Source: Streptomyces oryzae (GTDB taxonomy: Bacteria; Actinomycetota; Actinomycetes; Streptomycetales; Streptomycetaceae). Taken from it: DNA of 64,000 bases. The stretch is taken from assembly GCF_017676365.1 (NCBI RefSeq), contig NZ_JADKMA010000006.1, positions 1 through 64,000 on the forward strand. Direction: 5' to 3'. Position 1 is the first letter of the stretch, and each line of letters opens with the position of its first letter. The notes beneath the pieces are model-generated. The model had not been told where the DNA came from. It saw only the letters and a list, made by a program, of their open reading frames with translations, and did no database searches. The position numbers and the translations under genes were made by a program. Of this stretch, positions 1-64,000 are shown in pieces.

Positions 1-329
1 CTTCACCTGGAGAGTGCTTCTTTCACGCGACGACCTGGACCCTAGACAAGTCCCATCGTTGCAGGTCAGGAGCACTCTTCGCGTTTCTGATCACCCACCG
101 GACGCCCCGCCGCGTGAAAGCGCGAGGTTAACGACTCGCAGCATCCGGCCCCCGGAAAAAGCACCGCCCGCTGTTGCCGCATCCGGCGGGCGCAGTCTGG
201 AACGTTGACAGATCGCCGAACACCCCCAGGTAAAAGCTGAGTTCCCGAGCACGGGCGACACCAGCCAAGCCATTGCGGGCCTGCTGTCCCGCCAACGGAC
301 CGTGGACATGGGCCCGACACGGCAGATGT

Positions 330-745
330 ACCAGGCGTTTCTCTCTCATCGTCGCCGCGAACCTCCAGGACCGCGACGGCGCGAAACGCTCACTGCTGCG
401 GACCCGCCTCGACCACCCGAGTGTCAAGAAGATCTGGGTTGACCAGGGCTTCGCCGGCCGTCTGGTCGACTGGACCGCCACGATCCTCGGCCGCGAACTG
501 GGGATCGCCCGCAAGGCCCCTGACCAGCGGGGGCTTCCAGGTCCAGCCGAAGCGGTGGGCGGTTGAGCGCACATTCTCGTGGATGAACGCTCGCCGTCGC
601 CTCGCCCGGGACTACGAGACCAGCCGGCCAGGTCGGAGACCGTGATCCGCTGGGCGGTGATCGGCATCATGGTCCGCCGCCTCACGCGAGGCCGACCAGT
701 GACACGACAAGGACCTCGGCCCCTCTCCTGCGTCCTCAGCCCATG
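330..745 (+). pseudogene. IS5-family transposase remnant (C-terminal part)
   Basis: Joined across frames this region encodes the C-terminal half of an IS5-type DDE transposase. A stretch with [12 protein letters not shown] (the aspartate-containing strand of the catalytic core) is followed, after a change of frame near 520-530, by [19 protein letters not shown] and [10 protein letters not shown], the conserved block carrying the catalytic glutamate. A further shift near 630 leads to [19 protein letters not shown], the usual C-terminus. The N-terminal third is missing, so this is a dead fragment. Bases 1-330 hold no recognisable gene. Confidence 0.8.
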
Positions 746-780
746 ACGGGGACCGGCAAGCGGTCTGCTTGGATACGAAT

Positions 781-1275
781 ATGGACAACGGCGGTCACCA
801 GGAATCAGGTCTTTCCAAGAGCGCGTGGAGCGATGCCGACTTTGAGGAGATGGGCTGGCACGACGCCACCATCCATGGCCTGTCAGTGCAGGCAACCCGG
901 GAGATTCTGCCGCGGCTTCTCTTTGACCTCGACTACATCGTGCGCTGGGTCCACCCGGTCCCGCCGGCGACGCATTTCTCCTTCTGGGTGTCCCCCGCAA
1001 CGCTCGTCTTCGAAGATGTCTGGGACCTTGAGGGGGACCTTGACTTCAAGCGCACGATCCCGGACCTGGAGATCAACGGTTTGCACCGTCTGGTGCCTGA
1101 CGACGGCCGACAAGATCTGCCGCTCTGGCACATTGAGGGCCATGCGTTCGAATTGAAGTTCCGCGCGTCCGGATACCGCCAGTACTTCCGGCAGGCTCCG
1201 ACGCTCATCTCTCAACAGGCACTGTCATACACAGAGCGTGGGGGTTGCGCCTTCACCGAGGTCGGCTTCAACTGA
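781..1275 (+). CDS. hypothetical protein, 164 aa
   Basis: An intact frame with streptomycete codon use. I start it at the ATG at 781; an in-frame TTG at 769 would add four residues. The protein opens with an acidic, tryptophan-rich segment (DFEEMGWHDATIHGLSVQ), followed by alternating hydrophobic strands (LLFDLDYIVRW, FSFWVSPATLVFEDV) and ends in a short aromatic segment. There is no signal peptide, membrane helix or catalytic motif that I recognise. The pattern resembles small beta-rich orphan or immunity-like proteins found next to IS elements, but that is inference. It stands alone between an IS5 remnant and the tRNA-Pro fragment, with no operon partner. Confidence 0.7.
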   Translation: MDNGGHQESGLSKSAWSDADFEEMGWHDATIHGLSVQATREILPRLLFDLDYIVRWVHPVPPATHFSFWVSPATLVFEDVWDLEGDLDFKRTIPDLEINGLHRLVPDDGRQDLPLWHIEGHAFELKFRASGYRQYFRQAPTLISQQALSYTERGGCAFTEVGFN

Positions 1276-1601
1276 ACAGTGACGCTCCGGACCCTCGATC
1301 GACGGGCAGCAACAGCAACCTCTCAACACGGCGCCGGCCAGATCTCAAACGCGGACTGAGCTTCTATGCCCTGGTGTTGGGCCCGCCCGAGTTGGCTTGG
1401 CGTTCGTGGCGGATGAAGCGCAGGGGGTGGCATCAGCCGGCTCCTGACCGAGCCCATGATCGGTGAGGCGGGTAGTTTCGGCCTCACCCGAGGCCACTTG
1501 ACTCACCTCGAGGCTCGCTACTGCGCGTGACAATCGTGCGCGGCACCGTACGGCCCGGTACAACTCCATGCGAGCCATGGCATGGAATTGACGCGCGGCT
1601 G
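1276..1601. other. intergenic stretch without a recognisable gene
   Basis: No frame here carries a convincing start with ribosome-binding site or a recognisable domain. It separates the orphan gene from the tRNA-Pro fragment and probably belongs to the mobile-element scar. Confidence 0.5.
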
Positions 1602-1642
1602 AGGGTCAAGGGGCCGTGGGTTCAAATCCCGCCGTCCCGACC
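1602..1642 (+). other. 3' fragment of a tRNA-Pro gene (attachment-site-like)
   Basis: The segment from GGGTCAAGG through the T-arm (GTGGG TTCAAAT CCCGC) to the acceptor end GTCCCGACC matches the 3' half of an actinobacterial tRNA-Pro. The 5' half, including the D-arm and the 5' anticodon stem, is absent, so it is not a functional gene. Site-specific integrative elements of actinomycetes commonly use tRNA 3' ends as attB; pSAM2 of Streptomyces uses a tRNA-Pro. A decayed tyrosine integrase starts immediately to the right, as expected for a left-over attL or attR core. The functional tRNA or the other att copy is not in the window. Confidence 0.75.
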
Positions 1643-2880
1643 GGAGAAAGAGCAGGTGAGGGCGGGTCTTCCGCGACAGGTGACCGCGGGGAAAGCGCTC
1701 GACGCTGCTCCAGAGTCTCCTCCCACAGCCGGGTGAGCCCCTGAACGAGGTCCCGCCGCATCGCGTCCGTGACGTGGGAGTAGTGGGCCTCTTGCAGCGC
1801 TTTCTTCGGGCACCAGCCGGTCACCGCGGGCTGGAAGACCCACGTGGCGCAGGTGCTCGTGGCCAAGGCCGGTGACGACCTCGTCCCAGTGGGTGGCGTC
1901 GCGGAGGGCGGCGGTGGAGATCCGCCCGCCCCTGGGCCCGGTGAACAGGCGGGCGTCGAGGTCAGGTCCTGCCGCGAGGAGGCGCTGGGTGACCAGGGGC
2001 CGGACCTCTTCGATCAGGGGGATCTTGCGGGCCCGCTTGCCCTTGGTGCCTTTGTCGATCAGCCCGCCCAGGGAGGGGTGGTCTGGCGGCGCACGGTCCA
2101 GATCCAGTTGGTGGTGTCGATGTCCCCCACCCGGACACCGGAGCTCGCCGATGCGGGCGGCGGTGCCGGCGGCGAAGATCACGACGTTGCCCCGGCCGAG
2201 GAACTGGCCGTTGCGACCTTTACACCAGGGCGCCGGCGAGGGTGGTAAGCGCGTTCCAGTCGGGCAGGGCCAGGGAGCGTGGGTTGTCGAGTTCGTCCTC
2301 GGCGCGGTCGTACTGGCCCTGCCAGCCGGTGACGCGGGCGGGGTTGGTGGTGATGATGCCGTTCCGCAGGGCCTGTTCCATGACCCGGACCAGGATGGCG
2401 AGACTGCTCTTGACGGTGGAACGTCCGCATTCATCGGCGATCCAGCCGTGCACGGTCCGGTCGACCGCCCCGGGGGTGATCATGCGTAGCGGTAGGTGGC
2501 CGAGCCAGGGCAGGACGCGCAGCCGCCAGCCGGCCAAGCAGGGGGCGTGGGTGGTGGTCTCCCAGGCCGCGCAGGATGAACGCCATGTTGCTGTTGCCGT
2601 ATTCGGCCAGGCTTGCGGTGATCAGGGCTGGATCGAGGTCGCCTTTGGTGGCGTCGGCGAGCAGGGTCAGCCACCGGGTGATCAGCGCGGGGTCGATGCC
2701 GTTGCGGGTGCGGCCTCCAGCAGCAAGGAGGTCCAGGCGTATGCCTGTTGGGGGGTGCCGCGGGACTTCGAGGGGTCAGTCGCCGACCGCTGGCGGGATC
2801 GTGCCAACGCAGCCGGGCCCGGAAGGGCGCGGACCGGTCCTGCCGGTACTCGACGTCACCGTACGCCTCAAGCACGTTGG
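1643..2880 (-). pseudogene. tyrosine recombinase/integrase, multiply frameshifted
   Basis: Reading leftward, the frames encode in turn an N-terminal SAM-like DNA-binding region (HGWIADECGRSTVKSSLAILVR then ALRNGIITTNPA, about 2345-2470), a core-domain stretch with AAGTAARIGELR (first catalytic arginine) and KGKRARKIPLIEEV (catalytic lysine region), then GLGHEHLRH (the H-x-x-R motif), and finally a segment with KKALQEAHYSHVTDAMRRDLV near the catalytic tyrosine. At least three frame changes and scattered stops separate these blocks, so no active enzyme can be made. The gene ends against the tRNA-Pro fragment, the usual arrangement for an integrase beside its own attachment site. Confidence 0.82.
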
Positions 2881-3031
2881 AGCTGGGGCCAGCCGCGGGG
2901 ATCGCAGCGCTACTGCCAGGCGAAGCCGGGAGAATCGGGTCTGCCGCAGAGGGAGGAGAGTCATGGACGTGGTGTGCCGGCTCTGACAGGACTCACCACC
3001 TCCGCTGAAATCTCACCAGGGAGGCGACAGA

Positions 3032-3059
3032 CACCGCCGGTCGATCACCGCCGGTCGAT
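3032..3059. repeat. perfect tandem repeat, 2 x 14 bp
   Basis: The unit CACCGCCGGTCGAT occurs twice head to tail (3032-3045 and 3046-3059) and is followed by the first three bases of a third copy. It lies in the gap between the integrase remnant and the downstream end of the first dehydrogenase gene. Its role is unknown; a replication-slippage duplication or a recombination footprint are both possible. Confidence 0.8.
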
Positions 3060-3150
3060 CACGTGCGGAGACGCGATGACGAACTTCCGGCAACCCGCCG
3101 TCCGGCAGGCAGGGTGGTGTGTCCGAGCAACGGCTGATCGGCCCGTCACG

Positions 3151-3918
3151 TCAGACGGCGGTGAAGCCGCCGTCTGCGGGTACCACGGCTCCGGTGATGA
3201 AGCTGGAGCGTGGTGAGGCGAGGAAGCAGAGGGCCTCGGCGATCTCTTCGGGCTGTGCGACTCGGCCCAGGGGCTGGGCGTCGGCGAACGATGCCAGGTA
3301 GGCGCGGCTGTCGGGGCGGATCGTGTCGAGGAAGTCCGTCTCGATGACGCCTGCGGCGACAAGGTTGGCGCGGATGCCCCATGGGCCGCCTTCGACGGCG
3401 AGCACCTTGGTCAGTTGGGCCAGGGCGCCCTTGGACGCGCTGTAGGCGGCGCCTTCGGGCAGGGCGACGGTACTGGCGTAGGACCCGGTGCTGACGATGG
3501 CCCCGCCACCCCGGCTCTGCATGGCTCGGAAGGCTTCTCGGGCGCAGAGGAAGGATCCGCGGGCGTTGACGGCCATCACGGTGTCCCAGTCTTCGGTGGT
3601 GGTTTCGGTGACGGGTTTGTTCAGGGTGCATCCGGCGTTGTTCACCAGGATGTTCAGTCCTCCGAAGGTGTCCAGCGCCGAGCGGACCGCGTGGACGGCG
3701 GTCTCCTCCCGTGTGATGTCGCCCCGCATCGCGAGTATGCCGGGGAATTCGTCCTGCAGGGTCGTGACGTCGGGACGCAGGTCGACGGCGACGACGCGGG
3801 CACCGCGGGCATGCAGCAGTGCCACGGTCTCCTTGCCCACGCCGCGCGCGGCCCCGGTGACCAGGGCGGTCTTCCCGGCGAACTCGGATGCTTCGGCAGA
3901 CGCAGCGGTGGGCGTCAT
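3151..3918 (-). CDS. SDR-family oxidoreductase (255 aa)
   Basis: Classical short-chain dehydrogenase/reductase. It has the NAD(P)-binding motif TGAARGVG near residue 20, the NNAG motif near 95, and the catalytic Ser...Tyr-x-x-x-Lys set in the block ending AAYSASKG (about 150-165). The acidic residue after the second strand (VVAVDLR) suggests NAD(H) preference. I start it at the ATG at 3918, which has GAGAGGAC upstream; an in-frame extension to 3996 lacks the SDR pattern. It is followed upstream by a second SDR on the same strand 160 bases away, and then by an Atu4866-type gene, so the three may be co-transcribed. The substrate cannot be told from the sequence. Confidence 0.88.
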   Translation of the reverse strand: MTPTAASAEASEFAGKTALVTGAARGVGKETVALLHARGARVVAVDLRPDVTTLQDEFPGILAMRGDITREETAVHAVRSALDTFGGLNILVNNAGCTLNKPVTETTTEDWDTVMAVNARGSFLCAREAFRAMQSRGGGAIVSTGSYASTVALPEGAAYSASKGALAQLTKVLAVEGGPWGIRANLVAAGVIETDFLDTIRPDSRAYLASFADAQPLGRVAQPEEIAEALCFLASPRSSFITGAVVPADGGFTAV

Positions 3919-4080
3919 GATGAGGTCCTCTCGTAAAGATCGGGCTCGCGCGCAGCTTCCCGCGCCGGCTGTCTGGGCTGCTGTACGGTCACGCACTCAC
4001 GAGGCAGACGGCACAGGAGATGAGCGCGCTTACCGGGCGTGCGCGTGGGAGGCGCCGTGGCGCCCGGCGGGGCGGGTTGC

Positions 4081-4839
4081 TCAGTGTGCGGTAAGGCCGC
4101 CGTCGACGACGAGTTCCGAGCCGGTGACGAAGGAGGAGTCGTCGCCGGCGAGGAAGAGGATCGCGGGGGCGACCTCATCGGCGCGGCCGGCTCGGCGCAT
4201 GGGGGTGCGCTGGATGTCCGGCTGCTGGTCGCCCTGCTCGTCCAGGAGCTCCTGGATCATCGGCGTGGCGACCACTCCGGGATGTATCGAGTTGACCCGT
4301 ACGCCCTGCCGGGCGTACTCGACCGCGGCCGTCTTGCTCAGCAGGCGTACGGCCCCCTTCGACGCCTGGTAGGCCGCGGCCGCGCCGCTGCCCACCAGGC
4401 CGAGGACGGACGAGGTGTTGATCACCGACGCCTTGCCGCTCGCTCGCAGCAGCGGCATCGCCGCCTTCATACCGAGCCAGGTGCCTTTCTGGTTCACGTC
4501 GACGACGTGGTTCCACACCTCCTCCCTCGTGTCCTCGATACCCGGCCAGTCCAGGATTCCGGCGAGGTTCACCAGCACGTCCAGCACGCCGAAACGGCCG
4601 CGTACGAGGGCCGTCACTTCGTCCCACTCCCGGGCGGAGGAGACATCGAGGAGGGCGGTGACCACCTCCGCGCCACCCGCCTCGATGCGCCGCGCCAGCT
4701 TCTGGAGGGGGTCCTGGGCGATATCGGTGATCACCAGCCGGGCGCCTTCTTGGGCGAAGAGTTCGGCGGTCGCCGCACCGATACCCCCGGTCGCGCCCGT
4801 GATCAGGGCCACCTTGCCCTCTAGACGTCGCGCGGTCAT
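4081..4839 (-). CDS. SDR-family oxidoreductase (252 aa)
   Basis: A second classical SDR: TGATGGIG glycine motif near residue 13, an acidic residue in VITDIA, NLAG in place of NNAG near 88, and Ser...AAYQASKG with catalytic Tyr and Lys near 155. The start at the ATG at 4839 is supported by GGGAGGACC upstream. It differs from the neighbouring SDR over much of its length, so the pair are paralogous family members rather than a recent duplication. Its position between the other SDR and the Atu4866-type gene, opposite an XRE regulator, suggests a small regulated redox module of unknown substrate. Confidence 0.88.
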   Translation of the reverse strand: MTARRLEGKVALITGATGGIGAATAELFAQEGARLVITDIAQDPLQKLARRIEAGGAEVVTALLDVSSAREWDEVTALVRGRFGVLDVLVNLAGILDWPGIEDTREEVWNHVVDVNQKGTWLGMKAAMPLLRASGKASVINTSSVLGLVGSGAAAAYQASKGAVRLLSKTAAVEYARQGVRVNSIHPGVVATPMIQELLDEQGDQQPDIQRTPMRRAGRADEVAPAILFLAGDDSSFVTGSELVVDGGLTAH

Positions 4840-4953
4840 GAATACGGTCCTCCCATTGCATTGATACGTGAGTCGCCGACTGCTGCCTCGGGCCAGTCGG
4901 TCCGCCCTCAAAGGAGTCGGTCGCCCGACCGGACCAGCTGTTGCCCGGCCCCG

Positions 4954-5217
4954 CTACGACGACCTCTGCTCCCGGTGGAGCACGAGGTGCTCGTGGTAGA
5001 GCACTCCGTCGCGGATGTCGCCTGTGGCGATGAACCCGGTGTCGTCGACGTAGTCCAGGTGACTGCCGGTGACCGTGTACCGGCCGGTGTACGCGCCGGC
5101 CCGCTCGCCGCGCGCCTCGTCGTAACGGCCGTCCGGCAGCAGTTCCTGCCGGATGTGCCCATCCGCGGTCACCCACATACCGACCACATCCACGTGGCCG
5201 TCCTCGATCGCGGCCAT
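4954..5217 (-). CDS. Atu4866 domain-containing protein (87 aa)
   Basis: A small protein matching the Atu4866 family pattern: VGMWVTADGHIRQELLPDG, then GRYDEARGERAGAYTGRY, then HLDYVDDTGF and a C-terminal HEHLVLHR. The family folds as a small beta-barrel of unknown function and in streptomycetes is often beside SDR genes and XRE regulators, as here. The start at 5217 follows GAGGAGG. It is transcribed divergently from the XRE gene across a gap of 139 bases that contains a perfect inverted repeat, so it is probably the first gene of the regulated leftward unit. Confidence 0.8.
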   Translation of the reverse strand: MAAIEDGHVDVVGMWVTADGHIRQELLPDGRYDEARGERAGAYTGRYTVTGSHLDYVDDTGFIATGDIRDGVLYHEHLVLHREQRSS

Positions 5218-5299
5218 GGCGGCCTCCTCTCCTCGAACGGTGCGGTCCCTCCCGCTCCACCGAGTCTGCGCAGGTCAGCGGCGACCAACCAGGACGCAT

Positions 5300-5328
5300 G
5301 CTGCCTGGGTGCACCACACCCAGGCAGC
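5300..5328. promoter_or_regulatory. perfect 12-bp inverted repeat, likely operator
   Basis: GCTGCCTGGGTG (5300-5311) is matched exactly by its reverse complement CACCCAGGCAGC (5317-5328) across a 5-base spacer. It ends 28 bases before the start of the XRE gene and lies in the divergent intergenic region shared with the Atu4866-SDR genes. The position and symmetry fit an operator for the adjacent regulator; that assignment is inferred. Confidence 0.7.
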
Positions 5329-5356
5329 CCACCGGCGCGCCGCCTAGCCTGAAGAC

Positions 5357-6241
5357 ATGGACGACAATCACCTGGGGGACTTCCTGCGCGCACGCCGCGC
5401 CGCCCTGCGCCCGCACGACGTCGGCATGCCGAGCCACGGGACCCGCAGAGTCGCCGGACTGCGCCGCGAGGAGGTCGCCGTCCTGGCCGGAGTGAACGCC
5501 GACTACTACACCCGCCTCGAACAAGGCCGCGAACGCAACCCCTCACCCCAGGTGATCGACGCCCTCAGCCACGCGCTGCACCTCGACGAGGACGCCGGGA
5601 CGCACCTGTACCGGCTGGCCGGGGCCACGCCCGGCGACGACCGACTCTCGCCTCACTCCACCGGGCGCGTCAGCCCCGCCTTGCGACAGCTGATGGACGG
5701 CTACCCCAACACCCCGGCGTTCGTCATGAACCGAACCCTCGACCTCCTCGCGGTCAACGCGCTGGCCCAGGCCCTCTACTCGGCGTTCGCCCCGGCGGAC
5801 AACCTCGCCCGCATGACCTTCCTCGACCCCGCGGGCCCTACCTTCTACACGGACTGGAACCGAGCAGCACAAGCCACCGTCGCCAACCTCCGCGAGGCGA
5901 CCGGCTTCGAACCGGACAACCCACGACTACGCGAACTCGTCAACACCCTCACCGAGCACAGTACGGACTTCGCACGCCTGTGGCAGTCCCACACCGTGCG
6001 AGGCAAGACGCAGGACGCCAAACACTTCCTCCACCCGGACGTCGGTCCGCTCACGCTCACCTACCAGGCGTTCGACGTACGCGAAGCACCCGGCCAGCAA
6101 CTCGTCATCTACCACGCCGAACCGGGCAGCCCCAGCGCCCACTCCCTCCACCTGCTCGGCTCCCTCCACGCCACCCGGCGCCAAGCCCACCCCCAGCACA
6201 CAGCTGACCAGCCAACACAACCCGGAGACCCGCACCGATAG
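5357..6241 (+). CDS. XRE-family helix-turn-helix regulator with MmyB-like domain (294 aa)
   Basis: The N-terminal part (about 1-85) has the MmyB-type signature: FLRARRAALRPHDVG, then RRVAGLRREEVAVLAGVNAD, YYTRLEQGRERNPSPQV, an XRE helix-turn-helix. The C-terminal part (about 105-285) is the MmyB-like ligand-binding domain, with VNALAQALYSAF and the conserved LTLTYQAFDV near its end. Such regulators often sit divergently from an SDR or Atu4866 gene and repress it. A 12-bp inverted repeat directly upstream is a plausible autoregulatory operator. The ligand is not known; hydrophobic molecules have been proposed for the family. Confidence 0.9.
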   Translation: MDDNHLGDFLRARRAALRPHDVGMPSHGTRRVAGLRREEVAVLAGVNADYYTRLEQGRERNPSPQVIDALSHALHLDEDAGTHLYRLAGATPGDDRLSPHSTGRVSPALRQLMDGYPNTPAFVMNRTLDLLAVNALAQALYSAFAPADNLARMTFLDPAGPTFYTDWNRAAQATVANLREATGFEPDNPRLRELVNTLTEHSTDFARLWQSHTVRGKTQDAKHFLHPDVGPLTLTYQAFDVREAPGQQLVIYHAEPGSPSAHSLHLLGSLHATRRQAHPQHTADQPTQPGDPHR

Positions 6242-6449
6242 TGCGACTTCGCCTCAGCGCGCTTCATAAGTGGTCGCTCGTGAAACACCCGCCCGCCCGG
6301 CGGTCCGCCTGCTGCGATCATGTTTCATGCTCATGAAACGCTCCGGGGCGCGAGCGATGACTTCAAGCGCGCGGATGCCGACCCCGCCCGTACGCAAGCC
6401 GGGGTCGGTGTGGACCGAGCTGCCCCGGCCGGTGAGCGCCAGCACCGAG

Positions 6450-7124
6450 CCGGTCGGGCATGTCCGCCACGGCTACGCACGGGCCTCGACCGCCCGGCGG
6501 TCCCTCGACGCGCAGCTCGACTCCCTCGCCGAAGCGGGGTGACCCGGGTCGTCGTCTCGGAAAAGATCTCCACCCGCGCCACCCGGCCCCCCGAGTTGGA
6601 GGCCGCCGTGAAGCTCGCCCGGCAGATCCGGTCCTCCGGCGTCGCCGTGACCCTCGTCGTCCGCGAGCACAAGGGGCTCGGCCGCGGCATCGAACTCACC
6701 ATGCTCGCCGAGGAACTGAAGGCGAGCCACATCGGCCTGGAGTTCCTCACCGGAGAACTGAAGGGCTCGCACGCCCCCTCCGGCATCGTGTTCACCGTGC
6801 TCACGGCCATGTCCGGCACGGAGCGCGAGTACATCCGCGATCCCACCCTCGAAGGCGACGAGTCCGCCCGCAAGCGCGGCAAGACCATCGAGGACGCGGG
6901 CGTCACCGACGAGGACATGCAGTCCATGGCCCTCCACCTACGCGACCAGGAGATGAGCCTGCGCGACATCGCCAAGCGACTCGTCCTCACCACCGGCACG
7001 AAGAAGGGCCAAACACCCCTCACCCGCCACCGTCATGCGGATGCTGCACGAACACGACGAACAGGCCGCCACAGCAGCAAGCCCGTACCCCGGGCTGGTT
7101 TGCGGCTGGTGTCTGAGCTAGGAC
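6450..7124 (+). pseudogene. serine recombinase (resolvase/invertase), frameshifted
   Basis: The remnant starts VGHVRHGYARAST, the resolvase N-terminal strand (normally Y-x-R-x-S), then shifts frame near 6540 into RVVVSEKISTRA and continues through EAAVKLARQIRSSGV and a long helix region up to ERIR-like GTEREYIRDPTLEG. A C-terminal helix-turn-helix block (LRDQEMSLRDIAKRLVL) follows, and another shift near 7015 leads to PSPATVMRMLHEHDEQ. The missing serine context and two frameshifts make it inactive. It sits directly before IS debris. Confidence 0.8.
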
Positions 7125-7269
7125 TCCAGGGCCGAGACAGGGCACCCAGCCACCCCCGGAGGCCCCGGACACCTCGGCTTCGCCCCCTTACAAACACCGC
7201 ACCGAACCAGCAGCGACAAGCCGCTGAACAGCCCCGAAAATGAGCCGCACACGGCGCTGCTCCGCCGAG

Positions 7270-7865
7270 CTCTGCGACCGAGTTCCCTTCGGCCGTTCCT
7301 GCAGTCGTAGGAGTCCTGTCACCGCAGCCTGCCGACCGGCCGGGTACCCGGGGGTGTGCCATGACCTGCTCGAATGCCGGGGCGTCACCGGCCTGGCCGG
7401 GTGTGAGGACGAGGGCCAGGGGGCGGCAGTGACTGTCGGCAGCCACGTGGATCTTGCAGGTCAGTCCACCGCGGGAGCGTCCAAGGGCATGGTCGTGCGG
7501 CTCGCTGGCCGGGGCCCCTTTTGACGGGCCCCGGCCGCGTGCTGGTGCGCGCGCACGATGGTCGAGTCGACCGCGACGGCCCAGTCCAGGTCACCCTCGG
7601 CGTCGGCCTGGGCCAGCAGCGCGGTGAACACCTTCTCCCAGGTGCCGTCAGCCGCCCACATGCGCAGCCGGTTGTGCACGCCCTTCCACCAGCCGAAACG
7701 CTCGGGCAGATCCATCCACGGTGTTCCGGTGCGGTACTTGAACGCGATCGCGTCGATCACCTGCCGATGATCCCGCCACCGCCCACCCCGCATCGGCGTC
7801 CGATCCGGTAACAGAGGCTCGATCCGCGCCTACTGCGCATCAGTCAACGACACACCCCGACCAAC
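7270..7865 (-). pseudogene. IS5-family transposase with nonsense codon and truncated 3' end
   Basis: The frame reads VSLTDAQ, then a TAG where the family has tryptophan (LTDAxWARIEPLLP), then GGRWRDHRQVIDAIAFKYR, GTPWMDLPERFGWWKGVHNR and VDSTIVRAHQHAAGA, which contains the first catalytic aspartate. Near 7515 the frame must shift at an AAAAGGGG run to continue as ASEPHDHALGRSRGGLTCK and FEQVMAHPRVP. IS5/IS427-group elements are known to use programmed frameshifting at such runs, so that shift may be native. The nonsense codon and loss of everything after about 7275 show decay. Confidence 0.82.
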
Positions 7866-7904
7866 GCTCAGATGATCCGAACGAATCCGAAAGAAACGGC
7901 CTAG

Positions 7905-8255
7905 CCCCCCGGACCCGCTGATCGTGCCGCTGGTCGATCAGATGCGGGCCGAGGGGTCTGCCATCGAGTCGGCCTCATCGCCCTGGACCAAGGTGGGCTG
8001 AGGACCGCGGCACGAAACTTGCGGGCCTGGTGCGCCCGGGCAGGGTCTTGTCCGTCGCACTCTTCTGCCCCAGGCCGGATCCGGGGCGGTGGACCGGGCG
8101 ATGCGCTCGCTCGGACTGTCCGGTGTCGTGCGCGGGCGAAGACCGCGAACCACGATCCCGAGCCCGGCCGACGTGCGGGCCGCGGACCTGCTGGACCGCG
8201 GGGGATGGGCCCTCAACCTCGCCGACCGGGCGAGTGGCCACGGGCCGAAATAGTT
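7905..8255 (+). pseudogene. IS3-family OrfB transposase fragment
   Basis: Frames on this strand give LIVPLVDQMRAEG, resembling the start of IS3 OrfB, and later AVDRAMRSLGLSGVVRG followed by TTIPSPADVRAADLLDR, the HTH-21 region that precedes the DDE core. The catalytic core is missing. The fragment is inserted between two IS5-type remnants on the opposite strand, so this is a nest of dead elements. Confidence 0.7.
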
Positions 8256-8520
8256 CAGCTTGTTGATCGCCCCCGCGACAACGTTAGCGCCTGTGCTTCT
8301 GGTACCGCTCGTCGAACCCTGGCGGCCGCTGCCGCGTGAACCCTCCGCAGGCGGGCCGTCTTGAGACCTTCTTCTCCCGGGATCATGTGCCGGATGCCGC
8401 GCCGGCGCAGATGGGCCCGCGTTCTTCGATTGCTGTAGGCCCTGTCAGCTGCGACGCTGTCCAAGGCGCGTCCTGAGCCCTCCGCTCCGGTACGCGGGAC
8501 GCGGATCGTGGCGATCCCCA
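8225..8520 (-). pseudogene. IS5-family transposase C-terminal fragment
   Basis: Reading leftward: SVAADRAYSNRRTRAHLRRRG, IRHMIPGEEG, then after frame changes FDERYQKHRR and VAGAINKLNYFG. These match the catalytic-aspartate strand (ADKAYSNR), the LRRRGIRHxIP block and the E-containing NTVERAINKLK block of IS5-group transposases. The N-terminal half is absent. It is different in sequence from the IS5 remnant at 7270-7865, so it comes from another element. Confidence 0.75.
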
Positions 8521-8654
8521 CCGCACACTCCACTCCTCGCTCTCCCTGCGCAGGCGGTTTCGGGATCGGCAGGCGGCAAATCACGCGGAGAACCTACGAC
8601 GCTTCCGGCCGAACTGCTCTGTGCACAACCTCATGTACGCAGGTCTCCTGCGAT

Positions 8655-10157
8655 TCAGTCCTCGGGCGTCTCCTGGCTGACGACGATCTCCCGTTTGAGG
8701 ATCTTGCCCGTCGCTCCCTTGGGGAGCGCTTCGGCGAACGTGACGATCCGGGGGTATTTGTAGGCAGCTACTCGCTGTCTGACGTGGTCACGTATCTGCT
8801 CAGCTGTGGCCTGGGCACCATCCCGGAGAGCCACGACGGCCGCTACCTCCTCTCCATGGACCTCGTGCGGGACGCCGACGACGGCGGCCTCGGCGACATC
8901 TGGGTGTTCGTAGAGCACTTCCTCGATCTCACGTGGGTAGACGTTGTATCCGCCGCGGATGATGAGGTCCTTCTTCCGGTCGACGATGAAGTAGTAGCCG
9001 TCCTCGTCAGCACGTGCGAGATCCCCACTGTGGAACCACCCGTCCCGGATGGCTTCTGCGGTTGCGTCCGGACGGCTCCAGTAGCCCTTCATGACATTCT
9101 CACCGCGGATCGCGATCTCACCGACTTCGCCCGGCCCGGCCGTGGTGCCGTCGTCCGCGACGAGCTTGAGTTCGACACCTCGGATGGGGAGCCCGATGGA
9201 ACCGGCCTTGCGTGGCCGATCCGGAAGGTTGAAGGACGCAACCGGCGAAGTCTCCGAGAGCCCATAGCCCTCCAGCACAGTGACACCGAATTCGCGCTCG
9301 AAGTTGTGCAGCACTTCGACTGGCAGAGAGGCACCGCCGGAAACGGCCAGGCGAAGCCCGGAGAGGTCGTAGTCATCGGGGACCCCGGCACCGAGCAGGG
9401 CCGTGTACATCGTGGGGACGCCCAGGAAAATGGTGACCCTGTCCCGGTGCATGATCTCGAGCGCCTTGTCCGGCTGGAACCGCTGCAACAAGCTCAGGGT
9501 GGCGCCAGTAGCGACGGCGGTGTTGAGGGCACAGGTCTGCCCGAACGCGTGGAACATTGGCAGCCCGCCGAACAGTACGTCGTTCGGTCCGACGTGGAGC
9601 AGTGTCTCGGCCGCGGTGACCGCATTGGTCATCAGGTTGTGGTGGGTCAGCGCGGCGCCCTTCGGCGCTCCTGTCGTGCCCGAGGTGTAGAGGATCACGG
9701 CAGTGTCGTCCTGCGCCCGGTCCGCGACTTCGGGCACGGGTTCGGTGGCTTGCATCAGGGCGTCAAACGTGGCATCCGTGATCAGACATTCGACTCCGGT
9801 CTCGGCTGCCGCCTTCGCGGCCTCGTACCCGAAGGGCGGGAAGGCCAGTACGATCGCGGCCCCTGAATCCTGAAGGGCGAACGCGATTTCGCGAGCCTTC
9901 CACAACGGATTCATCGGCACCGCGATGCCGCCGAAGCGGAGAATGCCGTAGTACGCGACCAGGAAATCGGTGACGTTGGGCATGACCAACGCCACGCGGT
10001 CGCCGGGGCGGACGCCCTTGGCTCGCAGCAACGTGGCGATCCGGGCGCTGGTGTCGTTCAGTTGGGCGTAGGTGAGCACACGGTCGTCCTGGCGGACGGC
10101 GATGTGTTCACCGTCCGCCCAAGCCGATTCGGTCAGGAATGTCACGAGATTACTCAT
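8655..10157 (-). CDS. long-chain-fatty-acid/acyl-CoA ligase (500 aa)
   Basis: An AMP-forming acyl-CoA synthetase of the ANL superfamily. It carries the P-loop-like motif YTSGTTGAPKG near residue 170, the GYGLSETSP motif near 305, the hinge aspartate and lysines in DGYYFIVDRKKDLIIRGG near 390-405, and the C-terminal catalytic lysine in PKGATGKILKRE near 485. It would activate a carboxylic acid with ATP and CoA; length is normal for a medium/long-chain or aryl ligase. The ATG at 10157 has AGGGGA upstream and is preferred over an in-frame start 39 bases further out. It is oriented away from the AraC-BKACE operon and could supply CoA thioesters to the same pathway. Confidence 0.9.
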   Translation of the reverse strand: MSNLVTFLTESAWADGEHIAVRQDDRVLTYAQLNDTSARIATLLRAKGVRPGDRVALVMPNVTDFLVAYYGILRFGGIAVPMNPLWKAREIAFALQDSGAAIVLAFPPFGYEAAKAAAETGVECLITDATFDALMQATEPVPEVADRAQDDTAVILYTSGTTGAPKGAALTHHNLMTNAVTAAETLLHVGPNDVLFGGLPMFHAFGQTCALNTAVATGATLSLLQRFQPDKALEIMHRDRVTIFLGVPTMYTALLGAGVPDDYDLSGLRLAVSGGASLPVEVLHNFEREFGVTVLEGYGLSETSPVASFNLPDRPRKAGSIGLPIRGVELKLVADDGTTAGPGEVGEIAIRGENVMKGYWSRPDATAEAIRDGWFHSGDLARADEDGYYFIVDRKKDLIIRGGYNVYPREIEEVLYEHPDVAEAAVVGVPHEVHGEEVAAVVALRDGAQATAEQIRDHVRQRVAAYKYPRIVTFAEALPKGATGKILKREIVVSQETPED

Positions 10158-10249
10158 GTGGTTTTCCCCTGATCTGGGCGATTGACGGTCAGTCACCGAG
10201 GGCGGCGGGAGCCAGCAAGGCTCGGCGATCCTGTTGCCGCGATCACGTG

Positions 10250-10776
10250 GCGCTTCCGCTCAGGCTGACGAAGTCCTCAAACTCCGTGCGGGAGTGCAGC
10301 ACTGCATGATTGCGAATGGCAGCCTTGCTCTGGTCTGGTAGCCGCGCGTTGCGGGATCTGCCGTGCTGCGGCCGGTGTCCCGCGTGACCGAGCATGTGGA
10401 CCTGCGGCGTTCTTCGAAACAGGGGACACCCAGGTGCCGGCCCGGTCCCCGGAAGACCGCGCCGGCATTCCCTGCTGTAGCGCTCGCTGTGCCGCTCGAC
10501 CGGAATGCGTTTGACGAGCACGAAGCCACGGCCGTTCTCCAGTACGCCGGCGACGCGTTCCATTTCGCCGGCCAGGGTCGGCAGCGGAAAGTCGTCGGCC
10601 GCCCAGCAGCAGCGGAAGGCTTCGCTCACGCGCCGCGCGCAGGACCGCTTCGAGTTCGCGGGTCTGCGTCGGGGAAGGCCGCAGAACCCACTCGCACGAG
10701 TCCGCCAGGTCTGGGCCGTTCCACACGGACGGCCCGGTGCAGGGCGGGCGCGCAACACGCTGAACACGCTCGTCAT
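10250..10776 (-). pseudogene. TauD/TfdA-like dioxygenase, N-terminal part, frameshifted
   Basis: Combined frames give WNGPDLADSCEWVLRPSP, TRELEAVLRAARE, DDFPLPTLAGEMERVAGVL and ENGRGFVLVKRIPVERHSER, then LGVPVSQN-like and LGHVRDTGRSTDDP-like segments, ending near RARLPF. This is the N-terminal third of an Fe(II)/2-oxoglutarate dioxygenase of the TauD/TfdA type. The sequence stops just before the metal-binding H-x-D motif and has at least three frameshifts, so it is dead. It is upstream of the intact acyl-CoA ligase on the same strand and may once have been its operon partner. Confidence 0.7.
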
Positions 10777-11132
10777 GGTGGCCTCTCAGGGTCGGATGCC
10801 CACTCCGCTGGATGTGCGTGCGGTTTTTCTCCGGGCTGGGGCCGGAAACTTAGACCGCCCTTTACCTTTCGTCGCGGAAGAACTCGCTTCCGCAGCACGG
10901 TCCTTGCGCCAAGAGGCCGGTGATCCGCATGGGATCCGCCGGCGTTTTCCAGGGGTGGTCAACGGGTTGAACAGTTTGCCATGGTGTTCTTGTCGATTTC
11001 CGATCGGCTGGGACTCCGAATCCAGGGGCGAGCTCCAGCGCAGTGGTGCAACGCTAGGTCACGGCTTGGGTCATCGCTTGACTTGACGTGACAGGTCACT
11101 TATCACTTGGGGACAGAGCCCTGGAGTGCGCT
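10777..11132. promoter_or_regulatory. upstream region of the AraC gene with a palindrome
   Basis: This 356-base gap has no recognisable gene. Just before the AraC-type gene lies GTGACAGGTCAC (11088-11099), two 5-base arms around two bases, about 33 bases ahead of the start codon; together with the nearby CTTGACTTGACG it may form the promoter/operator. This is positional inference only. Confidence 0.4.
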
Positions 11133-12155
11133 ATGAAGCCTCTTGTCCGCAATGCCGCGCTGAGCAGCTACATCGAGGTCAGCCAGTCGCTCGGGATCGA
11201 CCCGCGGTCCCTGATGAAACGCGTGGGCCTGGACCCCGTCGGCCTCGCGGTCCAGGACAGATGGATCTCCGGCGTGGCCGTGACCCAGCTGCTGGAGCTG
11301 TCGGCGGCGGCCTCACGCCGCGAGGACTTCGGCCTGCTCCTCGCCGAGCGCCGACGCTTCTCCAACCTGGGCCCCATCAGCTTGGTCGTACGTGAAGAAC
11401 CAGATGTTCGCAGTGCGATCGAGCTTCTTGTCCGCCACGAGTACATGTACAACGAGATGCTCCATAGCCGGCTCTCCGAGGCGAGGGGTCTGGGCACGCT
11501 CAAGGTGAGCCTGGAGGTCGGTGAGGTCATGGCGGCCCGCCAAGGCATCGAGCTGACCGTGGGCGCTTTCCACCAGATACTCCGCGGATTCCTCGGTTCT
11601 CGCTGGCAGCCGGTTTCCGTGTGTTTCACACACGGCGCTCCAGCGGATGCGGGGACCCACCAGCGCATTTTCGGTCCCGTGGTGGAATTCGACCGGGAAT
11701 TCAACGGAATCGTCTTCTACGCGAACGATCTCAACGCGCCCAACCCCATGTCCGACCCGCTGCTGCGGACCTACGCCAGGCAGTATTTCGATTCCATCGC
11801 AGTCTCGAGGGACACGACCGTGCTCGACCGCGTGCGCGATCTGATCGAAGTCCTGCTGCCGACCGGGCGCTGTTCGATCGAGCAGGTCGCATGCAGCCTC
11901 GGCGTCGACCGGAGGACCGTCCACCGGCACCTGTCGGCCTCGGGCGAGACGTTCTCCTCCCTCCTCAATATGACGCGTACCCAGCTCGCGGAGCAGCTCG
12001 TGGCCAACCCGCGCCGTTCGTTGACGGAGATCTCCGAACTGCTCGGGTTCTCCGCACCAAGCGCCTTCTCGCGCTGGTTCAGCGAGCGGTTCGGTTGCAG
12101 CCCGCGGGAGTGGCGCAACCGCAGGGCCAGGCAGCAGCCCTGCACGGAGGAATGA
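11133..12155 (+). CDS. AraC-family transcriptional regulator (340 aa)
   Basis: The N-terminal part (about 1-210) matches the arabinose-binding-like domain found in OruR/ArgR-type AraC proteins, with ISLVVREEPDVRSAIELLV and a segment around VCFTHGAPAD. The C-terminal part (about 230-335) has two helix-turn-helix motifs: SIEQVACSLGVDRRTVHRHL and LTEISELLGFSAPSAFSRWF, ending in CSPREWR, the AraC signature. The ATG at 11133 follows CTGGAG. It precedes the BKACE operon on the same strand by 310 bases and is the obvious candidate activator of it, sensing a pathway substrate. Confidence 0.92.
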   Translation: MKPLVRNAALSSYIEVSQSLGIDPRSLMKRVGLDPVGLAVQDRWISGVAVTQLLELSAAASRREDFGLLLAERRRFSNLGPISLVVREEPDVRSAIELLVRHEYMYNEMLHSRLSEARGLGTLKVSLEVGEVMAARQGIELTVGAFHQILRGFLGSRWQPVSVCFTHGAPADAGTHQRIFGPVVEFDREFNGIVFYANDLNAPNPMSDPLLRTYARQYFDSIAVSRDTTVLDRVRDLIEVLLPTGRCSIEQVACSLGVDRRTVHRHLSASGETFSSLLNMTRTQLAEQLVANPRRSLTEISELLGFSAPSAFSRWFSERFGCSPREWRNRRARQQPCTEE

Positions 12156-12465
12156 CCGCCGGCGGTCCCCCACCGCCCTGGTCCCCAACTGATAAGTCAT
12201 CTGTCACCAGCGGTTAAGCAACCTCGGCTGTCGGCACTTAACGTTGCAATACCGCAAGGGAGACCGTCGGCCTACGAAGCCGAGCAGGACCCCTGCCCGA
12301 GGCCGCATCTTCCCGGCACCCGCTGATGTGTCCGGGCTGTCCAGCGCGAGCCCGGGGCCCCGTCTGCACTCTCACACACCACTCCTCGCCGAGCCTCCCA
12401 GGCCCCGCATCGAAGGCAGCGATGCGTACAGCGAGTGAAACCCCGTCCGACAAAGGAGATGGACC
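12156..12465. promoter_or_regulatory. probable promoter/operator region of the BKACE operon
   Basis: There is no gene in this 310-base gap between the regulator and the operon. It contains GTTAAG (12213-12218) and its exact reverse complement CTTAAC (12237-12242), 18 bases apart, an arrangement plausible for an AraC-type activator binding region. The last bases, AAAGGAG before the GTG at 12466, are a strong ribosome-binding site. Confidence 0.4.
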
Positions 12466-13524
12466 GTGCACTTCTTCGACGACTCCCTGTATCCGGAGAA
12501 CCAGGAGAAGCTGGTCATCCAGGCCGCGCCCTACGGGCCGGAGTGGCTTCCCGGCGACGCCGACGACCTCCCGCTCACCATGGACGAGCATGTGCAGGCG
12601 GCGGTCGACTGCTACAACGCCGGCGCCACGGTGTTGCACATTCATGTGCGCGAGTTGGACGGTCACGGCTCCAAGCGCCTCTCCATGTTCAACGAACTGA
12701 TAGCCCGACTGCGCGAAGCCGTGCCGGATATGGTCCTCCAGATCGGGGGCTCGATCTCCTTCGCCCCCGAGGACGAGGGGGCCGACGCCAAGTGGCTCAG
12801 CTACGACACCCGCCACATGCTGGCCGAGATCACCCCCAGGCCGGACCAGGTCACCATCGCGATCAACACCAACCAGATGAACATCGTCGAGCTCTTCGAC
12901 GACGAGGACATCGAGGGCACCTCGATCGCCAAACCGGCTTACTACAAGGCCTACCGGGACATGGTGGTCGAGGCCGGACCGGACTTCTACCTCGAACACC
13001 TCGAGCGGCTCCGCGGCAACGACATCCAGCCGCACTTCCAACTGGCCAACCTGGCACAACTGGAGACCGTGGAACGGCTGATCCGCAAAGGCGTCTACAG
13101 CGGGCCGCTGATACTCAACTACGTCGCCATCGGCGGTGGGTTCGCCGGCCGGCACCCGGCCGACCTGATCGAGTTCGTCCGCCGTGTCCCGGATGGCGCC
13201 GTGCTCACCATCGAGGCCTCCATGCGCGCGGTGGCGCCGATGAACGCGATCGGCATCGCCCTGGGCACGCACGTACGAGTGGGCAACGAGGACAACCTGT
13301 GGCGGCACAAGGGCGAGCGGATGTCGTCCGTGGAGCAGGTCGAGCAGATGGTCCGGATCTCGGAGGCGCTCGGCCGGGAGATCGCCACCGGGCAGGAGGC
13401 GAGGGGAATCTACAAGATCGGCGAATGGTATTCGGGCGCTGACGAGACTCTGGCCCACCTCGGCATGGTGCCCAACCGCCGCCCTGGCCGACGCGGCTCC
13501 ATGCTGCGCGACGTCAAGCGCTGA
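12466..13524 (+). CDS. BKACE-family beta-keto acid cleavage enzyme (DUF849, 352 aa)
   Basis: Members of this family (3-keto-5-aminohexanoate cleavage enzyme and relatives) condense a beta-keto acid with acetyl-CoA and split it to acetoacetate and a new acyl-CoA. The sequence shows the zinc-binding HIHVRE motif near residue 62, an LQIGGSISF strand, the NYVAIGGGFAG block near 230 and TIEASMRAVAPMNAIGIALG near 255, in the usual order and length. The GTG start is set by AAAGGAG. It is the first gene of a five-gene operon with an NADPH:quinone-oxidoreductase-like enzyme, a TauD-type dioxygenase, an MFS transporter and a hydrolase. The identity of the keto acid is not visible; carnitine-like or hydroxylated acids are possible. 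Confidence 0.88.
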   Translation: MHFFDDSLYPENQEKLVIQAAPYGPEWLPGDADDLPLTMDEHVQAAVDCYNAGATVLHIHVRELDGHGSKRLSMFNELIARLREAVPDMVLQIGGSISFAPEDEGADAKWLSYDTRHMLAEITPRPDQVTIAINTNQMNIVELFDDEDIEGTSIAKPAYYKAYRDMVVEAGPDFYLEHLERLRGNDIQPHFQLANLAQLETVERLIRKGVYSGPLILNYVAIGGGFAGRHPADLIEFVRRVPDGAVLTIEASMRAVAPMNAIGIALGTHVRVGNEDNLWRHKGERMSSVEQVEQMVRISEALGREIATGQEARGIYKIGEWYSGADETLAHLGMVPNRRPGRRGSMLRDVKR

Positions 13525-13631
13525 CCTGCATCCAACGAGTGGGCGGTCGCGGAACCGGCACGGCAGCCATCCAGCCGATCGGAGCCGGCTCACGACCGCC
13601 GCCACCCCACCCCGAGCGAACGGAGCAGGTC

Positions 13632-14603
13632 ATGGCACACGCCATTCGCTTCCACGCAACCGGTGGCCCCGACGTCCTGCGGTGGGAGACCACCGACGTC
13701 GGCGCCCCGGGCCCCGGCGAGGTGCGCATCCGGCACATCGCCGTCGGACTCAACTTCGCCGACACCTACTTCCGCACCGGGCTGTATCCGGCTCCGCTGC
13801 CCGCGGGGCTCGGGGTTGAGGCTTCCGGCGTGGTCGAAGCCGCGGGCGAGGGCGTGGTCCACGTCGCCGAGGGCGACCGTGTGACCTACACGGGCAGCCC
13901 TCTGGGCGCTTACAGCACGGAACGCGTCATGCCCGCGGATTCGCTGATCAGGCTGCCCGACAAGATCAGCTGCGAGACCGCCGCCGCTATGACCATGCGC
14001 GGCCTGACCTCGGCCTACCTGTTGCGCCGGATCCACCCGCTGCAGTCCGGCGACACCGTACTGCTCCACGCGGCAGCGGGCGGAGTCGGCCTCATCGTCT
14101 CCCAGTGGGCGAAACTGCTCGGCATCACGGTGATCGGCACAGTCTCCAGCGAGGAGAAGGCCGAGATCGCGCGTGCCCACGGATGCGAGCACATCATCTA
14201 CTACCGACGCGAAGACGTGGCCGAGCGGGTGCGCGAACTGACCGACGGAAAGGGTGTCCCGGTCGTCTTCGACAGCGTAGGCAAGGACACGATCGCCGGC
14301 TCGATGGCCTCGCTGCAGCGCCGCGGACTGCTGGTGTGCTTCGGTACGGCCTCCGGAGTCCCGCCGCTCGACGCCATGCAACTCGCCATCCACGGCTCGC
14401 TGTTCGTGACCCGGCCCGCGCTGGCCGACTACATCGCCGAGCCCGCGGAGCGGGGCGCCCTGGCCGGTGAACTGTTCGGCCACGTCGCGTCCGGACGCAT
14501 CAAGATCGAAATCAATCAGCGCTACGCCCTTCAGGACGCGGTACAAGCACACCGCGACCTCGAAGCAGGACGCACCACGGGATCTTCCGTATTCGTCCTC
14601 TGA
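13632..14603 (+). CDS. quinone oxidoreductase-like zinc-free MDR enzyme (323 aa)
   Basis: A medium-chain dehydrogenase/reductase of the QOR (zeta-crystallin) group. It has the N-terminal NFADTYFRTGLYP motif, the GLGVEASGVVEAAGEGV segment, the nucleotide-binding AAAGGVGLIVSQWAK near residue 150 and a C-terminal NQRYALQDAVQAHRDLE block typical of QOR. The structural and catalytic zinc cysteines of alcohol dehydrogenases are absent, so it is a NADPH-linked reductase of quinones or enones. The ATG at 13632 follows GGAGCAGG, 107 bases after the BKACE stop. Within the operon it may reduce or oxidise an intermediate before or after BKACE cleavage. Confidence 0.9.
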   Translation: MAHAIRFHATGGPDVLRWETTDVGAPGPGEVRIRHIAVGLNFADTYFRTGLYPAPLPAGLGVEASGVVEAAGEGVVHVAEGDRVTYTGSPLGAYSTERVMPADSLIRLPDKISCETAAAMTMRGLTSAYLLRRIHPLQSGDTVLLHAAAGGVGLIVSQWAKLLGITVIGTVSSEEKAEIARAHGCEHIIYYRREDVAERVRELTDGKGVPVVFDSVGKDTIAGSMASLQRRGLLVCFGTASGVPPLDAMQLAIHGSLFVTRPALADYIAEPAERGALAGELFGHVASGRIKIEINQRYALQDAVQAHRDLEAGRTTGSSVFVL

Positions 14604-14653
14604 GCACACCGCGCCCCGAACATCACGGCACGCCACACTCAGGAGTGAGCACC

Positions 14654-15571
14654 ATGGCCAAGACTGTCCACCCGAGGGGAGACGCGCCCGCCCTGGTGCG
14701 TCCCGACGTCCGACGCACCTCAATCACAGTTGAGCCGCTGACCTGCACCATCGGCGCCGAGCTCTTCGGCGCGAATCTCGGCGTCGCCGCGCGCGACGAC
14801 GACCTGTTCGCCGCGATCAAGCAGTTGCTGTTGCGGTACAAGGTCCTCTTCCTGCGAGACCAGGACATCACCCGCGCGGAGCACGTTGCCTTTGCCGCAC
14901 GCTTCGGTCTGCTGGAGGACCATCCGGTACTCGGCGGCGACCCGGACCACCCGGGGCTGGTCCGCATCTACAAAGACCTGGACAGCAAGCCCGAGCACTA
15001 CGAGAACGCACTCCACTGCGACGGCACCTGGCGCGAATGCCCGCCCATGGGCGCCGTACTGCGCTGCGTGGAAACTCCCGACGTGGGAGGGGACACGATC
15101 TGGGTCAACATGGCTGAGGCCTACCGCAGGCTGCCGGAGCACATCAAGACGCAGATCTCAGGGCTGCGCGCACGGCACAGCGTCGAGGCGAGCTTCGGTG
15201 CCGTCATGCCGACCGAGCAGCGGCACAAGCTCAAGGCCCAGTACCCGGACGCGGAGCATCCGGTGGTGCGGACCCACCCGGAGACCGGCGAGCAGGTCCT
15301 GTTCGTCAATGCCTTCACCACACACTTCGTCAACCACCACACGCCCGAGAACGTGCGATTCGGCCAGGACCACGCACCCGGGGCGGGCAACCTCCTCAAC
15401 TACCTGATCAGCCAGGCCGCGATCCCCGAGTACCAGGTGCGCTGGCGCTGGCAGAAGAACAGCTTCGCCATCTGGGACAACCGCTCAACTCAGCACTACG
15501 CCGTCCAGGACTACTGGCCCGCCGTCCGCAAGATGGAGCGCGCCGGAATCATCGGCGACAGCCCCTTCTGA
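14654..15571 (+). CDS. TauD/TfdA-family Fe(II)/2-oxoglutarate dioxygenase (305 aa)
   Basis: The fold signature is complete: KVLFLRDQDITRAEHVAFAA near residue 60-80, the iron-binding H-x-D in NALHCDGTW near 120, GGDTIWVNMAEAY near 145, THPETGEQVLFVN near 205-215, and the distal histidine with the 2-oxoglutarate-binding arginine in WDNRSTQHYAVQDY and PAVRKMERAGI. The ATG at 14654 is preferred because AGGAG lies eight bases before it; an in-frame GTG at 14645 overlaps that site. Such enzymes hydroxylate acids or remove sulfonate/amine groups. Being in the BKACE operon, it probably hydroxylates or cleaves the growth substrate. It is not the same gene as the broken TauD-like copy at 10.2-10.8 kb. 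Confidence 0.92.
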   Translation: MAKTVHPRGDAPALVRPDVRRTSITVEPLTCTIGAELFGANLGVAARDDDLFAAIKQLLLRYKVLFLRDQDITRAEHVAFAARFGLLEDHPVLGGDPDHPGLVRIYKDLDSKPEHYENALHCDGTWRECPPMGAVLRCVETPDVGGDTIWVNMAEAYRRLPEHIKTQISGLRARHSVEASFGAVMPTEQRHKLKAQYPDAEHPVVRTHPETGEQVLFVNAFTTHFVNHHTPENVRFGQDHAPGAGNLLNYLISQAAIPEYQVRWRWQKNSFAIWDNRSTQHYAVQDYWPAVRKMERAGIIGDSPF

Positions 15572-15604
15572 ACCCCGGGGCCGGAGACAAGAAAGGTGGT
15601 GCCG

Positions 15605-16936
15605 ATGGGTCTTCACGCTGCCGACATGAGAGTGCCGGGAACGTCTCCCGCAGAACCGGCTGTATCCCGCGGGTATGCCTGGCTGGTGTTCGCCCTGAGT
15701 TTCGGGCTTCTGCTGTCGGACTACATGTCGCGGCAGGTCCTCAACGCGGTCTTTCCGCTCCTGAGGGCGGAGTGGCTCCTGTCCGACGCCCAGTTGGGTT
15801 CCCTCAGCGGCATCGTGGCCCTGATGGTGGGGGTGCTCACCTTCCCCTTGTCGCTGCTGGCGGACCGCTGGGGCCGAGTCAAGAGCCTCGTTGCCGCCGC
15901 GACGGTGTGGAGCCTGGCGACCCTGGGCTGCGCCGTGTCGGCAAGCTACGGCCAGATGTTCCTGGGGCGGTTCATGGTCGGTGTCGGAGAAGCGGCCTAC
16001 GGCAGCGTCGGCATCGCAGTGGTCCTCAGCATCTTCCCTGTCACACTGCGGGCCACGCTCTCCGGCGCCTTCATCGGCGGAGGCGCCTTCGGATCCGTGC
16101 TGGGCGTGTCGATCGGCGGAGTCGTCGCCCAGCACCTGGGATGGCGCTGGGCGTTCGGCGTCATGGGGCTCTTCGGGCTTGTACTGGCCACCCTGTACGC
16201 CCTCGTGGTCAGAGAGAAGCGGCTGAGTCCGTCCACCGGCCGTCGTCGCGGCGCACCCGGCGAACGGGCTCCGGTCCGCGCCCTGCTGCCGCGACTGTTC
16301 TCCTCGGTCTCCGTCATCTGCGCCTACGTCGGCAGCGGCCTGCAGATGTTCATCACGATGGCTCTTCTCGCCTGGATGCCCAGCTTCCTCAACCGCTACT
16401 ACGCCATGCCTCCCGCCAAGGCGGGCCTGGTTGCCGGAGGCTTCGCACTGATCACCGGTATCGGCATGGTCGGGGGCGGGATCGTTGCGGACCGCCTCAG
16501 TCGGACAGTCGGCGCCCGGAAGTGGACCGTCGCGATCTCCTGCAGCCTCGGGACGCTGGCGCTGCTGACGGTCGGATTCCAGCTGCCGGCCGGACCGCTG
16601 CAACTCGTACTGATCGGCGCCGGGACCCTGCTTTCCAATTCGACTGCCGGACCGGCAGCCGCCATGGTCGCGAATCTGACGCCCGCCGCCATCGCAGCGA
16701 CGGCCATGGCCACGCTCACCCTCGCCAACAGCCTGCTCGGGCTTGCCCCGGGACCTGCCGTCACAGGCATGCTCGCCGACCACATGGGCCTGCTGAGCGC
16801 ACTCCAAGTGGTCCCGCTGGTCGCCGCCGTCGCCGGTGCAGCCTTCGTCATCGGCAAGCGGTACTACGAGAAGGACCTGTGCCGCATCGGGCTCCTCCCC
16901 GACGTGGCGCTCGGAACCCCGGAGCCGCAACCATGA
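15605..16936 (+). CDS. MFS transporter (443 aa)
   Basis: A 12-helix major facilitator protein. The first helix carries FALSFGLLLSDYMSRQVL, a pattern seen in aromatic-acid/organic-acid importers, and motif A appears as LADRWGRVKSL between helices 2 and 3. A second motif-A-like loop (VADRLSRTVGARKW) follows helix 8. The ATG at 15605 has GAAAGGTGG upstream; GTG codons at 15596 and 15599 overlap it. Its stop overlaps the start of the next gene (ATGA). It is likely the uptake system for the substrate of the BKACE pathway, since the operon has no other transporter. Confidence 0.92.
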   Translation: MGLHAADMRVPGTSPAEPAVSRGYAWLVFALSFGLLLSDYMSRQVLNAVFPLLRAEWLLSDAQLGSLSGIVALMVGVLTFPLSLLADRWGRVKSLVAAATVWSLATLGCAVSASYGQMFLGRFMVGVGEAAYGSVGIAVVLSIFPVTLRATLSGAFIGGGAFGSVLGVSIGGVVAQHLGWRWAFGVMGLFGLVLATLYALVVREKRLSPSTGRRRGAPGERAPVRALLPRLFSSVSVICAYVGSGLQMFITMALLAWMPSFLNRYYAMPPAKAGLVAGGFALITGIGMVGGGIVADRLSRTVGARKWTVAISCSLGTLALLTVGFQLPAGPLQLVLIGAGTLLSNSTAGPAAAMVANLTPAAIAATAMATLTLANSLLGLAPGPAVTGMLADHMGLLSALQVVPLVAAVAGAAFVIGKRYYEKDLCRIGLLPDVALGTPEPQP

Positions 16937-17505
16937 GCCTCACCGCCTCAACGACGGTCGTGATCGTCCCCGGACTACGCGATCGTGTGCCGGACCACTG
17001 GCAGACCATCCTCGCGGACAAGATCGCGAACGCCCGCACCATTCCGCCGCTGACCCACGACCGGCTGAGCCGCGACGCCCAGATTTCCGCACTCGACGAC
17101 GTGCTGTCGGACATCTCAGGACCGGTCGTAATCGTTGCCCACAGTGCCGGGGTGATGACCACGGCACACTGGGCTCGACGACACAGCCGCCCGGTCAATG
17201 GCGCACTGCTCGCGGCGCCGCCCGACTTCGACAATCCGCTGCCGCCCGGCTACCCCACTCCGGAGACGCTGCGCGAAAACGGCTGGACGCCCGTGCCTCG
17301 GACACCCCTGGCCTTCCCCAGCATCGTCGCGGCGAGCACGAACGACCCCCTGGCAGCCTTTCATCGCGTCGCCGATCTCGCCCGCGATTGGGGAAGCCGC
17401 TTGGAGGAACTCGGCCCGGTCGGACACCTCAACCCTGCCTCCGGCTACGGCGAATGGCATCAAGCACAAGAGTTCGTCCGAGAGCTCAGCCTGGGTTTCG
17501 TCTGA
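16933..17505 (+). CDS. RBBP9/YdeN-family alpha/beta hydrolase (190 aa)
   Basis: A short serine hydrolase of the RBBP9/YdeN group: VVIVPGLRDRVPDHWQ at the N-terminus, the nucleophile motif VAHSAGVM near residue 70, a PPDFDNP acid-loop region near 97-103, and a C-terminal GHLNPASGYGEW block holding the catalytic histidine near 165. The family cleaves small esters or amides. Translation is coupled to the MFS gene through an ATGA overlap, so it is the last gene of the BKACE operon. It might release the acid substrate from an ester or amide precursor; that role is inferred. Confidence 0.88.
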   Translation: MSLTASTTVVIVPGLRDRVPDHWQTILADKIANARTIPPLTHDRLSRDAQISALDDVLSDISGPVVIVAHSAGVMTTAHWARRHSRPVNGALLAAPPDFDNPLPPGYPTPETLRENGWTPVPRTPLAFPSIVAASTNDPLAAFHRVADLARDWGSRLEELGPVGHLNPASGYGEWHQAQEFVRELSLGFV

Positions 17506-17509
17506 CGCG

Positions 17510-17730
17510 GCCTGCCGGGCTTCTGCGTCGGGTCCGGTCCTCGGCGCCGTCCTGGCCCTCGCGGCGACGGGAGGTGCCTTCCGGCCGGACGGGGCGGTGC
17601 GCTTCCGGCCTTCTACGGCCCCGGCCTCTACAGCCTGGGCACGGCGGAACCGGTGTTCGTCCTGCTCGGCGTCCTCTTCCTGGCGTTCGACGGCACTCCG
17701 CGCTGCCGTCACCGACGGAGTGGAAGCGGA
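17510..17730 (+). pseudogene. possible membrane-protein remnant
   Basis: After the operon, two frames give VLGAVLALAATGGAF and, shifted, LYSLGTAEPVFVLLGVLFLAF, hydrophobic segments that read like pieces of a small integral membrane protein broken by a frameshift. No start with a ribosome-binding site is seen. The rest of the gap to 17815 is without features. Confidence 0.3.
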
Positions 17731-17814
17731 ATCCGCCTGGGGAGAACCCGCCCATCCCCTGGGCCCCCGGAGGTCCAGGGCTGGTCGACGGTGATGGTGC
17801 GGACGCAGTCCCTG

Positions 17815-19227
17815 TCACTGGTCCTTGTCCGGGGGGATTTCGGTGGGGTGGTCGGCGGCCTTCCATGCGGTCATTCCGCCGAGCACGTTGAGGACGGGCA
17901 GGTCACGGTGTGCCGCCAGCAAGCTGGCGGCGACCGAGGAGCGGTAGCCGGAGCCGCAGACGACGGCCACGGGCTTGGTGTCGGGTACCTCATCGAGCCG
18001 GTCGGGCAGTTCTGCGCCGGTGATGCGGATGGCCCCGGGCGCGTTCCCGCCCGCCCACTCGCCGGGCTGGCGGACATCGAGCAGGTCGACCTCGCCGCGC
18101 TCCAGGCGCACTTTGAGGTCGTTCACGGTGATCTGCGGGGTGGTCTTGACCGGTTTGGCCGCAGTGCGCCAGGCGGTCATGCCGCCGCGCAGCCAGCCGA
18201 CGGGGGGTGGGTAGCCGATGCGCAGAAGCTGCCAGGTGGCTTCCCACAGGTCTTCTGGCCGGTCGAGGACGAGAGCCACGCGGGCCTGGTCGGGCAGCAC
18301 TGTTCCCGCCCAGGTGGCGAACGCCGTGCCGAGACCGACGTTGAGGGCGGAGGGGATGTGACCGCCGCCGAAGGCTTCCGGGGCGCGAGTATCAAGTACC
18401 GCGGCTCCGGAGCCGCGGTGGTGCTCGAACTTGTCAGCGGTCAGGGCGGGTGGCTCTGCCGGCACGCCGAGGGGTTCCACGCCGCGCAGGTTGCGGGTAC
18501 GCATGCGCCGCCAGTACGGGGGCACGGCGGGCAGGTTGTCCATCCGGATGCATTCGCGGACGAAGTCGTCCTTGGAGTCGACCTCGGCGAGGACCGGGTT
18601 GGTGCGGCGTTCGTAGCCGATCGTGGTGGACAGGCGGCTGCCGATGTTGCCTCCGCACAGCGAGCCCGCCACATGGGTGGGATAGACCTGGACGTGGTCG
18701 GGCAGGGGCAGCAGCTTGGTCTGGATGGTCTCGCAGAATGTCTGTGCCGCCTGGCGCGCCTTTTCCCCGCCGCCGAGGAGGTCCGGGCGGGCCAGGTCGC
18801 CCACCAGCAGGGCACCGCCGGACAGGAGCAGCGCGGGTTCGTCGGCGCTCATGGCCCGGTCATAGATGAGCAGGCTGAGATGTTCCGGAGTGTGCCCGGG
18901 GGTGTGCAGTACTTCGATGCCGACGTCCCCGAGTTCGATCACCTGGCTGTCCTGGAGCGGCTGGTGGGGGTACCCGAGGCCGGCGGACGCTGCTCCCCAC
19001 ACCTGGGCGCCGGTGTGGACGGTGATCTCGGTGAGCCCGGAGAGGTAGTCGTTGTGGCCATGGGAATCGGCCGCGTGCGTGATGCGCAGGCCGTTTTCCC
19101 GGGCGGCCTCCAGATAGGGCTCGACATCGCGGCGCGGGTCGAACACCAGCGCCTGGCCGCTCTGCTCGTCTGCGACGAGGTAGGAGGCGTGTCCGAGGGA
19201 GGGAAGGTAGAACTGCTGGAAGAACAT
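17815..19227 (-). CDS. persulfide dioxygenase-type MBL-fold protein fused to two rhodanese domains (470 aa)
   Basis: The first ~245 residues form a metallo-beta-lactamase fold of the ETHE1/persulfide dioxygenase type: DSHGHNDYLSG near 55, HTPGHTPEHLSLL near 110, VGDLARPD near 145 and YPTHVAGSLCG near 190. The residue after the motif aspartate is tyrosine rather than histidine. Two rhodanese domains follow: the first (about 265-355) has LVLDRPEDLW in place of the active-site cysteine loop and is probably inactive; the second (about 370-465) has VVCGSGYRSS with the catalytic cysteine. The enzyme should oxidise low-molecular-weight thiol persulfide to sulfite. It ends a leftward operon with a rhodanese and a TauE/SafE protein. 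Confidence 0.9.
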   Translation of the reverse strand: MFFQQFYLPSLGHASYLVADEQSGQALVFDPRRDVEPYLEAARENGLRITHAADSHGHNDYLSGLTEITVHTGAQVWGAASAGLGYPHQPLQDSQVIELGDVGIEVLHTPGHTPEHLSLLIYDRAMSADEPALLLSGGALLVGDLARPDLLGGGEKARQAAQTFCETIQTKLLPLPDHVQVYPTHVAGSLCGGNIGSRLSTTIGYERRTNPVLAEVDSKDDFVRECIRMDNLPAVPPYWRRMRTRNLRGVEPLGVPAEPPALTADKFEHHRGSGAAVLDTRAPEAFGGGHIPSALNVGLGTAFATWAGTVLPDQARVALVLDRPEDLWEATWQLLRIGYPPPVGWLRGGMTAWRTAAKPVKTTPQITVNDLKVRLERGEVDLLDVRQPGEWAGGNAPGAIRITGAELPDRLDEVPDTKPVAVVCGSGYRSSVAASLLAAHRDLPVLNVLGGMTAWKAADHPTEIPPDKDQ

Positions 19228-19230
19228 CGT

Positions 19231-19548
19231 CTACGCCACCTCCCCCGGCTTCTCGTCCTGCGGCCGGCGCAGGGGCAGGCCCTGCTCGGTCCATGCCGTG
19301 ACGCCGCCGTCGAGGTTTTCCGCTCGGTAGCCACGCTCGGTGAGGTAGTCGGCCATCCGGCTGCTGCGGTGTCCGCTGCGGCAGACCGTGACCACGGGAC
19401 GTTCCCGCTCCAGCTCGTCCAGCCGCCGGCTCAGCTCCCCCATGAGCATCCATCGGGCGCCGGGAATCCGTCCGGCGTACCACTCGGACGGCTCCCGCAC
19501 ATCCACCAGCTGGACCCGGTCTTGCTGCTGCAACTGGTTGGGTTCCAT
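19231..19548 (-). CDS. single-domain rhodanese-like sulfurtransferase (105 aa)
   Basis: A stand-alone rhodanese domain with VQLVDVREPSEWYAGRIPGA near the N-terminus and the active-site loop VTVCRSGHRSS near residue 60, followed by NLDGGVTAWTEQG. The cysteine loop is intact, so it can carry a persulfide sulfur. The start at 19548 follows AAGGAGG; a start 18 bases further out lacks that spacing. It lies only three bases ahead of the persulfide dioxygenase, so it likely hands persulfide sulfur to or from that enzyme. Confidence 0.92.
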   Translation of the reverse strand: MEPNQLQQQDRVQLVDVREPSEWYAGRIPGARWMLMGELSRRLDELERERPVVTVCRSGHRSSRMADYLTERGYRAENLDGGVTAWTEQGLPLRRPQDEKPGEVA

Positions 19549-19581
19549 CAGGTCCTCCTTGATCACTTCGTTTCGCTTCGG

Positions 19582-20364
19582 TCATCCGAGGACGCCAGGG
19601 TTGATGGCGGTCTGCACCGCGACGAATGCCGCCACCACGAGCACCAGCACGGCAAAGCCGCGCCGCAGGACCCGCTGGGGCACCCGACTCGCCAGCCGTC
19701 CGGCTGCCAGCGACGCAGCCAGCGCGGCCCCGGCGAAAATGCCCGTGACGGTCATGTCCAACCTCGTCTCTCCGAGATGGGCGGCCAGCCCGGCAAGGGA
19801 GTTGATCACCAGGATCGCCAGGGAGGTGGCAACCGCGGCCGGCAGCTCCAGTCCGAGCAGCCACATCAGGGCCGGCACGGTGACGAATCCGCCGCCCACG
19901 CCCAGCAGCCCGGTCACAAAGCCCACTCCGGCTCCTGTCAGCAATGCTTTGGCCAGGCATGCCCGCCAGTTGATCCGGCCACCGCGGACCGCGCAGGCGC
20001 CTTCGGGGGCGGACCCGGAGCGCAGCATCCGCACCCCCACGATGACCATGAGGAGCGCGAAGAGCCCGAGAAGCGCTCGCGCGGGCATCATGCGGTTGAC
20101 CGCCGTACCGGCGAAGGCCGCTGCCGCCCCGGTCGCCCCGAAAATACCGGCTACCGGCCAGCGCACCTGGCCTCGCCCCAGGCGCGGCGCCAGTCCCGCG
20201 GCCGAGGAGACGGCCACCACCAGCAACGAGGTGGGCACCGCCTGCGCTACCGGCTGCCCCAGACCGTAGACGAGTGCAGGCAGGGCCAGGACCGCGCCGC
20301 CCCCGCCCGTCAGGCCGAGCGCGACGCCGGTCATCGATCCGAACAGCACTGCCAGCACAAGCAT
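19582..20364 (-). CDS. TauE/SafE-family sulfite exporter-like permease (260 aa)
   Basis: An integral membrane protein with about eight helices arranged as two repeats: LFGSMTGVALGLTGGGGAVLA near the start and GAGVGFVTGLLGVGGGFVTVPAL near the middle, the glycine-rich motifs that define TauE/SafE proteins. Family members export sulfite, sulfonates or related anions. The ATG at 20364 with GAGGTGG upstream gives the expected N-terminus; the 35-residue in-frame extension is polar and unlikely. As first gene of the operon with rhodanese and persulfide dioxygenase, it probably removes sulfite made by persulfide oxidation. Confidence 0.9.
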   Translation of the reverse strand: MLVLAVLFGSMTGVALGLTGGGGAVLALPALVYGLGQPVAQAVPTSLLVVAVSSAAGLAPRLGRGQVRWPVAGIFGATGAAAAFAGTAVNRMMPARALLGLFALLMVIVGVRMLRSGSAPEGACAVRGGRINWRACLAKALLTGAGVGFVTGLLGVGGGFVTVPALMWLLGLELPAAVATSLAILVINSLAGLAAHLGETRLDMTVTGIFAGAALAASLAAGRLASRVPQRVLRRGFAVLVLVVAAFVAVQTAINPGVLG

Positions 20365-21029
20365 CCCATCCACCTCGCCACGAGACGCTCGCACCTGCGC
20401 ACCAGCGGTCTCCCCGTGCTCGTAGAGAACGTCTCTTCGGGCGCGGGTTGCCCTCGATCGGCCAGGCAATCCCCGCCCCGCCGCTCAGGCCGGCCCCCGG
20501 CAGCAACCACTCGAAGGAATCACCCGCACCTCTGTCAGGGCGCGGCCGTATCCTCCGGGGCCAGCCGCCGGAGGAGTCGCAGTCAGGTTCTTCGTCGACA
20601 CCCGGAACCTGACCACCTGGGCAGCCGCAGCCACCTGGCTTGTGGCCCGCGTGCCGTGGCGGTGGACCCGCCGCGCGGCATCGACCGGGCCATGCCACCG
20701 CCGCCCGGCGCGGCGTACGCATCGTCTGCCGAGCGGGAACCCGCCTGCACACCGCCTACGCCACCGGCGGTCGGGAGCCGGCCCGCTTCACCGGTGCCCG
20801 CTCCGGGTGCCGGAGGCGCCTCGGTGGCCTTCGACCGCATTCGGTAGCCGGCGGACCTCCGGCCCAGGAGAGCGCATGGGTGCATGCATACGAGGACACG
20901 ACGCGCCCCGGCGGATACCTGTCGCGGGTCCGGATCACCGGGTGCGCACCTACGGGACATAATGCCTGTTTTCAGCCAATATCGCCGAGTGAGTGTCACG
21001 ACCGGCGCGGTTGGCGGAAGGTGCGTGTG
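20365..21029. promoter_or_regulatory. divergent intergenic region of the sulfur locus
   Basis: About 660 bases separate the leftward TauE-rhodanese-dioxygenase operon from the rightward molybdoenzyme gene. No frame here has a recognisable domain or a good ribosome-binding site. Its length suggests promoters for both units. I see no clear long palindrome. Confidence 0.4.
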
Positions 21030-22826
21030 GTGGACGAAGAAGGGCGGCCGATGTCCGGCGAGGCTCCGGCTCCGCCGGACACGCCCGTATCACCCGAGGC
21101 GGTCCGGAAATACCGGAGCGAGCTGACTGAAGGTGAGAATGCCATTGATCCGGCCACCTGGTCCGGTTCGGTGCCGCAGGTGTACGGCATCGCTCCGCGG
21201 GTGCGCATCGGCCGCAACAGATGGTTCAACCTGCTCTGGCTGCTGCCACTGGGATTCCTGGGTCTGATCATCGCGGTCGCGGTGGCCAAACACCTGCGCG
21301 GCCTCGGGCCGGTACAGCAGTTCATCCAGGCCTATCCGGGTACGATCCCGGTCTCGCGGCGGGCGCGCAGGGGCGGGTTGCCGGCCTGGCTGGGCTGGCA
21401 GCACTTCCTCAACCTGTTCCTACTGATCTTCATCATCCGGTCCGGGATCCAGATCATCGGTGACCACCCGCGTCTGTACTGGACCAGACACAGCACGCCG
21501 GGCCGAGAGTGGTTCCGAGTGCAGAAGCCGGTGCCGTCCGATCCGCTGTGGACCGCGAAGAAGGACTCCGTCGCTCTGCCCGGACAGGTGGGGCTGCCCG
21601 GGCTGCGGCACTCGATCGGGCTGGCCCGGTGGTGGCACCTGGGCACGGTAACGCTGTGGCTGCTCAACGGCGTGGTCTTCTACGTGCTGCTGTTCACCAC
21701 CGGGCAGTGGCGACTGGTGGTCCCCACCAGCTGGGACGTCTTCCCCAACGCGGCGTCAATACTGATCCAATACCTGTCACTGGACTGGCCGACCGAGCCT
21801 GCCTGGGTGAACTACAACAGCCTGCAGCAACTCGCCTACTTCGCCACGGTCTTCCTCGCCGCCCCGCTTGCGCTGGTAACCGGACTGGGCATGTCGCCGG
21901 CTCTCTCGACCCGGTTCAGACGGATCAGCAAACCACTGAGCATCCAGGTGGCACGCTCTTTGCACTTCCTGGTCCTCGTCTGGTTCCTGGTCTTCATCAC
22001 GGTCCACGTCACCCTGGTGTTCACCACGAACCTGCCGCGCAGCCTGAACCAGATGTACGCCGCCCGCGGCGGCGACGGCTGGACAGGTCTGTGGATCTTC
22101 CTTGCCTCGATGGCCGTGGTCATCGCCGGCTGGATCGCCGCCACCCCGTTCACGCTGCGCCACCCCCGGGTGGTGCAGCGCGCCGGGTACGCACTGATCG
22201 GCCCCGTACAGCGCCTGTTCGAGCACTTGGATGCCAGACCGGGTGAGTACACCGAGAAGGACATTTCTCCATATTTCTGGCATAACGGGCAGTACCCTGA
22301 TTCGCCCGAATACCGACAGCTCTACGACGGCAATTTCACCGATTACCGACTGCGCATTCACGGCCTGGTCGACAACCCCGTCGAACTCGACCTGCGCCAA
22401 CTGCGGGCCCTTGCCCACCATGAGCAGATCACCCAGCACTTCTGCATCCAGGGCTGGTCGGGCGTCGCCAAATGGGGCGGCGTTTCTATGCGCACGATTC
22501 TGGACCTGGTCAAACCGAAACCCGAGGCGAAATGGGCCGTCTTCTACTCCCTGGGCGACGGCCCGGACAAAGGGCGCTACTACGACGCCCATCCCATCGA
22601 GCAGATGAGCCACCACCTGACCATGCTCGCCTACGACATGAATGACCACCCGCTGTCGTTCGGCCACGGCGCCCCCCTGCGCCTGCGCAACGAAGCACAG
22701 CTCGGCTTCAAACAGGTCAAGTGGATCCAAGGCATCGAATTCGTCGCCGACTTCGCCCAGATCGGCGGTGGACACGGCGGCTACAACCAGGACCACGAGT
22801 TCTTCGGCTACCGCCAATCCCTCTGA
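21030..22826 (+). CDS. cytochrome b561-like membrane domain fused to a sulfite-oxidase-type molybdopterin domain (~598 aa)
   Basis: The N-terminal ~400 residues hold six predicted membrane helices, among them LLPLGFLGLIIAVAVA, GWQHFLNLFLLIFIIRSG, WWHLGTVTLWLLNGVVFYVL and SLHFLVLVWFLVFITVHVTL, several with histidines placed as in b-type haem proteins. From about residue 430 the protein is a sulfite oxidase-fold Mo domain: YRLRIHGLVDNPVELDL, then the molybdenum-ligand cysteine in QHFCIQGWSGVAKWGG near 471, and LRNEAQLGFKQVKWIQGI at the end. No Tat signal is present. Start: GTG 21030 with GGAAGG eight bases upstream; ATG 21051 is possible. Opposite the persulfide dioxygenase operon it would oxidise sulfite or reduce an S-oxide, exchanging electrons with the membrane; direction is inferred. 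Confidence 0.88.
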   Translation: MDEEGRPMSGEAPAPPDTPVSPEAVRKYRSELTEGENAIDPATWSGSVPQVYGIAPRVRIGRNRWFNLLWLLPLGFLGLIIAVAVAKHLRGLGPVQQFIQAYPGTIPVSRRARRGGLPAWLGWQHFLNLFLLIFIIRSGIQIIGDHPRLYWTRHSTPGREWFRVQKPVPSDPLWTAKKDSVALPGQVGLPGLRHSIGLARWWHLGTVTLWLLNGVVFYVLLFTTGQWRLVVPTSWDVFPNAASILIQYLSLDWPTEPAWVNYNSLQQLAYFATVFLAAPLALVTGLGMSPALSTRFRRISKPLSIQVARSLHFLVLVWFLVFITVHVTLVFTTNLPRSLNQMYAARGGDGWTGLWIFLASMAVVIAGWIAATPFTLRHPRVVQRAGYALIGPVQRLFEHLDARPGEYTEKDISPYFWHNGQYPDSPEYRQLYDGNFTDYRLRIHGLVDNPVELDLRQLRALAHHEQITQHFCIQGWSGVAKWGGVSMRTILDLVKPKPEAKWAVFYSLGDGPDKGRYYDAHPIEQMSHHLTMLAYDMNDHPLSFGHGAPLRLRNEAQLGFKQVKWIQGIEFVADFAQIGGGHGGYNQDHEFFGYRQSL

Positions 22827-23147
22827 ATGACTCCTGGTGCCGATGGTGCGGTTCCGACCCGGTCCTGGCCACCGCTTCGCCCCGCGGACGTGGCGCGGGC
22901 GGCGAGGTACAGCCGCGCACCGACATCGTGGAACCTCTCCTGAGCGGCTTCACCGAGGCACAGCAGAAGTTCACCGGAACTTCTCCCGAGAACCTCACCC
23001 CTGACCCCGCACCGCCGTCCCCCAGGACGCCGCCAGCAGCCGGCTGTGGTTCGGGAGCAGGTCGGCGCTGGGTCAGGAAGACCGAATCGCAAGGTCGATC
23101 CCCGCCCACGCCGACGCCCTGCCACAACGGCGGCTCGGAGGAGGCAC
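22827..23147. other. gap without a recognisable gene
   Basis: Frames on both strands are proline/arginine-rich and lack domains. It follows the molybdoenzyme stop; no clear terminator hairpin was found. Confidence 0.4.
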
Positions 23148-23432
23148 ATGCCAGACGTCGGCCCGGGAGTGCGGCGGCTCCTGCCCGCAGGCATCGAGTC
23201 CCTGTCCCGGTCCGCCTTATCCGCCCTCCTCCCGGTCCTCGACCAGGCTGGCTTGCCGGCGCGGGAGGCAGGGACTCCGCCTCACCATCCGGGCCTGGGC
23301 CCGTTCCGAGGTCAGAGCTGTCCCAGCGGCCGGTCTGCCTCGGCGCCGACCGCTCGAGACCCCCGCAACGCCGACCTTCAGGGGTGCGAGAAAGCCGCAG
23401 AGCCGCCACAAGCCGTCTACGCCGCTGAGTGA
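23148..23432 (+). CDS. possible small protein, 94 aa, unknown
   Basis: The ATG is preceded by GGAGGAGG at good spacing, which is the only strong argument for translation. The first ~40 residues (LLPAGIESLSRSALSALLP, VLDQAGLPAREAG) look like ordinary protein, but the remainder is proline- and arginine-rich and reads like out-of-frame sequence. It may be the 5' end of a gene broken by a frameshift. It matches no family I recognise and has no operon partner. Confidence 0.3.
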   Translation: MPDVGPGVRRLLPAGIESLSRSALSALLPVLDQAGLPAREAGTPPHHPGLGPFRGQSCPSGRSASAPTARDPRNADLQGCEKAAEPPQAVYAAE

Positions 23433-23559
23433 TCGTCGCTCCAGAGTGGCATCGCGGCGCGCCCGCCTCTGTCCGGTTGCGAGCCTCTGCCGACGGGCGT
23501 TAGAAGGCAGAGACCGCGCTGGGGGGCTGCCCGCGTGCGGGCTCGGCCGGTAGCAGTCT

Positions 23560-24025
23560 TCTTCGACCGGTGCCATGCCTGCGGACGCCCCTTCCGCTCG
23601 ATACGGCGCGTTGCGCTCGGTCAGCGCGGACGGGCCGCCTCGGCGTCGGACCTGGCGCCGACCGGTCCGGTGCGGAGGCGGTCGTCGGCGGAGAGGTAGT
23701 CGTCCGGTGCGTCCAGGGTGACGCGGTCGCTGTTTGGCGGAGGCGTGATACGAGCCGTTGAACAGCGCGAGATTGGCGAGTCCGCTCTTCTGCTCGGACT
23801 CGTTCGGGCCGGCGAGGAGAAGCTTGACGGCCGAGTCGAAGTGGCGCACTGGCAGGCCGGGGCGTGAGACCGCCAAGGCCGGTGTCCGAGGCGAAGTAGA
23901 TCCGCAATCCCTTGGTGAGACCTGTGCTGGGCTCGCCGGCGCGACCGGTTCTGCGGGTCTGATCCCGCAGCCCGCAGCGGCGAGACCAAGACCGCGACGG
24001 CACGGAGGCGCAGGGGAGTGTTCAT
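23560..24025 (-). pseudogene. GerMN-like lipoprotein, multiply frameshifted
   Basis: Reading leftward: a signal-peptide start MNTPLRLRAVAVLVS at 24025, then in a second frame a lipobox-like GCGIRPAEPVAP, in a third TGLTKGLRIYFASDTGLGG, back to HFDSAVKLLLAGPNESEQKSG and LANLALFNGSYHA, and finally DRVTLDAPDDYLSADDR. Together these reproduce a streptomycete lipoprotein with a GerMN-type domain. At least four frame changes show it is dead. The genes usually found beside such lipoproteins are not here. Confidence 0.65.
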
Positions 24026-24145
24026 TGCACGTCCTTTGGGCGGTTGCGGGTGCCACCCGTGTGGCCCTCCTGACTGAGTCCGGTCGCCCGTCGAGGCGCA
24101 GGCTGGAGGGAGTCGGTCTCTTTCAGTCCCCGAGGAGAAGGTGGC

Positions 24146-25759
24146 ATGCACGATTTGGCCGGACGAGCGTTCCGCGGGAGGCCTGTACGTCGGCGTTTTC
24201 TCGGCTCGGCGGCGGGCCTGGTCGGTACGGCGGCGCTGGGCCTGGCGACGTCGGGGTGTGACGAGCAGACCGGTGCGGCCACGCGGAGCAGCGCTGCTCG
24301 CTCCGCGGCCCTCGAGCGAAATCGGCCGGGCACCGCGCAGTGGCGTCTCGGGCGTCAGGGCCCGCAGGAGGCGATCGAGGGGTACGCCGACCGGGCGAGC
24401 GTGCTCCCCGGTGAGGAGGTGCGGCTGTTCGTGTCCACTCTGGCCGGAGCGTTCCGGGTGACGGCCTACCGGGTCGGCTGGTACCGCGGCAAGCAGGCGC
24501 GGAGGGTGTGGCGGTCGCGGCCTGTCACGGGGCGGCGCCAGAAGGGCCCGGATTTCGACACGCGTACCCGTACCGTCGCGACCGACTGGGAGCCCAGTGT
24601 GCGGATCTCCACCCAGGGCTGGCCGGAGGGTGCCTACCTGCTGGTCCTGGATGCCGATTCGGGTCACCAGCGGTACGTGCCGCTGGTGGTGCGCTCAGCT
24701 GCCGCCAAGGGCCGGACCGTGCTGGTGCACGCGACCGCCACGTGGCAGGCGTACAACCGGTGGGGAGGTTACAACCTCTACACCGGGAAGGACGGCGGCT
24801 ACCAGGACCGCTCCCTCGCGGTCAGCTTCGACCGGCCCTACGACAAGGACGGCGCCGAGAAGTTCATGTACTACGAGCGCCCTCTTGTCGTGCTGGCCGA
24901 ACGGGTCGGTATCCCGCTCGCGTACACCACCGGGCTGGACATCTCCGCCGACCCCGGCGTACTGCGCGGTGCGACGAGTATCGTCTCGCTCGGCCACGAC
25001 GAGTACTGGACCCCGCAACAGCGCCGCCACATCACCGCGGCGAGGGACCAGGGCACCAACATCGCCTTTCTGGGGGCGAACACCTGCTTCCGGCGGATTC
25101 GCCCGGAGTCCTCGCCGCTGGGGCGGGACCGGACAGTGGTGTGCTACAAGACCGACTGGCACCGCGATCCCGTCTACCCGGACCGCCCCTCGCTGGTCAC
25201 CACCGACTATCGGGTCGCGCCGCGGCCGGACCCGGAGTCGTCACTGACCGGGGTGCTGTACGAGGGATATCCCGCCGATGCGCCCTTCGTCGTCCACCAG
25301 CCGGACCACTGGGTGTTCCGGGGTACGGGCGCACGCAAGGGCGACCGCTTCGACCATCTGGTGGGTGTCGAGTACGACCGTGTCACCCCGGAACAGGACT
25401 CCACACCGCGGCCCATCGAGGTCGTGGCCCACTCGCCGTTGGTGTGCAACGGACGGCACACCCATGCGGACGCGGCCTATTACACGGTGGACAGCGGCGC
25501 CGGTGTCTTCGCGACCGGCACGATGCGCTGGGTGGAGTCTCTGATGGCGGGCACCCCCGATGGCGGGGGCAGCCACGGGATGGACGCACGGACCTGCCGC
25601 TTCGTCACGAAGACCACCGAGAACCTGCTGCGCGGATTCGCCAGAGGACCGGCGGCACGGGAGTGCGGCGCGGCCAGGGACAACGTGCGACAGGTATACG
25701 CGGACCAGCCCGCCACCGGCTCCACAGCGGGGGCCTCCGGCAGCCACGCCGGCGTCTGA
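24146..25759 (+). CDS. Tat-exported lipoprotein with N,N-dimethylformamidase beta-subunit-like domain (537 aa)
   Basis: The N-terminus has a twin-arginine signal with lipobox: RRRFLGSAAGL, a hydrophobic run and LATSGC, so the protein should be exported folded and lipid-anchored. The rest matches the N,N-dimethylformamidase beta-subunit-like family: WYRGKQARRVWRS, an Ig-like strand region, HATATWQAYNRWGGYNLY, SFDRPYDKDG, and the SLGHDEYWTPQQR and FLGANTCFRRIR blocks around residues 285-320. In true dimethylformamidase the beta subunit works with a small alpha subunit; none is adjacent, so the activity here is uncertain. No partner gene is evident; it stands alone among decayed loci. Confidence 0.85.
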   Translation: MHDLAGRAFRGRPVRRRFLGSAAGLVGTAALGLATSGCDEQTGAATRSSAARSAALERNRPGTAQWRLGRQGPQEAIEGYADRASVLPGEEVRLFVSTLAGAFRVTAYRVGWYRGKQARRVWRSRPVTGRRQKGPDFDTRTRTVATDWEPSVRISTQGWPEGAYLLVLDADSGHQRYVPLVVRSAAAKGRTVLVHATATWQAYNRWGGYNLYTGKDGGYQDRSLAVSFDRPYDKDGAEKFMYYERPLVVLAERVGIPLAYTTGLDISADPGVLRGATSIVSLGHDEYWTPQQRRHITAARDQGTNIAFLGANTCFRRIRPESSPLGRDRTVVCYKTDWHRDPVYPDRPSLVTTDYRVAPRPDPESSLTGVLYEGYPADAPFVVHQPDHWVFRGTGARKGDRFDHLVGVEYDRVTPEQDSTPRPIEVVAHSPLVCNGRHTHADAAYYTVDSGAGVFATGTMRWVESLMAGTPDGGGSHGMDARTCRFVTKTTENLLRGFARGPAARECGAARDNVRQVYADQPATGSTAGASGSHAGV

Positions 25760-25777
25760 GACGTAGCCGTTCCGCGG

Positions 25778-25875
25778 CTGGTGGGCGAGTACTGGGCCGT
25801 GGTCTACCCGGTGCTGGTCGGCGATGGCAACGGGTTCTTTTCCCAGCGCGAGCGCCGGGCGGTCGCCGTCTGGAT
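25778..25875 (+). pseudogene. fragment of a RibD-C/dihydrofolate-reductase-like protein
   Basis: Directly after the previous gene one frame reads LVGEYWAVVYPVLVGDGNG followed by FFSQRERRA, the C-terminal strand region of RibD_C/DHFR-like proteins (usual pattern VDEYxxxVYPVLVGGGxPFF). Only about 30 residues survive, with no start, so it is a remnant. Confidence 0.5.
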
Positions 25876-26079
25876 CGCAGCGGGACCGGATACTCACCAA
25901 TTGCACTGTGCTATGCCTCATTGACCAGCGGTTTTGCGCTGAGATGTGGGCGCTGGCCGCCCACACACTGAGGGGGTCGGTTTCTGGCCAGTGGCGAAGC
26001 AGCGATGGACGTAACCGTGACGAGGGGGTGAGGGCGCCGGGAAGTCCCGATGGCGTTCCCTACGGCTTCCCGCGCCGCT

Positions 26080-26301
26080 GGTCGTGTACAGCGCCGTGCT
26101 GACAGGAGTTGCGCTGGGTGGCGCCCTTACTTCGCCTCCCGGCCCCGCTTCCTCATCCCCGCCTTCCCTCTGCTGTTCGACGCGGCACGCTGGGCCTCCC
26201 ACGCCCGCAAGCCTGTCCTGATACCGGCTCTGACCATCTGCACGGCGCTCTCCGCCTGCTACGGCATCTACTTGCTCACCGCGTCCACCCTCCCACCCTG
26301 A
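26080..26301 (+). pseudogene. C-terminal remnant of a membrane glycosyltransferase-like protein
   Basis: Two frames give LVVYSAVLTGVALGGA and then, shifted, RPRFLIPAFPLLFDAARWA and LTICTALSACYGIYLLTAS. This order, ending in a Tyr-Gly-x-Tyr-Leu-Leu helix, is the C-terminus of PIG-V/mannosyltransferase-type actinomycete membrane proteins. The first ~300 residues are missing. Identification rests on pattern memory alone. Confidence 0.5.
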
Positions 26302-26438
26302 CCAGGGGCGATTCAGGCCGTTTCGTAGCCGAGCGGTGAGTCGGGATGGTGCGGACCGGGCCGCGGGCGCCACCGTTTCTGCGGGGTGCGGGACTGCGGT
26401 GCGGAGGCTCGCTGCGTGGCCCCCGCACCACGCGCGGT

Positions 26439-27473
26439 TCAGTTCAGGTGGTGCAGAGCCTTCCGGAAGGATGCGGCATGGTCGGCTTCGTCACCGGCGA
26501 TCTCCGTGAACAGGTCCGCGGCTTGAGCGTCGCCTGCTTTCTCGGCCCGGCGTGCGAATGAGGGATACATGACCTCGGCTTCGTAGGTTTCGCCGGCGAT
26601 GGACGTGCGCAGGTTGGTTGCGGTGTCCGAGACCAGGCCGTCCAGGCGGGCCTCGGCGGCGAAGTGTTCACGCAGTTCCACGTCGGCCAATCCCTCGAAC
26701 AGTCGGGCGAGTTGCTTTTGGCCGGTCTCTCGTGCGTGATGTGCGTACAGCGTGTAGGAGGCGTTGGCGAGTGCCTCGCCGTGCATGGCGTCTTCGAGGT
26801 TGGCGCGGGTCCGGGCGGAAGAGACCTGTGGCAGTCCGGCCGGTACCTGGACCGGATCCGCCTTCGGCGGCGCCGGTACGGTGCCGTTGCCGGTGGTGAC
26901 CGCTTTGAGGGCCGAGGCGAGCAGGCGGCGGTGTTCGGCCTCGTCCGCAGCGATCTCCGTGAAGAGTTCGGCCGCTGCCTTGTCCCCGTCCTGCCGGGCC
27001 TCCTCGGCGTATGTGGGGTACATCGACGTCGCCTCGGCACGCTCGCCCTCGGCCGCCTGCCGGATGTTGGCCTCGTCGCTGCCCACGTACGCGATGGTCG
27101 CGGCCTCCTTGGTGAAGTGGTCGTCGAGCTCCACCTCGGCGGCGCTGCGGAACAGCTCTGCGACGCGGCCGTGTCCCTCGCGGTCGGCCTGGTCGGAATA
27201 GAAGAGGTAGGAGGCGTGGGCGAAGCCCTCACCACGCATCGCGGCCCGCGTGTCCTGCACCGTGCTCAAGGCCGGGGTTTTCGGGTTGGCCGAAGCAGCA
27301 GCCTGTGCCGCGGACACCGATACCGCGGCAGTCAGTGCCAACGCGGCACCCGCACCTGTGTGGTGATGTCGGCCAAGCGGTGAGCCATCGGGAAGAACAG
27401 GTTGATCGCCAGTAGCGCGGTCGCCTCCGCATCGCCGTGGGGTCAGCACATCCATCAACTGGCCAACGGTCAC
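26439..27473 (-). CDS. secreted tandem ferritin-like (rubrerythrin-type) protein, 5' end uncertain
   Basis: Two copies of a ferritin-like four-helix domain follow one another (about 80-175 and 210-340). Each has the pattern GE-x-hA-A/N-SY-x-x-Y, an E-x-x-x-H pair (ELDDHFTKEA, ELREHFAAEA), EMYP/VMYPSFA and a final EIAADEAEH or EIAGDEADH, so di-iron ligands are present in both. A hydrophobic segment (GAGAALALTAAVSVSAAQA) ends at an AQA-A cleavage-like site, implying export. The 50 residues ahead of it are not signal-like: the GTG at 27473 is the only start reached, and the positively charged N-region seems replaced by unrelated sequence. The gene's 5' end was probably rewritten by recombination near 27360. 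Confidence 0.7.
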   Translation of the reverse strand: MTVGQLMDVLTPRRCGGDRATGDQPVLPDGSPLGRHHHTGAGAALALTAAVSVSAAQAAASANPKTPALSTVQDTRAAMRGEGFAHASYLFYSDQADREGHGRVAELFRSAAEVELDDHFTKEAATIAYVGSDEANIRQAAEGERAEATSMYPTYAEEARQDGDKAAAELFTEIAADEAEHRRLLASALKAVTTGNGTVPAPPKADPVQVPAGLPQVSSARTRANLEDAMHGEALANASYTLYAHHARETGQKQLARLFEGLADVELREHFAAEARLDGLVSDTATNLRTSIAGETYEAEVMYPSFARRAEKAGDAQAADLFTEIAGDEADHAASFRKALHHLN

Positions 27474-27489
27474 CTCCGGTCCCTGTCCG

Positions 27490-28305
27490 CTGAAACGGAG
27501 GATGTCGCAGACCGGCCTCCGTTCGCCAGGTACTCGCAGACCTTGCTGATGCCGCCCTCGAACTTGAAACTCCTCACCCTGGCTGCGCCCTCACCGAGGC
27601 CGTGCTCGTCGCCGACGACGATGGTCAGGGCGGGCCCCAGGAACGCAGTCTGGCGGGCACCCTGGTGCAGGTTCTTCAGGGAGAGCTTGGCGTCCTTGAG
27701 GAATCTGGCGGTCGGCCCGGTAACGCACGCGGGCGCCGGTCCGCGACTTGGGGATTTTGTGGTCTGGCGCAGGCTCCGGGCGGGGGTGCAGGCGGCGTCG
27801 GGTCCGGGGCAGGTGTAGTAGCTACCGGGCGTGCCGCGACGGAAGCTGATGGCGCGAGTGCGGCCGTGGCGGTCGACCTCGATATCCGGCCGGACGGACA
27901 GCGCGTTGACCACGGAGCCGCCGACGCCGTGCAGGCCACCGGAGGCGGCGTAGGAGCCGCCGCCGATCCGCCGACGTGGAGTTTGGTATAGGCGATTTCG
28001 ACGCCGAACAGGCCGGTGCGGGGTTTTGGTGTCCACGGGGGAGGCGGCGGCCGTTGTCGGTGACTTCCACGGAGTCGTCGTCGCGGAGGATGACCTCGAT
28101 GTGGTCGCGGGTGCCGACCAGGGCCTCGTCCACGGTGCCGGCGAGCTGGTCGGCGTACTCCGTCAGGAGCGGCTCGAGCTGGGCGGAATGGGTGTTCGGT
28201 CCCGGGGTGGCGAGGCAGTGGGCGATCGATCCCCAGTGCTCCGCAGTGCCGTAACTGGGGCGGCAGGGCGGGGATGAAAGGGCGAGCGCCAGGCCGTCCG
28301 ACACC
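27490..28305 (-). pseudogene. gyrase/topoisomerase IV B-subunit-like (ParE-type) N-terminal remnant
   Basis: Frames give EYADQLAGTVDEALVG, HIEVILRDDDSVEVTDNGR (the GHKL ATP-binding motif), then, shifted, GGGSYAASGGLHGVGGSVVN and NALSVRPDIEVDRHGR, AISFRRGTPGS, FLKDAKLSLKNLHQ and ARQTAFLGPALTIVV. These are consecutive blocks of the GyrB/ParE ATPase and transducer domains. The rest of the enzyme (toprim region) is missing and frames shift at least twice. A chromosomal housekeeping copy must exist elsewhere; this is a degraded duplicate. Confidence 0.8.
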
Positions 28306-28625
28306 AGCCGGAAACCGACCGCAACAGCACAGCGCCACCCTCAACTCCCTCTACAGCCGGGACGAGCAGTAGCCGCAAGAGGTGACTGGCTCCGCTCACA
28401 GGCAACCGGCATCTCCCCACTCAGGCGGCGTCACCTGCCCGGGCGTGATCGGCCTTCTCCCCGATCGGGTGGTTTCGCCTCGCACTGTGCCGCACTGTCC
28501 TTCGGCCGCCTGGCGAGGTAGCCGCGTGCGGCTTGACATGCCAAGTCGTCGACAGCGGGCGATGGTGGAGGAAGGAACGACGAGGGCCGGTCTCCAGTCC
28601 GGCATCCGGTGAGGCGGTGAGCGGC

Positions 28626-29495
28626 ATGGAGCGTCCGCTGGTCGTGGGCGTCGACGGATCGGACGGCAGTCTGACTGCCCTGGACTGGGCGGTGGAGGAA
28701 GCGACGCGGCGGCGGCTGCCGCTGCGCATCGTCCATGCGTCGCTGTGGGAGCGCTACGAAGGAGCGCTCCCTTCCTTCACCACTCAACGACCGGCTGGGG
28801 AGATCGAGGCGCAGCACATCATCGCCTCGTCGGAGCAGCGTGCCCGGCAGCTCTCCGCAGACTTGCAGGTCAGTGCGGTGACCGTAGCGGACGAAGCGGT
28901 GAACGCGCTGATCGAGGAATCGCAGGCGGCGTCCGCCGTCGTGTGCGGCTCCTCCGGGCGGGGGATGGTCAAGGAGCACCTGTTGGGCTCGGTGAGCCTG
29001 GCGGTCGCGGGGCGTGCTCACTGCCCGGTCGTCGTCACCCGTGGTGAGCAGCGCAACATCCGGGGGATGAGCCATCGGGTCGTCGTCGGCGTGGGAGAGG
29101 CGGACGAGGCCGCGACAGCTGTGCGCTTCGCGTTGCGCGAGGCCGAAGCGCGCGGGTGCGAGCTGGTGGCCGTACGTGCCTGGCGAAGCCCCCAGCACCC
29201 CACGGATTCTCTGGGCGCGCTGGATTCCGGCGCGCGGACGTACGGGGATCAGGCGCTCGGCGTCCTTGAGGAGGTGCTGGAGGCGGCGACGGCGGCACAC
29301 CCGGCGGTTCCCGTGCGGCGGGCATCGCTGGAAGGCCCGGCGCACCGGGTTCTGCTCGGGCCGTCGGTCGAAGCGGATCTGCTGGTTCTCGGCGCTGTCC
29401 GGAGGCAGGGTCAGGTGGGCTTGCAGCTGGGCCGGGTCAGCCACACGGCCCTGCACCAGGCGGCCTGTCCTGTCGCTGTCGTGCCCCATCGCTGA
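28626..29495 (+). CDS. universal stress protein, two UspA domains (289 aa)
   Basis: Two tandem UspA folds. Domain 1 (about 1-145) starts PLVVGVDGSDGSLTALDWA and has the ATP-binding GSSGRGMVKEHLLGSVS loop ending CPVVVTR. Domain 2 (about 150-288) starts HRVVVGVGEADEAATAVRFA and ends LGRVSHTALHQAACPVAVVPHR, with GAVRRQGQVGLQLG in place of the canonical G-x2-G-x9-G(S/T) loop. The ATG at 28626 begins the conserved first strand; GAGGCGGTGAG lies upstream. Two-domain proteins of this type are typical members of actinobacterial hypoxia/dormancy regulons. It marks the left edge of a stress island. Confidence 0.92.
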   Translation: MERPLVVGVDGSDGSLTALDWAVEEATRRRLPLRIVHASLWERYEGALPSFTTQRPAGEIEAQHIIASSEQRARQLSADLQVSAVTVADEAVNALIEESQAASAVVCGSSGRGMVKEHLLGSVSLAVAGRAHCPVVVTRGEQRNIRGMSHRVVVGVGEADEAATAVRFALREAEARGCELVAVRAWRSPQHPTDSLGALDSGARTYGDQALGVLEEVLEAATAAHPAVPVRRASLEGPAHRVLLGPSVEADLLVLGAVRRQGQVGLQLGRVSHTALHQAACPVAVVPHR

Positions 29496-29587
29496 CCGGC
29501 GTCGGCAGACCTATGCCGTCGATGCCATCCGGTGCCGAGGCCGCCGTGGGCGGGCCCGCGCCAAGGACCCCGGTCGGCTTGGCCGTC

Positions 29588-31117
29588 TCAGTCCGGTTCC
29601 ATGTAGGGACGGCGGAAGACCGGGGCCTGGCCGGTGCCCCACGGGCGTACGGCCGCCAGTGCCTGGGCGACCGCGGACTCCAACAGGCCGCTGGTATCGA
29701 CCGGGACCGCTTCGGGCCACGGCGCCTCCCTGGCCGCCATGGCCTGTGCGACGTCGAGGTCGGCGTCGGATACTCCCGGTGTGCGCGCGCTCAGGCGGGC
29801 CGCCGACACGTCGTCGGGCACGTGGCAGTGCAGGGCCACCAGATCTGCGTCGGCGCGTTCGGCCACCCGCAGTGCCACGTCCCGCTCCCCTGGGTCCGTC
29901 CAGGTGGCGTCAAGGACGACGGACTCACCCGAGGACAACAGAGCGGCTGCGCGCTCCAGCAGGGTGCTGTAGGTCCTGGCTGTCCACTCCGGCGTGTACA
30001 GGCCCTCGCCGTAGTCGGCGGCGGCTGATTGCTCCGCGGGGAGGCCCGCCAGCTCCTTGCGGAGACGGTCGCTGCTGAGCAGCGTGATCCCCAGCCGGTC
30101 CGCCAGAGCACCGGCGAGCGTGGATTTCCCGCTTCCCGGCAGCCCGCCCACGAGGGTCATCCCGACGGCGGAGGTGCGCAGGTGACGCAGCGCTGCCGAG
30201 ACCAGCCGTCGTGCCGCCGACTCCGCGTCCGGCGCGCCCTGGCGTGCCTGGATCAGGGAGACCTTGGCGCGGACGAACGCACGGTAGGCGACATAGTGGT
30301 GCCACAGGGAAGCCGGCGCGGGGTCGCCGGAGTACTCGCTGTACCGGGCCAGGAAGTACGCCGCGGCCTCCGGAGCACCGAGCTGTTCCAGGTCCATGGC
30401 GAGGAAGGCGGCGTCATCGAGGCCGTCGACGTAGCGCAGGTGGTCGTCGAACTCCAGGCAGTCCAGGATGCGGGGGCCGTCGTCGAGGCAGAAGATGTCC
30501 TCGGCCAGCAGATCGCCGTGGCCGTCGACCACCCGCCCCTGCTCGATGCGGGAGTCGAACAGCCCTTTGCGGCCGGCCAGATAGCGGCGTACCAGCTGCT
30601 CGACCTCCTCCACGCCCTCCGGCACGAAGCCGTCTGCTGCCATCGGGCGGACCTGCGCGAAGCCGGCCTCCCAGCGCGCCGACAGCGCATCCCGCGTACC
30701 CTGCTCGTCCACTTCCCGGCCGCGGGGCGCCTTCGTGTGCCAGGCGGCGAGTTGCCGGGCCACGGCCCGGAGAACGTCATCGACAGCGCCACCCTCTCGC
30801 ACCAGTCGGGAGAGCTTGCGGTCGGCCGGCATACGGCGCATCACCACGAGCGGCTCGGGCTCCTCGGCGTCGGGGCTGCGGATCTCGCCGAGCCCCGGAT
30901 AGACGTCGGGTGCGAAGCGGCGGTTGAGAGCGACCTCACGCTCGCACGCGGTGCGGCGAGCCGACACCGTTGTGTAGTCCACAAATCCGAGGTCCACCGG
31001 CTTCTTGAACTTGTAGGCGTGGTCACCAGCGAAGAACACGATCGCGGTATGTGTCTCGCACACCTCCGCGCGCGGCACCTGCCGCGCCGGCTCCCCGCGG
31101 GCGCGACGCTCAGTCAT
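29588..31117 (-). CDS. aminoglycoside-phosphotransferase-like protein fused to an AAA/P-loop kinase (509 aa)
   Basis: The first ~310 residues resemble an APH/choline-kinase fold: YKFKKPVDLGFVDY, CEREVALNRRFAPDVY, and a Brenner-like motif VVDGHGDLLAEDIFCLDD followed by ILDCLEFDD near 200-225. The second part begins with a Walker A motif, GGLPGSGKST near 322-331, then SSDRLRKELAG and VVLDATWTDPGERD, the pattern of small P-loop kinases of the Zeta/AAA_33 type. Homologues occur in stress/dormancy clusters of actinobacteria, substrate unknown. It is convergent with the universal stress protein, 92 bases between stops. Confidence 0.85.
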   Translation of the reverse strand: MTERRARGEPARQVPRAEVCETHTAIVFFAGDHAYKFKKPVDLGFVDYTTVSARRTACEREVALNRRFAPDVYPGLGEIRSPDAEEPEPLVVMRRMPADRKLSRLVREGGAVDDVLRAVARQLAAWHTKAPRGREVDEQGTRDALSARWEAGFAQVRPMAADGFVPEGVEEVEQLVRRYLAGRKGLFDSRIEQGRVVDGHGDLLAEDIFCLDDGPRILDCLEFDDHLRYVDGLDDAAFLAMDLEQLGAPEAAAYFLARYSEYSGDPAPASLWHHYVAYRAFVRAKVSLIQARQGAPDAESAARRLVSAALRHLRTSAVGMTLVGGLPGSGKSTLAGALADRLGITLLSSDRLRKELAGLPAEQSAAADYGEGLYTPEWTARTYSTLLERAAALLSSGESVVLDATWTDPGERDVALRVAERADADLVALHCHVPDDVSAARLSARTPGVSDADLDVAQAMAAREAPWPEAVPVDTSGLLESAVAQALAAVRPWGTGQAPVFRRPYMEPD

Positions 31118-31397
31118 GGCGAACGGACCGGCGATCTCGCATGGCGACGTCCTCCGTCGCGTAGGAAGCTGAAAGTGTCGATGAACCTCTCAATCGAGAG
31201 ATACCCCAATCCACTCCGCGGCGCATGTGGGTCGGAGAGGAGCGCAGGCGTCCACCGGTCTTCCGGCCTGCGGCCGAAGCCGCTGCCGTTCGATAATGGA
31301 ATCGAGTGGGGAATGGGCCGGTGACCTGCTGGAGGTCCCGCGCATGGGCTCATGGCTTCCGGCCGTGGTCGCACCGTAACCAGGTGAGGAGAGAGCG

Positions 31398-31676
31398 ATG
31401 GCACACACCAAGGAATGGAACGTCCATCTCGACCTCTTCGAAGACGACAAGGGAGCGACGAAGGCACACGTAGTACTGGACACCGGAACCACAGCGCTCA
31501 CCGGCCGCGGAGCCGCGCACTGCAACCCCGCGGATACGGACGTGCCGGAGATCGGCGACGAACTGGCAGCGGGCAGGGCCATGCACGACCTCGCCCAGCA
31601 ACTGCTGAATATCGCCGAGCGCGACATCCAGGGCCCGGGTGCTCCCCGGCCGAAGGACCGCCAAGCCGCCGGATGA
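31398..31676 (+). CDS. DUF1876 (dsRBD-fold) protein, 92 aa
   Basis: A small protein matching DUF1876: KEWNVHLDLFEDDKGATKA at the start, LTGRGAAHCNPADTDVPEIG in the middle and ELAAGRAMHDLAQQLL at the end. The family has a double-stranded-RNA-binding-like fold of unknown role and is enriched near DosR-type dormancy genes. The ATG at 31398 has GAGGAGAG upstream. The 280 bases before it hold no gene that I can identify. Confidence 0.88.
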   Translation: MAHTKEWNVHLDLFEDDKGATKAHVVLDTGTTALTGRGAAHCNPADTDVPEIGDELAAGRAMHDLAQQLLNIAERDIQGPGAPRPKDRQAAG

Positions 31677-31732
31677 CCCACCTGGGACATCAGCCGAGGC
31701 CGACCGTGCCGACCCGGCCGTCGGGGTCCACT

Positions 31733-31750
31733 CCCCCGCGCCTGCGGGGG
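31733..31750. terminator. GC hairpin between convergent genes
   Basis: CCCCCGC and its exact complement GCGGGGG flank a four-base loop. It lies between the ends of the convergent DUF1876 and CBS-BON genes, so it could stop transcription from both sides. No U-run follows, which is usual in high-GC actinomycetes. Confidence 0.6.
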
Positions 31751-31775
31751 GACCAGAGCCGGGTGACGCGCTCGG

Positions 31776-32486
31776 TCAGACGGCCAAGTGGACGTTGACC
31801 ACTCCCTCGACGGACAGCACCGTGCGCACGACCAGGGGAACGAAGTGCGAGTCACCGAGGTCCCCGGAAAGGGTCACCACACCCTCCTGCACGGTAATCC
31901 TCACCTCACCGAGCGTGTCCGCCATCGGGCCGAGGATCGACTCCCGGATCTCCGCCGCGATCTCCTCGTCAGGCCGGAGGAAGACGCTGAGTACATCGCT
32001 GCGACTGACGATCCCTCTCAGGCAGCCGGCGGCGTCGGTCACCGGCAGCCGCTTGATTCTCTTTTCCGCCATGATCCGGGCAGCCGCGCTGACAAAGGCC
32101 TCCGGATGCACCGTCACCGCGGGAGTGGTCATCAGGTCCGCCGCGGTTCCGCCTGCGGCCTTGCCGAGTTCCTCGGAGTATGTGCGCGGGCGGCGCAGAG
32201 GGCTGTCCTGGGCGTGCCACTCCTCTTTCGGCAGCAGGTCGGCCTCGGACACCACACCGATGACCCGGCCGTCGCCTTCCAGCACGGGCAACGCGCTGAC
32301 CTGCCACTCGCGCATGGTCCTGACGATGCGCTTGAAGTCGGCGTCGCGGCCCACCGCGACCACCGTCTGGGTCATGACGTCACCCACGGTGCGAGGGGAT
32401 ACGTACGCGGTGGCGTCCCGCCCCGTCGGTGGCTGGGCCCGCTTCGCACTCACACCCTGTGCAGCGGGTGCGTGTTCCGTTCCCAT
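31776..32486 (-). CDS. CBS-domain pair plus BON domain protein (236 aa)
   Basis: Two CBS motifs, VGDVMTQTVVAVGRDADF with ALPVLEGDGRVIGVVSEADL (about 33-90) and AADLMTTPAVTVHPEAFV with RLPVTDAAGCLRGIVSRSDVL (about 112-170), followed by a BON-like domain (GEVRITVQEGVVTLSGDLG, about 190-236). CBS pairs sense adenosyl nucleotides; BON domains bind membranes or proteins. Such CBS-BON proteins are recurrent in actinobacterial dormancy clusters. A paralogue with the same layout is at 36.0-36.7 kb. It lies convergent to DUF1876. Confidence 0.92.
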   Translation of the reverse strand: MGTEHAPAAQGVSAKRAQPPTGRDATAYVSPRTVGDVMTQTVVAVGRDADFKRIVRTMREWQVSALPVLEGDGRVIGVVSEADLLPKEEWHAQDSPLRRPRTYSEELGKAAGGTAADLMTTPAVTVHPEAFVSAAARIMAEKRIKRLPVTDAAGCLRGIVSRSDVLSVFLRPDEEIAAEIRESILGPMADTLGEVRITVQEGVVTLSGDLGDSHFVPLVVRTVLSVEGVVNVHLAV

Positions 32487-32804
32487 GATGCCTCCTCAGG
32501 GAGCGACCTCCAGGACGCCAACAGCGCGGCGGAGCGCGCAGGCCAGCGTCCTCGCCTCATTGCCTCTTCGCCTCTTTGCTCCCGCTTCCAGCGTGCATCC
32601 CGGGTTTCGGATCAACCACCGGCAAGGAAGATCCCTGCCGCGCGCACTCCAAGCTTTACGTTGTGCAGTCGGCCCCACACAGCAGGTGAGGCCCATCGGG
32701 AACCATCACCCGTTCAGGCCTGCGTTTGGAAGCGTCGAGCAGCAAATGCGGGTCGACTGGAGTCATCTGCCCCGACACACGGACCAGCAGCCGCCCCCGG
32801 CGGG

Positions 32805-32824
32805 GACCGTTCTTCCGAACGGTC
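32805..32824. promoter_or_regulatory. perfect 8-bp inverted repeat in a long gap
   Basis: GACCGTTC (32805-32812) is followed after TTCC by GAACGGTC (32817-32824). The surrounding gap of about 420 bases (32487-32912) upstream of the CBS-BON gene holds no other feature. It could be an operator or a rightward hairpin; no U-run follows. Confidence 0.45.
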
Positions 32825-32912
32825 AGCGAGCGGGCTTCTCACCGGTGGCCTCACAACACTTGATTGCCCTGCCGGCCTGGCGGCGCGGAAGAACTGACGG
32901 AACCGCGAAACC

Positions 32913-33140
32913 GTGCAACTCCCGAATGGTTGCGCACTTTACTGGAAGCCTCGGCAGGCTTTCCGGACCGGACGCCTGCTCATTCTGCTCATGCCCTCGG
33001 ATCTCATGGTGATGCTCACCATCGGAGTTCACCCGGGCCAGGCAGATGTGATGCCGAAAGTCCGCGACTGGACGAACACTCACAACTGGCTGGTGAACAT
33101 CCTGGCGTGCGCACTCTTCATCGTTCTGATTCTGGCGTGA
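32913..33140 (+). CDS. possible small membrane protein (75 aa or shorter)
   Basis: Two hydrophobic segments, LLILLMPSDLMVMLTIG and WLVNILACALFIVLILA, flank a polar stretch VMPKVRDWTNTHN. The C-terminus resembles the end of GAP/Sap-type membrane proteins (W-x-x-x-H-x-hydrophobic), so it may be the tail of such a gene after truncation. The GTG at 32913 has only a weak ribosome-binding site; an internal ATG at 32992 is also possible. It precedes the DUF7144 gene by 30 bases on the same strand. Confidence 0.4.
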   Translation: MQLPNGCALYWKPRQAFRTGRLLILLMPSDLMVMLTIGVHPGQADVMPKVRDWTNTHNWLVNILACALFIVLILA

Positions 33141-33170
33141 GCCAACGGCTCTGATTCGAGGAGGCTTTCG

Positions 33171-33590
33171 ATGACCCAGTCCACGATGAGCAACCGAGGC
33201 ACCGATTCGCTGGCAGGGGGTGTGGTCACATTCGGTGGAGTCATGCTCGTCCTGGCGGGCGTGCTCGACGCGCTCCGGGGGATCATGGCCATCGCGAACG
33301 ACAACATTTTTGTGAGTACGCCGAACTATGTATTCAGATTCGACGTGGAGGGCTGGGGCTGGATTCACCTGATCCTGGGCGTGCTCGCGATTCCGGTCGG
33401 CCTGAGCCTCGTCCAGGGCAGACTATGGGCGCGCATCGTCGGAGTCGTCATCTCCGGGCTCCTGCTGATCACCAGCTTCCTGGCCCTGCCCTACTACCCG
33501 CTCTGGTCGATCGTCCTGATAGCGCTGTACGCGTTCATCATCTGGGCGCTCTGTGTATACCGGCCCGAGTCGCACGTCGGCCGAAGATAG
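33171..33590 (+). CDS. DUF7144 family membrane protein (139 aa)
   Basis: Four predicted helices: GVVTFGGVMLVLAGVLDAL, GWIHLILGVLAIPVGLSL, ARIVGVVISGLLLITSFLA and PLWSIVLIALYAFIIWAL. The pattern with NYVFRFDVEGWGWIHL between helices 1 and 2 is typical of DUF7144 proteins, common in streptomycetes and of unknown function. Strong ribosome-binding site GAGGAGG before the ATG. It is convergent with the nicotinate phosphoribosyltransferase gene. Confidence 0.88.
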   Translation: MTQSTMSNRGTDSLAGGVVTFGGVMLVLAGVLDALRGIMAIANDNIFVSTPNYVFRFDVEGWGWIHLILGVLAIPVGLSLVQGRLWARIVGVVISGLLLITSFLALPYYPLWSIVLIALYAFIIWALCVYRPESHVGRR

Positions 33591-33705
33591 GCCGTGCGGC
33601 TGTCTGCCGTCCTGAAGGCGAAGCAATGGGGCAAGTGGCCACGGTCCAATGCCGTACGGTCCGGCAGCGCCCACGGCAGGCACGATCGAGGCGAGCCGTT
33701 CCGGT

Positions 33706-35052
33706 CTAAAGGGAGGCGTCTGGCAGGTAGGCGTCCCGTATGTGCCGCCGCACACGGTCGGTGAGAGCTCGCAGCCGGGGGGAGGTCGAGGAGTGCAGTG
33801 GTGTCGGGCCTGTGACCCGGCGTGCTTCTTCGGGCAGCGCGGCGACATCCGCGGCGCACCGCTCGCGGATGTGCTGGAGGCCAGGTGCCGGACCGATCCG
33901 GGTACCTTTTCGGACCACTGGGTGCAGTAGCGGGCGGCTACCCGCGGGCGCTGCCTCCTCGGCGAGTGCGACGACGTCCTCGCAGCCGTTTCGCCGGAAC
34001 ACCTGCTTGGGGCCGGGCGCGGTCACTTTTCCGGTGGACAGTTTCATCACGGGGCGGTCGCCGTACGCGACCAGCTTGTAGGCCGTGTCCAGGTAGGGGG
34101 CGTCGGCGGAGACGCCCACACGGGTGCCCACCGCATAGACGTCCACAGGCGCGCCGGCCCGCACCAGGTCGTCGATGGCGTACTCGTCCAGACCGCCGCT
34201 GACGACGATACGCACCTCCGGGAGTCCGTGGGCGTCCAGGATGCTACGGGCTCGCCGGGCCTCTTCCTCCAAGTTGCCGCTGTCCAGACGTATGGCTGAG
34301 CCTGAGCCTGTCGCGTCGTCCAGCGAGCGCAGCAGCTGTGCGGCGGTGCGGACGCCCTGTTCCGTCTGGTAGGTGTCGACCAGGAAGGTCACCGGGCCGG
34401 GGTGCGCGTCGGCGAAAGCCCTGAAGGCGGCTTCCTCCGGTCCGAACGCCTCGATGTAGGAGTGAGCCATCGTGCCCACGGCCGGCAGCCCCAGCTCGAC
34501 GGCTGCGGCCACGTTGCTGGTTGCGGAGAAGCCCGTGATCGCTCCTGCACGTGCCGCATGGGCGGCTGCCTCGATGCCGTGGGTCCGCCGCAGGGAGAAG
34601 TCCACCACAGGGTGCCCCTCGGCAGCGAGGACGCACCGGGCCGCTTTGGAGGCGAGTGCGGTCTGGTGGCTGATCTGGTTGAGCACGTAGCTCTCCACCA
34701 ACTGGGCCACCGGCAGAGGCGCCGTCACTTCCAGCACCGGCTCGCCGCCGAGTACGACCCGCCCTTCCGGCACCGCCCTTACATCGCCGTCGAACGTGAT
34801 ACCGAGGAGCGGCTCCAGGTCCTCGGGAGGGCGGTGCAGCACCGAGGCGAAGCCCTGGATCTGCTCGCTGCCGAGTCGGTAGTCGGTCAGGTAGTCGACG
34901 ACATGCTCGACACCCGCCACGACCAGGAATCCCCGCTCTGGTGGCAGGTCGCGGACGAACAGATCGAAGGTTGCGGGCTGCGCCATGCCTTCGCGCAGAT
35001 ACGACAGAGCCATCGTGACTTCGTACAGATCCGTCGTCGTTTCCCTGCTCAT
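33706..35052 (-). CDS. pncB: nicotinate phosphoribosyltransferase (448 aa)
   Basis: Makes nicotinate mononucleotide from nicotinate and PRPP with ATP hydrolysis, the salvage entry to NAD. Visible family blocks are TTDLYEVTMALSYLREGM at the N-terminus, VVDFSLRRTHGIEAA near 150 (the S-x-RR-THG motif), GTMAHSYIEAF near 195, IRLDSGNLEEEARRAR near 255 and VVSGGLDEYAIDDL near 285. Length is normal. NAPRT genes recur in DosR-type dormancy islands, where NAD pools must be protected. It begins a run of leftward genes following a universal stress protein by about 40 bases. Confidence 0.93.
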   Translation of the reverse strand: MSRETTTDLYEVTMALSYLREGMAQPATFDLFVRDLPPERGFLVVAGVEHVVDYLTDYRLGSEQIQGFASVLHRPPEDLEPLLGITFDGDVRAVPEGRVVLGGEPVLEVTAPLPVAQLVESYVLNQISHQTALASKAARCVLAAEGHPVVDFSLRRTHGIEAAAHAARAGAITGFSATSNVAAAVELGLPAVGTMAHSYIEAFGPEEAAFRAFADAHPGPVTFLVDTYQTEQGVRTAAQLLRSLDDATGSGSAIRLDSGNLEEEARRARSILDAHGLPEVRIVVSGGLDEYAIDDLVRAGAPVDVYAVGTRVGVSADAPYLDTAYKLVAYGDRPVMKLSTGKVTAPGPKQVFRRNGCEDVVALAEEAAPAGSRPLLHPVVRKGTRIGPAPGLQHIRERCAADVAALPEEARRVTGPTPLHSSTSPRLRALTDRVRRHIRDAYLPDASL

Positions 35053-35094
35053 GAATGATCCGTGCTCTCCGCGTTGCGCTGCCCGGATGGCAGC

Positions 35095-36003
35095 TCAGGT
35101 GTGCGGGACGACCGCGACGGGTGCGCGGGAATGGTGCATGACGGCGTGCGCGACCGGCCCGACGTGAGCGCCGAAGCGGGACGGCCGGTGCCGTCGCCCC
35201 ACCACCAGCAAAGAGCCGTTCTCCGCAGCTCGCAGCAGCAACGAGGCGGGTTGTTCGAGTACGGCGCGCGCGTCCACTTCGACACCGGGAAACTTCTCGC
35301 ACCACGGCTGCATCATTTTCGCCAGTGCATCAGCGCGTTCGTCCAGCAGGTCTTCCAATGCCAGACCGGCCAATGGCATGGGACGCGCCCCGTAGTAGGG
35401 CCGCGGTTCCCAACCGTGCCTGATCTCCAGCGGCACCGACCGACGCTGCGCCGCTTCGAAAGCGAACGCAAACAGCTCATCGCAGGGATGCCGGACATCC
35501 ACGCCGGCCACAATGCGGCGTGACGTGTCTGCCTGGTCTCCCGGGCCTGTCGCCAGAGCCTCGTCCCGGCTCGGGCTGTCGGTGTCCGTCCGGACGAGCA
35601 CGACGGGGCACTGTACGTGGGCGACGGTCGGGAGAGCGACGGATCCGACCAGAAAGCCCCCGAGAGAACTGAGCCCCCGGGACCCGATGACCACCACGTC
35701 CGACGTACGGGACAACTCCGTCAGCACCCAGGCCGGCTCTCCCACGGTCGTCCTCGTGTCCAGGGAGAGGCCAGGGAAGCGCGCCGCGAGCTCGACAGCC
35801 GCGGCCTGGACGAGCTGTTCTGCTCGCTGACGCGTCGCGTCGTCCTCGTCCGGAACAACCATCTGGTCGAGTGCGCTCTCCGCGACCTGCACATGCACGA
35901 GTCGGAGCGACGCGTTCCGTGCCACGGCCTCGCGGGCGGCCCAACGAGCTGCGGCCGCGCTTTGCGGCGTGCCATCGACACCCGCTGTAACGACATGAGC
36001 CAT
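35095..36003 (-). CDS. universal stress protein, two UspA domains (302 aa)
   Basis: I start the gene at the ATG at 36003, where the first strand MAHVVTAGVDGTPQSAAAARW begins; the open frame extends much further but without Usp features. Domain 1 (about 1-140) has the ATP-binding loop VVIGSRGLSSLGGFLVGSVA and ends CPVVLVR. Domain 2 (about 155-302) starts RRIVAGVDVRHPCDEL and ends SRFGAHVGPVAHAVMHHSRA. It is 21 bases downstream of a CBS-BON gene and close upstream of pncB, so these are likely one transcript of stress genes. Confidence 0.9.
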   Translation of the reverse strand: MAHVVTAGVDGTPQSAAAARWAAREAVARNASLRLVHVQVAESALDQMVVPDEDDATRQRAEQLVQAAAVELAARFPGLSLDTRTTVGEPAWVLTELSRTSDVVVIGSRGLSSLGGFLVGSVALPTVAHVQCPVVLVRTDTDSPSRDEALATGPGDQADTSRRIVAGVDVRHPCDELFAFAFEAAQRRSVPLEIRHGWEPRPYYGARPMPLAGLALEDLLDERADALAKMMQPWCEKFPGVEVDARAVLEQPASLLLRAAENGSLLVVGRRHRPSRFGAHVGPVAHAVMHHSRAPVAVVPHT

Positions 36004-36023
36004 ATCTCGCACCCTCAGTTCTC

Positions 36024-36695
36024 CTACGCCGCTTTCCGGGGCCGGCCGGCCACCTCGAGATCGAGCTGGACGTCGACCACACCGTCGACCCTCCGGCAGA
36101 GCACCTCGATCAGCGGCAGGGAGTCCTCGCTGCCGATCTCCCCGCGGAGCTTCACCACTCCGTCGGCGACAGCGGCTGTCACCTGCCCCCGTGACAGGCC
36201 GAGCGCGTGCCCGAGCACCTCGTCGACGATCTCGTCCTCGATGGCGCTGTCCTTGCGCAGAAAGACGCGCAGCAGATCGGCGCGGCTCAGCACGCCGATC
36301 ACCTGCCCCGTCTCGTTCACCACAGGCAGCCGCTTCACACCTTGCGTTTGCATGGCCCGGGCCGCTTCCACCACCGTCCACTCGGGACCGGCAACCACGG
36401 CAGGACTTGTCATCAGTCCGCCTGCTGTACCAGCCTCGGCCCTGGCCCCGGCCTGCCTGCGATGTCTCTTGTGCCCAACCGGCAGCAGATCTGCCGCCGG
36501 CTCCGCCGGCTCGGCCTGCGCCTGGAGCAGGTCCCCTTCGGAGACCACTCCCACCGGACGGTCACGGTCGTCGACCACGGGCAGCGCACTGATGTCGTGC
36601 TCGGCCAGCAGCCGAGCCGTGTCCTTGAGGCCCGTCCCGGTGTGCACGCACACAGCAGGCCGGGTCATCAGGTCCCGCACTGTTCTGTGGGTCAT
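36024..36695 (-). CDS. CBS-domain pair plus BON domain protein (223 aa)
   Basis: Same layout as the protein at 31.8-32.5 kb: CBS 1 (TVRDLMTRPAVCVHTGTGLK, ALPVVDDRDRPVGVVSEGDL), CBS 2 (GLMTSPAVVAGPEWTVVEAA, KRLPVVNETGQVIGVLSRAD), then the BON-like segment VTAAVADGVVKLRGEIGSE. The ATG at 36695 is chosen with AGGAG nine bases upstream; a TTG six bases earlier is less likely. It is 13 bases downstream of a universal stress gene and 20 bases upstream of another, so it is in the middle of a stress operon. Confidence 0.9.
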   Translation of the reverse strand: MTHRTVRDLMTRPAVCVHTGTGLKDTARLLAEHDISALPVVDDRDRPVGVVSEGDLLQAQAEPAEPAADLLPVGHKRHRRQAGARAEAGTAGGLMTSPAVVAGPEWTVVEAARAMQTQGVKRLPVVNETGQVIGVLSRADLLRVFLRKDSAIEDEIVDEVLGHALGLSRGQVTAAVADGVVKLRGEIGSEDSLPLIEVLCRRVDGVVDVQLDLEVAGRPRKAA

Positions 36696-36708
36696 CCTCA
36701 ACGGCTCC

Positions 36709-37563
36709 TCACGCTGTCATCGGTTCGGGCACTACAGCGACAGGGCACGGCGCGCGCATGAGCGCCGCATGGTTGGCCAGGCCCAGCTCCAGACCGAAGA
36801 TGCCCTGCCGTCTGCGCGCCCCCACCACCAGCAGTCCGGCGTCCCGGGCCACATCGAGAAGGACGTGCCAAGGGGTCCCTTCCAGGACGGCGGTACGCAC
36901 GTTCACGCGGGCCGGCACGGGGAGCGCCAGCGCGTCCAACGACTCCCCCGCGCGGGCGCGTGCCGTCACCCCCTCCGGGTCACTGCCCTCGCGTCGGCCG
37001 AGGGCATGCACACACTCCAGATCCCAGCCACGTGCCTCGGCCTCCTCAACGGCGAAAGAAACCGCCGCCGTGCCCTGACTCCTGGCGCTCACGCCGAGTA
37101 CGACAGTCCCGGACCCGCCGAAAGTCCGTACACCGCCCCGGACCACGACCGTCGGACAGGTGGCACGCCCTGCCGTGCCGAGAGCGACCGAGCCGAGCAG
37201 CATTTCCCTCACCGGCTCACGCCCGCGCGCGCCCGTCACCACCATGGCCGCCGACTCACCGGCCCTCAAGAGCATCTCCACCGGGTCGCTGCCCTGAATC
37301 TCGGCGGTGACGTGCGCGTCGGGTTGCCGCCGGGCCGCTCGCTGCTGAGCGGCGGCGAGAATGCGTTCTGCCAGTATCCGTTCCGGGGACTGCCCCGAGT
37401 CCGCCTGCGGGGACGGGCTCTCACAGTGTTCGAAGCGCTGCCACAGCGACGCGTGAAGCACACGCAGCGGGACACCGCGCAGCACCGCCTCGTCCGCGGC
37501 CCAGTCGACGGCTTCCAGACCGGACTCGGACCCGTCGACGCCCACTACAACCGGACGTTCCAC
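36709..37563 (-). CDS. universal stress protein, two UspA domains (284 aa)
   Basis: Starts with a GTG preceded by GGAGGGTGACC. Domain 1 begins ERPVVVGVDGSESGLEAVDW and contains TGARGREPVREMLLGSVALG, the ATP loop, ending CPTVVVR. Domain 2 begins GTVVLGVSARSQGTAAVSFA and ends ANHAALMRAPCPVAVVPEP. It is closely related in layout to the rightward gene at 28.6 kb (both open ERP-LVVGVDGS and share VLHASLW/VHASLW). Probably the first gene of the leftward Usp-CBS-Usp-pncB unit. Confidence 0.92.
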   Translation of the reverse strand: MERPVVVGVDGSESGLEAVDWAADEAVLRGVPLRVLHASLWQRFEHCESPSPQADSGQSPERILAERILAAAQQRAARRQPDAHVTAEIQGSDPVEMLLRAGESAAMVVTGARGREPVREMLLGSVALGTAGRATCPTVVVRGGVRTFGGSGTVVLGVSARSQGTAAVSFAVEEAEARGWDLECVHALGRREGSDPEGVTARARAGESLDALALPVPARVNVRTAVLEGTPWHVLLDVARDAGLLVVGARRRQGIFGLELGLANHAALMRAPCPVAVVPEPMTA

Positions 37564-37714
37564 CGGTCACCCTCCAGCCTCATCACCCGCCGGCAAGAGT
37601 CCACCCCGACGGCCCGACCGATAGCCTGCTCGCCGCCCGGCCCCCCGTCCGTCCGCTCACGCACCGTGTGCACCCCTGAGCAAGTCCATACGCAAGAGTG
37701 GCCATACCGCCTCC

Positions 37715-37999
37715 TTACGGAGTGACCTCCAGGACGTCCCGCGCGGCGCGGCGGGGCGTGCGGGCGCCCATCGGGCCGTAGCCCAGGCGCAGGATCATCT
37801 GGACGCGGCCCGCGTCGCCAGCAGCACGCCTGTCCGGCGGATCAACTGTCGGCATCGCCCGCATCGGCGTACAGATCGACGCTCCCTTCCGGCAGTGACA
37901 GAGGAACCGCCACGGCTGGGCGTTGTGCGTCGACGGAGCCGCGAACGCGTCGCCGACCAGTTCCGTCACCGTCATGTCGTTGATCGCTGTCGCCGACAT
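37715..37999 (-). pseudogene. nitroreductase (Acg-type) remnant with central deletion
   Basis: The frame begins VTELVGDAFAAPSTHNAQPW, the conserved N-terminus of Acg-family nitroreductases, and after about 35 unrelated residues ends VQMILRLGYGPMGARTPRR and DVLEVTP, the conserved C-terminus. The intact paralogue at 49.0-50.0 kb has about 230 residues between these two blocks. A frameshift near 37885 is also needed to keep the sequence after PW in register. The FMN-binding core is gone, so it cannot function. Confidence 0.75.
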
Positions 38000-38127
38000 C
38001 GCTCACCTCCTCGCCCCCTCCAGCGTGCCCCCTCACCCGGTCGGCGGCCACCGCAGCGGACGCCCCCAGCAGCACGGCACCGGCGCCTTCCCGCCCGCCG
38101 CCGTCGGCGCACACCGCGTGGGGGAGG

Positions 38128-38500
38128 AGATGCGGGAGGACCATGTACCGCGGGAGCACCCGGCCGATGGTCCAGTGGTCGTGGTCGTGGATCCACGGCA
38201 GCCGGGCCAGGCGGTTTCCCGTACGCCTTCGAAGCCGCGGAGCTGCGCGGGGCGAGCCTGCGCGCGATCCGCGTGTGGAAGCCGCCGCCTGTCTGCACCT
38301 ACGGCCCGCGGATGGTCGACCAGCACGAACGGATCGAGCTCGGGCGACGGGAGCACCATCTGCTCCGGACGGCTCTTCATCCCCTGGGCGCGAGCGGTAC
38401 CCCTCCAGGCACGGCGAGACCGCGGCCGGGATCGACCGGGCGCTTCGTGCAGCACGACGGCGCGGCGGACGCCGGAACCAACACGCAACTGGTGTGATGG
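38128..38500 (+). pseudogene. universal stress protein remnant, frameshifted
   Basis: One frame gives ADGPVVVVVDPRQPGQAVS; a second continues as YAFEAAELRGASLRAIRVW and KPPPVCTYGPRMVDQ; a third holds RERYPSRHGETA. This is the start and first helix region of a second UspA domain (V-G-V-D, FEAA-LRGA-L-A-HVW). The ATP loop and C-terminus are missing and the frame breaks at least twice. Confidence 0.65.
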
Positions 38501-38586
38501 TTCGTCATCAGCTGCCCGGAACAGCCTCCGCCACCTGCACCTGCCGCCACCTGGCCCGGCGGTCCCTAGCAACACTGGAGGGTGCC

Positions 38587-41034
38587 ATGCCTGACCGGAA
38601 CACCAACGGACCCCTGGTGAGACGGTTTGAGGATCTCTCATACGGCGATGTGGCCGTGGTCGGCGGCAAGAACGCTTCCCTCGGGGAGATGATCCGAAGC
38701 CTGTCCTCGCAGGGTGTCCGGGTCCCGGGCGGCTTCGCCACCACCGCACACGCCTACCGGGAGTTTCTGGAGGCCGGCGACCTGCACTCCCGTATCCAGC
38801 GCGAAATCGAGGCTCTGCACCGGGGGGCCGAACTGGCGACGGTGGGCGAGGAGATCCGGCGCGCGCTCCGCGGCACCGAACTCCCACCGCATGTGGCCGA
38901 CGCCATCCGCGACGCGTACCGCTCCCTCGGCGACACGCTCCAGCGCACGGACCCGGATGTGGCGGTGCGCTCCAGCGCCACCGCCGAGGACCTTCCCGAG
39001 GCCAGCTTCGCGGGGCAGCAGGAGAGCTACCTGGGCATCAGCGGAGAGGAAGCGCTGCTGGTCGCCTGCAGGCGCTGCTACGCCTCGCTGTTCACCGACC
39101 GGGCGATCAGCTACCGCGAGCAGCACGGTTTCGACCATCTGGAAGTGGCACTGTCCGTCGGCGTGCAGCAGATGGTCCGTTCCGACAAGGCCAGCGCCGG
39201 GGTGATGTTCACCCTCGACACCGACAGCGGCTTCCCTCGTGTCGTGCTGATCAACGCGTCCTGGGGGCTGGGCGAGTCTGTGGTCTCGGGCGCTGTGGAC
39301 CCTGACGAGTACCAGGTCTTCAAACCCCTGCTCGACCGGGCAGACCTCAATCCGGTGATCTCCAAGACAACCGGCGGAAAGCAGAGCCAGATCGTGTACA
39401 GCGAGGTGGCGGGGAAGGCTCCCACCATCACCGTCGGCACCACTGCGCAGCAGCGGGCGGCGTACGTCCTCGACGACGGCGAGATCCTGCAACTGGCCCG
39501 GTGGGGCGTCGCGATCGAGGAACACTACGGCCGGCCAATGGACATCGAATGGGCGAAGGACGGTCTCAGCGGCGACCTGCACATCGTCCAGGCCCGGCCG
39601 GAGACCGTCCAGGCCCGCAAACAGGCCGCCACCTTGCGCTCCTACCAGCTGAACGAACACGGCCACAGGCTGGTCGACGGCCTGGCCATCGGCGATGCCA
39701 TCGCTGCCGGAAAAGTATGCAAGCTGCGCAGTACCGAGGAGATCGGCCGGTTCGAGAACGGCGCGGTTCTGGTCACGGGATCGACCGATCCGGACTGGGA
39801 ACCGATCATGAAGCGGGCTGCCGCCATCGTCACCGATCACGGTGGCCGCACCTCACACGCCGCCATCGTGAGCCGCGAACTGGGCGTGGCCGCCGTCGTG
39901 GGCACGGGGAACGGCACCGATGCGCTGGGCGACGGCCAGGAGGTCACCGTCTCCTGTGCCGAGGGCGAGGAGGGCCACGTCTACGCGGGCACCCTCGACT
40001 ACGACGAGCACGACATCGACCTGGCCAGGGTCCCCGACACCGCCACCGGTGTCATGCTCAACATCGCCAACCCCTCCGCGGCCTTCCGGTGGTGGCGGCT
40101 GCCGGCCGACGGGGTGGGCCTGGCCCGGATGGAGTTCATCGTCAACAACCACATCCAGATCCATCCCATGGCCCTGGTCCACTACGGCGACCTCGCCGAC
40201 GAGACGGCCCGGCAGCGTATCGCCGAACTCACCTTCGGCTACGACGACAAGACGGAGTTCTTCGTCGACCGCCTGGCGTACGGCATCTCCCGCATCGCAG
40301 CGGCCTGGTGGCCCAAGCCGGTCATCGTCCGGATGAGCGACTTCAAGACCAACGAGTACGCGAAGCTCATCGGCGGCTCGGTCTTCGAACCGCCGGAAGA
40401 GAACCCCATGCTCGGTTGGCGAGGAGCCAGCCGCTACTACAGCGAGGGCTACCGTGCTGGCTTCGGCCTCGAATGCCGTGCCATCCGCCGGGTCAGAGAC
40501 ACCATGGGACTGACCAACACCATCGTCATGATCCCCTTCTGCCGCACCCTTCAGGAGGCCGACCGCGTCCTCGCGGCCATGGCCGACCACGACCTGGTCC
40601 GCGGCGGCAACGGCCTGGAGTGCTACGTGATGGCGGAAATCCCCGCCAACATCGTTCTCGCCGAGCAGTTCGCCGAGCGCTTCGACGGCTTCTCCATCGG
40701 CAGCAACGACCTCACCCAGCTCACCCTCGGCGTCGACCGGGACTCCGAACAGCTCTCACAGCTGTTCAACGAACGCGATCCGGCCGTCACCCACAGCATC
40801 CAGGCGCTGATCGCCGATGCGCACGGCAAATCCCGCAAAGTCGGGCTGTGCGGGCAGCGTCCCAGCGACGACCCCGACTTCGCACGCCTCCTGGTCCGCG
40901 CCGGTATCGACTCGGTCTCAGTCGCCCCTGACAGCTTCCTTCTCGTCAAGGAGAATGTCGCCACCGCCGAGAGCGAGCTGAGGCAGCAGGAGGAGGCACC
41001 CGGAGCGGACGAAGCCGAGGAGGCCGGCCGATGA
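38587..41034 (+). CDS. ppsA: phosphoenolpyruvate synthase (815 aa)
   Basis: Converts pyruvate and ATP to PEP, AMP and phosphate. All three domains are visible: the N-terminal ATP-binding domain with GGKNASLGEMIRSL and VRSSATAEDLPEASFAGQQE; the phosphohistidine domain with GGRTSHAAIVSRELG, whose histidine is the phosphoryl carrier (about residue 423); and the C-terminal TIM barrel with GSNDLTQLTLGVDRDS and the acid-base cysteine in GLCGQRPSDDPDFA. Start at the ATG 38587 with GGAGGG upstream. PEP synthase with Usp and CBS genes is a known pairing in hypoxia islands, for gluconeogenic or PEP-pool control. Its stop overlaps the remnant of a D-lactate dehydrogenase gene. Confidence 0.93.
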   Translation: MPDRNTNGPLVRRFEDLSYGDVAVVGGKNASLGEMIRSLSSQGVRVPGGFATTAHAYREFLEAGDLHSRIQREIEALHRGAELATVGEEIRRALRGTELPPHVADAIRDAYRSLGDTLQRTDPDVAVRSSATAEDLPEASFAGQQESYLGISGEEALLVACRRCYASLFTDRAISYREQHGFDHLEVALSVGVQQMVRSDKASAGVMFTLDTDSGFPRVVLINASWGLGESVVSGAVDPDEYQVFKPLLDRADLNPVISKTTGGKQSQIVYSEVAGKAPTITVGTTAQQRAAYVLDDGEILQLARWGVAIEEHYGRPMDIEWAKDGLSGDLHIVQARPETVQARKQAATLRSYQLNEHGHRLVDGLAIGDAIAAGKVCKLRSTEEIGRFENGAVLVTGSTDPDWEPIMKRAAAIVTDHGGRTSHAAIVSRELGVAAVVGTGNGTDALGDGQEVTVSCAEGEEGHVYAGTLDYDEHDIDLARVPDTATGVMLNIANPSAAFRWWRLPADGVGLARMEFIVNNHIQIHPMALVHYGDLADETARQRIAELTFGYDDKTEFFVDRLAYGISRIAAAWWPKPVIVRMSDFKTNEYAKLIGGSVFEPPEENPMLGWRGASRYYSEGYRAGFGLECRAIRRVRDTMGLTNTIVMIPFCRTLQEADRVLAAMADHDLVRGGNGLECYVMAEIPANIVLAEQFAERFDGFSIGSNDLTQLTLGVDRDSEQLSQLFNERDPAVTHSIQALIADAHGKSRKVGLCGQRPSDDPDFARLLVRAGIDSVSVAPDSFLLVKENVATAESELRQQEEAPGADEAEEAGR

Positions 41035-41165
41035 AGATCTCCATCTTCGAGGCCGAGGGCTGGAACGCGAGGTGTTCCGGCCCCTGACCGACGACCACGA
41101 TCTGCGGTTCGAGGACCGACCGCTCGACCCGGCCGTGGCACACGAGCACGCCGACGCCCCCTGAC
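41031..41165 (+). pseudogene. D-lactate dehydrogenase-like N-terminal remnant
   Basis: The ATG overlaps the PEP synthase stop (ATGA), as if translationally coupled. MKISIFEAEGWN runs into a stop after 18 codons, but the next frame continues REVFRPLTDDHDLRFEDRP and LDPAVAHEHADA, the start of 2-hydroxyacid (D-lactate) dehydrogenases. A frameshift near 41065 and loss of the rest leave only about 40 residues. The intact pair would link PEP synthase to lactate use. Confidence 0.65.
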
Positions 41166-41374
41166 ACCGCATCGTCGACGCAGCCGCCCGCACACGCTGC
41201 GGCAACTTCCCGCCGACCGGGCTCCAGGGTTCGATCTCATAAGCCGCACCATCGGCGTGCGTGGTCAGCGCCGGTACCTCGACGGTCACACCCTCCGCAC
41301 CGCGCCTCCGCCAGGAGGCGGGGAGCGTCCCCGGCGGCCGGCCGGGCGAGCCGGTGGTGACGGTCCTCTCGGCG

Positions 41375-41746
41375 CTACCGTGGCGGCTCGTCACCGGTTT
41401 CTGCCACGTACGCCTCGTTGAACGCGGCGAAGGCCCGGGCTCCATAGATGGTCGCGGGTCCTCCGTTCATCAGGAAGGTGACGCCGATGGCCTCGGCAGC
41501 TTCCTGCGGAGTCGCGCCTTCCTGGACAGCGCTGTGGGCGTGTGCGGCCATACAGCCATCGCATTGCTTGCTGACGGCTACGGCAAACGCGATCAGTTCC
41601 TTGGTCTTCGCATCAAGGGTGCCCGTCTGCAGAGCGGCGTCGTGCAGTTCCCTGTAGCCCCGGTAGACATCCGGGATGGCGTGGCGCAGCTCCCGGGTGA
41701 GCGGGCGGAGCTCTTCCCGTACGGCCCTGCCGTAACTGCTGCTCAT
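41375..41746 (-). CDS. AhpD/carboxymuconolactone decarboxylase-like protein (123 aa)
   Basis: The AhpD-type CxxC signature appears as KQCDGCMAAHAHSAVQEGAT near residues 60-80, with the upstream helix LDAKTKELIAFAVAVS. This is the peroxidatic/thiol-disulfide fold rather than the decarboxylase branch. The protein probably acts in peroxide or alkyl-hydroperoxide defence; the substrate is not visible. Length is normal for the family. It is next to remnants of D-lactate dehydrogenase and PdhA. Confidence 0.88.
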   Translation of the reverse strand: MSSSYGRAVREELRPLTRELRHAIPDVYRGYRELHDAALQTGTLDAKTKELIAFAVAVSKQCDGCMAAHAHSAVQEGATPQEAAEAIGVTFLMNGGPATIYGARAFAAFNEAYVAETGDEPPR

Positions 41747-41929
41747 GACGTGCTCCGCCTCCGCAGGTCGTGGGTCGTGGGTCGCCCGGCGCTTTCAGTA
41801 TGAGCCTGCCGGCGCCGTACGGCGGGAACGCTTCGCTTCGGCGTGGTTCAGCCTCGGGACGGAGCTGCCGCACGTGGTCGGGAGCCCAGCGGCAATGGTG
41901 GAACGGGTGCGGCGAGTTGGCGGCCCGGG

Positions 41930-42350
41930 TCGTACATGGAGTGCGCGCGGAAGCGGTACGTCCGCAGCCCCAGGAAGAGCGGCCCGGTGCCGGCCCGGAC
42001 GCCCTCCGCTGCCCGGCGGGCGGTCTGCTCGACTGCCTCGACGTCCATGCCGTCCACGGACCAGGCGGGCATGCCGTAGGAGGCGGCGCGCATGGCCAGG
42101 TTGGTCAGTGCGTGACTGTGCTTCCGGTAGGTGGAAACCACTGCGTCGTCCGCAGTCAGGGCTTCGTTGACGCCGACGGCGACGGCCTCCTCTCCGATGT
42201 GGAGGTGGATGAAACCACGGATCTTCGCGGCGCTGTACAGCTTGACGCAGCGTTCCTCGAAGCGCCGGACGCGCAGAAGAGCCTCCAGCAGGGCCCGGTG
42301 CCCGGCGGCCGACGAGGCCGGCGGAAGGCCCGTTTCCCACCTGGTGTGCG
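41930..42350 (-). pseudogene. pyruvate dehydrogenase E1 alpha-like remnant with central deletion
   Basis: The open frame starts the homology with LLEALLRVRRFEERCVKLYS, GFIHLHIGEEAVAVGVNEAL and ADDAVVSTYRKHSHAL, the N-terminal part of PdhA, then jumps directly to RAASYGMPAWSVDGMDVEAV and ends at TYRFRAHSMYDPGR. The ~110 residues that include the thiamine-diphosphate motif (GDG...N) are missing in frame, and the C-terminal third after HSMYDP is replaced by unrelated sequence. The protein cannot bind cofactor. Frame continuity makes it look intact at first sight. Confidence 0.78.
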
Positions 42351-42570
42351 CCGCCGACGTGCTCCGAAGCCTTCGGGACCCTGAGAGTCTTCCTTGGGCT
42401 GCTGCCGTGTGCGGGAATCCTGCGGGTCTCTCCAGGGTGGACAGGGCACCGGTGGGCAAGCCGAGTTCACGCGCGCGCAGCACTCGGCGCATGACCAGCC
42501 GCGAAGCCGCGCCGGGCCGCATCGCGACAGGACGGTGGCCCGGACCCCGGCGGGGCGACTGTCCGGGGAG

Positions 42571-42807
42571 TTACCTGCGCCCCTGCGGAGACCATTCGTG
42601 GCTGGTTGCGGACCGTCCGTGTTCGAGGTGGCGGACATGGGCGTCGGGCCCGGGGAACACGAGCGTCACGTCGTCCGTGTCCGACCAGCGCACGTCGTAC
42701 GGAGGTGTCCCGTCTTCGTGACGGAGTCCGACGATCTCCCCGTCACGCCTGGGGACGCCGGTCGTCGGGCTTTCGATGATGAGTTGGTCGCCGAGGTGAG
42801 CTCGCAT
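42571..42807 (-). CDS. DUF1918 family protein (78 aa)
   Basis: A small beta-rich protein with MRAHLGDQLIIESPTTG at the start, RRDGEIVGLRHEDGTPPYDV and RWSDTDDVTLVFPGPDAHVR near the end, the DUF1918 pattern. These proteins are found beside Usp and other DosR-type genes and have unknown function. The ATG at 42807 has AAGGAAG upstream. Confidence 0.85.
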   Translation of the reverse strand: MRAHLGDQLIIESPTTGVPRRDGEIVGLRHEDGTPPYDVRWSDTDDVTLVFPGPDAHVRHLEHGRSATSHEWSPQGRR

Positions 42808-42879
42808 GATCGGCTTCCTTTTCCACAGAAGTGGTGCTGTAACCAGCGTGACATATACGGCAGGCCATCGCGGGTCGAG

Positions 42880-44116
42880 CCCGCTTGTCCGCGGGACGGA
42901 ACTGTGCCACCGCTGTGCTGCGGATACGCGGGCCACTGGGTGACGTCTCGCATGGCAGAGGCTCGCGGACGTCGCCGACGCACCGTGACTTCACCAGGTC
43001 GGCCAAAGACGGTGGCTGGGTGCCCAGCAGGTCGCGGAGGAGGGGAAGGGAGGCCCCGACGATCTGCAGAGCCAGGCAAACGCCAGCGCCACGACGAGGA
43101 AGGGGTTGGCCAAGGTGCCGGGTCGGATCCGGGAGCCGAGCCCGATGCCGAGCTGAGTGGCGCCCAATACCAGGAAGATCAGAGATTGGGGCGGCCGAGG
43201 ACCGAGGTTGCGCGGCAGGCGGCGGACGCCATCGCCACGCCGATGTCTGCCCGGCGCAGAACTGGTCCGTTGACGCCGTCACCGGTCATGGCCACCACAT
43301 GCCCGGCCCGTTGGTGGGACTGGACGGTGTCGATTTTCTACTCAGGGGCCGCACGAGCGAAACACCCGCACCGCCGTCGGGTCTCCCACCGTTCCGGCCC
43401 GCAGCTGTGCTCCTGTCACCGCCCGCCCCGGCTGCGGCGATACCGAGCTGACGGGCGACGGCTTCGGCCGTCAGCGGATGATCACCTGTGACGAGCACGG
43501 GCGTGACGCCTGCGGCCCGACGGGCTGCGATCGTTTCGGTGGCCGCCGGCCGCGGTGGGGCGAGGATCGCGACGAGCCCGAGCAGCGCCGGCCCGCGCTC
43601 CCAGCCCTGTGCTGCTTCCGCTCCCCTGTCACCTGCGGATACGGCGAGCACTCGGTAGCCCTCCGAGGCCCATTCCTGTGCGCGCTTCAGCGTCTCGCCG
43701 CGCCGGGCTGCGTCGTCCGGAGTGATGAGGTCTGACTGCAGCACGGCTTCGGGCGCGCCCTTGCAGATGACGCCAAAGCTGTCCTGGTCGCTACGGTGCA
43801 CCGTGGTCATTCGCTTGCGCTCGCTGCTGAAGGGGATCTCATCCACGCGCGGCGTGAGCTCGCCCGGTTCCGCAGGCCAGCCGACGTTGCAGAGGAGTGC
43901 GCCTGGCGCGGCGCCAGCAGGGTTGCGATCCGGCCCGACGACGTCTCCAGGGACGACATCCGCGGCATTCAGCTCTCGTACGGCGCCGTCTCGCAGCACC
44001 CGGACAATGGGATGACAGGGTGCGCAGGGCCGCGACAGCGCGATCAGCGCGCGGCGGACCAGGACATGTCGCACCGGCCACGGCGGGGACCGGGGTGACA
44101 GATGTGGCCTGGACAC
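42880..44116 (-). pseudogene. P-type cation-transporting ATPase, deleted and frameshifted
   Basis: Consecutive blocks of a P2/P3-type ATPase can be read across frames: IVRVLRDGAVRELNAADVVP and PGDVV (actuator side), LLCNVG, EIPFSSERKRMTTVH (nucleotide-binding domain), GVICKGAPEAVL, VTPVLVTGDHPLTAEAVARQ and, shifted, VVAMTGDGVNDGPVLRRADI, then C-terminal helices near LIFLVLGATQLGIGLG. The TGES and DKTGT phosphorylation motifs are absent: the segment between VVP-GD-VV and ALLCNVG is lost. At least one frameshift follows. Such ATPases are normal DosR-cluster members. Confidence 0.8.
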
Positions 44117-44520
44117 GACGATCGGGGTCGGTCGATCCCGCGCAGCGCAAAGGTCCGCGCGCCGCGGCCTACGGGGCGCCGAGCAAGTCGCTCTCCCCGA
44201 CCGCGAATCGCCCGGCGAGGATCCCCTCGAGATGCAGGTGGTGTACTACGATTTCCAGCTGTTCACCGCCATCGACACCGGTGACGACAGCGTGCTGTAC
44301 CGGTCCGGCCCGACGGGCTACCGCCTCGTCCAGGCGCAGCCACTCACGGTCGGCGACCAGCGACCTGCCCGCTCCCCCGGAAGAACGTGGTCGAGGCCAA
44401 GCAGCAACTGGACCTCATCGGGTACCCGTTCGAGTTCTTCACCGCCGACACCGCCGGACGTGAAAACGTCTGTACCACCGTCACGACGACCATTACGGCC
44501 TGACCGCCCCCACCGAACCG
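44102..44520 (+). pseudogene. ribosome hibernation-promoting factor (long HPF) C-terminal remnant
   Basis: Spread over frames are MWPGHDDRGRSIPR, MQVVYYDFQLFTAIDTGDDS, VLYRSGPTGYRLVQAQPL, and, shifted, VEAKQQLDLIGYPFEFFTA with DHYGLTAP. They match the linker and S30AE C-terminal domain of long HPF-type proteins, which dimerise ribosomes. The N-terminal ribosome-binding domain is absent and at least two frame changes occur, so it is nonfunctional. Its presence fits the dormancy theme. Confidence 0.72.
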
Positions 44521-44593
44521 CGGTCCGACCTGCCAATGCCCGGCATTCCCGGTCACGGCGATCACACCGGTCACCCATGGAAGGAAGCACGAC

Positions 44594-44803
44594 ATGGCGC
44601 AGCACGACGCTCCCGGCCCCGATGCCACACCCACGGCGGAGGCCCGGCTGAGCCGGCTCGAAGCACAGATGACGACACTGGCCGAGGCCGTGCGCGCTCT
44701 GGCCCACGGCATGGAGGCGGTCCCGTCGCAGGACACGCCGCCGGAGGAAACAGCCCGCGGCGCACGGCTCGCCCACGAGATCCTGCTCTCCCAGGGTCTG
44801 TAG
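44594..44803 (+). CDS. small hypothetical protein, 69 aa
   Basis: Ordinary codon use and a good ribosome-binding site (GGAAGGAAG) seven bases before the ATG. The middle of the protein, TAEARLSRLEAQMTTLAEAV, is an amphipathic helix likely to form a coiled coil; the rest is polar. Such short proteins occur in streptomycete stress clusters but have no named family that I know. The interval 44812-45078 has no recognisable gene. Confidence 0.6.
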   Translation: MAQHDAPGPDATPTAEARLSRLEAQMTTLAEAVRALAHGMEAVPSQDTPPEETARGARLAHEILLSQGL

Positions 44804-45090
44804 CGGCGCTGTCACGCCGTCCAGCCCTCCCCTCCCGGACCTCGACCCGGAACAGCTCGTTCTCGGTGACATCCGCTTTCCGTACCGCGTCGTCGTTGAC
44901 CAAGGGGACGCCCCTGACCGGACGGACGCGCACCGAGACCGCTCGTCCCCCGCTCGGATGCGGGCCGCCCCACGCCGGGTGAAGATGAGTGTGAAGGCGC
45001 ACAGCGCCAGGAGGCGATCAGGGTCTCGGACCATGTGCTCCGCCTCCGCAAAGCTGATCCGAGCCGATTCTCCGTTTCCGGGAGGCTTCC

Positions 45091-45516
45091 ATGACCAGTG
45101 CGCGGGATGTCATGCACACAGGGGCTGAGTGCACAGGCGAGCACGAGACCCTGGACGCGGCGGCACGCCGCATGCAGGAGCTTGACGTAGGGGCGCTGCC
45201 CATCTGCGGTGACGACGACAGACTGCACGGGATCATCACGGACCGCGATATCGTGGTCAAGTGTCTGGCCGCCGGAGGCGACCCCAGAACGATGACCGCC
45301 GGTGAACTCGCCCAGGGAAAGCCGGTCACAGTAACGGCTGACATGGACATCAGGCTGGTTCTGGAGACGATGGAGGAACACCAGATCCGCCGGCTGCCGG
45401 TCGTCGGCGAGAACCACCGACTCATTGGGATCATCAGCGAAGCCGACTTGGCCCGCAATCTCCCCGACAAGGAGGTGGGGCAGTTCGTGGAAGCCGTGGT
45501 GGCCCGGGGCGTCTGA
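45091..45516 (+). CDS. two-CBS-domain protein (141 aa)
   Basis: A CBS pair only, without BON or a DNA-binding part: SARDVMHTGAECTGEHETLD, LPICGDDDRLHGIITDRDIV, then VTVTADMDIRLVLETMEEHQ, RRLPVVGENHRLIGIISEAD. Both have the usual G-I-I-(T/S)-x-(A/R)-D finish. These short CBS proteins (Hrp1 type of mycobacteria is an example) are strong hypoxia-regulon members; binding of AMP/ATP is the likely function. It is convergent with the acyltransferase at 45.6-46.2 kb. Confidence 0.92.
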   Translation: MTSARDVMHTGAECTGEHETLDAAARRMQELDVGALPICGDDDRLHGIITDRDIVVKCLAAGGDPRTMTAGELAQGKPVTVTADMDIRLVLETMEEHQIRRLPVVGENHRLIGIISEADLARNLPDKEVGQFVEAVVARGV

Positions 45517-45557
45517 CCGCCCGGCAGGCTGGGAGCGACGGCCATAGGCGAACTGGA

Positions 45558-46229
45558 TCAGGACGCGAGCGGGGTCACCGGCTCCCCGAGCCGTCGGGCA
45601 GCGGTGTACCAGGCCCGGGTCAGCGCACCGCGGGCCAGGGCAAGCGCCTGGGCCTGGGACTGTTCGCCGCCCAGCCACAGCGGTGCGCCGATATGCACCT
45701 CCAGCCTCGTGCGGCGCAGCGGAGCGCAGAGCAGCCTGGCCGTCAGTTCGGCGGCGCCGCCCGATGCCAGTACCCGGGCCCCGGCCTGGCCCACTGGCAC
45801 GACCTGGGCGCCGGTCGAGCGTGCGAGACGGAACAGGCCCGGGTGGAAGGGGCGGGGCGGGGTCTCCCGGACGCCGTCACGATGCGGAAGCCCTCCTTCC
45901 GGGTAGAGCAGGACGGACCGTCCGGCGACCAGTGCGGCGTGGGCGTCCCGCAGTGCCTGCGTGGCCCGCTGCTCGTGACGGTGCACCGGAATGTGCCCCT
46001 CCCGCGCGAGGACGCCGCCCAGCAGGGGGATCCGCCATAGCCCGGCGGCCGCCAGGACGACTGGGTCGGTGCCCAGACGACGCAGCGCGGCAAGGATGAT
46101 CGGGGGATCGCTGAGAGAAGTGTGGTTGGCGATGATGATGCTGCCCACCTCCGGCTCGGCACCGGCATCCGAGGTGACGTTCAGACGGCCGAAGACGGGC
46201 ACCACGATGCCTGCGATACGGCTGAGCAC
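45558..46229 (-). CDS. 1-acyl-sn-glycerol-3-phosphate acyltransferase-like protein (223 aa)
   Basis: A PlsC-fold acyltransferase: the catalytic NHTSLSD (H-x4-D) near residue 35, VHRHEQRATQALRDAHAAL and LLYPEGGLPHRDG near 110 (the E-G substrate motif), and a C-terminal VVPVGQAGARV strand. Membrane association is expected through a hydrophobic N-terminus (GIVVPVFGRLN). It would transfer a fatty acyl group to a lysophospholipid or similar acceptor. The GTG at 46229 follows GAGGGGGGTG. Neighbouring genes give no clue to a special lipid. Confidence 0.88.
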   Translation of the reverse strand: MLSRIAGIVVPVFGRLNVTSDAGAEPEVGSIIIANHTSLSDPPIILAALRRLGTDPVVLAAAGLWRIPLLGGVLAREGHIPVHRHEQRATQALRDAHAALVAGRSVLLYPEGGLPHRDGVRETPPRPFHPGLFRLARSTGAQVVPVGQAGARVLASGGAAELTARLLCAPLRRTRLEVHIGAPLWLGGEQSQAQALALARGALTRAWYTAARRLGEPVTPLAS

Positions 46230-46259
46230 GACACCCCCCTCAGCATGACGACGATCAAC

Positions 46260-46640
46260 GGAGTGCCTTGTCGCTGCAACAGCGCGAACGTTTCGTGGTC
46301 ACTTTATGCCGCGTTCGACTTTGCAGCCGACTTTGCCGCACGACGGCCATGGCCGAGCGGATCGCAGCCAGCGCCCTTCGGCCCGGCACCGGCGAGGCGC
46401 TCGACCAGGGAGGTGACCAGGGAGGCGGAGGCGGCCGAAACGAACACCCCGGGCCCGGCCCGCCCCCGACATCGGACAGGCAACCACCGCCCAACGCGAC
46501 CGAAAGCGCCACATCCAGCAGCCTCTTGCCCGGATCGTGGAACCCGGCGGCTTCCGCCGACAGCTGAAGCACCGCCGACACCGCGGTATTCAGATCGGCC
46601 TTGCGCACCGTCTCCGTGAGCTGCACCCCGCCGACAGATC
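46260..46640 (-). pseudogene. IS1380-family transposase N-terminal remnant
   Basis: One frame reads LNTAVSAVLQLSAEAAGF, HDPGKRLLDVALSVALGGGC and LSDVG, and a second frame gives SLVTSLVERLAGAGPKGAG, matching the N-terminal part of IS1380 transposases (SRLVERLAGAGPKA is a familiar stretch). The catalytic core is not present. Adjacent bases up to 46840 hold no gene. Confidence 0.65.
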
Positions 46641-46843
46641 AAGACGATGTCGGGCTGACTGAAGCCCTGGGGCGAGAAGGTCCCCGAGGACGCATCCAGC
46701 ATGGACCGCGGCGACGGCTCTGGGATGCCCGGGATGACGGGCCGGAAGCAGATGGACGAGATGAAGAAGTCTTCGGGGTAAGAAGCTGGGTGAGAATGCC
46801 GGTTCACGGCGGGCCCGGCGCTGTCGTCGTGCGGTTCAGATGG

Positions 46844-47149
46844 TCACAGGCCGTATGTCCTTTCAGGGCGTCCTGGTGTGGTCCGCTCCGCCGTTACTCC
46901 GGTTCCTGCTCTGCCGCCCGCCGCCGTGGCGAAGCAGCGGGAGCGGGGTGCACCAGTGAGTCCGTTCAGGATGCGTGCCGCCTGGATGGTGGATGCGGCC
47001 AGCGTCAGGGAGCTGAGCAGGACGGTCACGCCCGCACCGGGCCCGGCGGTGGAGCGCAGCCCTTGATACAGCGTTCCTCCTGCGAGTACGGCGGTGGTGG
47101 TGAGCGTCCAGAACCAGCGCCGGGCGCGCCGCAGGGCGGTGGTCTCCAT
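46844..47149 (-). CDS. small two-helix membrane protein, cytochrome-b operon (101 aa)
   Basis: Begins METTALRRARRWFWTLTTTA with a membrane helix TTTAVLAGGTLYQGLRS and a second helix AGVTVLLSSLTLAASTIQA, then a basic tail. Its ATG shares one base with the cytochrome b stop (TGATG), so translation is coupled and it belongs to the cytochrome operon. No family is recognised; it could be a small accessory subunit. Confidence 0.6.
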   Translation of the reverse strand: METTALRRARRWFWTLTTTAVLAGGTLYQGLRSTAGPGAGVTVLLSSLTLAASTIQAARILNGLTGAPRSRCFATAAGGRAGTGVTAERTTPGRPERTYGL

Positions 47150-48230
47150 CAGTGTCCCTTGGGGTTGTTGATCCACACCTGGATGGTGGTCGCGGCGAGG
47201 GCGAGCAGCAGCAAGCCGGCCGCGCCCAGGGCGAGTTTGCGCTCGCGCCACCGCCGCTTCGGGCTGCGGTCGAGGAACGGGACGAGGAAGACCAGCCCGA
47301 AGACGCCCGCGATGACGTAGATGATGGAGGCGACCCCGAACCACTCCTCCATCGGAAAGAACCACCAGAACATCCACAGCGGCCGGGTCACCTCGATCCC
47401 GTCCACCGGGGTCGGGCCGACCACCGGTGGCAGCAGTACCCCCAGGAGCGACAGCAGCCCCAGCAGCACCAGTCCGAGCGCAGCCACCCGCTGCAGGTGG
47501 GCCGTGAACGGCTCGGGGACTTCTTCCTCCGGTACTGGGATCTCGGGATGCGGGGAGATCCGGTGCCGCTTGACCAGCAGGGCGTGCCAGACGAACAGCA
47601 GGAGGATCAGGCCGGGGATGATGACCACGTGCGCGCTGTAAAGGCGCAGGAGGATCGGCACCCGGTCGGTCAGCTCCGATGTGAACCAGGCGCCGGCCCC
47701 GCCGAGCAGTTCGGCGACGTCCAGATTGTGGATCAGCGCCTCGAATCCCTCCTGGTCCCACTTGAGGACGGTGCCGGTGAACACGGCGAGGAAGGTGAGC
47801 AGGAACATCGCCGAGCCCACCACCCAGTTGCCCTCGCGCGGCTTTTTGTACGAGGCATGGAAGAACACCCGCAGCAGGTGCAGCAGAGCGAGGACGAACA
47901 TGGCCTGCGCGGCCCAGTAGTGCAGGCCCCGGGCGAAGCCGCCCAGCCACACGTCGGTGACCAGATCGCGTACCGACTGGTTGGCATCCTCCGGAACGGG
48001 TGCGTAGAACTGCGCAACGTAGACCCCGGTGACCAGCAGGATCACGAAGGCCACGGCTGTCAGGCCGCCCAGACTCCAGGTGAGGTTGTTCGCGTGTTCG
48101 GGCCCGGGTAGGCCAGCGCCTTGATACCCATCCGGTCATCCACCGCGTCGATGATCCGCCGCCATCTGCCCGGGTGCCGGGGTGCCGCCGATCCGGGGCC
48201 GACCGACGGTGACGGGTGGCCGGTAGTCAT
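47149..48230 (-). pseudogene. cytochrome b/b6-type subunit split by one frameshift
   Basis: The 5' part (from ATG 48230, GGGGAAG upstream) reads WRRIIDAVDDRMGIKALAYP and loses frame near 48085; the next frame picks up exactly with EHANNLTWSLGGLTAVAFVI and continues to the end. The remaining sequence is a fused b6/subunit IV-type cytochrome: haem-ligand helices GLHYWAAQAMFVLALLHLL and YSAHVVIIPGLILLLFVWH, then several C-terminal helices. Without the single shift it would be an intact ~360-residue protein, so this may be a sequencing error or a recent mutation. No Rieske protein or cytochrome c gene lies beside it. Confidence 0.8.
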
Positions 48231-48833
48231 CGCTTCCCCTTGCCCACGCGGTGTGCGAGTTCTCGGATGGTGTGCGGCGGGCGCAGCCTGCGCGAGAGCC
48301 ACAGCCCGGCAGCGACCGCGGCGAGCGCCAGGCCGAACAGGGCCGCGTCTCCGCCATCGGCGATACCTCGTGCGGGGCGGAATTCCCCCAGCACTGTGCT
48401 CGTGCCGGTTTCCGTGCCCTTCGCGAGCTGCCCACCCCGAGGGGCGGACGGCAGCTTTCCGTCGATCGCATCCAGCAGGAGTTCCCGCGCCTTCCGGCCG
48501 GCAGTCTCACTCTCGCCCGGACGTTCGACGACATCAAGGGCCCGGCGAACGGTCCCCAGGTCGGCGCCTTCCTTGTGCGGCGCCTCGATGGCGTCTTCGA
48601 TACGTTCGGTCACCCGTTCCTCGCCCGCGTCGTTGGCGATCAACGCGATGGCCTGTTCGACCAGCACCGGGGCTTCGTCGCTCTCCTCCTTCATGCGCCC
48701 AGGCAACGCCCGGCGCCTGGAGGAAGAGCAAGGCCGACGCCGCGACAGCTGCCCCGGCCACGCTCAGGGGCATGAAGGCGGAAAGCGCCCTGCACCGCGC
48801 GTCTGCCGTGGGTCCGGACGATCTGTTGCGCAT
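48227..48833 (-). pseudogene. exported protein of the cytochrome-b operon, split by one frameshift
   Basis: From ATG 48833 a signal peptide (PLSVAGAAVAASALLFLQA) ends near AWAHEG; one base is out of register at about 48688, and the other frame continues SDEAPVLVEQAIALIANDAG, EERVTERIEDAIEAPHKEG and ends with an LFGLALAAVAAGLWLSRRLR anchor. The joined protein is a periplasmic-facing, C-terminally anchored protein starting after signal cleavage with HEG-E-SDEA, a known streptomycete type next to bc-type cytochrome genes. Stop and cytochrome start overlap (ATGA). Confidence 0.72.
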
Positions 48834-49026
48834 GAGGTCGCCTTCAGCGGGATCCTTGACGGACGGTCGTCTGCCGGGGGCGGGGGAACGACATGTGTTT
48901 CGGCCGACACCGGAGAGTGTGGGACATGCGAGGAGGGTTCTCACTGACTGACCCGCCGCGCGGCACGGTGTTCACTCCCCTGACATGGGGCACGGCCTCG
49001 TGCAATGGCTCAGGGGCGTGCGCCGG

Positions 49027-50004
49027 TCAATCGATGTCAAGTACCTCATGCACCGGACGGCGCGGGGTCGCCTGGCCTTGAGGGCCGTATCCGAGGCGGA
49101 GCACCATCTGCACGTACCCCATGGCCGTGGTCGGATCGCGCACCAGCCAGCGCAGGTCAGTCCATTCCAGGGCATGGGATGTAAGTGAGGTGGCCAGCCC
49201 TTCCAGGGTGGCCAACAGCAGGACGCGCTCCATCGCCTGGCCTGCCCGCAGCCAGTCCTCCGGCAGGTCGCCTTCCGTGCCCAGCAGGAACAGGTGAGGC
49301 GTGTGTTCGAAGATGGCGGCATCACGGTCGGCCACAGCGCGCCGGCCGGCGAAATCGCGTACCGGAGCCTTGCCGTCCCACTTGCGGGGACCGAAGGCGT
49401 ATGCGGGGACGCCGTCGGTCGCCGTACCGGTGCCGACACGCGTCCAGCGGGCCAGTTCCGCGGAGCGTTCGGGGTTGAGGGCATCACGCCCCTCCGCGTC
49501 GTGGACCAGTTCCAGCAGCGACTGCACGTGCCATGCTCCGGGGAGGACCAGGTGTGCTCCTTCCTGCTGGGCAGCGTCGTGGAGGTCGGTCTGCACAGCC
49601 GCAGGTATGTCCGTCTCCGCGAACGGATCGCGGCTGGTGTGACGGCGGCGGATGGCGGGATGCAGACGGCCGAGCCCGCTGTCGGGGGGTGTCGGCTCGG
49701 TCAGTCGTATCTTGGCGAGCAGCTCCGGATCCGCAGGGTCGGGCAGCAGTTGGACGGCCGGTTCCCACCCCGCGTGGACAGCGCCGACCCGCAGGTTGAA
49801 CAGGGCCGCGCCACAGCCCAGACGCAGAGCGCGGTTGTTGGGATCTGAGTGCGGCATGGCACGCTCGAGATCCGCGCGTAGCTGAAATGTGCTGCTCCGA
49901 GAGCAGAAGCGGAATCGCCACGGTTGCGCATTGTGCATGGAAGGGGCCGCTGTGGCGTCCTCCACCAGCGCCACCACGGTCCTGGTGTCGAGCCCTATCA
50001 CCAC
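49027..50004 (-). CDS. Acg-family nitroreductase-like protein (325 aa)
   Basis: The fold is a double-domain nitroreductase as in mycobacterial Acg: VVALVEDATAAPSMHNAQPW at the N-terminus, RALRLGCGAALFNLRVGAVH near 60-75, IRRRHTSRDPF near 120, and LEWTDLRWLVRDPTTAMGYV with LRLGYGPQGQATPRR at the C-terminus. Acg proteins bind FMN but their substrates are unclear; they are hallmark members of the mycobacterial DosR regulon. Start GTG 50004 with AAGGGAGG. The truncated copy at 37.7 kb is its paralogue. Confidence 0.9.
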   Translation of the reverse strand: MVIGLDTRTVVALVEDATAAPSMHNAQPWRFRFCSRSSTFQLRADLERAMPHSDPNNRALRLGCGAALFNLRVGAVHAGWEPAVQLLPDPADPELLAKIRLTEPTPPDSGLGRLHPAIRRRHTSRDPFAETDIPAAVQTDLHDAAQQEGAHLVLPGAWHVQSLLELVHDAEGRDALNPERSAELARWTRVGTGTATDGVPAYAFGPRKWDGKAPVRDFAGRRAVADRDAAIFEHTPHLFLLGTEGDLPEDWLRAGQAMERVLLLATLEGLATSLTSHALEWTDLRWLVRDPTTAMGYVQMVLRLGYGPQGQATPRRPVHEVLDID

Positions 50005-50181
50005 CGAAGACCTCCCTTGACCGGCGGGTGCATGCAGTCCGTCTCTCCTTGTCGACGCACATCACGACAGCGACGAAGCTTCAGGCCGGGGGTAAGGCGC
50101 GCATACGACGCCTGACTGGCGAGCGCCTTCCCTGCAGGCGCCATAGCGAAGCCGGAGGCGGCCCGTATCGGCCCGGGGCGT

Positions 50182-50460
50182 TCATCCCGGAATCAGGCCC
50201 TCGTCGCTCAGCAGTGCGCGCACCTGAGCGAGGCCCATGTCACCCTCCGGCAGTACGAGTTCCGAGGGTTCCAGGGTCTGGTCGGGCAGCGGCGTTCCGA
50301 GAGTGCGCACAGCGTCCAGCAGGGCCCGCAGCGCGACAGCGAAGCGCTCCTCGTCCTCGGCATCGGCGGCGCGCTGGACCTGAGCGTCGAGCTGGTTGAG
50401 CTTGTCGAGGTGGTCATCGGCGACGGTGTACTGCCCCTCGCCGAGAATCCGCACGATCAT
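50182..50460 (-). CDS. pspAA: PspA-associated protein PspAA (92 aa)
   Basis: Opens MIVRILGEGQYTVADDHLDK, continues with a helical ALRALLDAVRTLGTPLP and ends LALL-like SDEGLIPG, the pattern of the small protein encoded after PspA in actinobacteria. Its ATG overlaps the PspA stop (ATGA), so the two are co-translated. It probably binds PspA and modulates the membrane-stress response. Confidence 0.9.
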   Translation of the reverse strand: MIVRILGEGQYTVADDHLDKLNQLDAQVQRAADAEDEERFAVALRALLDAVRTLGTPLPDQTLEPSELVLPEGDMGLAQVRALLSDEGLIPG

Positions 50461-51239
50461 GACTGGGACTCTCCCTCCGGCGGCTCGGCAGGGCCGTTGC
50501 GGGTGTCCAGGGCAGGTGGGGGCGGGGTACCTGCCGCGGTGAGCTGGGCCTTCATCCGGGACAGGTCCGCCTCGATGTCGTGCCCTTCGGTGGCGGTGTC
50601 CAGTTCGGCCTGGATATCGTCCCGGGCGACAGGGAGAGTGGAGTCCTCCAGCGCGCCGGAGGAGATCAGCTCGTCGAGTGCGCCGGCGCGGGCTTCCATC
50701 TGCTGGGTCTTGTCCTGGGCACGCTGCATGGCCATGCCTACATCGCCCATCTCCTCCGAGACGCCGGTGACTGCTTCCCCGATGCGGGTCCGGGCCTCGG
50801 CGGCGGTGTAGCCGGCCTTGAGCGTCTCCTTACGGGTACGGAACGCGTCCACCTTCGCCTGCAGCCGCTCCGAGGCCAAGGTGAGCTTCTCCTCCTCGGC
50901 CTGCAACGATGCTTCCTGTTCGTGCAGTTCGCTGACCTGCGAACTCACCGCCGTGCGCCGGGACAAAGCCTCCCGGGCCAGGTCCTCCCGCCCGGCCGCC
51001 AGCGCCTGCTGCGCCTGCCCTTCCAGCTTCACTGCGGACTGGTCGAGCTGAGTGATCTGAAGGGCGACACGCTTACGGCTGGTCGCCACGTCCGCCACTC
51101 CGCGCCTCACCTTCTGCAACAGGTCCCGTTGCTTCTCGTACGAGTAGTCCAGCAGCTCACGCGGATCCTCCGCACGGCCCAGTGCATTGCCCACCTTGAT
51201 TCTGAACAGGTCGGCGATGCGGCGGGTGATGCTTGTCAT
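50457..51239 (-). CDS. PspA/IM30 family membrane-stress protein (260 aa)
   Basis: An almost entirely helical protein: N-terminal amphipathic helix (SITRRIADLFRIKVGNALGR), EDPRELLDYSYEKQRDLLQK, VRRGVADVATSRKRVALQ and long heptad-like stretches (QLDQSAVKLEGQAQQALA, EEEKLTLASERLQAKVDAFR). PspA/Vipp1 proteins polymerise on stressed membranes. Start ATG 51239 follows GAGGCGGAG; the in-frame extension upstream is a separate membrane segment. It is followed by PspAA in an ATGA overlap. A C-terminal tail rich in Pro and Glu is less conserved. Confidence 0.92.
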   Translation of the reverse strand: MTSITRRIADLFRIKVGNALGRAEDPRELLDYSYEKQRDLLQKVRRGVADVATSRKRVALQITQLDQSAVKLEGQAQQALAAGREDLAREALSRRTAVSSQVSELHEQEASLQAEEEKLTLASERLQAKVDAFRTRKETLKAGYTAAEARTRIGEAVTGVSEEMGDVGMAMQRAQDKTQQMEARAGALDELISSGALEDSTLPVARDDIQAELDTATEGHDIEADLSRMKAQLTAAGTPPPPALDTRNGPAEPPEGESQS

Positions 51240-51329
51240 CGTGCTCCGCCTCCTCTTCCAGTGAGCTCCGCGACGGCCCCGGACGTCGCGCGGCGGCGTC
51301 CGAGGCCTCTGGTCTCTTGAGCCATCACC

Positions 51330-51553
51330 GCTGCTCTTGCCGCGCATCATCAGCGCCATCATGACGGTGCAGGCGATCACCACGACCAGCACGCCGACGC
51401 CGATGACTCCGGTGGCGCCAGGACGATGGCGACGACCAGGACCGGGACGCAGCAGGCGATCACCATCCAGCCGCGGCCACTGCCCCTGCCGCCTCCAGGC
51501 TCACGCGCAGAGCCGGGCCTGCGAGGGATACGAGGATCGTCTGGCGAGGTCAT
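51330..51553 (-). pseudogene. small membrane protein, single frameshift
   Basis: From ATG 51553 (TSPDDPRIPRRPGSAREPGG), a helix starts WMVIACCVPVLVVAIVLA; a one-base shift near 51425 moves into ATGVIGVGVLVVVIACTVMM, giving the expected two-helix DUF2933-like membrane protein. After the shift no stop occurs before pspA, which shares that frame, so the native stop is not evident. Either a sequencing error or a decayed gene. Confidence 0.5.
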
Positions 51554-51616
51554 CGTCGCCTCCGAAAGGGCGAAGGGTTCTCGTGGACGAAGCGGCCCAC
51601 GGCATCCGCACACGGT

Positions 51617-51904
51617 TCACGTCCAGTGTGGAGGTGTCGCACAGAGTGTGGACAGGCGTCTCCGGTACTCCTCCTCGTCGATCTCACCTAGGGCGAACCG
51701 CAGCAGCTGCTCGGGCGTGGGTCCGGGGGAAGGGTGGGCATGGGGTTGAGGTTGCGGCCGTTCACTGTCGCCGGAATGGGAACGCGCCACGGCGCGGAAG
51801 ATCAGAGCTCCGATGCCGATGACCAGCGCCCAGAAGACAATCATGCTGGCCGACATCGCGAACCAGCCCCACCCACCGATGCCGTGGCCGTACCAGAACA
51901 TCAT
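51617..51904 (-). CDS. SHOCT-domain small membrane protein (95 aa)
   Basis: One membrane helix (SASMIVFWALVIGIGALIFR) after a Trp/Gly/His-rich start (FWYGHGIGGWGWF), then a proline- and histidine-rich linker and a C-terminal SHOCT motif: TPEQLLRFALGEIDEEEYRR. SHOCT sequences act as short oligomerisation helices. The gene is between the PspA genes and the copper ATPase and may serve in envelope stress. Bases 51905-52280 hold no gene. Confidence 0.75.
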   Translation of the reverse strand: MMFWYGHGIGGWGWFAMSASMIVFWALVIGIGALIFRAVARSHSGDSERPQPQPHAHPSPGPTPEQLLRFALGEIDEEEYRRRLSTLCATPPHWT

Positions 51905-52280
51905 GGCGATTCACTTCCCAGACCGCGGATGCGCAGCCACAATTTGCTGAGCCGCAAGCCACCGTCACTCTCATTGTCCCTCCCGCCGATCCATCCCGCT
52001 CGCGGGCGGACGGGAGTTCATGCGGGGCGCAGCCGACCCGCTGGCCGGGGTATCCGGAGCGAAAATGGTGGTGCCACCCGGCTCATCCGACCCGGGGGCA
52101 TGGTCTTCCTGATGGCCTTGCCCGACCGCAACCGCGCCCAGCCTGTGCCCATGCGGCAGAGGCCGCGTATCCGGCCATCGATCTTGTTCAGGCGGGCCAG
52201 ATGATCGGCCTTGCGATCGGCGTGATCGGACGCCGGAGTGTGCTTCTTACGGGCGTCGCATCAGGTAGCGGAAGCGCTGG

Positions 52281-54878
52281 TCATCGGGATTCGCCTCTCT
52301 CGTGCTCGCTCCCGGCCGGTCTGTCGGCCCGGGCGCGGCCGGCGCCGGACTCGACCCGGGGCTGGACGCTCGCGGGCTGGGCATCAGGCAGCAGCCGGGT
52401 GTGCCAGCGGCGCAGCCGGGACGCGTTGGTGACGACCGACAGCGAACTGAGCGCCATGGCTGCAGCGGCAAAGATCGGGCTGAGCCGGAGACCCCACAGC
52501 GGGTACAGGGCGCCCGCGGCGAGGGGGACGCCGACGGCGTTGTAGACCAGGGCGAAGAACAGGTTCTGCCGGATGTTGCGCATGGTGGCCCGCGACAGTC
52601 GGATCGCCGTGACCACGCCGCTCAGCGAGCCGGAGATGAGGGTGATGTCGGCTGCTTCGATGGCGACGTCGGTACCGGTACCGATGGCCAGCCCGATGTC
52701 CGCGGCGGCCAGGGCGGGGGCGTCGTTGATGCCGTCACCGACCATGCCGACCGTGCGGCCCTCGTTCTGCAGGCGGTGGATCTCTTCGGCCTTGTGCTCG
52801 GGCAGCACCTCGGCCAGGGCCCGGTCCACGCCCACCTGGGCGGCGATGGCGGCGGCGGTGCGGGCGTTGTCGCCGGTGATGATGATGACGTCGATGCCGA
52901 GGAGCTTGAGGGCGGCGATGGCGGCGACGGATTCGTCCTTGACGGTATCGGCGACCGCCAGCACGCCGGCGGGACGTCCGTCGAAGGCCGCGAGCACGGG
53001 GGTCTTGCCCTCAGCCGAGTACGCGGCCGCCACGGGGACGAGTGCGGTGGTGTCGATGCCGGAGTCGTCGAGGAGCCGGACCGTGCCGACCAGGACGGAG
53101 TGTCCGTCGACGGTGGCCTGGACGCCCTTGCCGGTGACCGAGTCGAATCCGGTCGCGGCGTGCGGGTGAAGGCCGCGGTCGCGGACAGCGGTGACGATGG
53201 CCTGGGCAAGGGGGTGTTCGCTGTCAGCCTCGGCCGCGGCCACCAGCCGCAGGAGTTCGGTGTCGTCGAACTCAGCGGCGGTGTGGACGTCGGTCAGGAC
53301 GGGCTTGCCCTCGGTGACGGTGCCGGTCTTGTCCAGGACCACGGTGTCCAGCTTGTGCGCGGTCTCCAGGGCTTCGGCGGAGCGGATCAGGATGCCGGCC
53401 TGGGCACCCTTGCCGGTGGCGACCATCACCGACAGCGGAGTGGCGAGTCCGAGCGCGCACGGGCAGGCGATGATCAACACCGCGACCGCGGAAACCAGTG
53501 CCAGGGTCAGTGCGGGCGCCGGCCCAAGGGCGAACCAGACGGCGAAGGCGCCGATCGCGATGGCGATCACTGCGGGCACGAAGTACGCCGAGACGGCGTC
53601 GGCGAGCCGCTGGATGGGGGCCTTGGACGCCTGGGCCTGCTGAACGAGTCGGATGATCTGGGCGAGCACCGTGTCGGCGCCGACTTTGGCCGCCCGTACC
53701 CGCAGGGACCCGGTGCCATTGACAGTGGCGCCGATGACAGTGTCCCCCGTGCGCTTGGTGACAGGCATCGGCTCGCCGGTGACCATCGACTCGTCGACCG
53801 CGGACGAACCCGAGACAACCCCGGCGTCGACGGGGATCTTCTCCCCAGGCCGGATGACGATCTCGTCGCCGACCACGACCTCGTCCACAGGGACCTCCAT
53901 CTCGGCACCCTCACGCACCACACGGGCGGTGCGTGCCCGCAGGCCCAGCAGGGCGCGGATCGCCTCGCCGGTGCCGGCCTTCGCCCGGGCCTCCAGCAGC
54001 CGCCCGAGCAGGATCAGGGTGAGGATGACGCCGACGGCTTCGAAGTAGACCTCGCGTACGTCTTCCGGCAGCAGGCCGGGAGCGAGGGTGACCAGCAGGC
54101 TGTAGCCGTAGGCGGCACTCGTACCCAGTGTGATCAGGGAATTCATGTCCGCGGCCCGGTGGCGCAAAGTCAGCCAGCCCGTCACATGGATCGGCCACCC
54201 GGCGTAGAACATCACCGGCGTGATCAGCGCCAGCTGGAACCAGTGGTTCAGCATCCAGCCGGGCACCCAGTCCGCGCCGAACAGTTCGTGCGCCATCACG
54301 GCGAACAGCACGGGGAAGGTGAGCACCGCGCCCGTCAGCACCCTGCGGCCGAGGTCCTTGATCTCCGCCATCCGCTCAGCGACGTCGGCGGCTTCCGCCT
54401 CGGCCGCCGTCCGTTCCTCACCCGCCGACGGCGCCCCACCGACCACAGAAGGAAAGACGGCCGAAGCGCCGTCGCCGTCCTGGGCGGGCGGTGCGGTGCC
54501 TTCCGCGGGTTCGACCAGCAGCGTGCCGTGGATCATGTTCATACCGCAGGCGAAGCCGAAGGAGCCTGGACGGTCAGGGTTCAGCCGGACGGTTGTGCGG
54601 GTATGCGCGGGCAGACCCGCACCGACCTTGAGAGCGGGGAAGACCACGCGGGAGGTGCACTCGCCGGCCTCCTTCCGGTCGAAGACCAGTTCCACCGGCG
54701 TGCCCTGGCGGACCTTGATCACGTCCGGGCTGTATCCGCCCCGTACCGTCACCTCCACCCGCTGTACGCCGCCTTCCAGCCGGGCGGCACCGGCCCGGCG
54801 CGGTCCGAAGAAGTACCGGCCCAGCACGGCGACCAGCACGGCCGACGCCAGGATCACGACGACGTCAACGGCACCCAT
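52281..54878 (-). CDS. copper-translocating P1B-type ATPase with N-terminal cupredoxin domain (865 aa)
   Basis: The protein begins with a membrane anchor ([19 protein letters not shown]), followed by a cupredoxin-like domain (about 35-125: [20 protein letters not shown], and the Cys/Met/His-bearing [16 protein letters not shown]). After a charged linker comes a complete P1B ATPase: [14 protein letters not shown], the metal-channel motif [12 protein letters not shown] near 470, the phosphorylation site [15 protein letters not shown] near 515, the [10 protein letters not shown] histidine motif, [15 protein letters not shown] and [21 protein letters not shown] in the transmembrane helix fits copper export. 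The canonical HMA N-terminal domain (GMTCxxC) is absent. Confidence 0.92.
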
Positions 54879-55319
54879 GAGCTTCTCGCCTCCCTTGGCG
54901 GGTCACTCTCCGGCCTGTGCCCGGGTACCCGGCTGGGTGGAGGCTGAACGGCCCGCTGGCCCTGGACCATCCGGCCCCAGACCGGCTTGCCGATCGGTGG
55001 GGTTACCACGCCCGGCCGCAGACCACAGCAGACACGACGATGAACCAAGGAAGACGGGGGCCTGTGCATCACGGAAGCGCACGGCGGGACAGGACGCCCC
55101 CCGACGTGAGGGGCGATCTCCGAGGAGGTGATCACCTCCATTGAGCCACCTAAGCAGCCGAACACACGTACGGGATGCCTGCCGGAGAGCCGACAGGAAC
55201 GGCCCGGCACAGGCCGCCCGAGGACGAGCGGCAAGCCGCCCGTCGCCGTCAGCAGCACCTGCCGTTCTGGCGCGGACCCAAAGGCGGCCCCGCTTCGATC
55301 CAGCGAGAAGAGGCCTTTG
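54879..55319. other. gap without a recognisable gene
   Basis: About 440 bases upstream of the copper ATPase. Frames on both strands are Arg/Pro-rich without domains. The stretch nearest the gene (54880-54920) should hold its promoter; no clear metal-responsive palindrome was identified. Confidence 0.4.
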
Positions 55320-56160
55320 CTATGACCTGACGCTCATCGCCTGCCTCTGGCAGAGGTGTTGAGGTGCCACTACCGTCTCCGCTTTCGCTTGGGGACGCTT
55401 TTCGTGCCGCGCGGTGGCCGCTTGGCGTCCGGGTGGACAGCGCGCTGGAAATCCTCTGCGGGGCGCAAGGACTGCATGCCGGCGCATGGTGCGGCAGCGA
55501 GACGCCCATTGTCGCTGACGATGAGTGGTCGGATGCGCATCGGGTTCTTGCCGGTTGCGAAGGCGTCGATGACGTCCGCAAGAGCGGCCGTGCCAACGTC
55601 GAGGCGGAACCGCTCGACAACGGCTCTGACACGTTCCACGGCGATGCCTGTGTGCCCTGCGATGTCTTCGATGGCGACCGTGGCTGCTCGGCGCCGGGCT
55701 CGAACAAGGACATGAGACTGAACCTGGCGCGTTCCAGCGGCCGGGCGTCCGCCCGGTCCCTGTCCGTAGCAGCCATAGCAATCTGCGCGGCGCCGCCCAC
55801 GGCATTGAGGCGGTCGTTCAGGCCGGCGTGTTGCCGGTGGTGGCATGCGTCGAGGACGGCCAGGGCGTCGGTCGCGTCGAAGCCGAGCTGGGTGTTGAGC
55901 GCCGCGCGGACGCCGGGATTGCCATCCAGGAGCGCCGGATTGGTTTTCTCGACCATCTCCGCGTAGGAGGTTGCGCATCCACAGCTCAGCGCCCCGAATG
56001 AGCAAGGACACAAGCGCAAGCTTGTCGGCCGGGTCAACGGCGGCGAGGGACCGCAGCCGTGCGAGACGAAGGATGTTGCCGGGGGTCGTCCTTCGCCTCC
56101 GAAACGAAGTGGCTCATCTGCTGAAACTCGGCTGCGGGGGTATCGGCCGCCGCTGTCTCA
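55320..56160 (-). pseudogene. unknown protein, frameshifted
   Basis: Reading leftward: AEFQQMSHFVSEAKDDP, then shifted, NILRLARLRSLAAVDPADKL and ALVSLLIRGAELW, shifted again to YAEMVEKTNPALLDGNPGVR and AALNTQLGFDATDALAVLDA, then ATVAIEDIAGHTGIAVERVR and FATGKNPMRIRPLIVSDNG. The blocks read as one helical protein interrupted by at least three frame changes. No family is recognised. A possible helix-turn-helix in IEDIAGHTGIAVERVRAV is only suggestive. Confidence 0.5.
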
Positions 56161-56229
56161 TCCCGGGCGGCGAGAGCAACCAACGCCAGCGCGACCGCGC
56201 CCGTCAGCTGCGCGCGGTCGGGGAGGATA

Positions 56230-56640
56230 TGTCGGTCCCACCTGACCCCGGACGCAACGGGAGCCCGCGAGGCTCACAAATGCGCACAGGCACGATGAGG
56301 TCCCAGGGCAGCAGACCTGGTGACGTGGCCGGCGACAAGGCGTACTCCTCTCGCGCCAACCGCGCCCACCTGCCGAGACGGAAGATCAAGGCTGTGGTCC
56401 CAGACAAGGCGGATCAGGCGGCCAACCAGACGAAGAAGGGCGAGGGGCGGGCATCCGGTTTCGCACGACGCCGAGTTGTACAAGAAGCGCAACGCCGGGG
56501 AGCGGTGCATCAACAAGACCAAGGACTGGAGGCGGCCGGCCATGCGTTTCGACATAGGCCCGACAGCTACATGGCGGAGCTTGAGCTGCGCGGCGCATTC
56601 ATCTGATTGCGCAGCCTCCACCGACGAACGAGATATCTCA
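56230..56640 (+). pseudogene. IS5-family transposase fragment
   Basis: One frame gives DVAGDKAYSSRANRAHLPRR and KIKAVVPDKADQAANQTKKG, and another ELYKKRNAGERCINKTKDWR and RPAMRFDIGPTATWRSLSC. These match the third strand of the DDE core, the lysine-rich loop and the catalytic glutamate helix (NTVERCINRIKEWRG) of IS5-group transposases. The N-terminal half is lost and the frame shifts near 56455. Confidence 0.75.
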
Positions 56641-56707
56641 TGACCGGCGGTAGCCAATATGGCAACCACCTCCCGTTGCTGCCCCCGTGTCGCTGGCGTC
56701 GCCCCAC

Positions 56708-57304
56708 TCAGCGAAGACCGCGCTTCTCGCGTTCGGCTTCGATCAGCTCCTCCATGAGTTCCTCCGGGTCCACCGTGTACTCGGTGTCATCGAGGGCGTC
56801 GTAGTCCTGAGTGCTCAGCGGCAGGCCGAGCACGGCGAGTTCGGCGGCAAGTTGTGTGAATGCGATTCGCTCGTCAGGCTCGTCCTGGTAGCTTGCCTGC
56901 GCGGCGGCGGCCCCCTCGGTCAGGGTGAGGCCGACCAGGCCCCAGAAGGTGCACTCGGTGTCCAGCTCTATGAGGTGCCAGGCACGGTCCCCGGGTTCGT
57001 CGGGGTGCAGCCAGTAGCCGATCCACCCCTTTCCGCCCTTCGCCACGAGCTTGACGTACTTGGCCATCTCCGCGATCCCGGCGTCGACGGCCTGCGACTC
57101 CGGGTCCGCGAGTTCCTTCTCGCTCCGATAGCTGGTGTCCAGGAGCGGGTGAACCTCTCCCGCCTCGAAGAAGTCCAGGTCGAGAAGGTGGGCGAAGTCG
57201 CTGCGGCCTTCCCACTGCGCCACCAGCAGCACGCGCAGATCGTCGGGTACTGGACGGCCGTCCAGCCGCTCGCGGGAGAACTCGGCCAGCCGTTCCTCGT
57301 ACAT
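56708..57304 (-). CDS. hypothetical protein (198 aa)
   Basis: Intact frame with strong codon bias; the ATG at 57304 has GGAGAGGG upstream, while a longer in-frame start at 57376 lacks support. The sequence opens MYEERLAEFSRERLDG, continues with VAQWEGRSDFAHLLDLDFFE, a conserved-looking YVKLVAKGGKGWIGYWLHPD and LIELDTECTFWGLVGLTLTE, and ends in a helical, acidic tail. The G-W-I-G-Y-W-x-H pattern resembles SUKH/SMI1-like proteins, which are often toxin immunity factors, but this is only a hint. It stands alone between IS debris and the meta-cleavage operon. Confidence 0.7.
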   Translation of the reverse strand: MYEERLAEFSRERLDGRPVPDDLRVLLVAQWEGRSDFAHLLDLDFFEAGEVHPLLDTSYRSEKELADPESQAVDAGIAEMAKYVKLVAKGGKGWIGYWLHPDEPGDRAWHLIELDTECTFWGLVGLTLTEGAAAAQASYQDEPDERIAFTQLAAELAVLGLPLSTQDYDALDDTEYTVDPEELMEELIEAEREKRGLR

Positions 57305-57409
57305 ACGCCCTCTCCAGAGGTCGAAGCAAGATCCTCGCGCCAACTTAACAGCGGAGTCTGACAGGAGGTTGAGCATGCGGGCGGCGGGTGTCCGTTGGAC
57401 CAGGTGGGC

Positions 57410-58252
57410 TCAGTGCGTGGGAAGCACTTCCAGGGCGGCGGATGCTTTCATGAACGCCTGGGTGGCCATCTCGTCGACGGGGAGGTCCCGGTAGCCGGGG
57501 TAGTTGACCTCGACGCAGTAGGGGCCGCGGAAGCCGCGTTCGTGCAGGCCCAGCAGCAGGTCCCTGACGTCCAGTTCGCCGTCGCCCGGCAACAGGCGGC
57601 CGCGTCGTGCCTCGGCCAGGAAGTCGTCATGCACGAGGCGGCCGTCGTTGAGTTGGACGGCGGTGATGCGGTCCGAGGGTAGGCCGGTGAGGTCGGCGAG
57701 GGTCGAGCGGCTGTTGTAGAAGTGCCAGACGTCGATCATCAGTCCGGCATTGGGGGCACCCGATGCCTCCAGCACCGCGCGCGCGGTGGCCACGTCCTTC
57801 AGACCGGACCAGGGGAAAGCCTCGACCGCGACGTGCAGACCGCGTTCGGCGACGGCATCACAGATCGCACGAAGCCGGGCGCCCGCGGCGGTGACGTCGA
57901 GTTCGTCGCCGGTGAACTCGCCCGCTGTGACGTGATGGGGGCGGAAGGCGTGCCCGAGAGCGTCGACGGTGGCGAGGTCACCTTCTTCGGGGTCCGCCGT
58001 GGCCCAGCCGCCGAGGAACTCGATTTCGCGCAGGGCAAGTCCGTGTGTGCCGAGCAGCGTGCGTACGGACTCGTCGCTCGCGCCGGCTGCTCGCATCCGC
58101 TGGTAGTCGTCGATGTGCAGGCCGATGCCTGTGAAGCCGGCCGCGGCCGCCGCGCGGCAACGCTCGGCGAACGGCACGCGGGCCGGCTGCGCGAATCCGG
58201 CGCCGGAGAGGGTCACGAAGCTCGCGGTGAGTTCGGGGAGTGCGGGAGTCAT
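57410..58252 (-). CDS. xylose-isomerase-like TIM-barrel protein (280 aa)
   Basis: A sugar phosphate isomerase/epimerase-fold protein. FTGIGLHIDDYQRMRAAG near 40, HVAVEAFPWSGLKDVATARA near 140 (the E-x-x-P metal-binding strand), AGLMIDVWHFYNSRSTLADL near 170, QLNDGRLVHDDFLAEARR near 200 and FRGPYCVEVNYPGYRD near 245 supply the expected Glu/Asp/His metal ligands. Members of this superfamily also include inositol and dihydroxyacid-processing enzymes, so the reaction is open. It is the last gene of the meta-cleavage operon, overlapping the dioxygenase gene by ATGA. Confidence 0.85.
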   Translation of the reverse strand: MTPALPELTASFVTLSGAGFAQPARVPFAERCRAAAAAGFTGIGLHIDDYQRMRAAGASDESVRTLLGTHGLALREIEFLGGWATADPEEGDLATVDALGHAFRPHHVTAGEFTGDELDVTAAGARLRAICDAVAERGLHVAVEAFPWSGLKDVATARAVLEASGAPNAGLMIDVWHFYNSRSTLADLTGLPSDRITAVQLNDGRLVHDDFLAEARRGRLLPGDGELDVRDLLLGLHERGFRGPYCVEVNYPGYRDLPVDEMATQAFMKASAALEVLPTH

Positions 58253-59205
58253 GGCAGCGTCGGGGTGGCGTGGGAGTGGAAGCTGTCGGGCACATCGAGG
58301 CCCCAAGCGGTGGAGCGGCCTTGGCCCTCGGTGGTCCAGGTGACCGGTTCCCAGTCGGGAGCGAAGATGTGGAAGCCGCCGGCGAACACCTCGATGCGGT
58401 TGCCGCCTGGTTCCAGGACGTAGAGGAAGAAGCCCTGGGTGCGCGAGTGTTTGGCCGGGCCGAACTCGATCCGGGTGCCCAGCTCGCAGAAGATGTCGGC
58501 GGCGCGGAGCACGTCCTCGCGGTTCTCGACGGCGTACGCGAGGTGGTGCAGCCGCCCGGTGGCCCCGGGAACCGGCTCGCGGGTGATGGCGAGGTCGTGG
58601 GCCTTGTTCATCAGGCTGAGCCAGGCGCCCGCCTCGGGCCGGCCGGGTGGGATCAGGTGTTCGCGAAGCTTGAAGCCCAGCGTCTCGCACATGAACTCAC
58701 GCGTGGCGGGCACGTCCTGCGCCAGGACGTTGATGTGGTCGATCCGCGCAGCGCCGACACCGGCGGAGACGGAGGACTGGGGCTGATTGGGCAGGTACGA
58801 CGCCTTGCCCTCAGGAGCGCGGTACTTCTCGGTCTCGTAGTAGAGCTCCATGCGCTGGCCACTCGGGGCGATGAAGGAGTACGCCTTGCCGTGCCCGAAG
58901 TCCCCGTCGGTCCATCCCCCCTCGATGCCGCGTTCCTCCAGGGCCGCGACCCGGCGTGTCAGGGCCTGCGGGCTCACCGTGCGCCAGGCGACATGACCGA
59001 GTCCGGCGCGGTCGGCCGCGGTCAGTTTCAGGGTCGTCAGGTCGTGGTCGCCCCATGCGCGCAGATAGGCGCTGCCGCCGGACTCATGCACCAAGTGCAG
59101 GCCGTAGACCTCGGTGAAGAAGGCCAGGCTCTGGTCGTACACGGGGGTCAGCAGCTCGGCGTGGCCGAGGTGGGCGAGCTCGTAGAGCGGCTCGGTCGTT
59201 GTCAC
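58249..59205 (-). CDS. VOC-family extradiol ring-cleavage dioxygenase (318 aa)
   Basis: Two VOC domains. The second holds the metal triad: His in ARIDHINVLAQDV (near 154), His in TGRLHHLAYAVE (near 219) and Glu in EPGGNRIEVFAGG (near 270), the order of catechol 2,3-dioxygenase-type enzymes. The N-terminal domain starts LAHLGHAELLTPVYDQSLAF. It should open a catechol ring meta to the hydroxyls, using Fe(II) and O2. It is the only dioxygenase seen in the operon. Start and stop overlap the neighbours by four bases each. Confidence 0.9.
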   Translation of the reverse strand: MTTTEPLYELAHLGHAELLTPVYDQSLAFFTEVYGLHLVHESGGSAYLRAWGDHDLTTLKLTAADRAGLGHVAWRTVSPQALTRRVAALEERGIEGGWTDGDFGHGKAYSFIAPSGQRMELYYETEKYRAPEGKASYLPNQPQSSVSAGVGAARIDHINVLAQDVPATREFMCETLGFKLREHLIPPGRPEAGAWLSLMNKAHDLAITREPVPGATGRLHHLAYAVENREDVLRAADIFCELGTRIEFGPAKHSRTQGFFLYVLEPGGNRIEVFAGGFHIFAPDWEPVTWTTEGQGRSTAWGLDVPDSFHSHATPTLP

Positions 59206-59618
59206 TGCTTCTCGCCTTCTTTCGCCTTCTTCTCCGCCTTCTTTTCCAGCTCCGCGATGTCGGCGAGGACCTGGGGGCCGCGATTGATCGCGGAGTATCC
59301 GGTGAACAGGAACGCCAGGTCGATGACGGCGCGCAGTTCGTCCCAGCCGGCACCGGCTCGTAGTGCGGCGAGGCCGTGCAGCTTGGCGGCGTCGCTGAGT
59401 TTGGCGTGCAGGATGCCGAAGAGCACGAGCTGGACGGTCTTCTGGTCCAGCGCCTCCGGATACATGACCATATTGCGCAGGCGCTCCTGCGCGAGCAGGA
59501 GTTCCGGATCGGTCTGCTCCGACGCCTCGAACCGGGCGGCCACCCGTGGGGGGACGAAGCCCAGCATCCGCTCGTAGGTCGCGCGGTAGTCCTCGGGGCT
59601 CTCCGGTCGGTCAGTCAT
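59202..59618 (-). CDS. carboxymuconolactone-decarboxylase-like protein (138 aa)
   Basis: An alpha-helical CMD/AhpD-fold protein: PEDYRATYERMLGFVPPRVA, PELLLAQERLRNMVMYPEAL, then KTVQLVLFGILHAKLSDAAK and LHGLAALRAGAGWDELRAVI, where AhpD enzymes would have a CxxC but this one has no cysteine. It therefore belongs to the decarboxylase side of the family, role in this operon unknown. Its Lys/Glu-rich C-terminus (KKAEKKAKEGEK) is unusual. Coupled to the dioxygenase by ATGA and overlapping the tautomerase by eight bases. Confidence 0.8.
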   Translation of the reverse strand: MTDRPESPEDYRATYERMLGFVPPRVAARFEASEQTDPELLLAQERLRNMVMYPEALDQKTVQLVLFGILHAKLSDAAKLHGLAALRAGAGWDELRAVIDLAFLFTGYSAINRGPQVLADIAELEKKAEKKAKEGEKQ

Positions 59619-59811
59619 GGGATGCCTCCTGTTCGGCCTTGGTCACGTCCCCCACCGCCCAGTGCTCCGGAGGGATTTCGCGTACGAGGACACGGATGGC
59701 CGTGTCGGGGGCGTCCAGGGAATCCCGTACGGCGGCGTGCACCCGGTGGATGAGGTCGCGGATCTTCTCCGGGGGGCGTCCGGCGACAACGCTGATCTCG
59801 ACGAGTGGCAT
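59611..59811 (-). CDS. 4-oxalocrotonate tautomerase-family protein (66 aa)
   Basis: A short protein beginning MPLVEISVVAGRPPEKIRDL, so after removal of Met the N-terminal proline, the catalytic base of the family, is exposed. A conserved arginine follows further on (EKIRDLIHRVHAAVR). The length of about 66 residues is right for 4-oxalocrotonate tautomerases, which interconvert the keto-enol forms of 2-hydroxymuconate. The gene is two bases from the decarboxylase gene and overlaps the CMD-like gene by eight bases. Confidence 0.88.
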   Translation of the reverse strand: MPLVEISVVAGRPPEKIRDLIHRVHAAVRDSLDAPDTAIRVLVREIPPEHWAVGDVTKAEQEASHD

Positions 59812-59813
59812 CT

Positions 59814-60605
59814 TCAGGCTCCTGTCATGCGCAGCGTGCCGAGGTGGGTGAACTCGGCGCTGATCTCCCGTCCTGGCTCGACGAAGACTGCGTCGGTGAG
59901 GCCACCGGTGAGCACGATCCAGCCGGGCTCGATGGCGATGCCGCGCGCCCCGAGGGAGTTCGCCGCCAGCGCGAGCGCCTCGGCGGGGTGGCCCTGTACG
60001 GCGGCGCCGGTCGCGGAGTGGGTGATCTCGCCGTCGATGCCGAGCAGGCATGCCTCCAGCGCGAGGTCGAGTCCCTGTGCCGGGAGGCCGTTGCCGCCGA
60101 CGACGAAGCGGGAGGAGGAGGCGTTGTCGGCGACCACGTCGGGGAGGGTGAACGCGAAGTCGGTGTAGCGGCTGTCGATGATCTCGAAGCCGGGGTGCAC
60201 ACTGCTGACGGCGGCAAGCGCGGTCGCGGCGGTCACGCCGGGACCGGCCAGCCGCTCGCCCATGACGAAGACGATCTCCGGCTCGGCGCGCGGGTGGATG
60301 AGCTCACCGACGGGCACCGGTGTGCCTTCCGGAAGCACCATCGCATCGGTGAGCCATGCGGTGAGCGGGGAGTCGATGCCCATCCGCTGCTGCTTGGCGC
60401 GGGAGGTGAGACCGAGTTTGACGCCGACGAGCTGCTCGCCGGAATCGAGCTTGCGCCGCAGCAGCGCGTCCTGCACCTGGTAAGCGGTGGGCAGGTCGAG
60501 GCCGGGCCATGCGTCGGTGATGCGGCCACCGTCCCGGCGGTCCGCCTCCCGGCTCAGCAGCTCGGTCACCGCGCGGTCGATCGTCCAGTCGGTCAGACCG
60601 GTCAT
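59814..60605 (-). CDS. 2-oxo-3-hexenedioate (4-oxalocrotonate) decarboxylase (263 aa)
   Basis: A hydratase/decarboxylase fold: [20 protein letters not shown] near 58, [20 protein letters not shown] near 105, [20 protein letters not shown] near 138, and [15 protein letters not shown], then [20 protein letters not shown] at the end. The E-x-E/E-I-D-S magnesium-binding motifs are present. With a tautomerase next to it, the decarboxylase assignment is favoured over hydratase; a separate hydratase gene lies at 62.6-63.4 kb. Overlaps the aldolase start by ATGA. Confidence 0.88.
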
Positions 60606-61657
60606 TGGGGCACACCTTCCAGGGGCGTGGCAGGGACCGTGGCGCGCGACGACAGGCCGATCGCCACATCGATGATCATGTCTTCCTGGCCGCCGACGTA
60701 TCCGGCTTCGCCGACCGCCCGCAGGATGGCGTGCGCCGGTACGCCGTAACGCTCGGCGGCGCTCTGCGCGTGCAGCAGGAATGAAGAGTAGACGCCGTAC
60801 CGCCCCTGCTCGATGGCCGGACGGTCCGCGACGGGCAGCCGTGGCACCAGCGGGGTGAGGACCTCGTGCGCGGCGCGCAGTACGCCGTCCACGTCCAGGC
60901 CCGTGGGGATCGCCAGCCGGTCGAAGACGGTGGCCAGCAGCTCCGTCGGTGCGTTGCCCGCCCCGGCGCCGAGCGCGCACAGGCTGCCGTCGATCTGGCG
61001 GGCTCCGGCCTGGTAGGCGGCGATCGAGTTGGCGATGCCGAGCGAGAGGTTCTGGTGGCCGTGGAAGCCGACCTCCGCGTCCGCGCCGAGCTCGGCGACC
61101 AGCGCCGAGACGCGGTCGGTCACGTCGGTGGGCAGCAGCCATCCCGCGGAGTCGACCACGTACACGCACTGGCAACCGGCGTCGGCCATGATCCTGGCCT
61201 GCCCGGCCAGCGCCTCGGGCCCGATCCGGTGCGAGAGCATCAGGAAACCAACGGTCTCCAGGTCCAGTTGGCGAGCGGCCTGGAAGTGCTGCACGGAGAC
61301 GTCGGCCTCAGTGGCGTGGGTCGCCACCCGTACGATCCCGGCCCCCGCGTCCCGGGCACGGTGCAGGTCCACGACCGTGCCCAGGCCGGGCAGCAGCAGG
61401 ACAGCGATGCGCGCGTCACGGGCCTCGTCCACCGCCGCCTCGACCAGCTCGATCTCATCGGTGTGTGAGAAGCCGTAGTTGAAGGACGACCCGGCGAGGC
61501 CGTCGCCATGGGTGACCTCGATGACCCGCACTCCAGCGTCGTCGAGGGCACGGGTCACGGCCCGCACTTGTTCGACCGTGAACTGGTGGGCCACCGCGTG
61601 GCTCCCGTCGCGCAGGGTGGTGTCGGTGATGCGTACCGCCGGTGTGGTCGTGCTCAT
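60602..61657 (-). CDS. 4-hydroxy-2-oxovalerate aldolase (351 aa)
   Basis: A DRE-TIM metallolyase: [20 protein letters not shown] at the start, with the D-x-R-D and metal ligands, then [40 protein letters not shown] and [20 protein letters not shown] near 205 (His ligands), followed by [20 protein letters not shown]. This is the DmpG/MhpE pattern, cleaving 4-hydroxy-2-oxoacids to pyruvate and an aldehyde. The start at 61657 overlaps the acetaldehyde dehydrogenase stop (ATGA), which fits the known channelling complex. Confidence 0.93.
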
Positions 61658-62565
61658 GGCGTCATGACTCCCTGTCGCAGCGTGATCAGCTCGCCGACGC
61701 GGACGGCGGCGGCGGTCATGATGTCGAGGTTGCCTGCCCACGGCGGCAGGTAGTCGCCGTTGCCGCGCACCTCCAGGAAGACCGCCACCCTGGCCCGTCC
61801 CTGCCAGCCGGGGCGCGGGTCGTCGTACTGCGGCTCGGCGCGCAGCGTGTAACCGGGGACGTAGACCTGCACTTCAGCGACCGTTTGGTGGATGGATGCG
61901 GTGATCGCGTCACGGTCGGCGTCCGCCGGGATGGCGCAATAGACCGTGTCGCGCATGATCATCGGAGGGTCGACCGGGTTCAGGATGATGACCGCCTTGC
62001 CTCGCTCGGCGCCGCCCACGGCCTCGATCGCGTGTGCGGTGGTCTCGGTGAACTCGTCGATGTTGGCGCGGGTGCCGGGCCCGGCGGACCGGGACGCGAT
62101 CGAGGCGACGATCTCGGCGTACGCGACGGGTACGACCCGGGACACGGCCGCGACGACCGGGATGGTGGCCTGCCCACCGCAGGTGATCATGTTGACGTTC
62201 GGGGCGGCCGCATGCTCGGTCAGGTTCACCACGGGGCAGACGAAGGGTCCGGTCGCGGCGGGGGTCAGATCGATGGCCGTGATCCCGGCCTCCGCATAGC
62301 GGGGGGCGTTCGCCAGATGCGCCCTGGCGGAGGTGGCCTCGAACACCAGGTCAGGCAGGTGCGGCTGGGCCAGGAGCCAGTCCACGCCTCCGGCGCTCGC
62401 TTCCAGCCCCGCGCGGGCCGCCCGGGCCAGGCCGTCCGAATCGGGGTCAACCCCGACCATGTACGTGACGTCGATGTGGTCGTTGCGCAGCAGCTTGACC
62501 ATCAGGTCTGTGCCGATGTTGCCCGGTCCGACAATGGCCGCGGTGGCGGTCGTTCGGGGGGTCAT
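61654..62565 (-). CDS. acetaldehyde dehydrogenase (acetylating) (303 aa)
   Basis: The NAD-binding N-terminus reads [20 protein letters not shown], and the catalytic cysteine lies in [19 protein letters not shown] near 130. The C-terminus has [20 protein letters not shown]. This is the DmpF/MhpF type, turning acetaldehyde or propanal from the aldolase into acyl-CoA. Start and stop both overlap neighbouring genes by four bases. Together with the aldolase it closes the lower meta pathway. Confidence 0.93.
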
Positions 62566-63374
62566 GCGTCCTCCTGTTCGTGGGCCTGGTCGCGGACGAA
62601 CCGGGCGGTGACGCTGCCCAGACCGCCGAAGGTCGCGGTGACGCAGTCACCGGCGGCGACGGGCACCGCGGCGCAGACGGAGCCGGGCAGCACGACATGG
62701 CCGGCCGCCAGGGTGACGCCGAGCCGGCCCACGGTGTTCGCCAGCCACACCAGGGCGTTGAGGGGCGAACCGAGGACGGCGCCTCCCGCGCCGGTTCCGA
62801 CCACCATGCCGCGCCGGCTCAGCACACAGCCGGCCAGCCGCAGATCGACCGCGCCGACCGGGACTGGGCGGCTGCCGAGCACCACGCCGCCCGATGACGC
62901 GTTGTCCGCCACCGTGTCGACCAGGCCGATCTTCCAGTCCCGGATGCGGGAGTCGATGATCTCGATGGCGGGCAGGACGTAGTCGACCGCCGAGAGTGCC
63001 TGCGCGGCGTTCACCCCCGGTCCGCTCAACGGCCGCTTCAGTACGAAAGCGATCTCCGGCTCGACCTTGGGACTGATGAACGCGTCGAGCGGGATCGGCA
63101 GCCCCTCCAGGTGGAACATGCCGCCCATCAGATGCCCGTAGTCGGGTTGGTCGACCCCGAGCTGGCGCTGCATGGCCGCCGAGGTGAGCCCCACCTTGTG
63201 TCCCTGGACGGGCTGTCCCTCCTCGGTCCAGGCGCGGACCTGCGCCAGCTGGATCGCGTAGGCGTCGTCGACCGTCAGCCCGGGGTGGGACCGGCTGAGC
63301 GGGGGGATGGGCTCGCGGCTGCGCCGGGCCGCCTGCAGTTCCTCGGCGACCACGCCATGCGTGGCTCTGTCCAT
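62562..63374 (-). CDS. 2-keto-4-pentenoate hydratase (270 aa)
   Basis: Same fold as the decarboxylase at 59.8 kb: [20 protein letters not shown] near 60, [20 protein letters not shown] near 105, [20 protein letters not shown] near 135, [20 protein letters not shown]. The presence of [10 protein letters not shown]-type loop residues fits hydratases of the MhpD/DmpE branch. The ATG at 63374 has GAGGAGACG upstream; longer in-frame starts exist to 63440. It is the first gene of the operon and follows the intergenic region containing the inverted 12-bp sites. Confidence 0.9.
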
Positions 63375-63445
63375 CCGCGTCTCCTCGGTCGGGCTGTGAC
63401 GGTCTCCCCGAAGCATGTTCGGCGGCTGCTGGAACGACAAGCGGC

Positions 63446-63512
63446 GTGATCCGCTGAACGGATCATGATCACGAACAACCCATGCGAGATTGTGTCCCGC
63501 TCAGCGGATCAC
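63446..63512. promoter_or_regulatory. inverted pair of 12-bp sites upstream of the meta-cleavage operon
   Basis: GTGATCCGCTGA (63446-63457) recurs exactly as its reverse complement TCAGCGGATCAC (63501-63512). The first copy also overlaps a tighter palindrome, TGATCCG-CTGAA-CGGATCA (63447-63465). The pair lies between the hydratase start (63374) and the IclR gene end (63646). This is the expected place and symmetry for an IclR-family operator; assignment is inferred. Confidence 0.6.
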
Positions 63513-63645
63513 CTTGCTTGCTCGCTCCGCACCGCGGGAGGACAGTCGGTCTCCGCAAACGCGTGACACACCACAGGCCGAACGCAATGGAGGGAACGGC
63601 ATGAGCGGACCAGCCGCGCCCGGACGGGCCATGCGCCGTGTCCGC

Positions 63646-64000
63646 TCAGCGTTCGTCCGGAACGGGGCTCGGGCCGCGCAGTTCGCGGCTGATGGCGAGC
63701 GCGGCCGTACGTACCGCGGGGCCCACCCGTCGCAGATTGAGGCGGCCGCTCCAGCCCGAGATGGACACCGCCGCGACAGCTCGGCCGCCCGCCCCCAGGA
63801 TCGCACTCGCCACACACCCCACGCCGGGGCCGGACTCCTCGCTCTCATACGCGAGTCCCGCGCCGCGGATACGTTCCAGTTCGCGCCTCAGCAGCTGCGG
63901 CGCCGTGATCGTCCGGGGGCCGATGGCGGCCAGTCCACGCACGCAGACGGCGTCGACCGCCTCCGCCGGGCTGAACGCGAGAAGGGCCTTGCCCACCGCG
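63646..64000 (-). CDS. IclR-family regulator, C-terminal part (truncated by window end)
   Basis: The visible frame covers the C-terminal effector-binding domain: AVGKALLAFSPAEAVDAV, TAPQLLRRELERIRGAGLAY, ESEESGPGVGCVASAILGAG and VSISGWSGRLNLRRVGPAVR, with the GVGCVA and VSISGW strands typical of IclR proteins. The helix-turn-helix part is beyond position 64000. It lies on the same strand as the meta-cleavage operon, 271 bases upstream, and is a likely regulator of it. Confidence 0.88.
   Translation of the reverse strand, partial: AVGKALLAFSPAEAVDAVCVRGLAAIGPRTITAPQLLRRELERIRGAGLAYESEESGPGVGCVASAILGAGGRAVAAVSISGWSGRLNLRRVGPAVRTAALAISRELRGPSPVPDER

Follow-up and report, generated by a model that had tools for sequence, protein, structure and literature searches.

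The window, that is, the whole stretch of 64,000 nucleotides of Streptomyces oryzae DNA that was analysed, carries a leftward operon of sulfur genes and a divergent gene that encodes a membrane protein fused to a molybdenum (Mo) domain. The operon, on the minus strand, is comprised of a TauE/SafE sulfite exporter (19582-20469, likely start near 20364; Pfam E 2.7e-43), a single-domain rhodanese (19231-19566; Pfam E 3.4e-17), the cysteine of which lies within CRSGHR, and a three-domain protein (17815-19227). In the latter, Pfam finds a persulfide dioxygenase (PDO), a rhodanese-like domain devoid of cysteine and a rhodanese; the solved homologues are 3tp9 (E 7.8e-81) and 3r2u (E 7.4e-59), and the cysteines are at positions 165, 191, 226 and 424. 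This is the plan of CstB, or type III PDO, the activity of which the protein may share. The operon is of a known kind, being similar in gene content and in its PDO and rhodanese plan to CstB and to the CsoR-PDO-rhodanese-TauE circuit of S. coelicolor (ScCsoR-ScPDO-rhodanese-TauE), for which the authors propose sulfite export via TauE and, in the available part of their account, do not mention a Mo enzyme (PMC7533328).

The divergent gene (21030..22826, plus strand) starts with GTG and encodes a one-chain fusion of 598 residues, a di-haem cytochrome b followed by a Mo oxidoreductase. Open reading frames, translation and Pfam confirm the positions of all four genes, the fusion among them, as they were given in the preliminary description of this DNA. 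The fusion belongs to a large, little-studied family. A scan of 84,980 species genomes with patterns of the cytochrome part confirmed at least 555 relatives, and the best 80 of these at least 555 were examined. The set of 97 fusion loci consists of 80 and a further 12 from genomes and 5 from plasmids; one locus (L005), which is the same contig as L064 and identical to it, was left out, two members (L093 and L095) are 99% identical, and one (L118) is cut by a contig end. Full-length relatives are 51-93% identical to the S. oryzae protein, and those among the matches listed bear mostly generic names. Plasmids carry relatives too: in 17 records, including those of Rhodococcus, Rhizobium, Bradyrhizobium and Variovorax, 80% or more of the protein is matched. 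No paper on the six-helix family was recognised among the open-access papers listed.

The order of the parts, membrane helices first and Mo domain last, is as the preliminary description had it, and hydropathy and the AF2 model (of moderate confidence, pLDDT 73.5 and 75.7) agree on the six helices proposed there. TM1 (residues 68-86; 21231..21287; hydropathy 2.57) is an extra N-terminal helix which, according to the alignment, is missing from subgroup B, leaving five helices. TM2 (21402..21461; hydropathy span 126-144) bears the presumed haem ligand H125, supported by the fold match and aligned with H18 of FdnI, the gamma subunit of formate dehydrogenase-N. The long loop that follows (residues 145-203; 21462..21638) is predicted to be cytoplasmic, is longer in the fusions than in four Mo-less relatives in the alignment, and ends in a second presumed ligand, H203. 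TM3 (204-222; 21639..21695) and TM4 (268-286; 21831..21887) are defined by hydropathy and the AF2 model. Between them, on the predicted outer face, lies a YN..Q motif (262-266; 21813..21827), in which Y is conserved in 91, N in 95 and Q in all of the 97 homologues. TM5 (21963..22022; hydropathy span 313-331) carries the presumed ligands H312 and H326. All four histidines are invariant (97/97). TM6 (353-371; 22086..22142; hydropathy 2.09), which is not preceded by a conserved twin-arginine, leads to the Oxidored_molyb domain of the sulfite-oxidase fold (437-573; 22338..22748; Pfam E 3e-32). The domain contains the motif H470-x-C472-x-Q474-x-W476-S. Cys472 (codon 22443-22445), assigned as the Mo ligand through the known family motif, is invariant in the 97 homologues.

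The membrane half had been likened, together with the Mo half, to MsrPQ and YedYZ. The evidence for the membrane half points to a cytochrome b of the FdnI/HyaC type rather than the MsrQ/YedZ type. The Pfam family Ni_hydr_CYTB reaches 29.0 bits over residues 124-342, against a cut-off of 30.1; among Mo-less relatives, one (L055, 29.8) is also below the cut-off and two (L057, 33.5; L056, 33.6) are above it. VIA-align places FdnI ahead of all other PDB structures for the membrane part (1kqf_C; Z 11.1, rmsd 3.3, 180 aligned), and the membrane part alone gives Z 10.9, rmsd 3.5 and 176 aligned residues; for a helical bundle a Z near 11 is only suggestive of an FdnI-like fold in the model. Foldseek also ranks FdnI first (probability 0.97, E 0.49), with no structure reaching E 0.001 or better. 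With hhalign, the alignment missed the single FdnI sequence and scored 0.3% against the single MsrQ sequence. A ferric-reductase domain has no Pfam match in the fusion to E 0.1, and MsrQ and ferric-reductase folds do not appear in its VIA structure-match lists, although a relation to them may exist. FdnI and HyaC have in common with the fusion the predicted fold, the four histidines and the YN..Q motif. The 14 residues between H312 and H326 equal the distance from H155 to H169 in FdnI, and the motif has the same order as Y109-N110..Q113. N110 and H169 of FdnI have a role at the quinone, and we infer that the motif marks the quinone-site end of the membrane core. The FdnI-type four-helix core with its two histidine pairs, the pairing of which is presumed, is supplemented in the fusion by TM1, TM6 and the Mo domain.

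The methods arrive at different nearest relatives of the Mo domain, and the choice between MsrP and the sulfite dehydrogenases is unsettled. MsrP is the best NCBIfam match (68.4 bits against an equivalog cut-off of 207), is first in Foldseek (1xdy, E 2.9e-10) and gives 97.5% in hhalign. In VIA-align MsrP (Z 15.6) comes after both SoxCD (Z 16.3) and 2c9x, a sulfite dehydrogenase (Z 17.3), and the Thermus sulfite oxidase 6y0k (E 6.7e-8) is slightly ahead of MsrP (E 4.1e-7) in phmmer. Every equivalog matched stays below its cut-off, including SorA (47.4/600), SoxC (40.3/420) and SorT (27.5/570). In a tree of Mo domains the 18 input fusions form one clade (100/100); support for their nearest relatives is 81/59, with the long branches of MsrP and the Sco3746 type flagged. 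SorA, SorT, SoxC and the Thermus enzyme share the fold of the catalytic domain; the fusion differs from SorA, SorT and SoxC in being joined to a membrane part and in lacking a Mo-co dimerisation domain in its Pfam list to E 0.1, and its chain ends 25 residues past the catalytic-domain match. MsrP is exported by way of an N-terminal Tat signal and is separate from MsrQ, whereas the Mo domain of the fusion stands behind six helices, the last of which has no conserved twin-arginine before it.

The Mo domain appears, from the sequences, to face the cytoplasm. This is predicted because Lys and Arg near the membrane are more numerous on the predicted cytoplasmic side in 97/97 homologues (median excess 10, least 6). 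The mean number of Lys and Arg (n=86) is 8.7 in the TM2-TM3 loop, 4.2 without acidic residues in the TM4-TM5 loop and 4.0 after TM6, on the predicted inside, and 1.5 (TM3-TM4) and 1.4 (TM5-TM6) on the other. The charges of FdnI's own loops are biased in the reverse sense, and the FdnI-type core therefore seems to be inverted in the fusion. The TM1-TM2 loop of the S. oryzae protein is positive (six Lys and Arg, no acidic residue; family mean 3.2), which speaks against the predicted topology.

A precedent for a haem-b/Mo fusion in one chain is already known. Tooke et al. 2017 (PMC5449189) describe Sco3746 as a polytopic haem-MoCo protein, predicted to be a di-haem b type, that has five TMDs with a twin-arginine before TMD5 and the Mo domain of which leaves the cytoplasm through Tat. 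According to the same paper MsrP is likewise Tat-exported and is not joined to MsrQ (PMC5449189). The two fusions are alike in having one chain with helices first, Oxidored_molyb last and a predicted di-haem b, and differ in that the S. oryzae protein has six helices (subgroup B aligns with five), a Mo domain predicted inside and no Tat motif. A Sec-Tat handover like that of Sco3746 would place the Mo domain outside, and a twin-arginine does precede TM5 in 26/86 members, among them the S. oryzae fusion (RR at 297). The last helix, however, is preceded by a twin-arginine in only 1/86 of group A and 0/6 of group B, that is, 1/92; [ST]RRx[FLVIM] matches occur in 3/97, one in the N-tail and two where TM6 ends or beyond it (placed from alignments); TM6 is more hydrophobic than the Tat-motif-preceded TM5 of the Sco3746-type protein of this genome (2.09 vs 1.66); and the charge bias opposes an outside Mo domain. 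Export by this route is thus very improbable. The preliminary description had seen no Tat signal, had guessed at a cytoplasmic Mo domain and had named a hidden export signal as the contrary case; the first holds, the second is supported by the prediction, and the search before TM6 yielded only the single twin-arginine above.

The Sco3746-type protein, C341, has five helices with TRRGAL before TM5, and Pfam, searched at E 1e-5, assigns it to no cytochrome family. Beside this Tat-exported plan the fusion, predicted to face inward, appears to be a new variant. If its orientation holds, one genome has one-chain membrane enzymes of the sulfite-oxidase family in both orientations, FdnI-type cytochromes can be flipped, and a quinone-wired Mo centre of this family would operate on the cytoplasmic side, in contrast to its best-studied relatives.

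A complete path from sulfide through persulfide and sulfite to sulfate was suggested earlier, in which the Mo domain would be a cytoplasmic sulfite dehydrogenase that feeds the quinone pool. The fusion gene is indeed the divergent neighbour of PDO and TauE, and the sulfite-oxidase fold, with sulfite dehydrogenases or the Thermus oxidase matching as well as MsrP or better, counts for such a path. The gene context does not bear it out. PDO and TauE were each found in 0/97 other fusion loci (tblastn, E 1e-5, available flanks), including a 93%-identical relative (L061) with about 8 kb on each side; in the 80-locus set both flanks extend to 5 kb or more in 54/80 and to 2 kb in 63/80, so that distant partners could be missed. 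A full-length PDO match is missing in 4/10 fusion-bearing genomes, and a rhodanese is near 2/97 fusions (L090 and L131), both with a MoeB-like match as well. The missing dimerisation domain, scores that fall well short of the cut-offs for SorA, SoxC and SorT, and the sulfite export proposed for S. coelicolor (PMC7533328) also argue against it, and we consider the path unlikely. The nearest neighbours are on the strand of the fusion about half of the time (35/67 downstream, 39/71 upstream), which indicates that there is no general operon, and no Pfam family has more than 7 members among 137 nearest neighbours (the downstream ORF of L089 excluded; ORFs called with a GC3-based caller, which may miss small genes). 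The PDO/TauE operon would then be a sulfane-sulfur detoxification unit separate from the fusion, and their adjacency is probably accidental.

The reading we prefer, at about even chances, is of a molybdoenzyme that stands alone, is anchored in the membrane and linked to quinone, and most likely acts as a cytoplasmic quinol-dependent reductase built on an inverted FdnI-type core. TM2-TM5 would form the di-haem core, upside-down relative to FdnI, with haems on H203/H312 and H125/H326, and TM6 would lead into the cytoplasmic Mo domain. A quinone site may lie close to the outer face, where N263 and H326 are, and exchange electrons through the two haems with the Mo centre, at which a cytoplasmic S- or N-oxide, or a different small oxyanion, would be reduced. 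NarGHI, with its loop, is the analogy for an inward quinol-dependent reductase, and the fusion would work like a NarGHI in one chain. The domains, conserved residues, charge bias, missing Tat motif and FdnI-like predicted fold come from the tools; from the charges we infer the topology, and the haem pairing, the position of the quinone site, the direction of electron flow and the substrate class are our interpretation. Reduction rather than oxidation is probable, the inverted geometry being its one ground.

FdnI-type anchors usually pass electrons from a dehydrogenase to quinone, and the fusion might accordingly be a cytoplasmic dehydrogenase of another substrate that reduces quinone, in a dissipative or detoxifying role. 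In the neighbourhood of relatives, genes for a FAD/NAD reductase and for TCA enzymes with Fe-S centres are met repeatedly, perhaps a sign of redox stress. With an inverted core, electron flow towards quinone would diminish the proton-motive force, and MsrP, which leads by NCBIfam score and Foldseek, is a reductase; the dehydrogenase is accordingly rather doubtful. An extension of the preferred quinol-dependent reductase, offered only tentatively, is that the inverted di-haem b/Mo family is a one-chain proton-motive quinol reductase, oxidising quinol on the outer side of the membrane and reducing an oxidised substrate in the cytoplasm. Part of the family would, on this tentative view, lie in a nitrosative/redox-stress island that also holds additional genes for aconitase, succinate dehydrogenase and cytochrome oxidase.

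The 598-residue protein encoded at 21030-22826 (forward strand) combines a cytochrome b and a molybdenum (Mo) oxidoreductase in one chain. Six strong hydrophobic helices at the N-terminus (TM1-TM6) are followed by an Oxidored_molyb domain with the Mo-ligand Cys472, and the AF2 model, computed from 65 sequences (pLDDT 73.5, pTM 0.71), contains the same six helices as the hydrophobicity profile. The gene diverges from a leftward run encoding a persulfide dioxygenase (PDO)-rhodanese-rhodanese protein, a rhodanese and TauE/SafE. The open reading frames, helices, domain and model thus bear out the preliminary description of leftward sulfur genes and a divergent six-helix, Mo-domain protein. The source genome is 7.7 Mb in 404 contigs. 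Further along the window, a DMFA2_C (N,N-dimethylformamidase beta-like) protein at 24146-25759 starts with a signal-like stretch that carries RR and ends in Cys, and is read here as a lipoprotein/Tat substrate; the protein at 26439-27473 has an N-terminal hydrophobic stretch and then two rubrerythrin/ferritin-like stretches.

The fusion family is real and widespread, and is apparently unstudied in the open-access literature searched. A scan of 84,980 species genomes with patterns taken from the cytochrome part confirmed at least 555 relatives, the best 80 of which were kept; these are 65-93% identical to the window protein and come from Streptomyces, Arthrobacter, Nocardia, Mycobacterium, Microbacterium, Dormibacterota, Thermoleophilia, Myxococcus and others. 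Full-length relatives are scattered across the phylum; within the genus, 2 of 37 genomes have them, the window's own (G000) and G013. Matches occur in 515 plasmid records, and in 17 of them one match spans at least 80% of the query; fusion identity is 71-75% in Rhodococcus and 51-53% in Proteobacteria, and 13 of the 15 plasmid matches listed are named 'molybdopterin-dependent oxidoreductase'. Besides the six-helix fusions (group A), there are shorter ones without TM1 (subgroup B; six sequences of 495-498 residues as called, 38-41% identical) and a third set (four loci) of cytochromes alone, in which TM1 is present, the Mo domain absent and the TM2-TM3 loop shorter. The 18 fusions of A and B used in a Mo-domain tree form one clade (100/100).

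The membrane core most resembles FdnI, the gamma subunit of formate dehydrogenase-N. FdnI is the top membrane match in the PDB for the whole model (Z 11.1, rmsd 3.3, 180 aligned) and ranks first for the membrane part alone (Z 10.9, rmsd 3.5, 176 aligned), where hydrogenase cytochrome b and bc1 reach at most Z 8.5; Foldseek also ranks it first (probability 0.97), but with E 0.49. The family alignment had no hhalign match to the FdnI sequence alone. H125, H203, Y262-N263-x-x-Q266, H312 and H326 of the fusion follow the same order as H18, H57, Y109-N110-A-G-Q113, H155 and H169 of E. coli FdnI, the last two histidines are 14 residues apart in both, and the structural alignment, starting at model residue 113 and chain residue 6, pairs H125 with H18. 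Presumably, the four FdnI histidines are haem ligands, and N110 and H169 contact the quinone analogue. The four histidines of the fusion are invariant in 97/97 homologues and kept by the four Mo-less relatives. These Mo-less six-helix cytochromes b, at L055-L058, also have a similar charge bias; the fusion query at E 1e-5 found no Mo domain around them.

The loop charges of the core run in the reverse pattern to those of FdnI. In E. coli FdnI the K+R counts, taken from the N-tail through 40 C-tail residues, are 5, 1, 7, 2 and 11; in the core of the fusions the means (91 non-B sequences) are 0.4, 8.7, 1.6, 4.2 and 1.4. The loop charges predict an N-in/C-in topology for group A, with TM1 in front, and N-out/C-in for group B. 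K+R is higher on the predicted inside in 97/97 sequences (smallest excess 6), which are related, hence non-independent, with identity down to about 40%. Counter to the charge rule, the TM1-TM2 loop of the window protein carries 6 K+R. An RR precedes the last helix in 1/86 sequences of group A and 0/6 of group B. The prediction agrees with the earlier guess of a cytoplasmic Mo domain, and the rarity of RR with the reported lack of a Tat signal. The genome's second fusion, C341, is 507 residues long in the frame used. Its helices number five, with TRRGAL immediately ahead of TM5, and its Mo motif is CVEGWS; this is the arrangement of Sco3746, whose Tat-dependent export of reporters was demonstrated in PMC5449189. 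With this Sco3746-type protein and the window fusion, a single genome appears to code for both Mo-domain orientations. Predicted orientation and core type set the window's family apart from the known one-chain haem/Mo fusions.

If the core is inverted, with the quinone site at the N263/H326 end, the outer face would be where quinol is oxidised; from there electrons would travel inward across the membrane to the Mo centre, which would use them to reduce its substrate on the cytoplasmic side. NarGHI builds proton-motive force, and inward electron flow would do the same here. A reductase is favoured with moderate confidence, because the quinol-to-Mo direction would build this force and the opposite one would waste it.

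H470, C472, Q474 and W476 of the Mo domain are invariant in 97/97 homologues. Among NCBIfam models, MsrP (68 bits) scores above SorA (47), SoxC (40) and SorT (28), all far below cut-off; hhalign of the family gave 97.5% for MsrP and 93.3% for C341, and Foldseek places MsrP first. Two other rankings run against this. By phmmer, Thermus sulfite oxidase 6y0k (E 6.7e-8) stands above MsrP (E 4.1e-7), and VIA-align gives MsrP Z 15.6, level with plant sulfite oxidase and a yeast nitrate reductase and below both SoxCD (Z 16.3) and sulfite dehydrogenase 2c9x (Z 17.3). The Mo-co dimerisation domain is absent from the Pfam list for the window protein.

Homologues of the leftward PDO with solved structures are 3tp9 and 3r2u; the protein itself has Cys191 and Cys424, and its middle rhodanese-like domain is without Cys; PDO, Cys-less rhodanese-like domain and rhodanese together are presumably the plan of CstB/type III PDO. 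The same function set is under CsoR in S. coelicolor, where TauE is proposed as the exit for PDO-made sulfite (PMC7533328). At least within the flanks covered, the fusion is not tied to this operon; co-regulation at a distance may exist. PDO and TauE were found at 0/97 other fusion loci (80 named, 12 further and five plasmid loci; flanks of at most 8 kb in the 80, both reaching 5 kb in 54 of these), and a full-length PDO match was present in six of ten fusion-bearing genomes and in none of the other four (G013, G153, G263 and G155). The complete sulfide-to-sulfate path suggested earlier is thus unsupported. Another PDO-type protein of the window's genome (C380:20031-21344; 34% identical), with rhodanese-domain matches nearby, is probably part of a second sulfane-sulfur unit.

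Other neighbours of the relatives hint at redox or nitrosative stress. A 110-residue cupin occurs around 18/98 loci (close downstream in 10, on the same strand in 9 of those 10), an FAD/NAD reductase in 9/98, MoaA in 5/98, and DUF488 also recurs. L131 encodes a 1249-residue molybdopterin oxidoreductase, read here as NarG, amid what look like NarH-, NarJ-, NarI-like and Moco genes; nitrate reductases are also annotated at two plasmid loci. In a test over 80 loci, three E. coli stretches (two holding TCA genes) supplied 56 of the 57 queries, and the other was an actinobacterial aconitase chosen after being seen near relatives. More than two loci were reached by that aconitase (11), sdhB (9), sdhA (6) and lpd (4); 8/57 queries reached one or two loci, and 45/57, including gltA, eno, ftsZ and secA, reached no locus. 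As a control this is rough, since queries from E. coli have lower sensitivity, family sizes differ and some loci are closely related (L093 and L095 are 99% identical). The aconitase and succinate dehydrogenase genes, seen at L082, L092, L093, L095, L107, L121, L131, L137, L140 and others, are possibly a spare Fe-S/TCA stress island.

In subgroup B, a conserved small, apparently membrane protein of 153-183 residues adjoins the fusion in L054 and lies one gene further in L049-L051. A protein of 340-381 residues adjoins it in L049-L051 and lies within about 1 kb in L054, with a relative in L052; a Pfam scan of two members of each gave no match. Each of the three proteobacterial plasmid loci examined (L163, L164 and L166) has a DUF2945 gene immediately upstream of the fusion and in the same orientation as it, and also a DUF488 gene, nearly 9 kb off in L164.

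Follow-up and report, generated by a model that had tools for sequence, protein, structure and literature searches.

The gene at 52281-54878 of the window (the whole 64,000-nucleotide stretch of Streptomyces oryzae DNA analysed here) raises the question of what a membrane-anchored cupredoxin domain does at the head of a copper ATPase, and on which side of the membrane it does it. The answer that we favour, with a probability of roughly 0.85, is that the product is a Cu(I)-exporting P1B-1 ATPase which carries, in place of its HMA domain, a CupA-like Cu(I) module that is covalently joined to it, anchored in the membrane and situated on the cytosolic side. The computations from which this is drawn concern the architecture of the protein, the fold of the domain, the identity and conservation of its ligands, and its topology. 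The gene and the parts of its product are as follows:

52281-54878, minus strand: whole gene, a fusion of an anchored cupredoxin to a Cu(I) P1B ATPase, 865 aa (open frame, Pfam, NCBIfam)
54807-54872, minus strand: N-terminal membrane anchor, aa 3-24, then GPRR, positive-inside (hydropathy 2.16, charge counts; a helix in the models)
54513-54770, minus strand: CupA-like cupredoxin domain, aa 37-122 (PF13473; 2mry/4f2e, E = 3.7e-23; fold match 0.7 Å)
54657-54659, minus strand: Cys74 (CupA numbering), predicted Cu(I) ligand bridging S1 and S2 (alignment to CupA)
54534-54548, minus strand: C111-G-M113-N-M115, predicted Cu(I) ligands, C111 of S1 and M113 with M115 of S2 (alignment to CupA)
54408-54509, minus strand: linker, aa 124-157, flexible and modelled with low confidence (aa 128-156 under pLDDT 50)
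52404-54407, minus strand: P1B-type Cu(I) ATPase core, aa 158-825, with 8 membrane helices (3rfu, E = 4.8e-198; fold; TIGR01511)
53772-53780, minus strand: TGE motif of the A-domain, aa 367-369 (motif, homologue alignment)
53457-53465, minus strand: CPC membrane metal site, aa 472-474 (invariant in the homologue alignment)
53319-53333, minus strand: DKTGT phosphorylation motif, aa 516-520 (motif, homologue alignment)
52539-52544, minus strand: YN, one element of the Cu+ P1B-1 signature, aa 779-780 (invariant in the homologue alignment)

The open frame is intact from its ATG at 54878 to a stop at 52281, and a GGAGG ribosome-binding site lies immediately 5' of the ATG; the sequence-only reading had the coordinates exactly right and left the minus strand unstated. 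An 881-aa frame on the plus strand over the same interval has no support and was taken to be a high-GC shadow frame. Chance or a frame artefact is excluded by the match of the cupredoxin domain to solved CupA and by 77 of the 80 closest relatives having the fusion as an open frame. In the protein, Pfam recognises Cupredoxin_1 (PF13473) at aa 37-122 with 54.8 bits (cut-off 27), E1-E2_ATPase at aa 313-493 and Hydrolase at aa 511-727, NCBIfam assigns TIGR01511, copper-translocating P-type ATPase, with 612 bits, and the HMA domain (PF00403) has no Pfam match anywhere in the 865 residues. The arrangement first read from the letters, an N-terminal anchor and a cupredoxin-like domain standing in place of HMA before an otherwise ordinary P1B ATPase, is thus confirmed, as is the 12-residue cupredoxin motif noted there, which occupies aa 107-118.

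The pump itself has the full motif set. Its core, which is closest to Legionella CopA (LpCopA, 3rfu), aligns to it over aa 157-824, and solved Cu ATPases rank at the top of a fold search made with it. The catalytic DKTGT (aa 516), TGE (aa 367) and GDGxND (aa 714) motifs are present and are conserved in 32 homologues, and the residues of the Cu+ signature, C472-P-C474, Y779-N780 and M808/S811/S812, are all invariant in the same set. By these motifs and by the family model the protein is classed as a P1B-1 Cu(I)-exporting ATPase. The full-length model is of moderate confidence (mean pLDDT 72, pTM 0.57), which is too low for the docking of the domains to be read from it.

A search of the PDB with the first 131 residues returned only two distinct sequences with significance, both from S. 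pneumoniae: CupA (4f2e, also 2mry; E = 3.7e-23, 85 bits, 42% identity) and the N-terminal metal-binding domain of CopA (4f2f; E = 1.4e-10, 45 bits, 28% identity). The same two proteins are the top fold matches of the domain model (mean pLDDT 81.5), with rmsd values of 0.7 Å for CupA and 0.8 Å for CopA over 93 columns. By score, then, the domain resembles the chaperone CupA more than it does the pump's own domain in pneumococcus. In CupA two Cu(I) sites have been described, S1 formed by C74 and C111 and S2 formed by C74, M113 and M115 (PMC5646241); the fusion protein has all four ligands at identical residue numbers. They are invariant in the 32 aligned fused homologues and in five split relatives too; of 502 relatives of the domain, the best 80 all retain these ligands, and in 79 of the 80 the anchor is clear. 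It had been asked whether homologues might show that the domain does not bind metal; what they turn out to be is solved Cu(I)-binding proteins with identical ligands. The domain is accordingly not to be read as a blue-copper (type 1) electron-transfer domain, a candidate that was rejected because the aligned positions at the copper site match the CupA ligands (C74, CxMxM) and not two histidines. From the alignment it is predicted to bind Cu(I).

Four helices lie between the cupredoxin and the A-domain (MA, MB, M1 and M2, at about aa 180-202, 207-229, 245-266 and 276-298); the second has a weak hydropathy (0.62) and was assigned by P1B homology and from helices in the models. Since four helices separate the cupredoxin from the TGE-bearing A-domain (aa 367), both must be on the cytosolic side. 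Consistent with this, R27 and R28 come after the anchor, and over 32 homologues the mean net charge is +2.0 in the 12 residues after the anchor, compared to -1.0 in the first six residues. CupA offers a precedent, being anchored in the same manner and handing Cu(I), as a chaperone, to CopA, which exports it (PMC5646241, PMC7558416). From the helix count, the charge after the anchor and this analogy, the domain almost certainly faces the cytosol.

The idea of a cupredoxin on a copper pump is not new, since a cupredoxin domain replacing HMA on a Cu ATPase has been described for S. pneumoniae CopA (PMC7558416); the domain had been called unusual at first sight, and while its presence in the place of HMA is real, its kind was already known. 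Like the fusion, pneumococcal CopA is a Cu(I) pump of the P1B class in which a cupredoxin-type domain takes the place of HMA, with the same four ligands and the same fold, but its domain is only 28% identical to that of the fusion, which is more CupA-like, and the fusion carries an N-terminal anchor in the same chain. Judging by its length, pneumococcal CopA probably has no such N-terminal anchor. Pneumococcus, unlike the fusion, has a separate CupA besides CopA. CupA for its part shares with the fusion a single N-terminal anchor before the cupredoxin, together with the S1/S2 ligands; it is a separate small protein, however, whereas here the module is joined to the pump in one frame. The HMA-type CopA proteins (LpCopA 3rfu, AfCopA 3j09) have the same ATPase core, membrane CPC site and eight helices, but the fusion is without their CxxC ferredoxin-fold HMA domain. 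PacL1-CtpC of Mycobacterium tuberculosis, a P-type ATPase with a membrane-anchored cytosolic metal-binding partner, offers a likeness in outline, although the metal is zinc, the domain is unrelated and the partner is a separate protein (PMC9374683). The fusion joins a pump, a metal-binding domain and a chaperone which are usually met separately, and the literature yielded neither a description of an anchored CupA-like module fused to the pump and common in Actinomycetota nor experimental work on the window protein or on others of the fused kind.

The 502 relatives of the domain came from a scan of GTDB species genomes. A survey of homologues for the same fusion had been proposed from the sequence, and among the best 80 of the 502 the fusion is one open frame in 77; of the other three, one (L110) is cut off by a contig end and two (L116, L122) have their ATPase in a frame that overlaps. 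Strong matches (E below 1e-40) are present in 14 of 199 Streptomyces genomes, the window's own included, and in 10 of 396 Actinomycetota genomes; the S. regalis copy is 95% identical in the cupredoxin domain, and the same fusion is found on plasmids of Streptomyces, Mycolicibacterium and Cryobacterium. The fused family is widespread in Actinomycetota, where its members bear no annotation beyond ‘heavy metal translocating P-type ATPase’. Viral contigs gave two matches to the ATPase core only, neither of which spans the cupredoxin domain.

The same two modules also occur apart. The cyanobacterium Chroococcidiopsis (L141) and Hymenobacter (L142) have an HMA-bearing ATPase gene followed by a separate anchored cupredoxin gene; these split systems differ from the fusion in comprising two genes and in having ATPases that retain HMA. 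Their ATPase cores are 54-58% identical to that of the window, above the 45% identity between the window core and the HMA-bearing CopA of its own genome. The simplest reading of these comparisons would be that a pump and its chaperone, once a pair, were joined into a single protein with loss of HMA, which is the direction of change that we infer. Stand-alone anchored cupredoxins of the CQMGM form also adjoin Cu ATPase genes in other Actinomycetota (L040-L044), as a split counterpart of the fusion, and three further proteins of about 490-500 aa (L047, L048, L049) have two copies of a CGMxM cupredoxin motif with a CACCGGG motif between them.

How might such a protein work? The domain would trap Cu(I) at the two-cysteine site S1 (C74, C111), possibly after first reducing Cu(II), as CupA does in vitro; the Cu(I) would then shift to the methionine site S2 (C74, M113, M115) and be passed across the flexible linker to the entrance of that same molecule's CPC site in the membrane, so that the ATPase would expel Cu(I) received from its own domain. 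The cupredoxin would in this way be a chaperone and a regulatory metal-binding domain in one. Direct intramolecular transfer, or regulation, is what the arrangement suggests, and the route of transfer is uncertain, because in S. pneumoniae CopA mutations near the expected Cu entrance left export unimpaired (PMC7558416).

Alternatively, the domain could be purely regulatory; it would sense cytosolic Cu(I) and relieve autoinhibition of the ATPase without handing copper on. In Cu ATPases the N-terminal domain often has a regulatory role and is not an obligatory donor, and for the bacterial HMA type both regulation and dispensability for loading have been described (PMC9470648). This alternative is nevertheless rather unlikely, as the domain scores 85 bits against the chaperone CupA and 45 bits against the regulatory domain of pneumococcal CopA, and a separate chaperone was not found in searches of the genome. 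Neither a stand-alone CopZ nor a stand-alone CupA appeared in those searches. Besides the fusion, one Cu ATPase of the genome scores highly, and it bears the genome's sole HMA match; the other cupredoxin matches of the genome are a lipoprotein and a large secreted protein. The lipoprotein is one that we take to resemble EfeO. The choice between donor and regulator has been left open for pneumococcal CupA/CopA as well, and the single-chain form is a simple system for asking whether a cupredoxin donates copper directly or only regulates the pump.

The promoter elements came to light through a comparison of upstream regions across the family, and their counterparts in the window are as follows:

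54964-54978, minus strand: second OsdR-like element, GGGGCCGGATGGTCC, at -100, its position conserved in orthologues (upstream comparison)
54940-54955, minus strand: OsdR/DevR-like box, CGGGCCGTTCAGCCTC, at -77, weak, score 9.7 (weight matrix; p about 0.025 against a first-order Markov control)
54927-54943, minus strand: decayed counterpart of the orthologues' CCCCTACCnGGTAGGGG palindrome, a probable CsoR operator (upstream comparison)

Family promoters (upstream regions of L058-L113) combine OsdR/DevR-like boxes at -100 and -77 with CCCCTACCnGGTAGGGG at -66. The weight matrix was built from 25 published OsdR sites, its threshold of 11.2 being the score of the weakest training site (PMC5069765), and it reaches at least 11.2 in 59% of the upstream regions compared to 0.7% of a first-order Markov control and 2.3% of random stretches from the same loci. 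The palindrome lies at about -66 with at most 2 mismatches in 27 of 52 upstream regions, where shuffles lead one to expect none; as the upstream sequences are related, these counts are not independent. Within the window the DevR-like pattern GGGACnnnnnGTCCC and the pattern ATACCCnnnnGGGTAT do no better than chance, nor is the simple GGGnCC-n4-GGnCC pattern by itself enriched across the window. The OsdR paper mentions neither copper, metal nor ATPase. A csoR-like gene lies near 26 of 86 loci searched, often immediately downstream of the ATPase, and the palindrome is a probable CsoR operator. We presume that the S. coelicolor gene SCO0164 may be an orthologue of the fusion gene. SCO0164, a putative cation ATPase, is unexpressed in an SCO2730 mutant (PMC6414726).

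It is possible that the copy in the window is a relic, either in decay or misregulated. Its counterpart of the operator-like palindrome is degenerate, with 6 mismatches; no csoR neighbour was found, the two csoR genes of the genome being on other contigs; and the neighbourhood is rearranged. The rearrangement is seen in a gene for a small SHOCT-type membrane protein (51617-51904, minus strand; Pfam match below cut-off), a frequent neighbour of the fused family which was found by tblastn near the ATPase in 46 of 86 loci searched, often divergent just upstream, and which in the window lies downstream. The relic explanation is improbable all the same, in that the open frame is intact, every catalytic and ligand residue is kept, and the OsdR-like boxes are partly kept. 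The promoter evidence suggests that in Streptomyces the export of copper may be tied to the dormancy response. A fuller account, which we put forward tentatively and think rather doubtful as a whole, is that a built-in tethered chaperone, perhaps a cupric reductase as well, replaced HMA and dispensed with CopZ/CupA, that in Streptomyces it came under the hypoxia/dormancy regulator OsdR (DevR-like) and CsoR, and that in the window the copper arm has apparently been lost and the dormancy arm partly kept.

That the domain is chiefly a cupric reductase making Cu(I) for the pump seems quite improbable: CupA does reduce Cu(II) in vitro via C74 and C111 (PMC5646241), both conserved here, but CupA itself has no known physiological electron donor and a review sees chaperoning as its main role (PMC7558416). 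Least probable, and rejected, is the option raised in the sequence-only reading that the anchor places the cupredoxin outside as a periplasmic-type acceptor of exported copper; classical cupredoxins are mostly extracytoplasmic and an N-terminal hydrophobic segment may serve as a signal anchor, but an odd number of helices between the cupredoxin and the A-domain would be required where four are found here just as in the other P1B pumps, the residues after the anchor are positive, the nearest homologues hand Cu(I) to CopA for export, and the Cu(I) site is of two cysteines and two methionines rather than the two histidines of blue copper.

Around the gene, the interval 55249-56606, upstream of the ATPase, has the look of rearranged debris, perhaps with transposase remnants, and a 213-aa open frame within it has no Pfam match. 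On the other side, 31776-51904 resembles an island of dormancy and redox-stress type, with CBS/BON proteins, universal stress proteins, a PPDK-like enzyme, an Acg-like nitroreductase (49027-50004), a cytochrome b (47149-48054), and PspA (50457-51392) with PspAA (50182-50460). At 43218-44116 on the minus strand lies the broken remnant of another P-type cation ATPase, with Cation_ATPase and Hydrolase matches and an internal stop.
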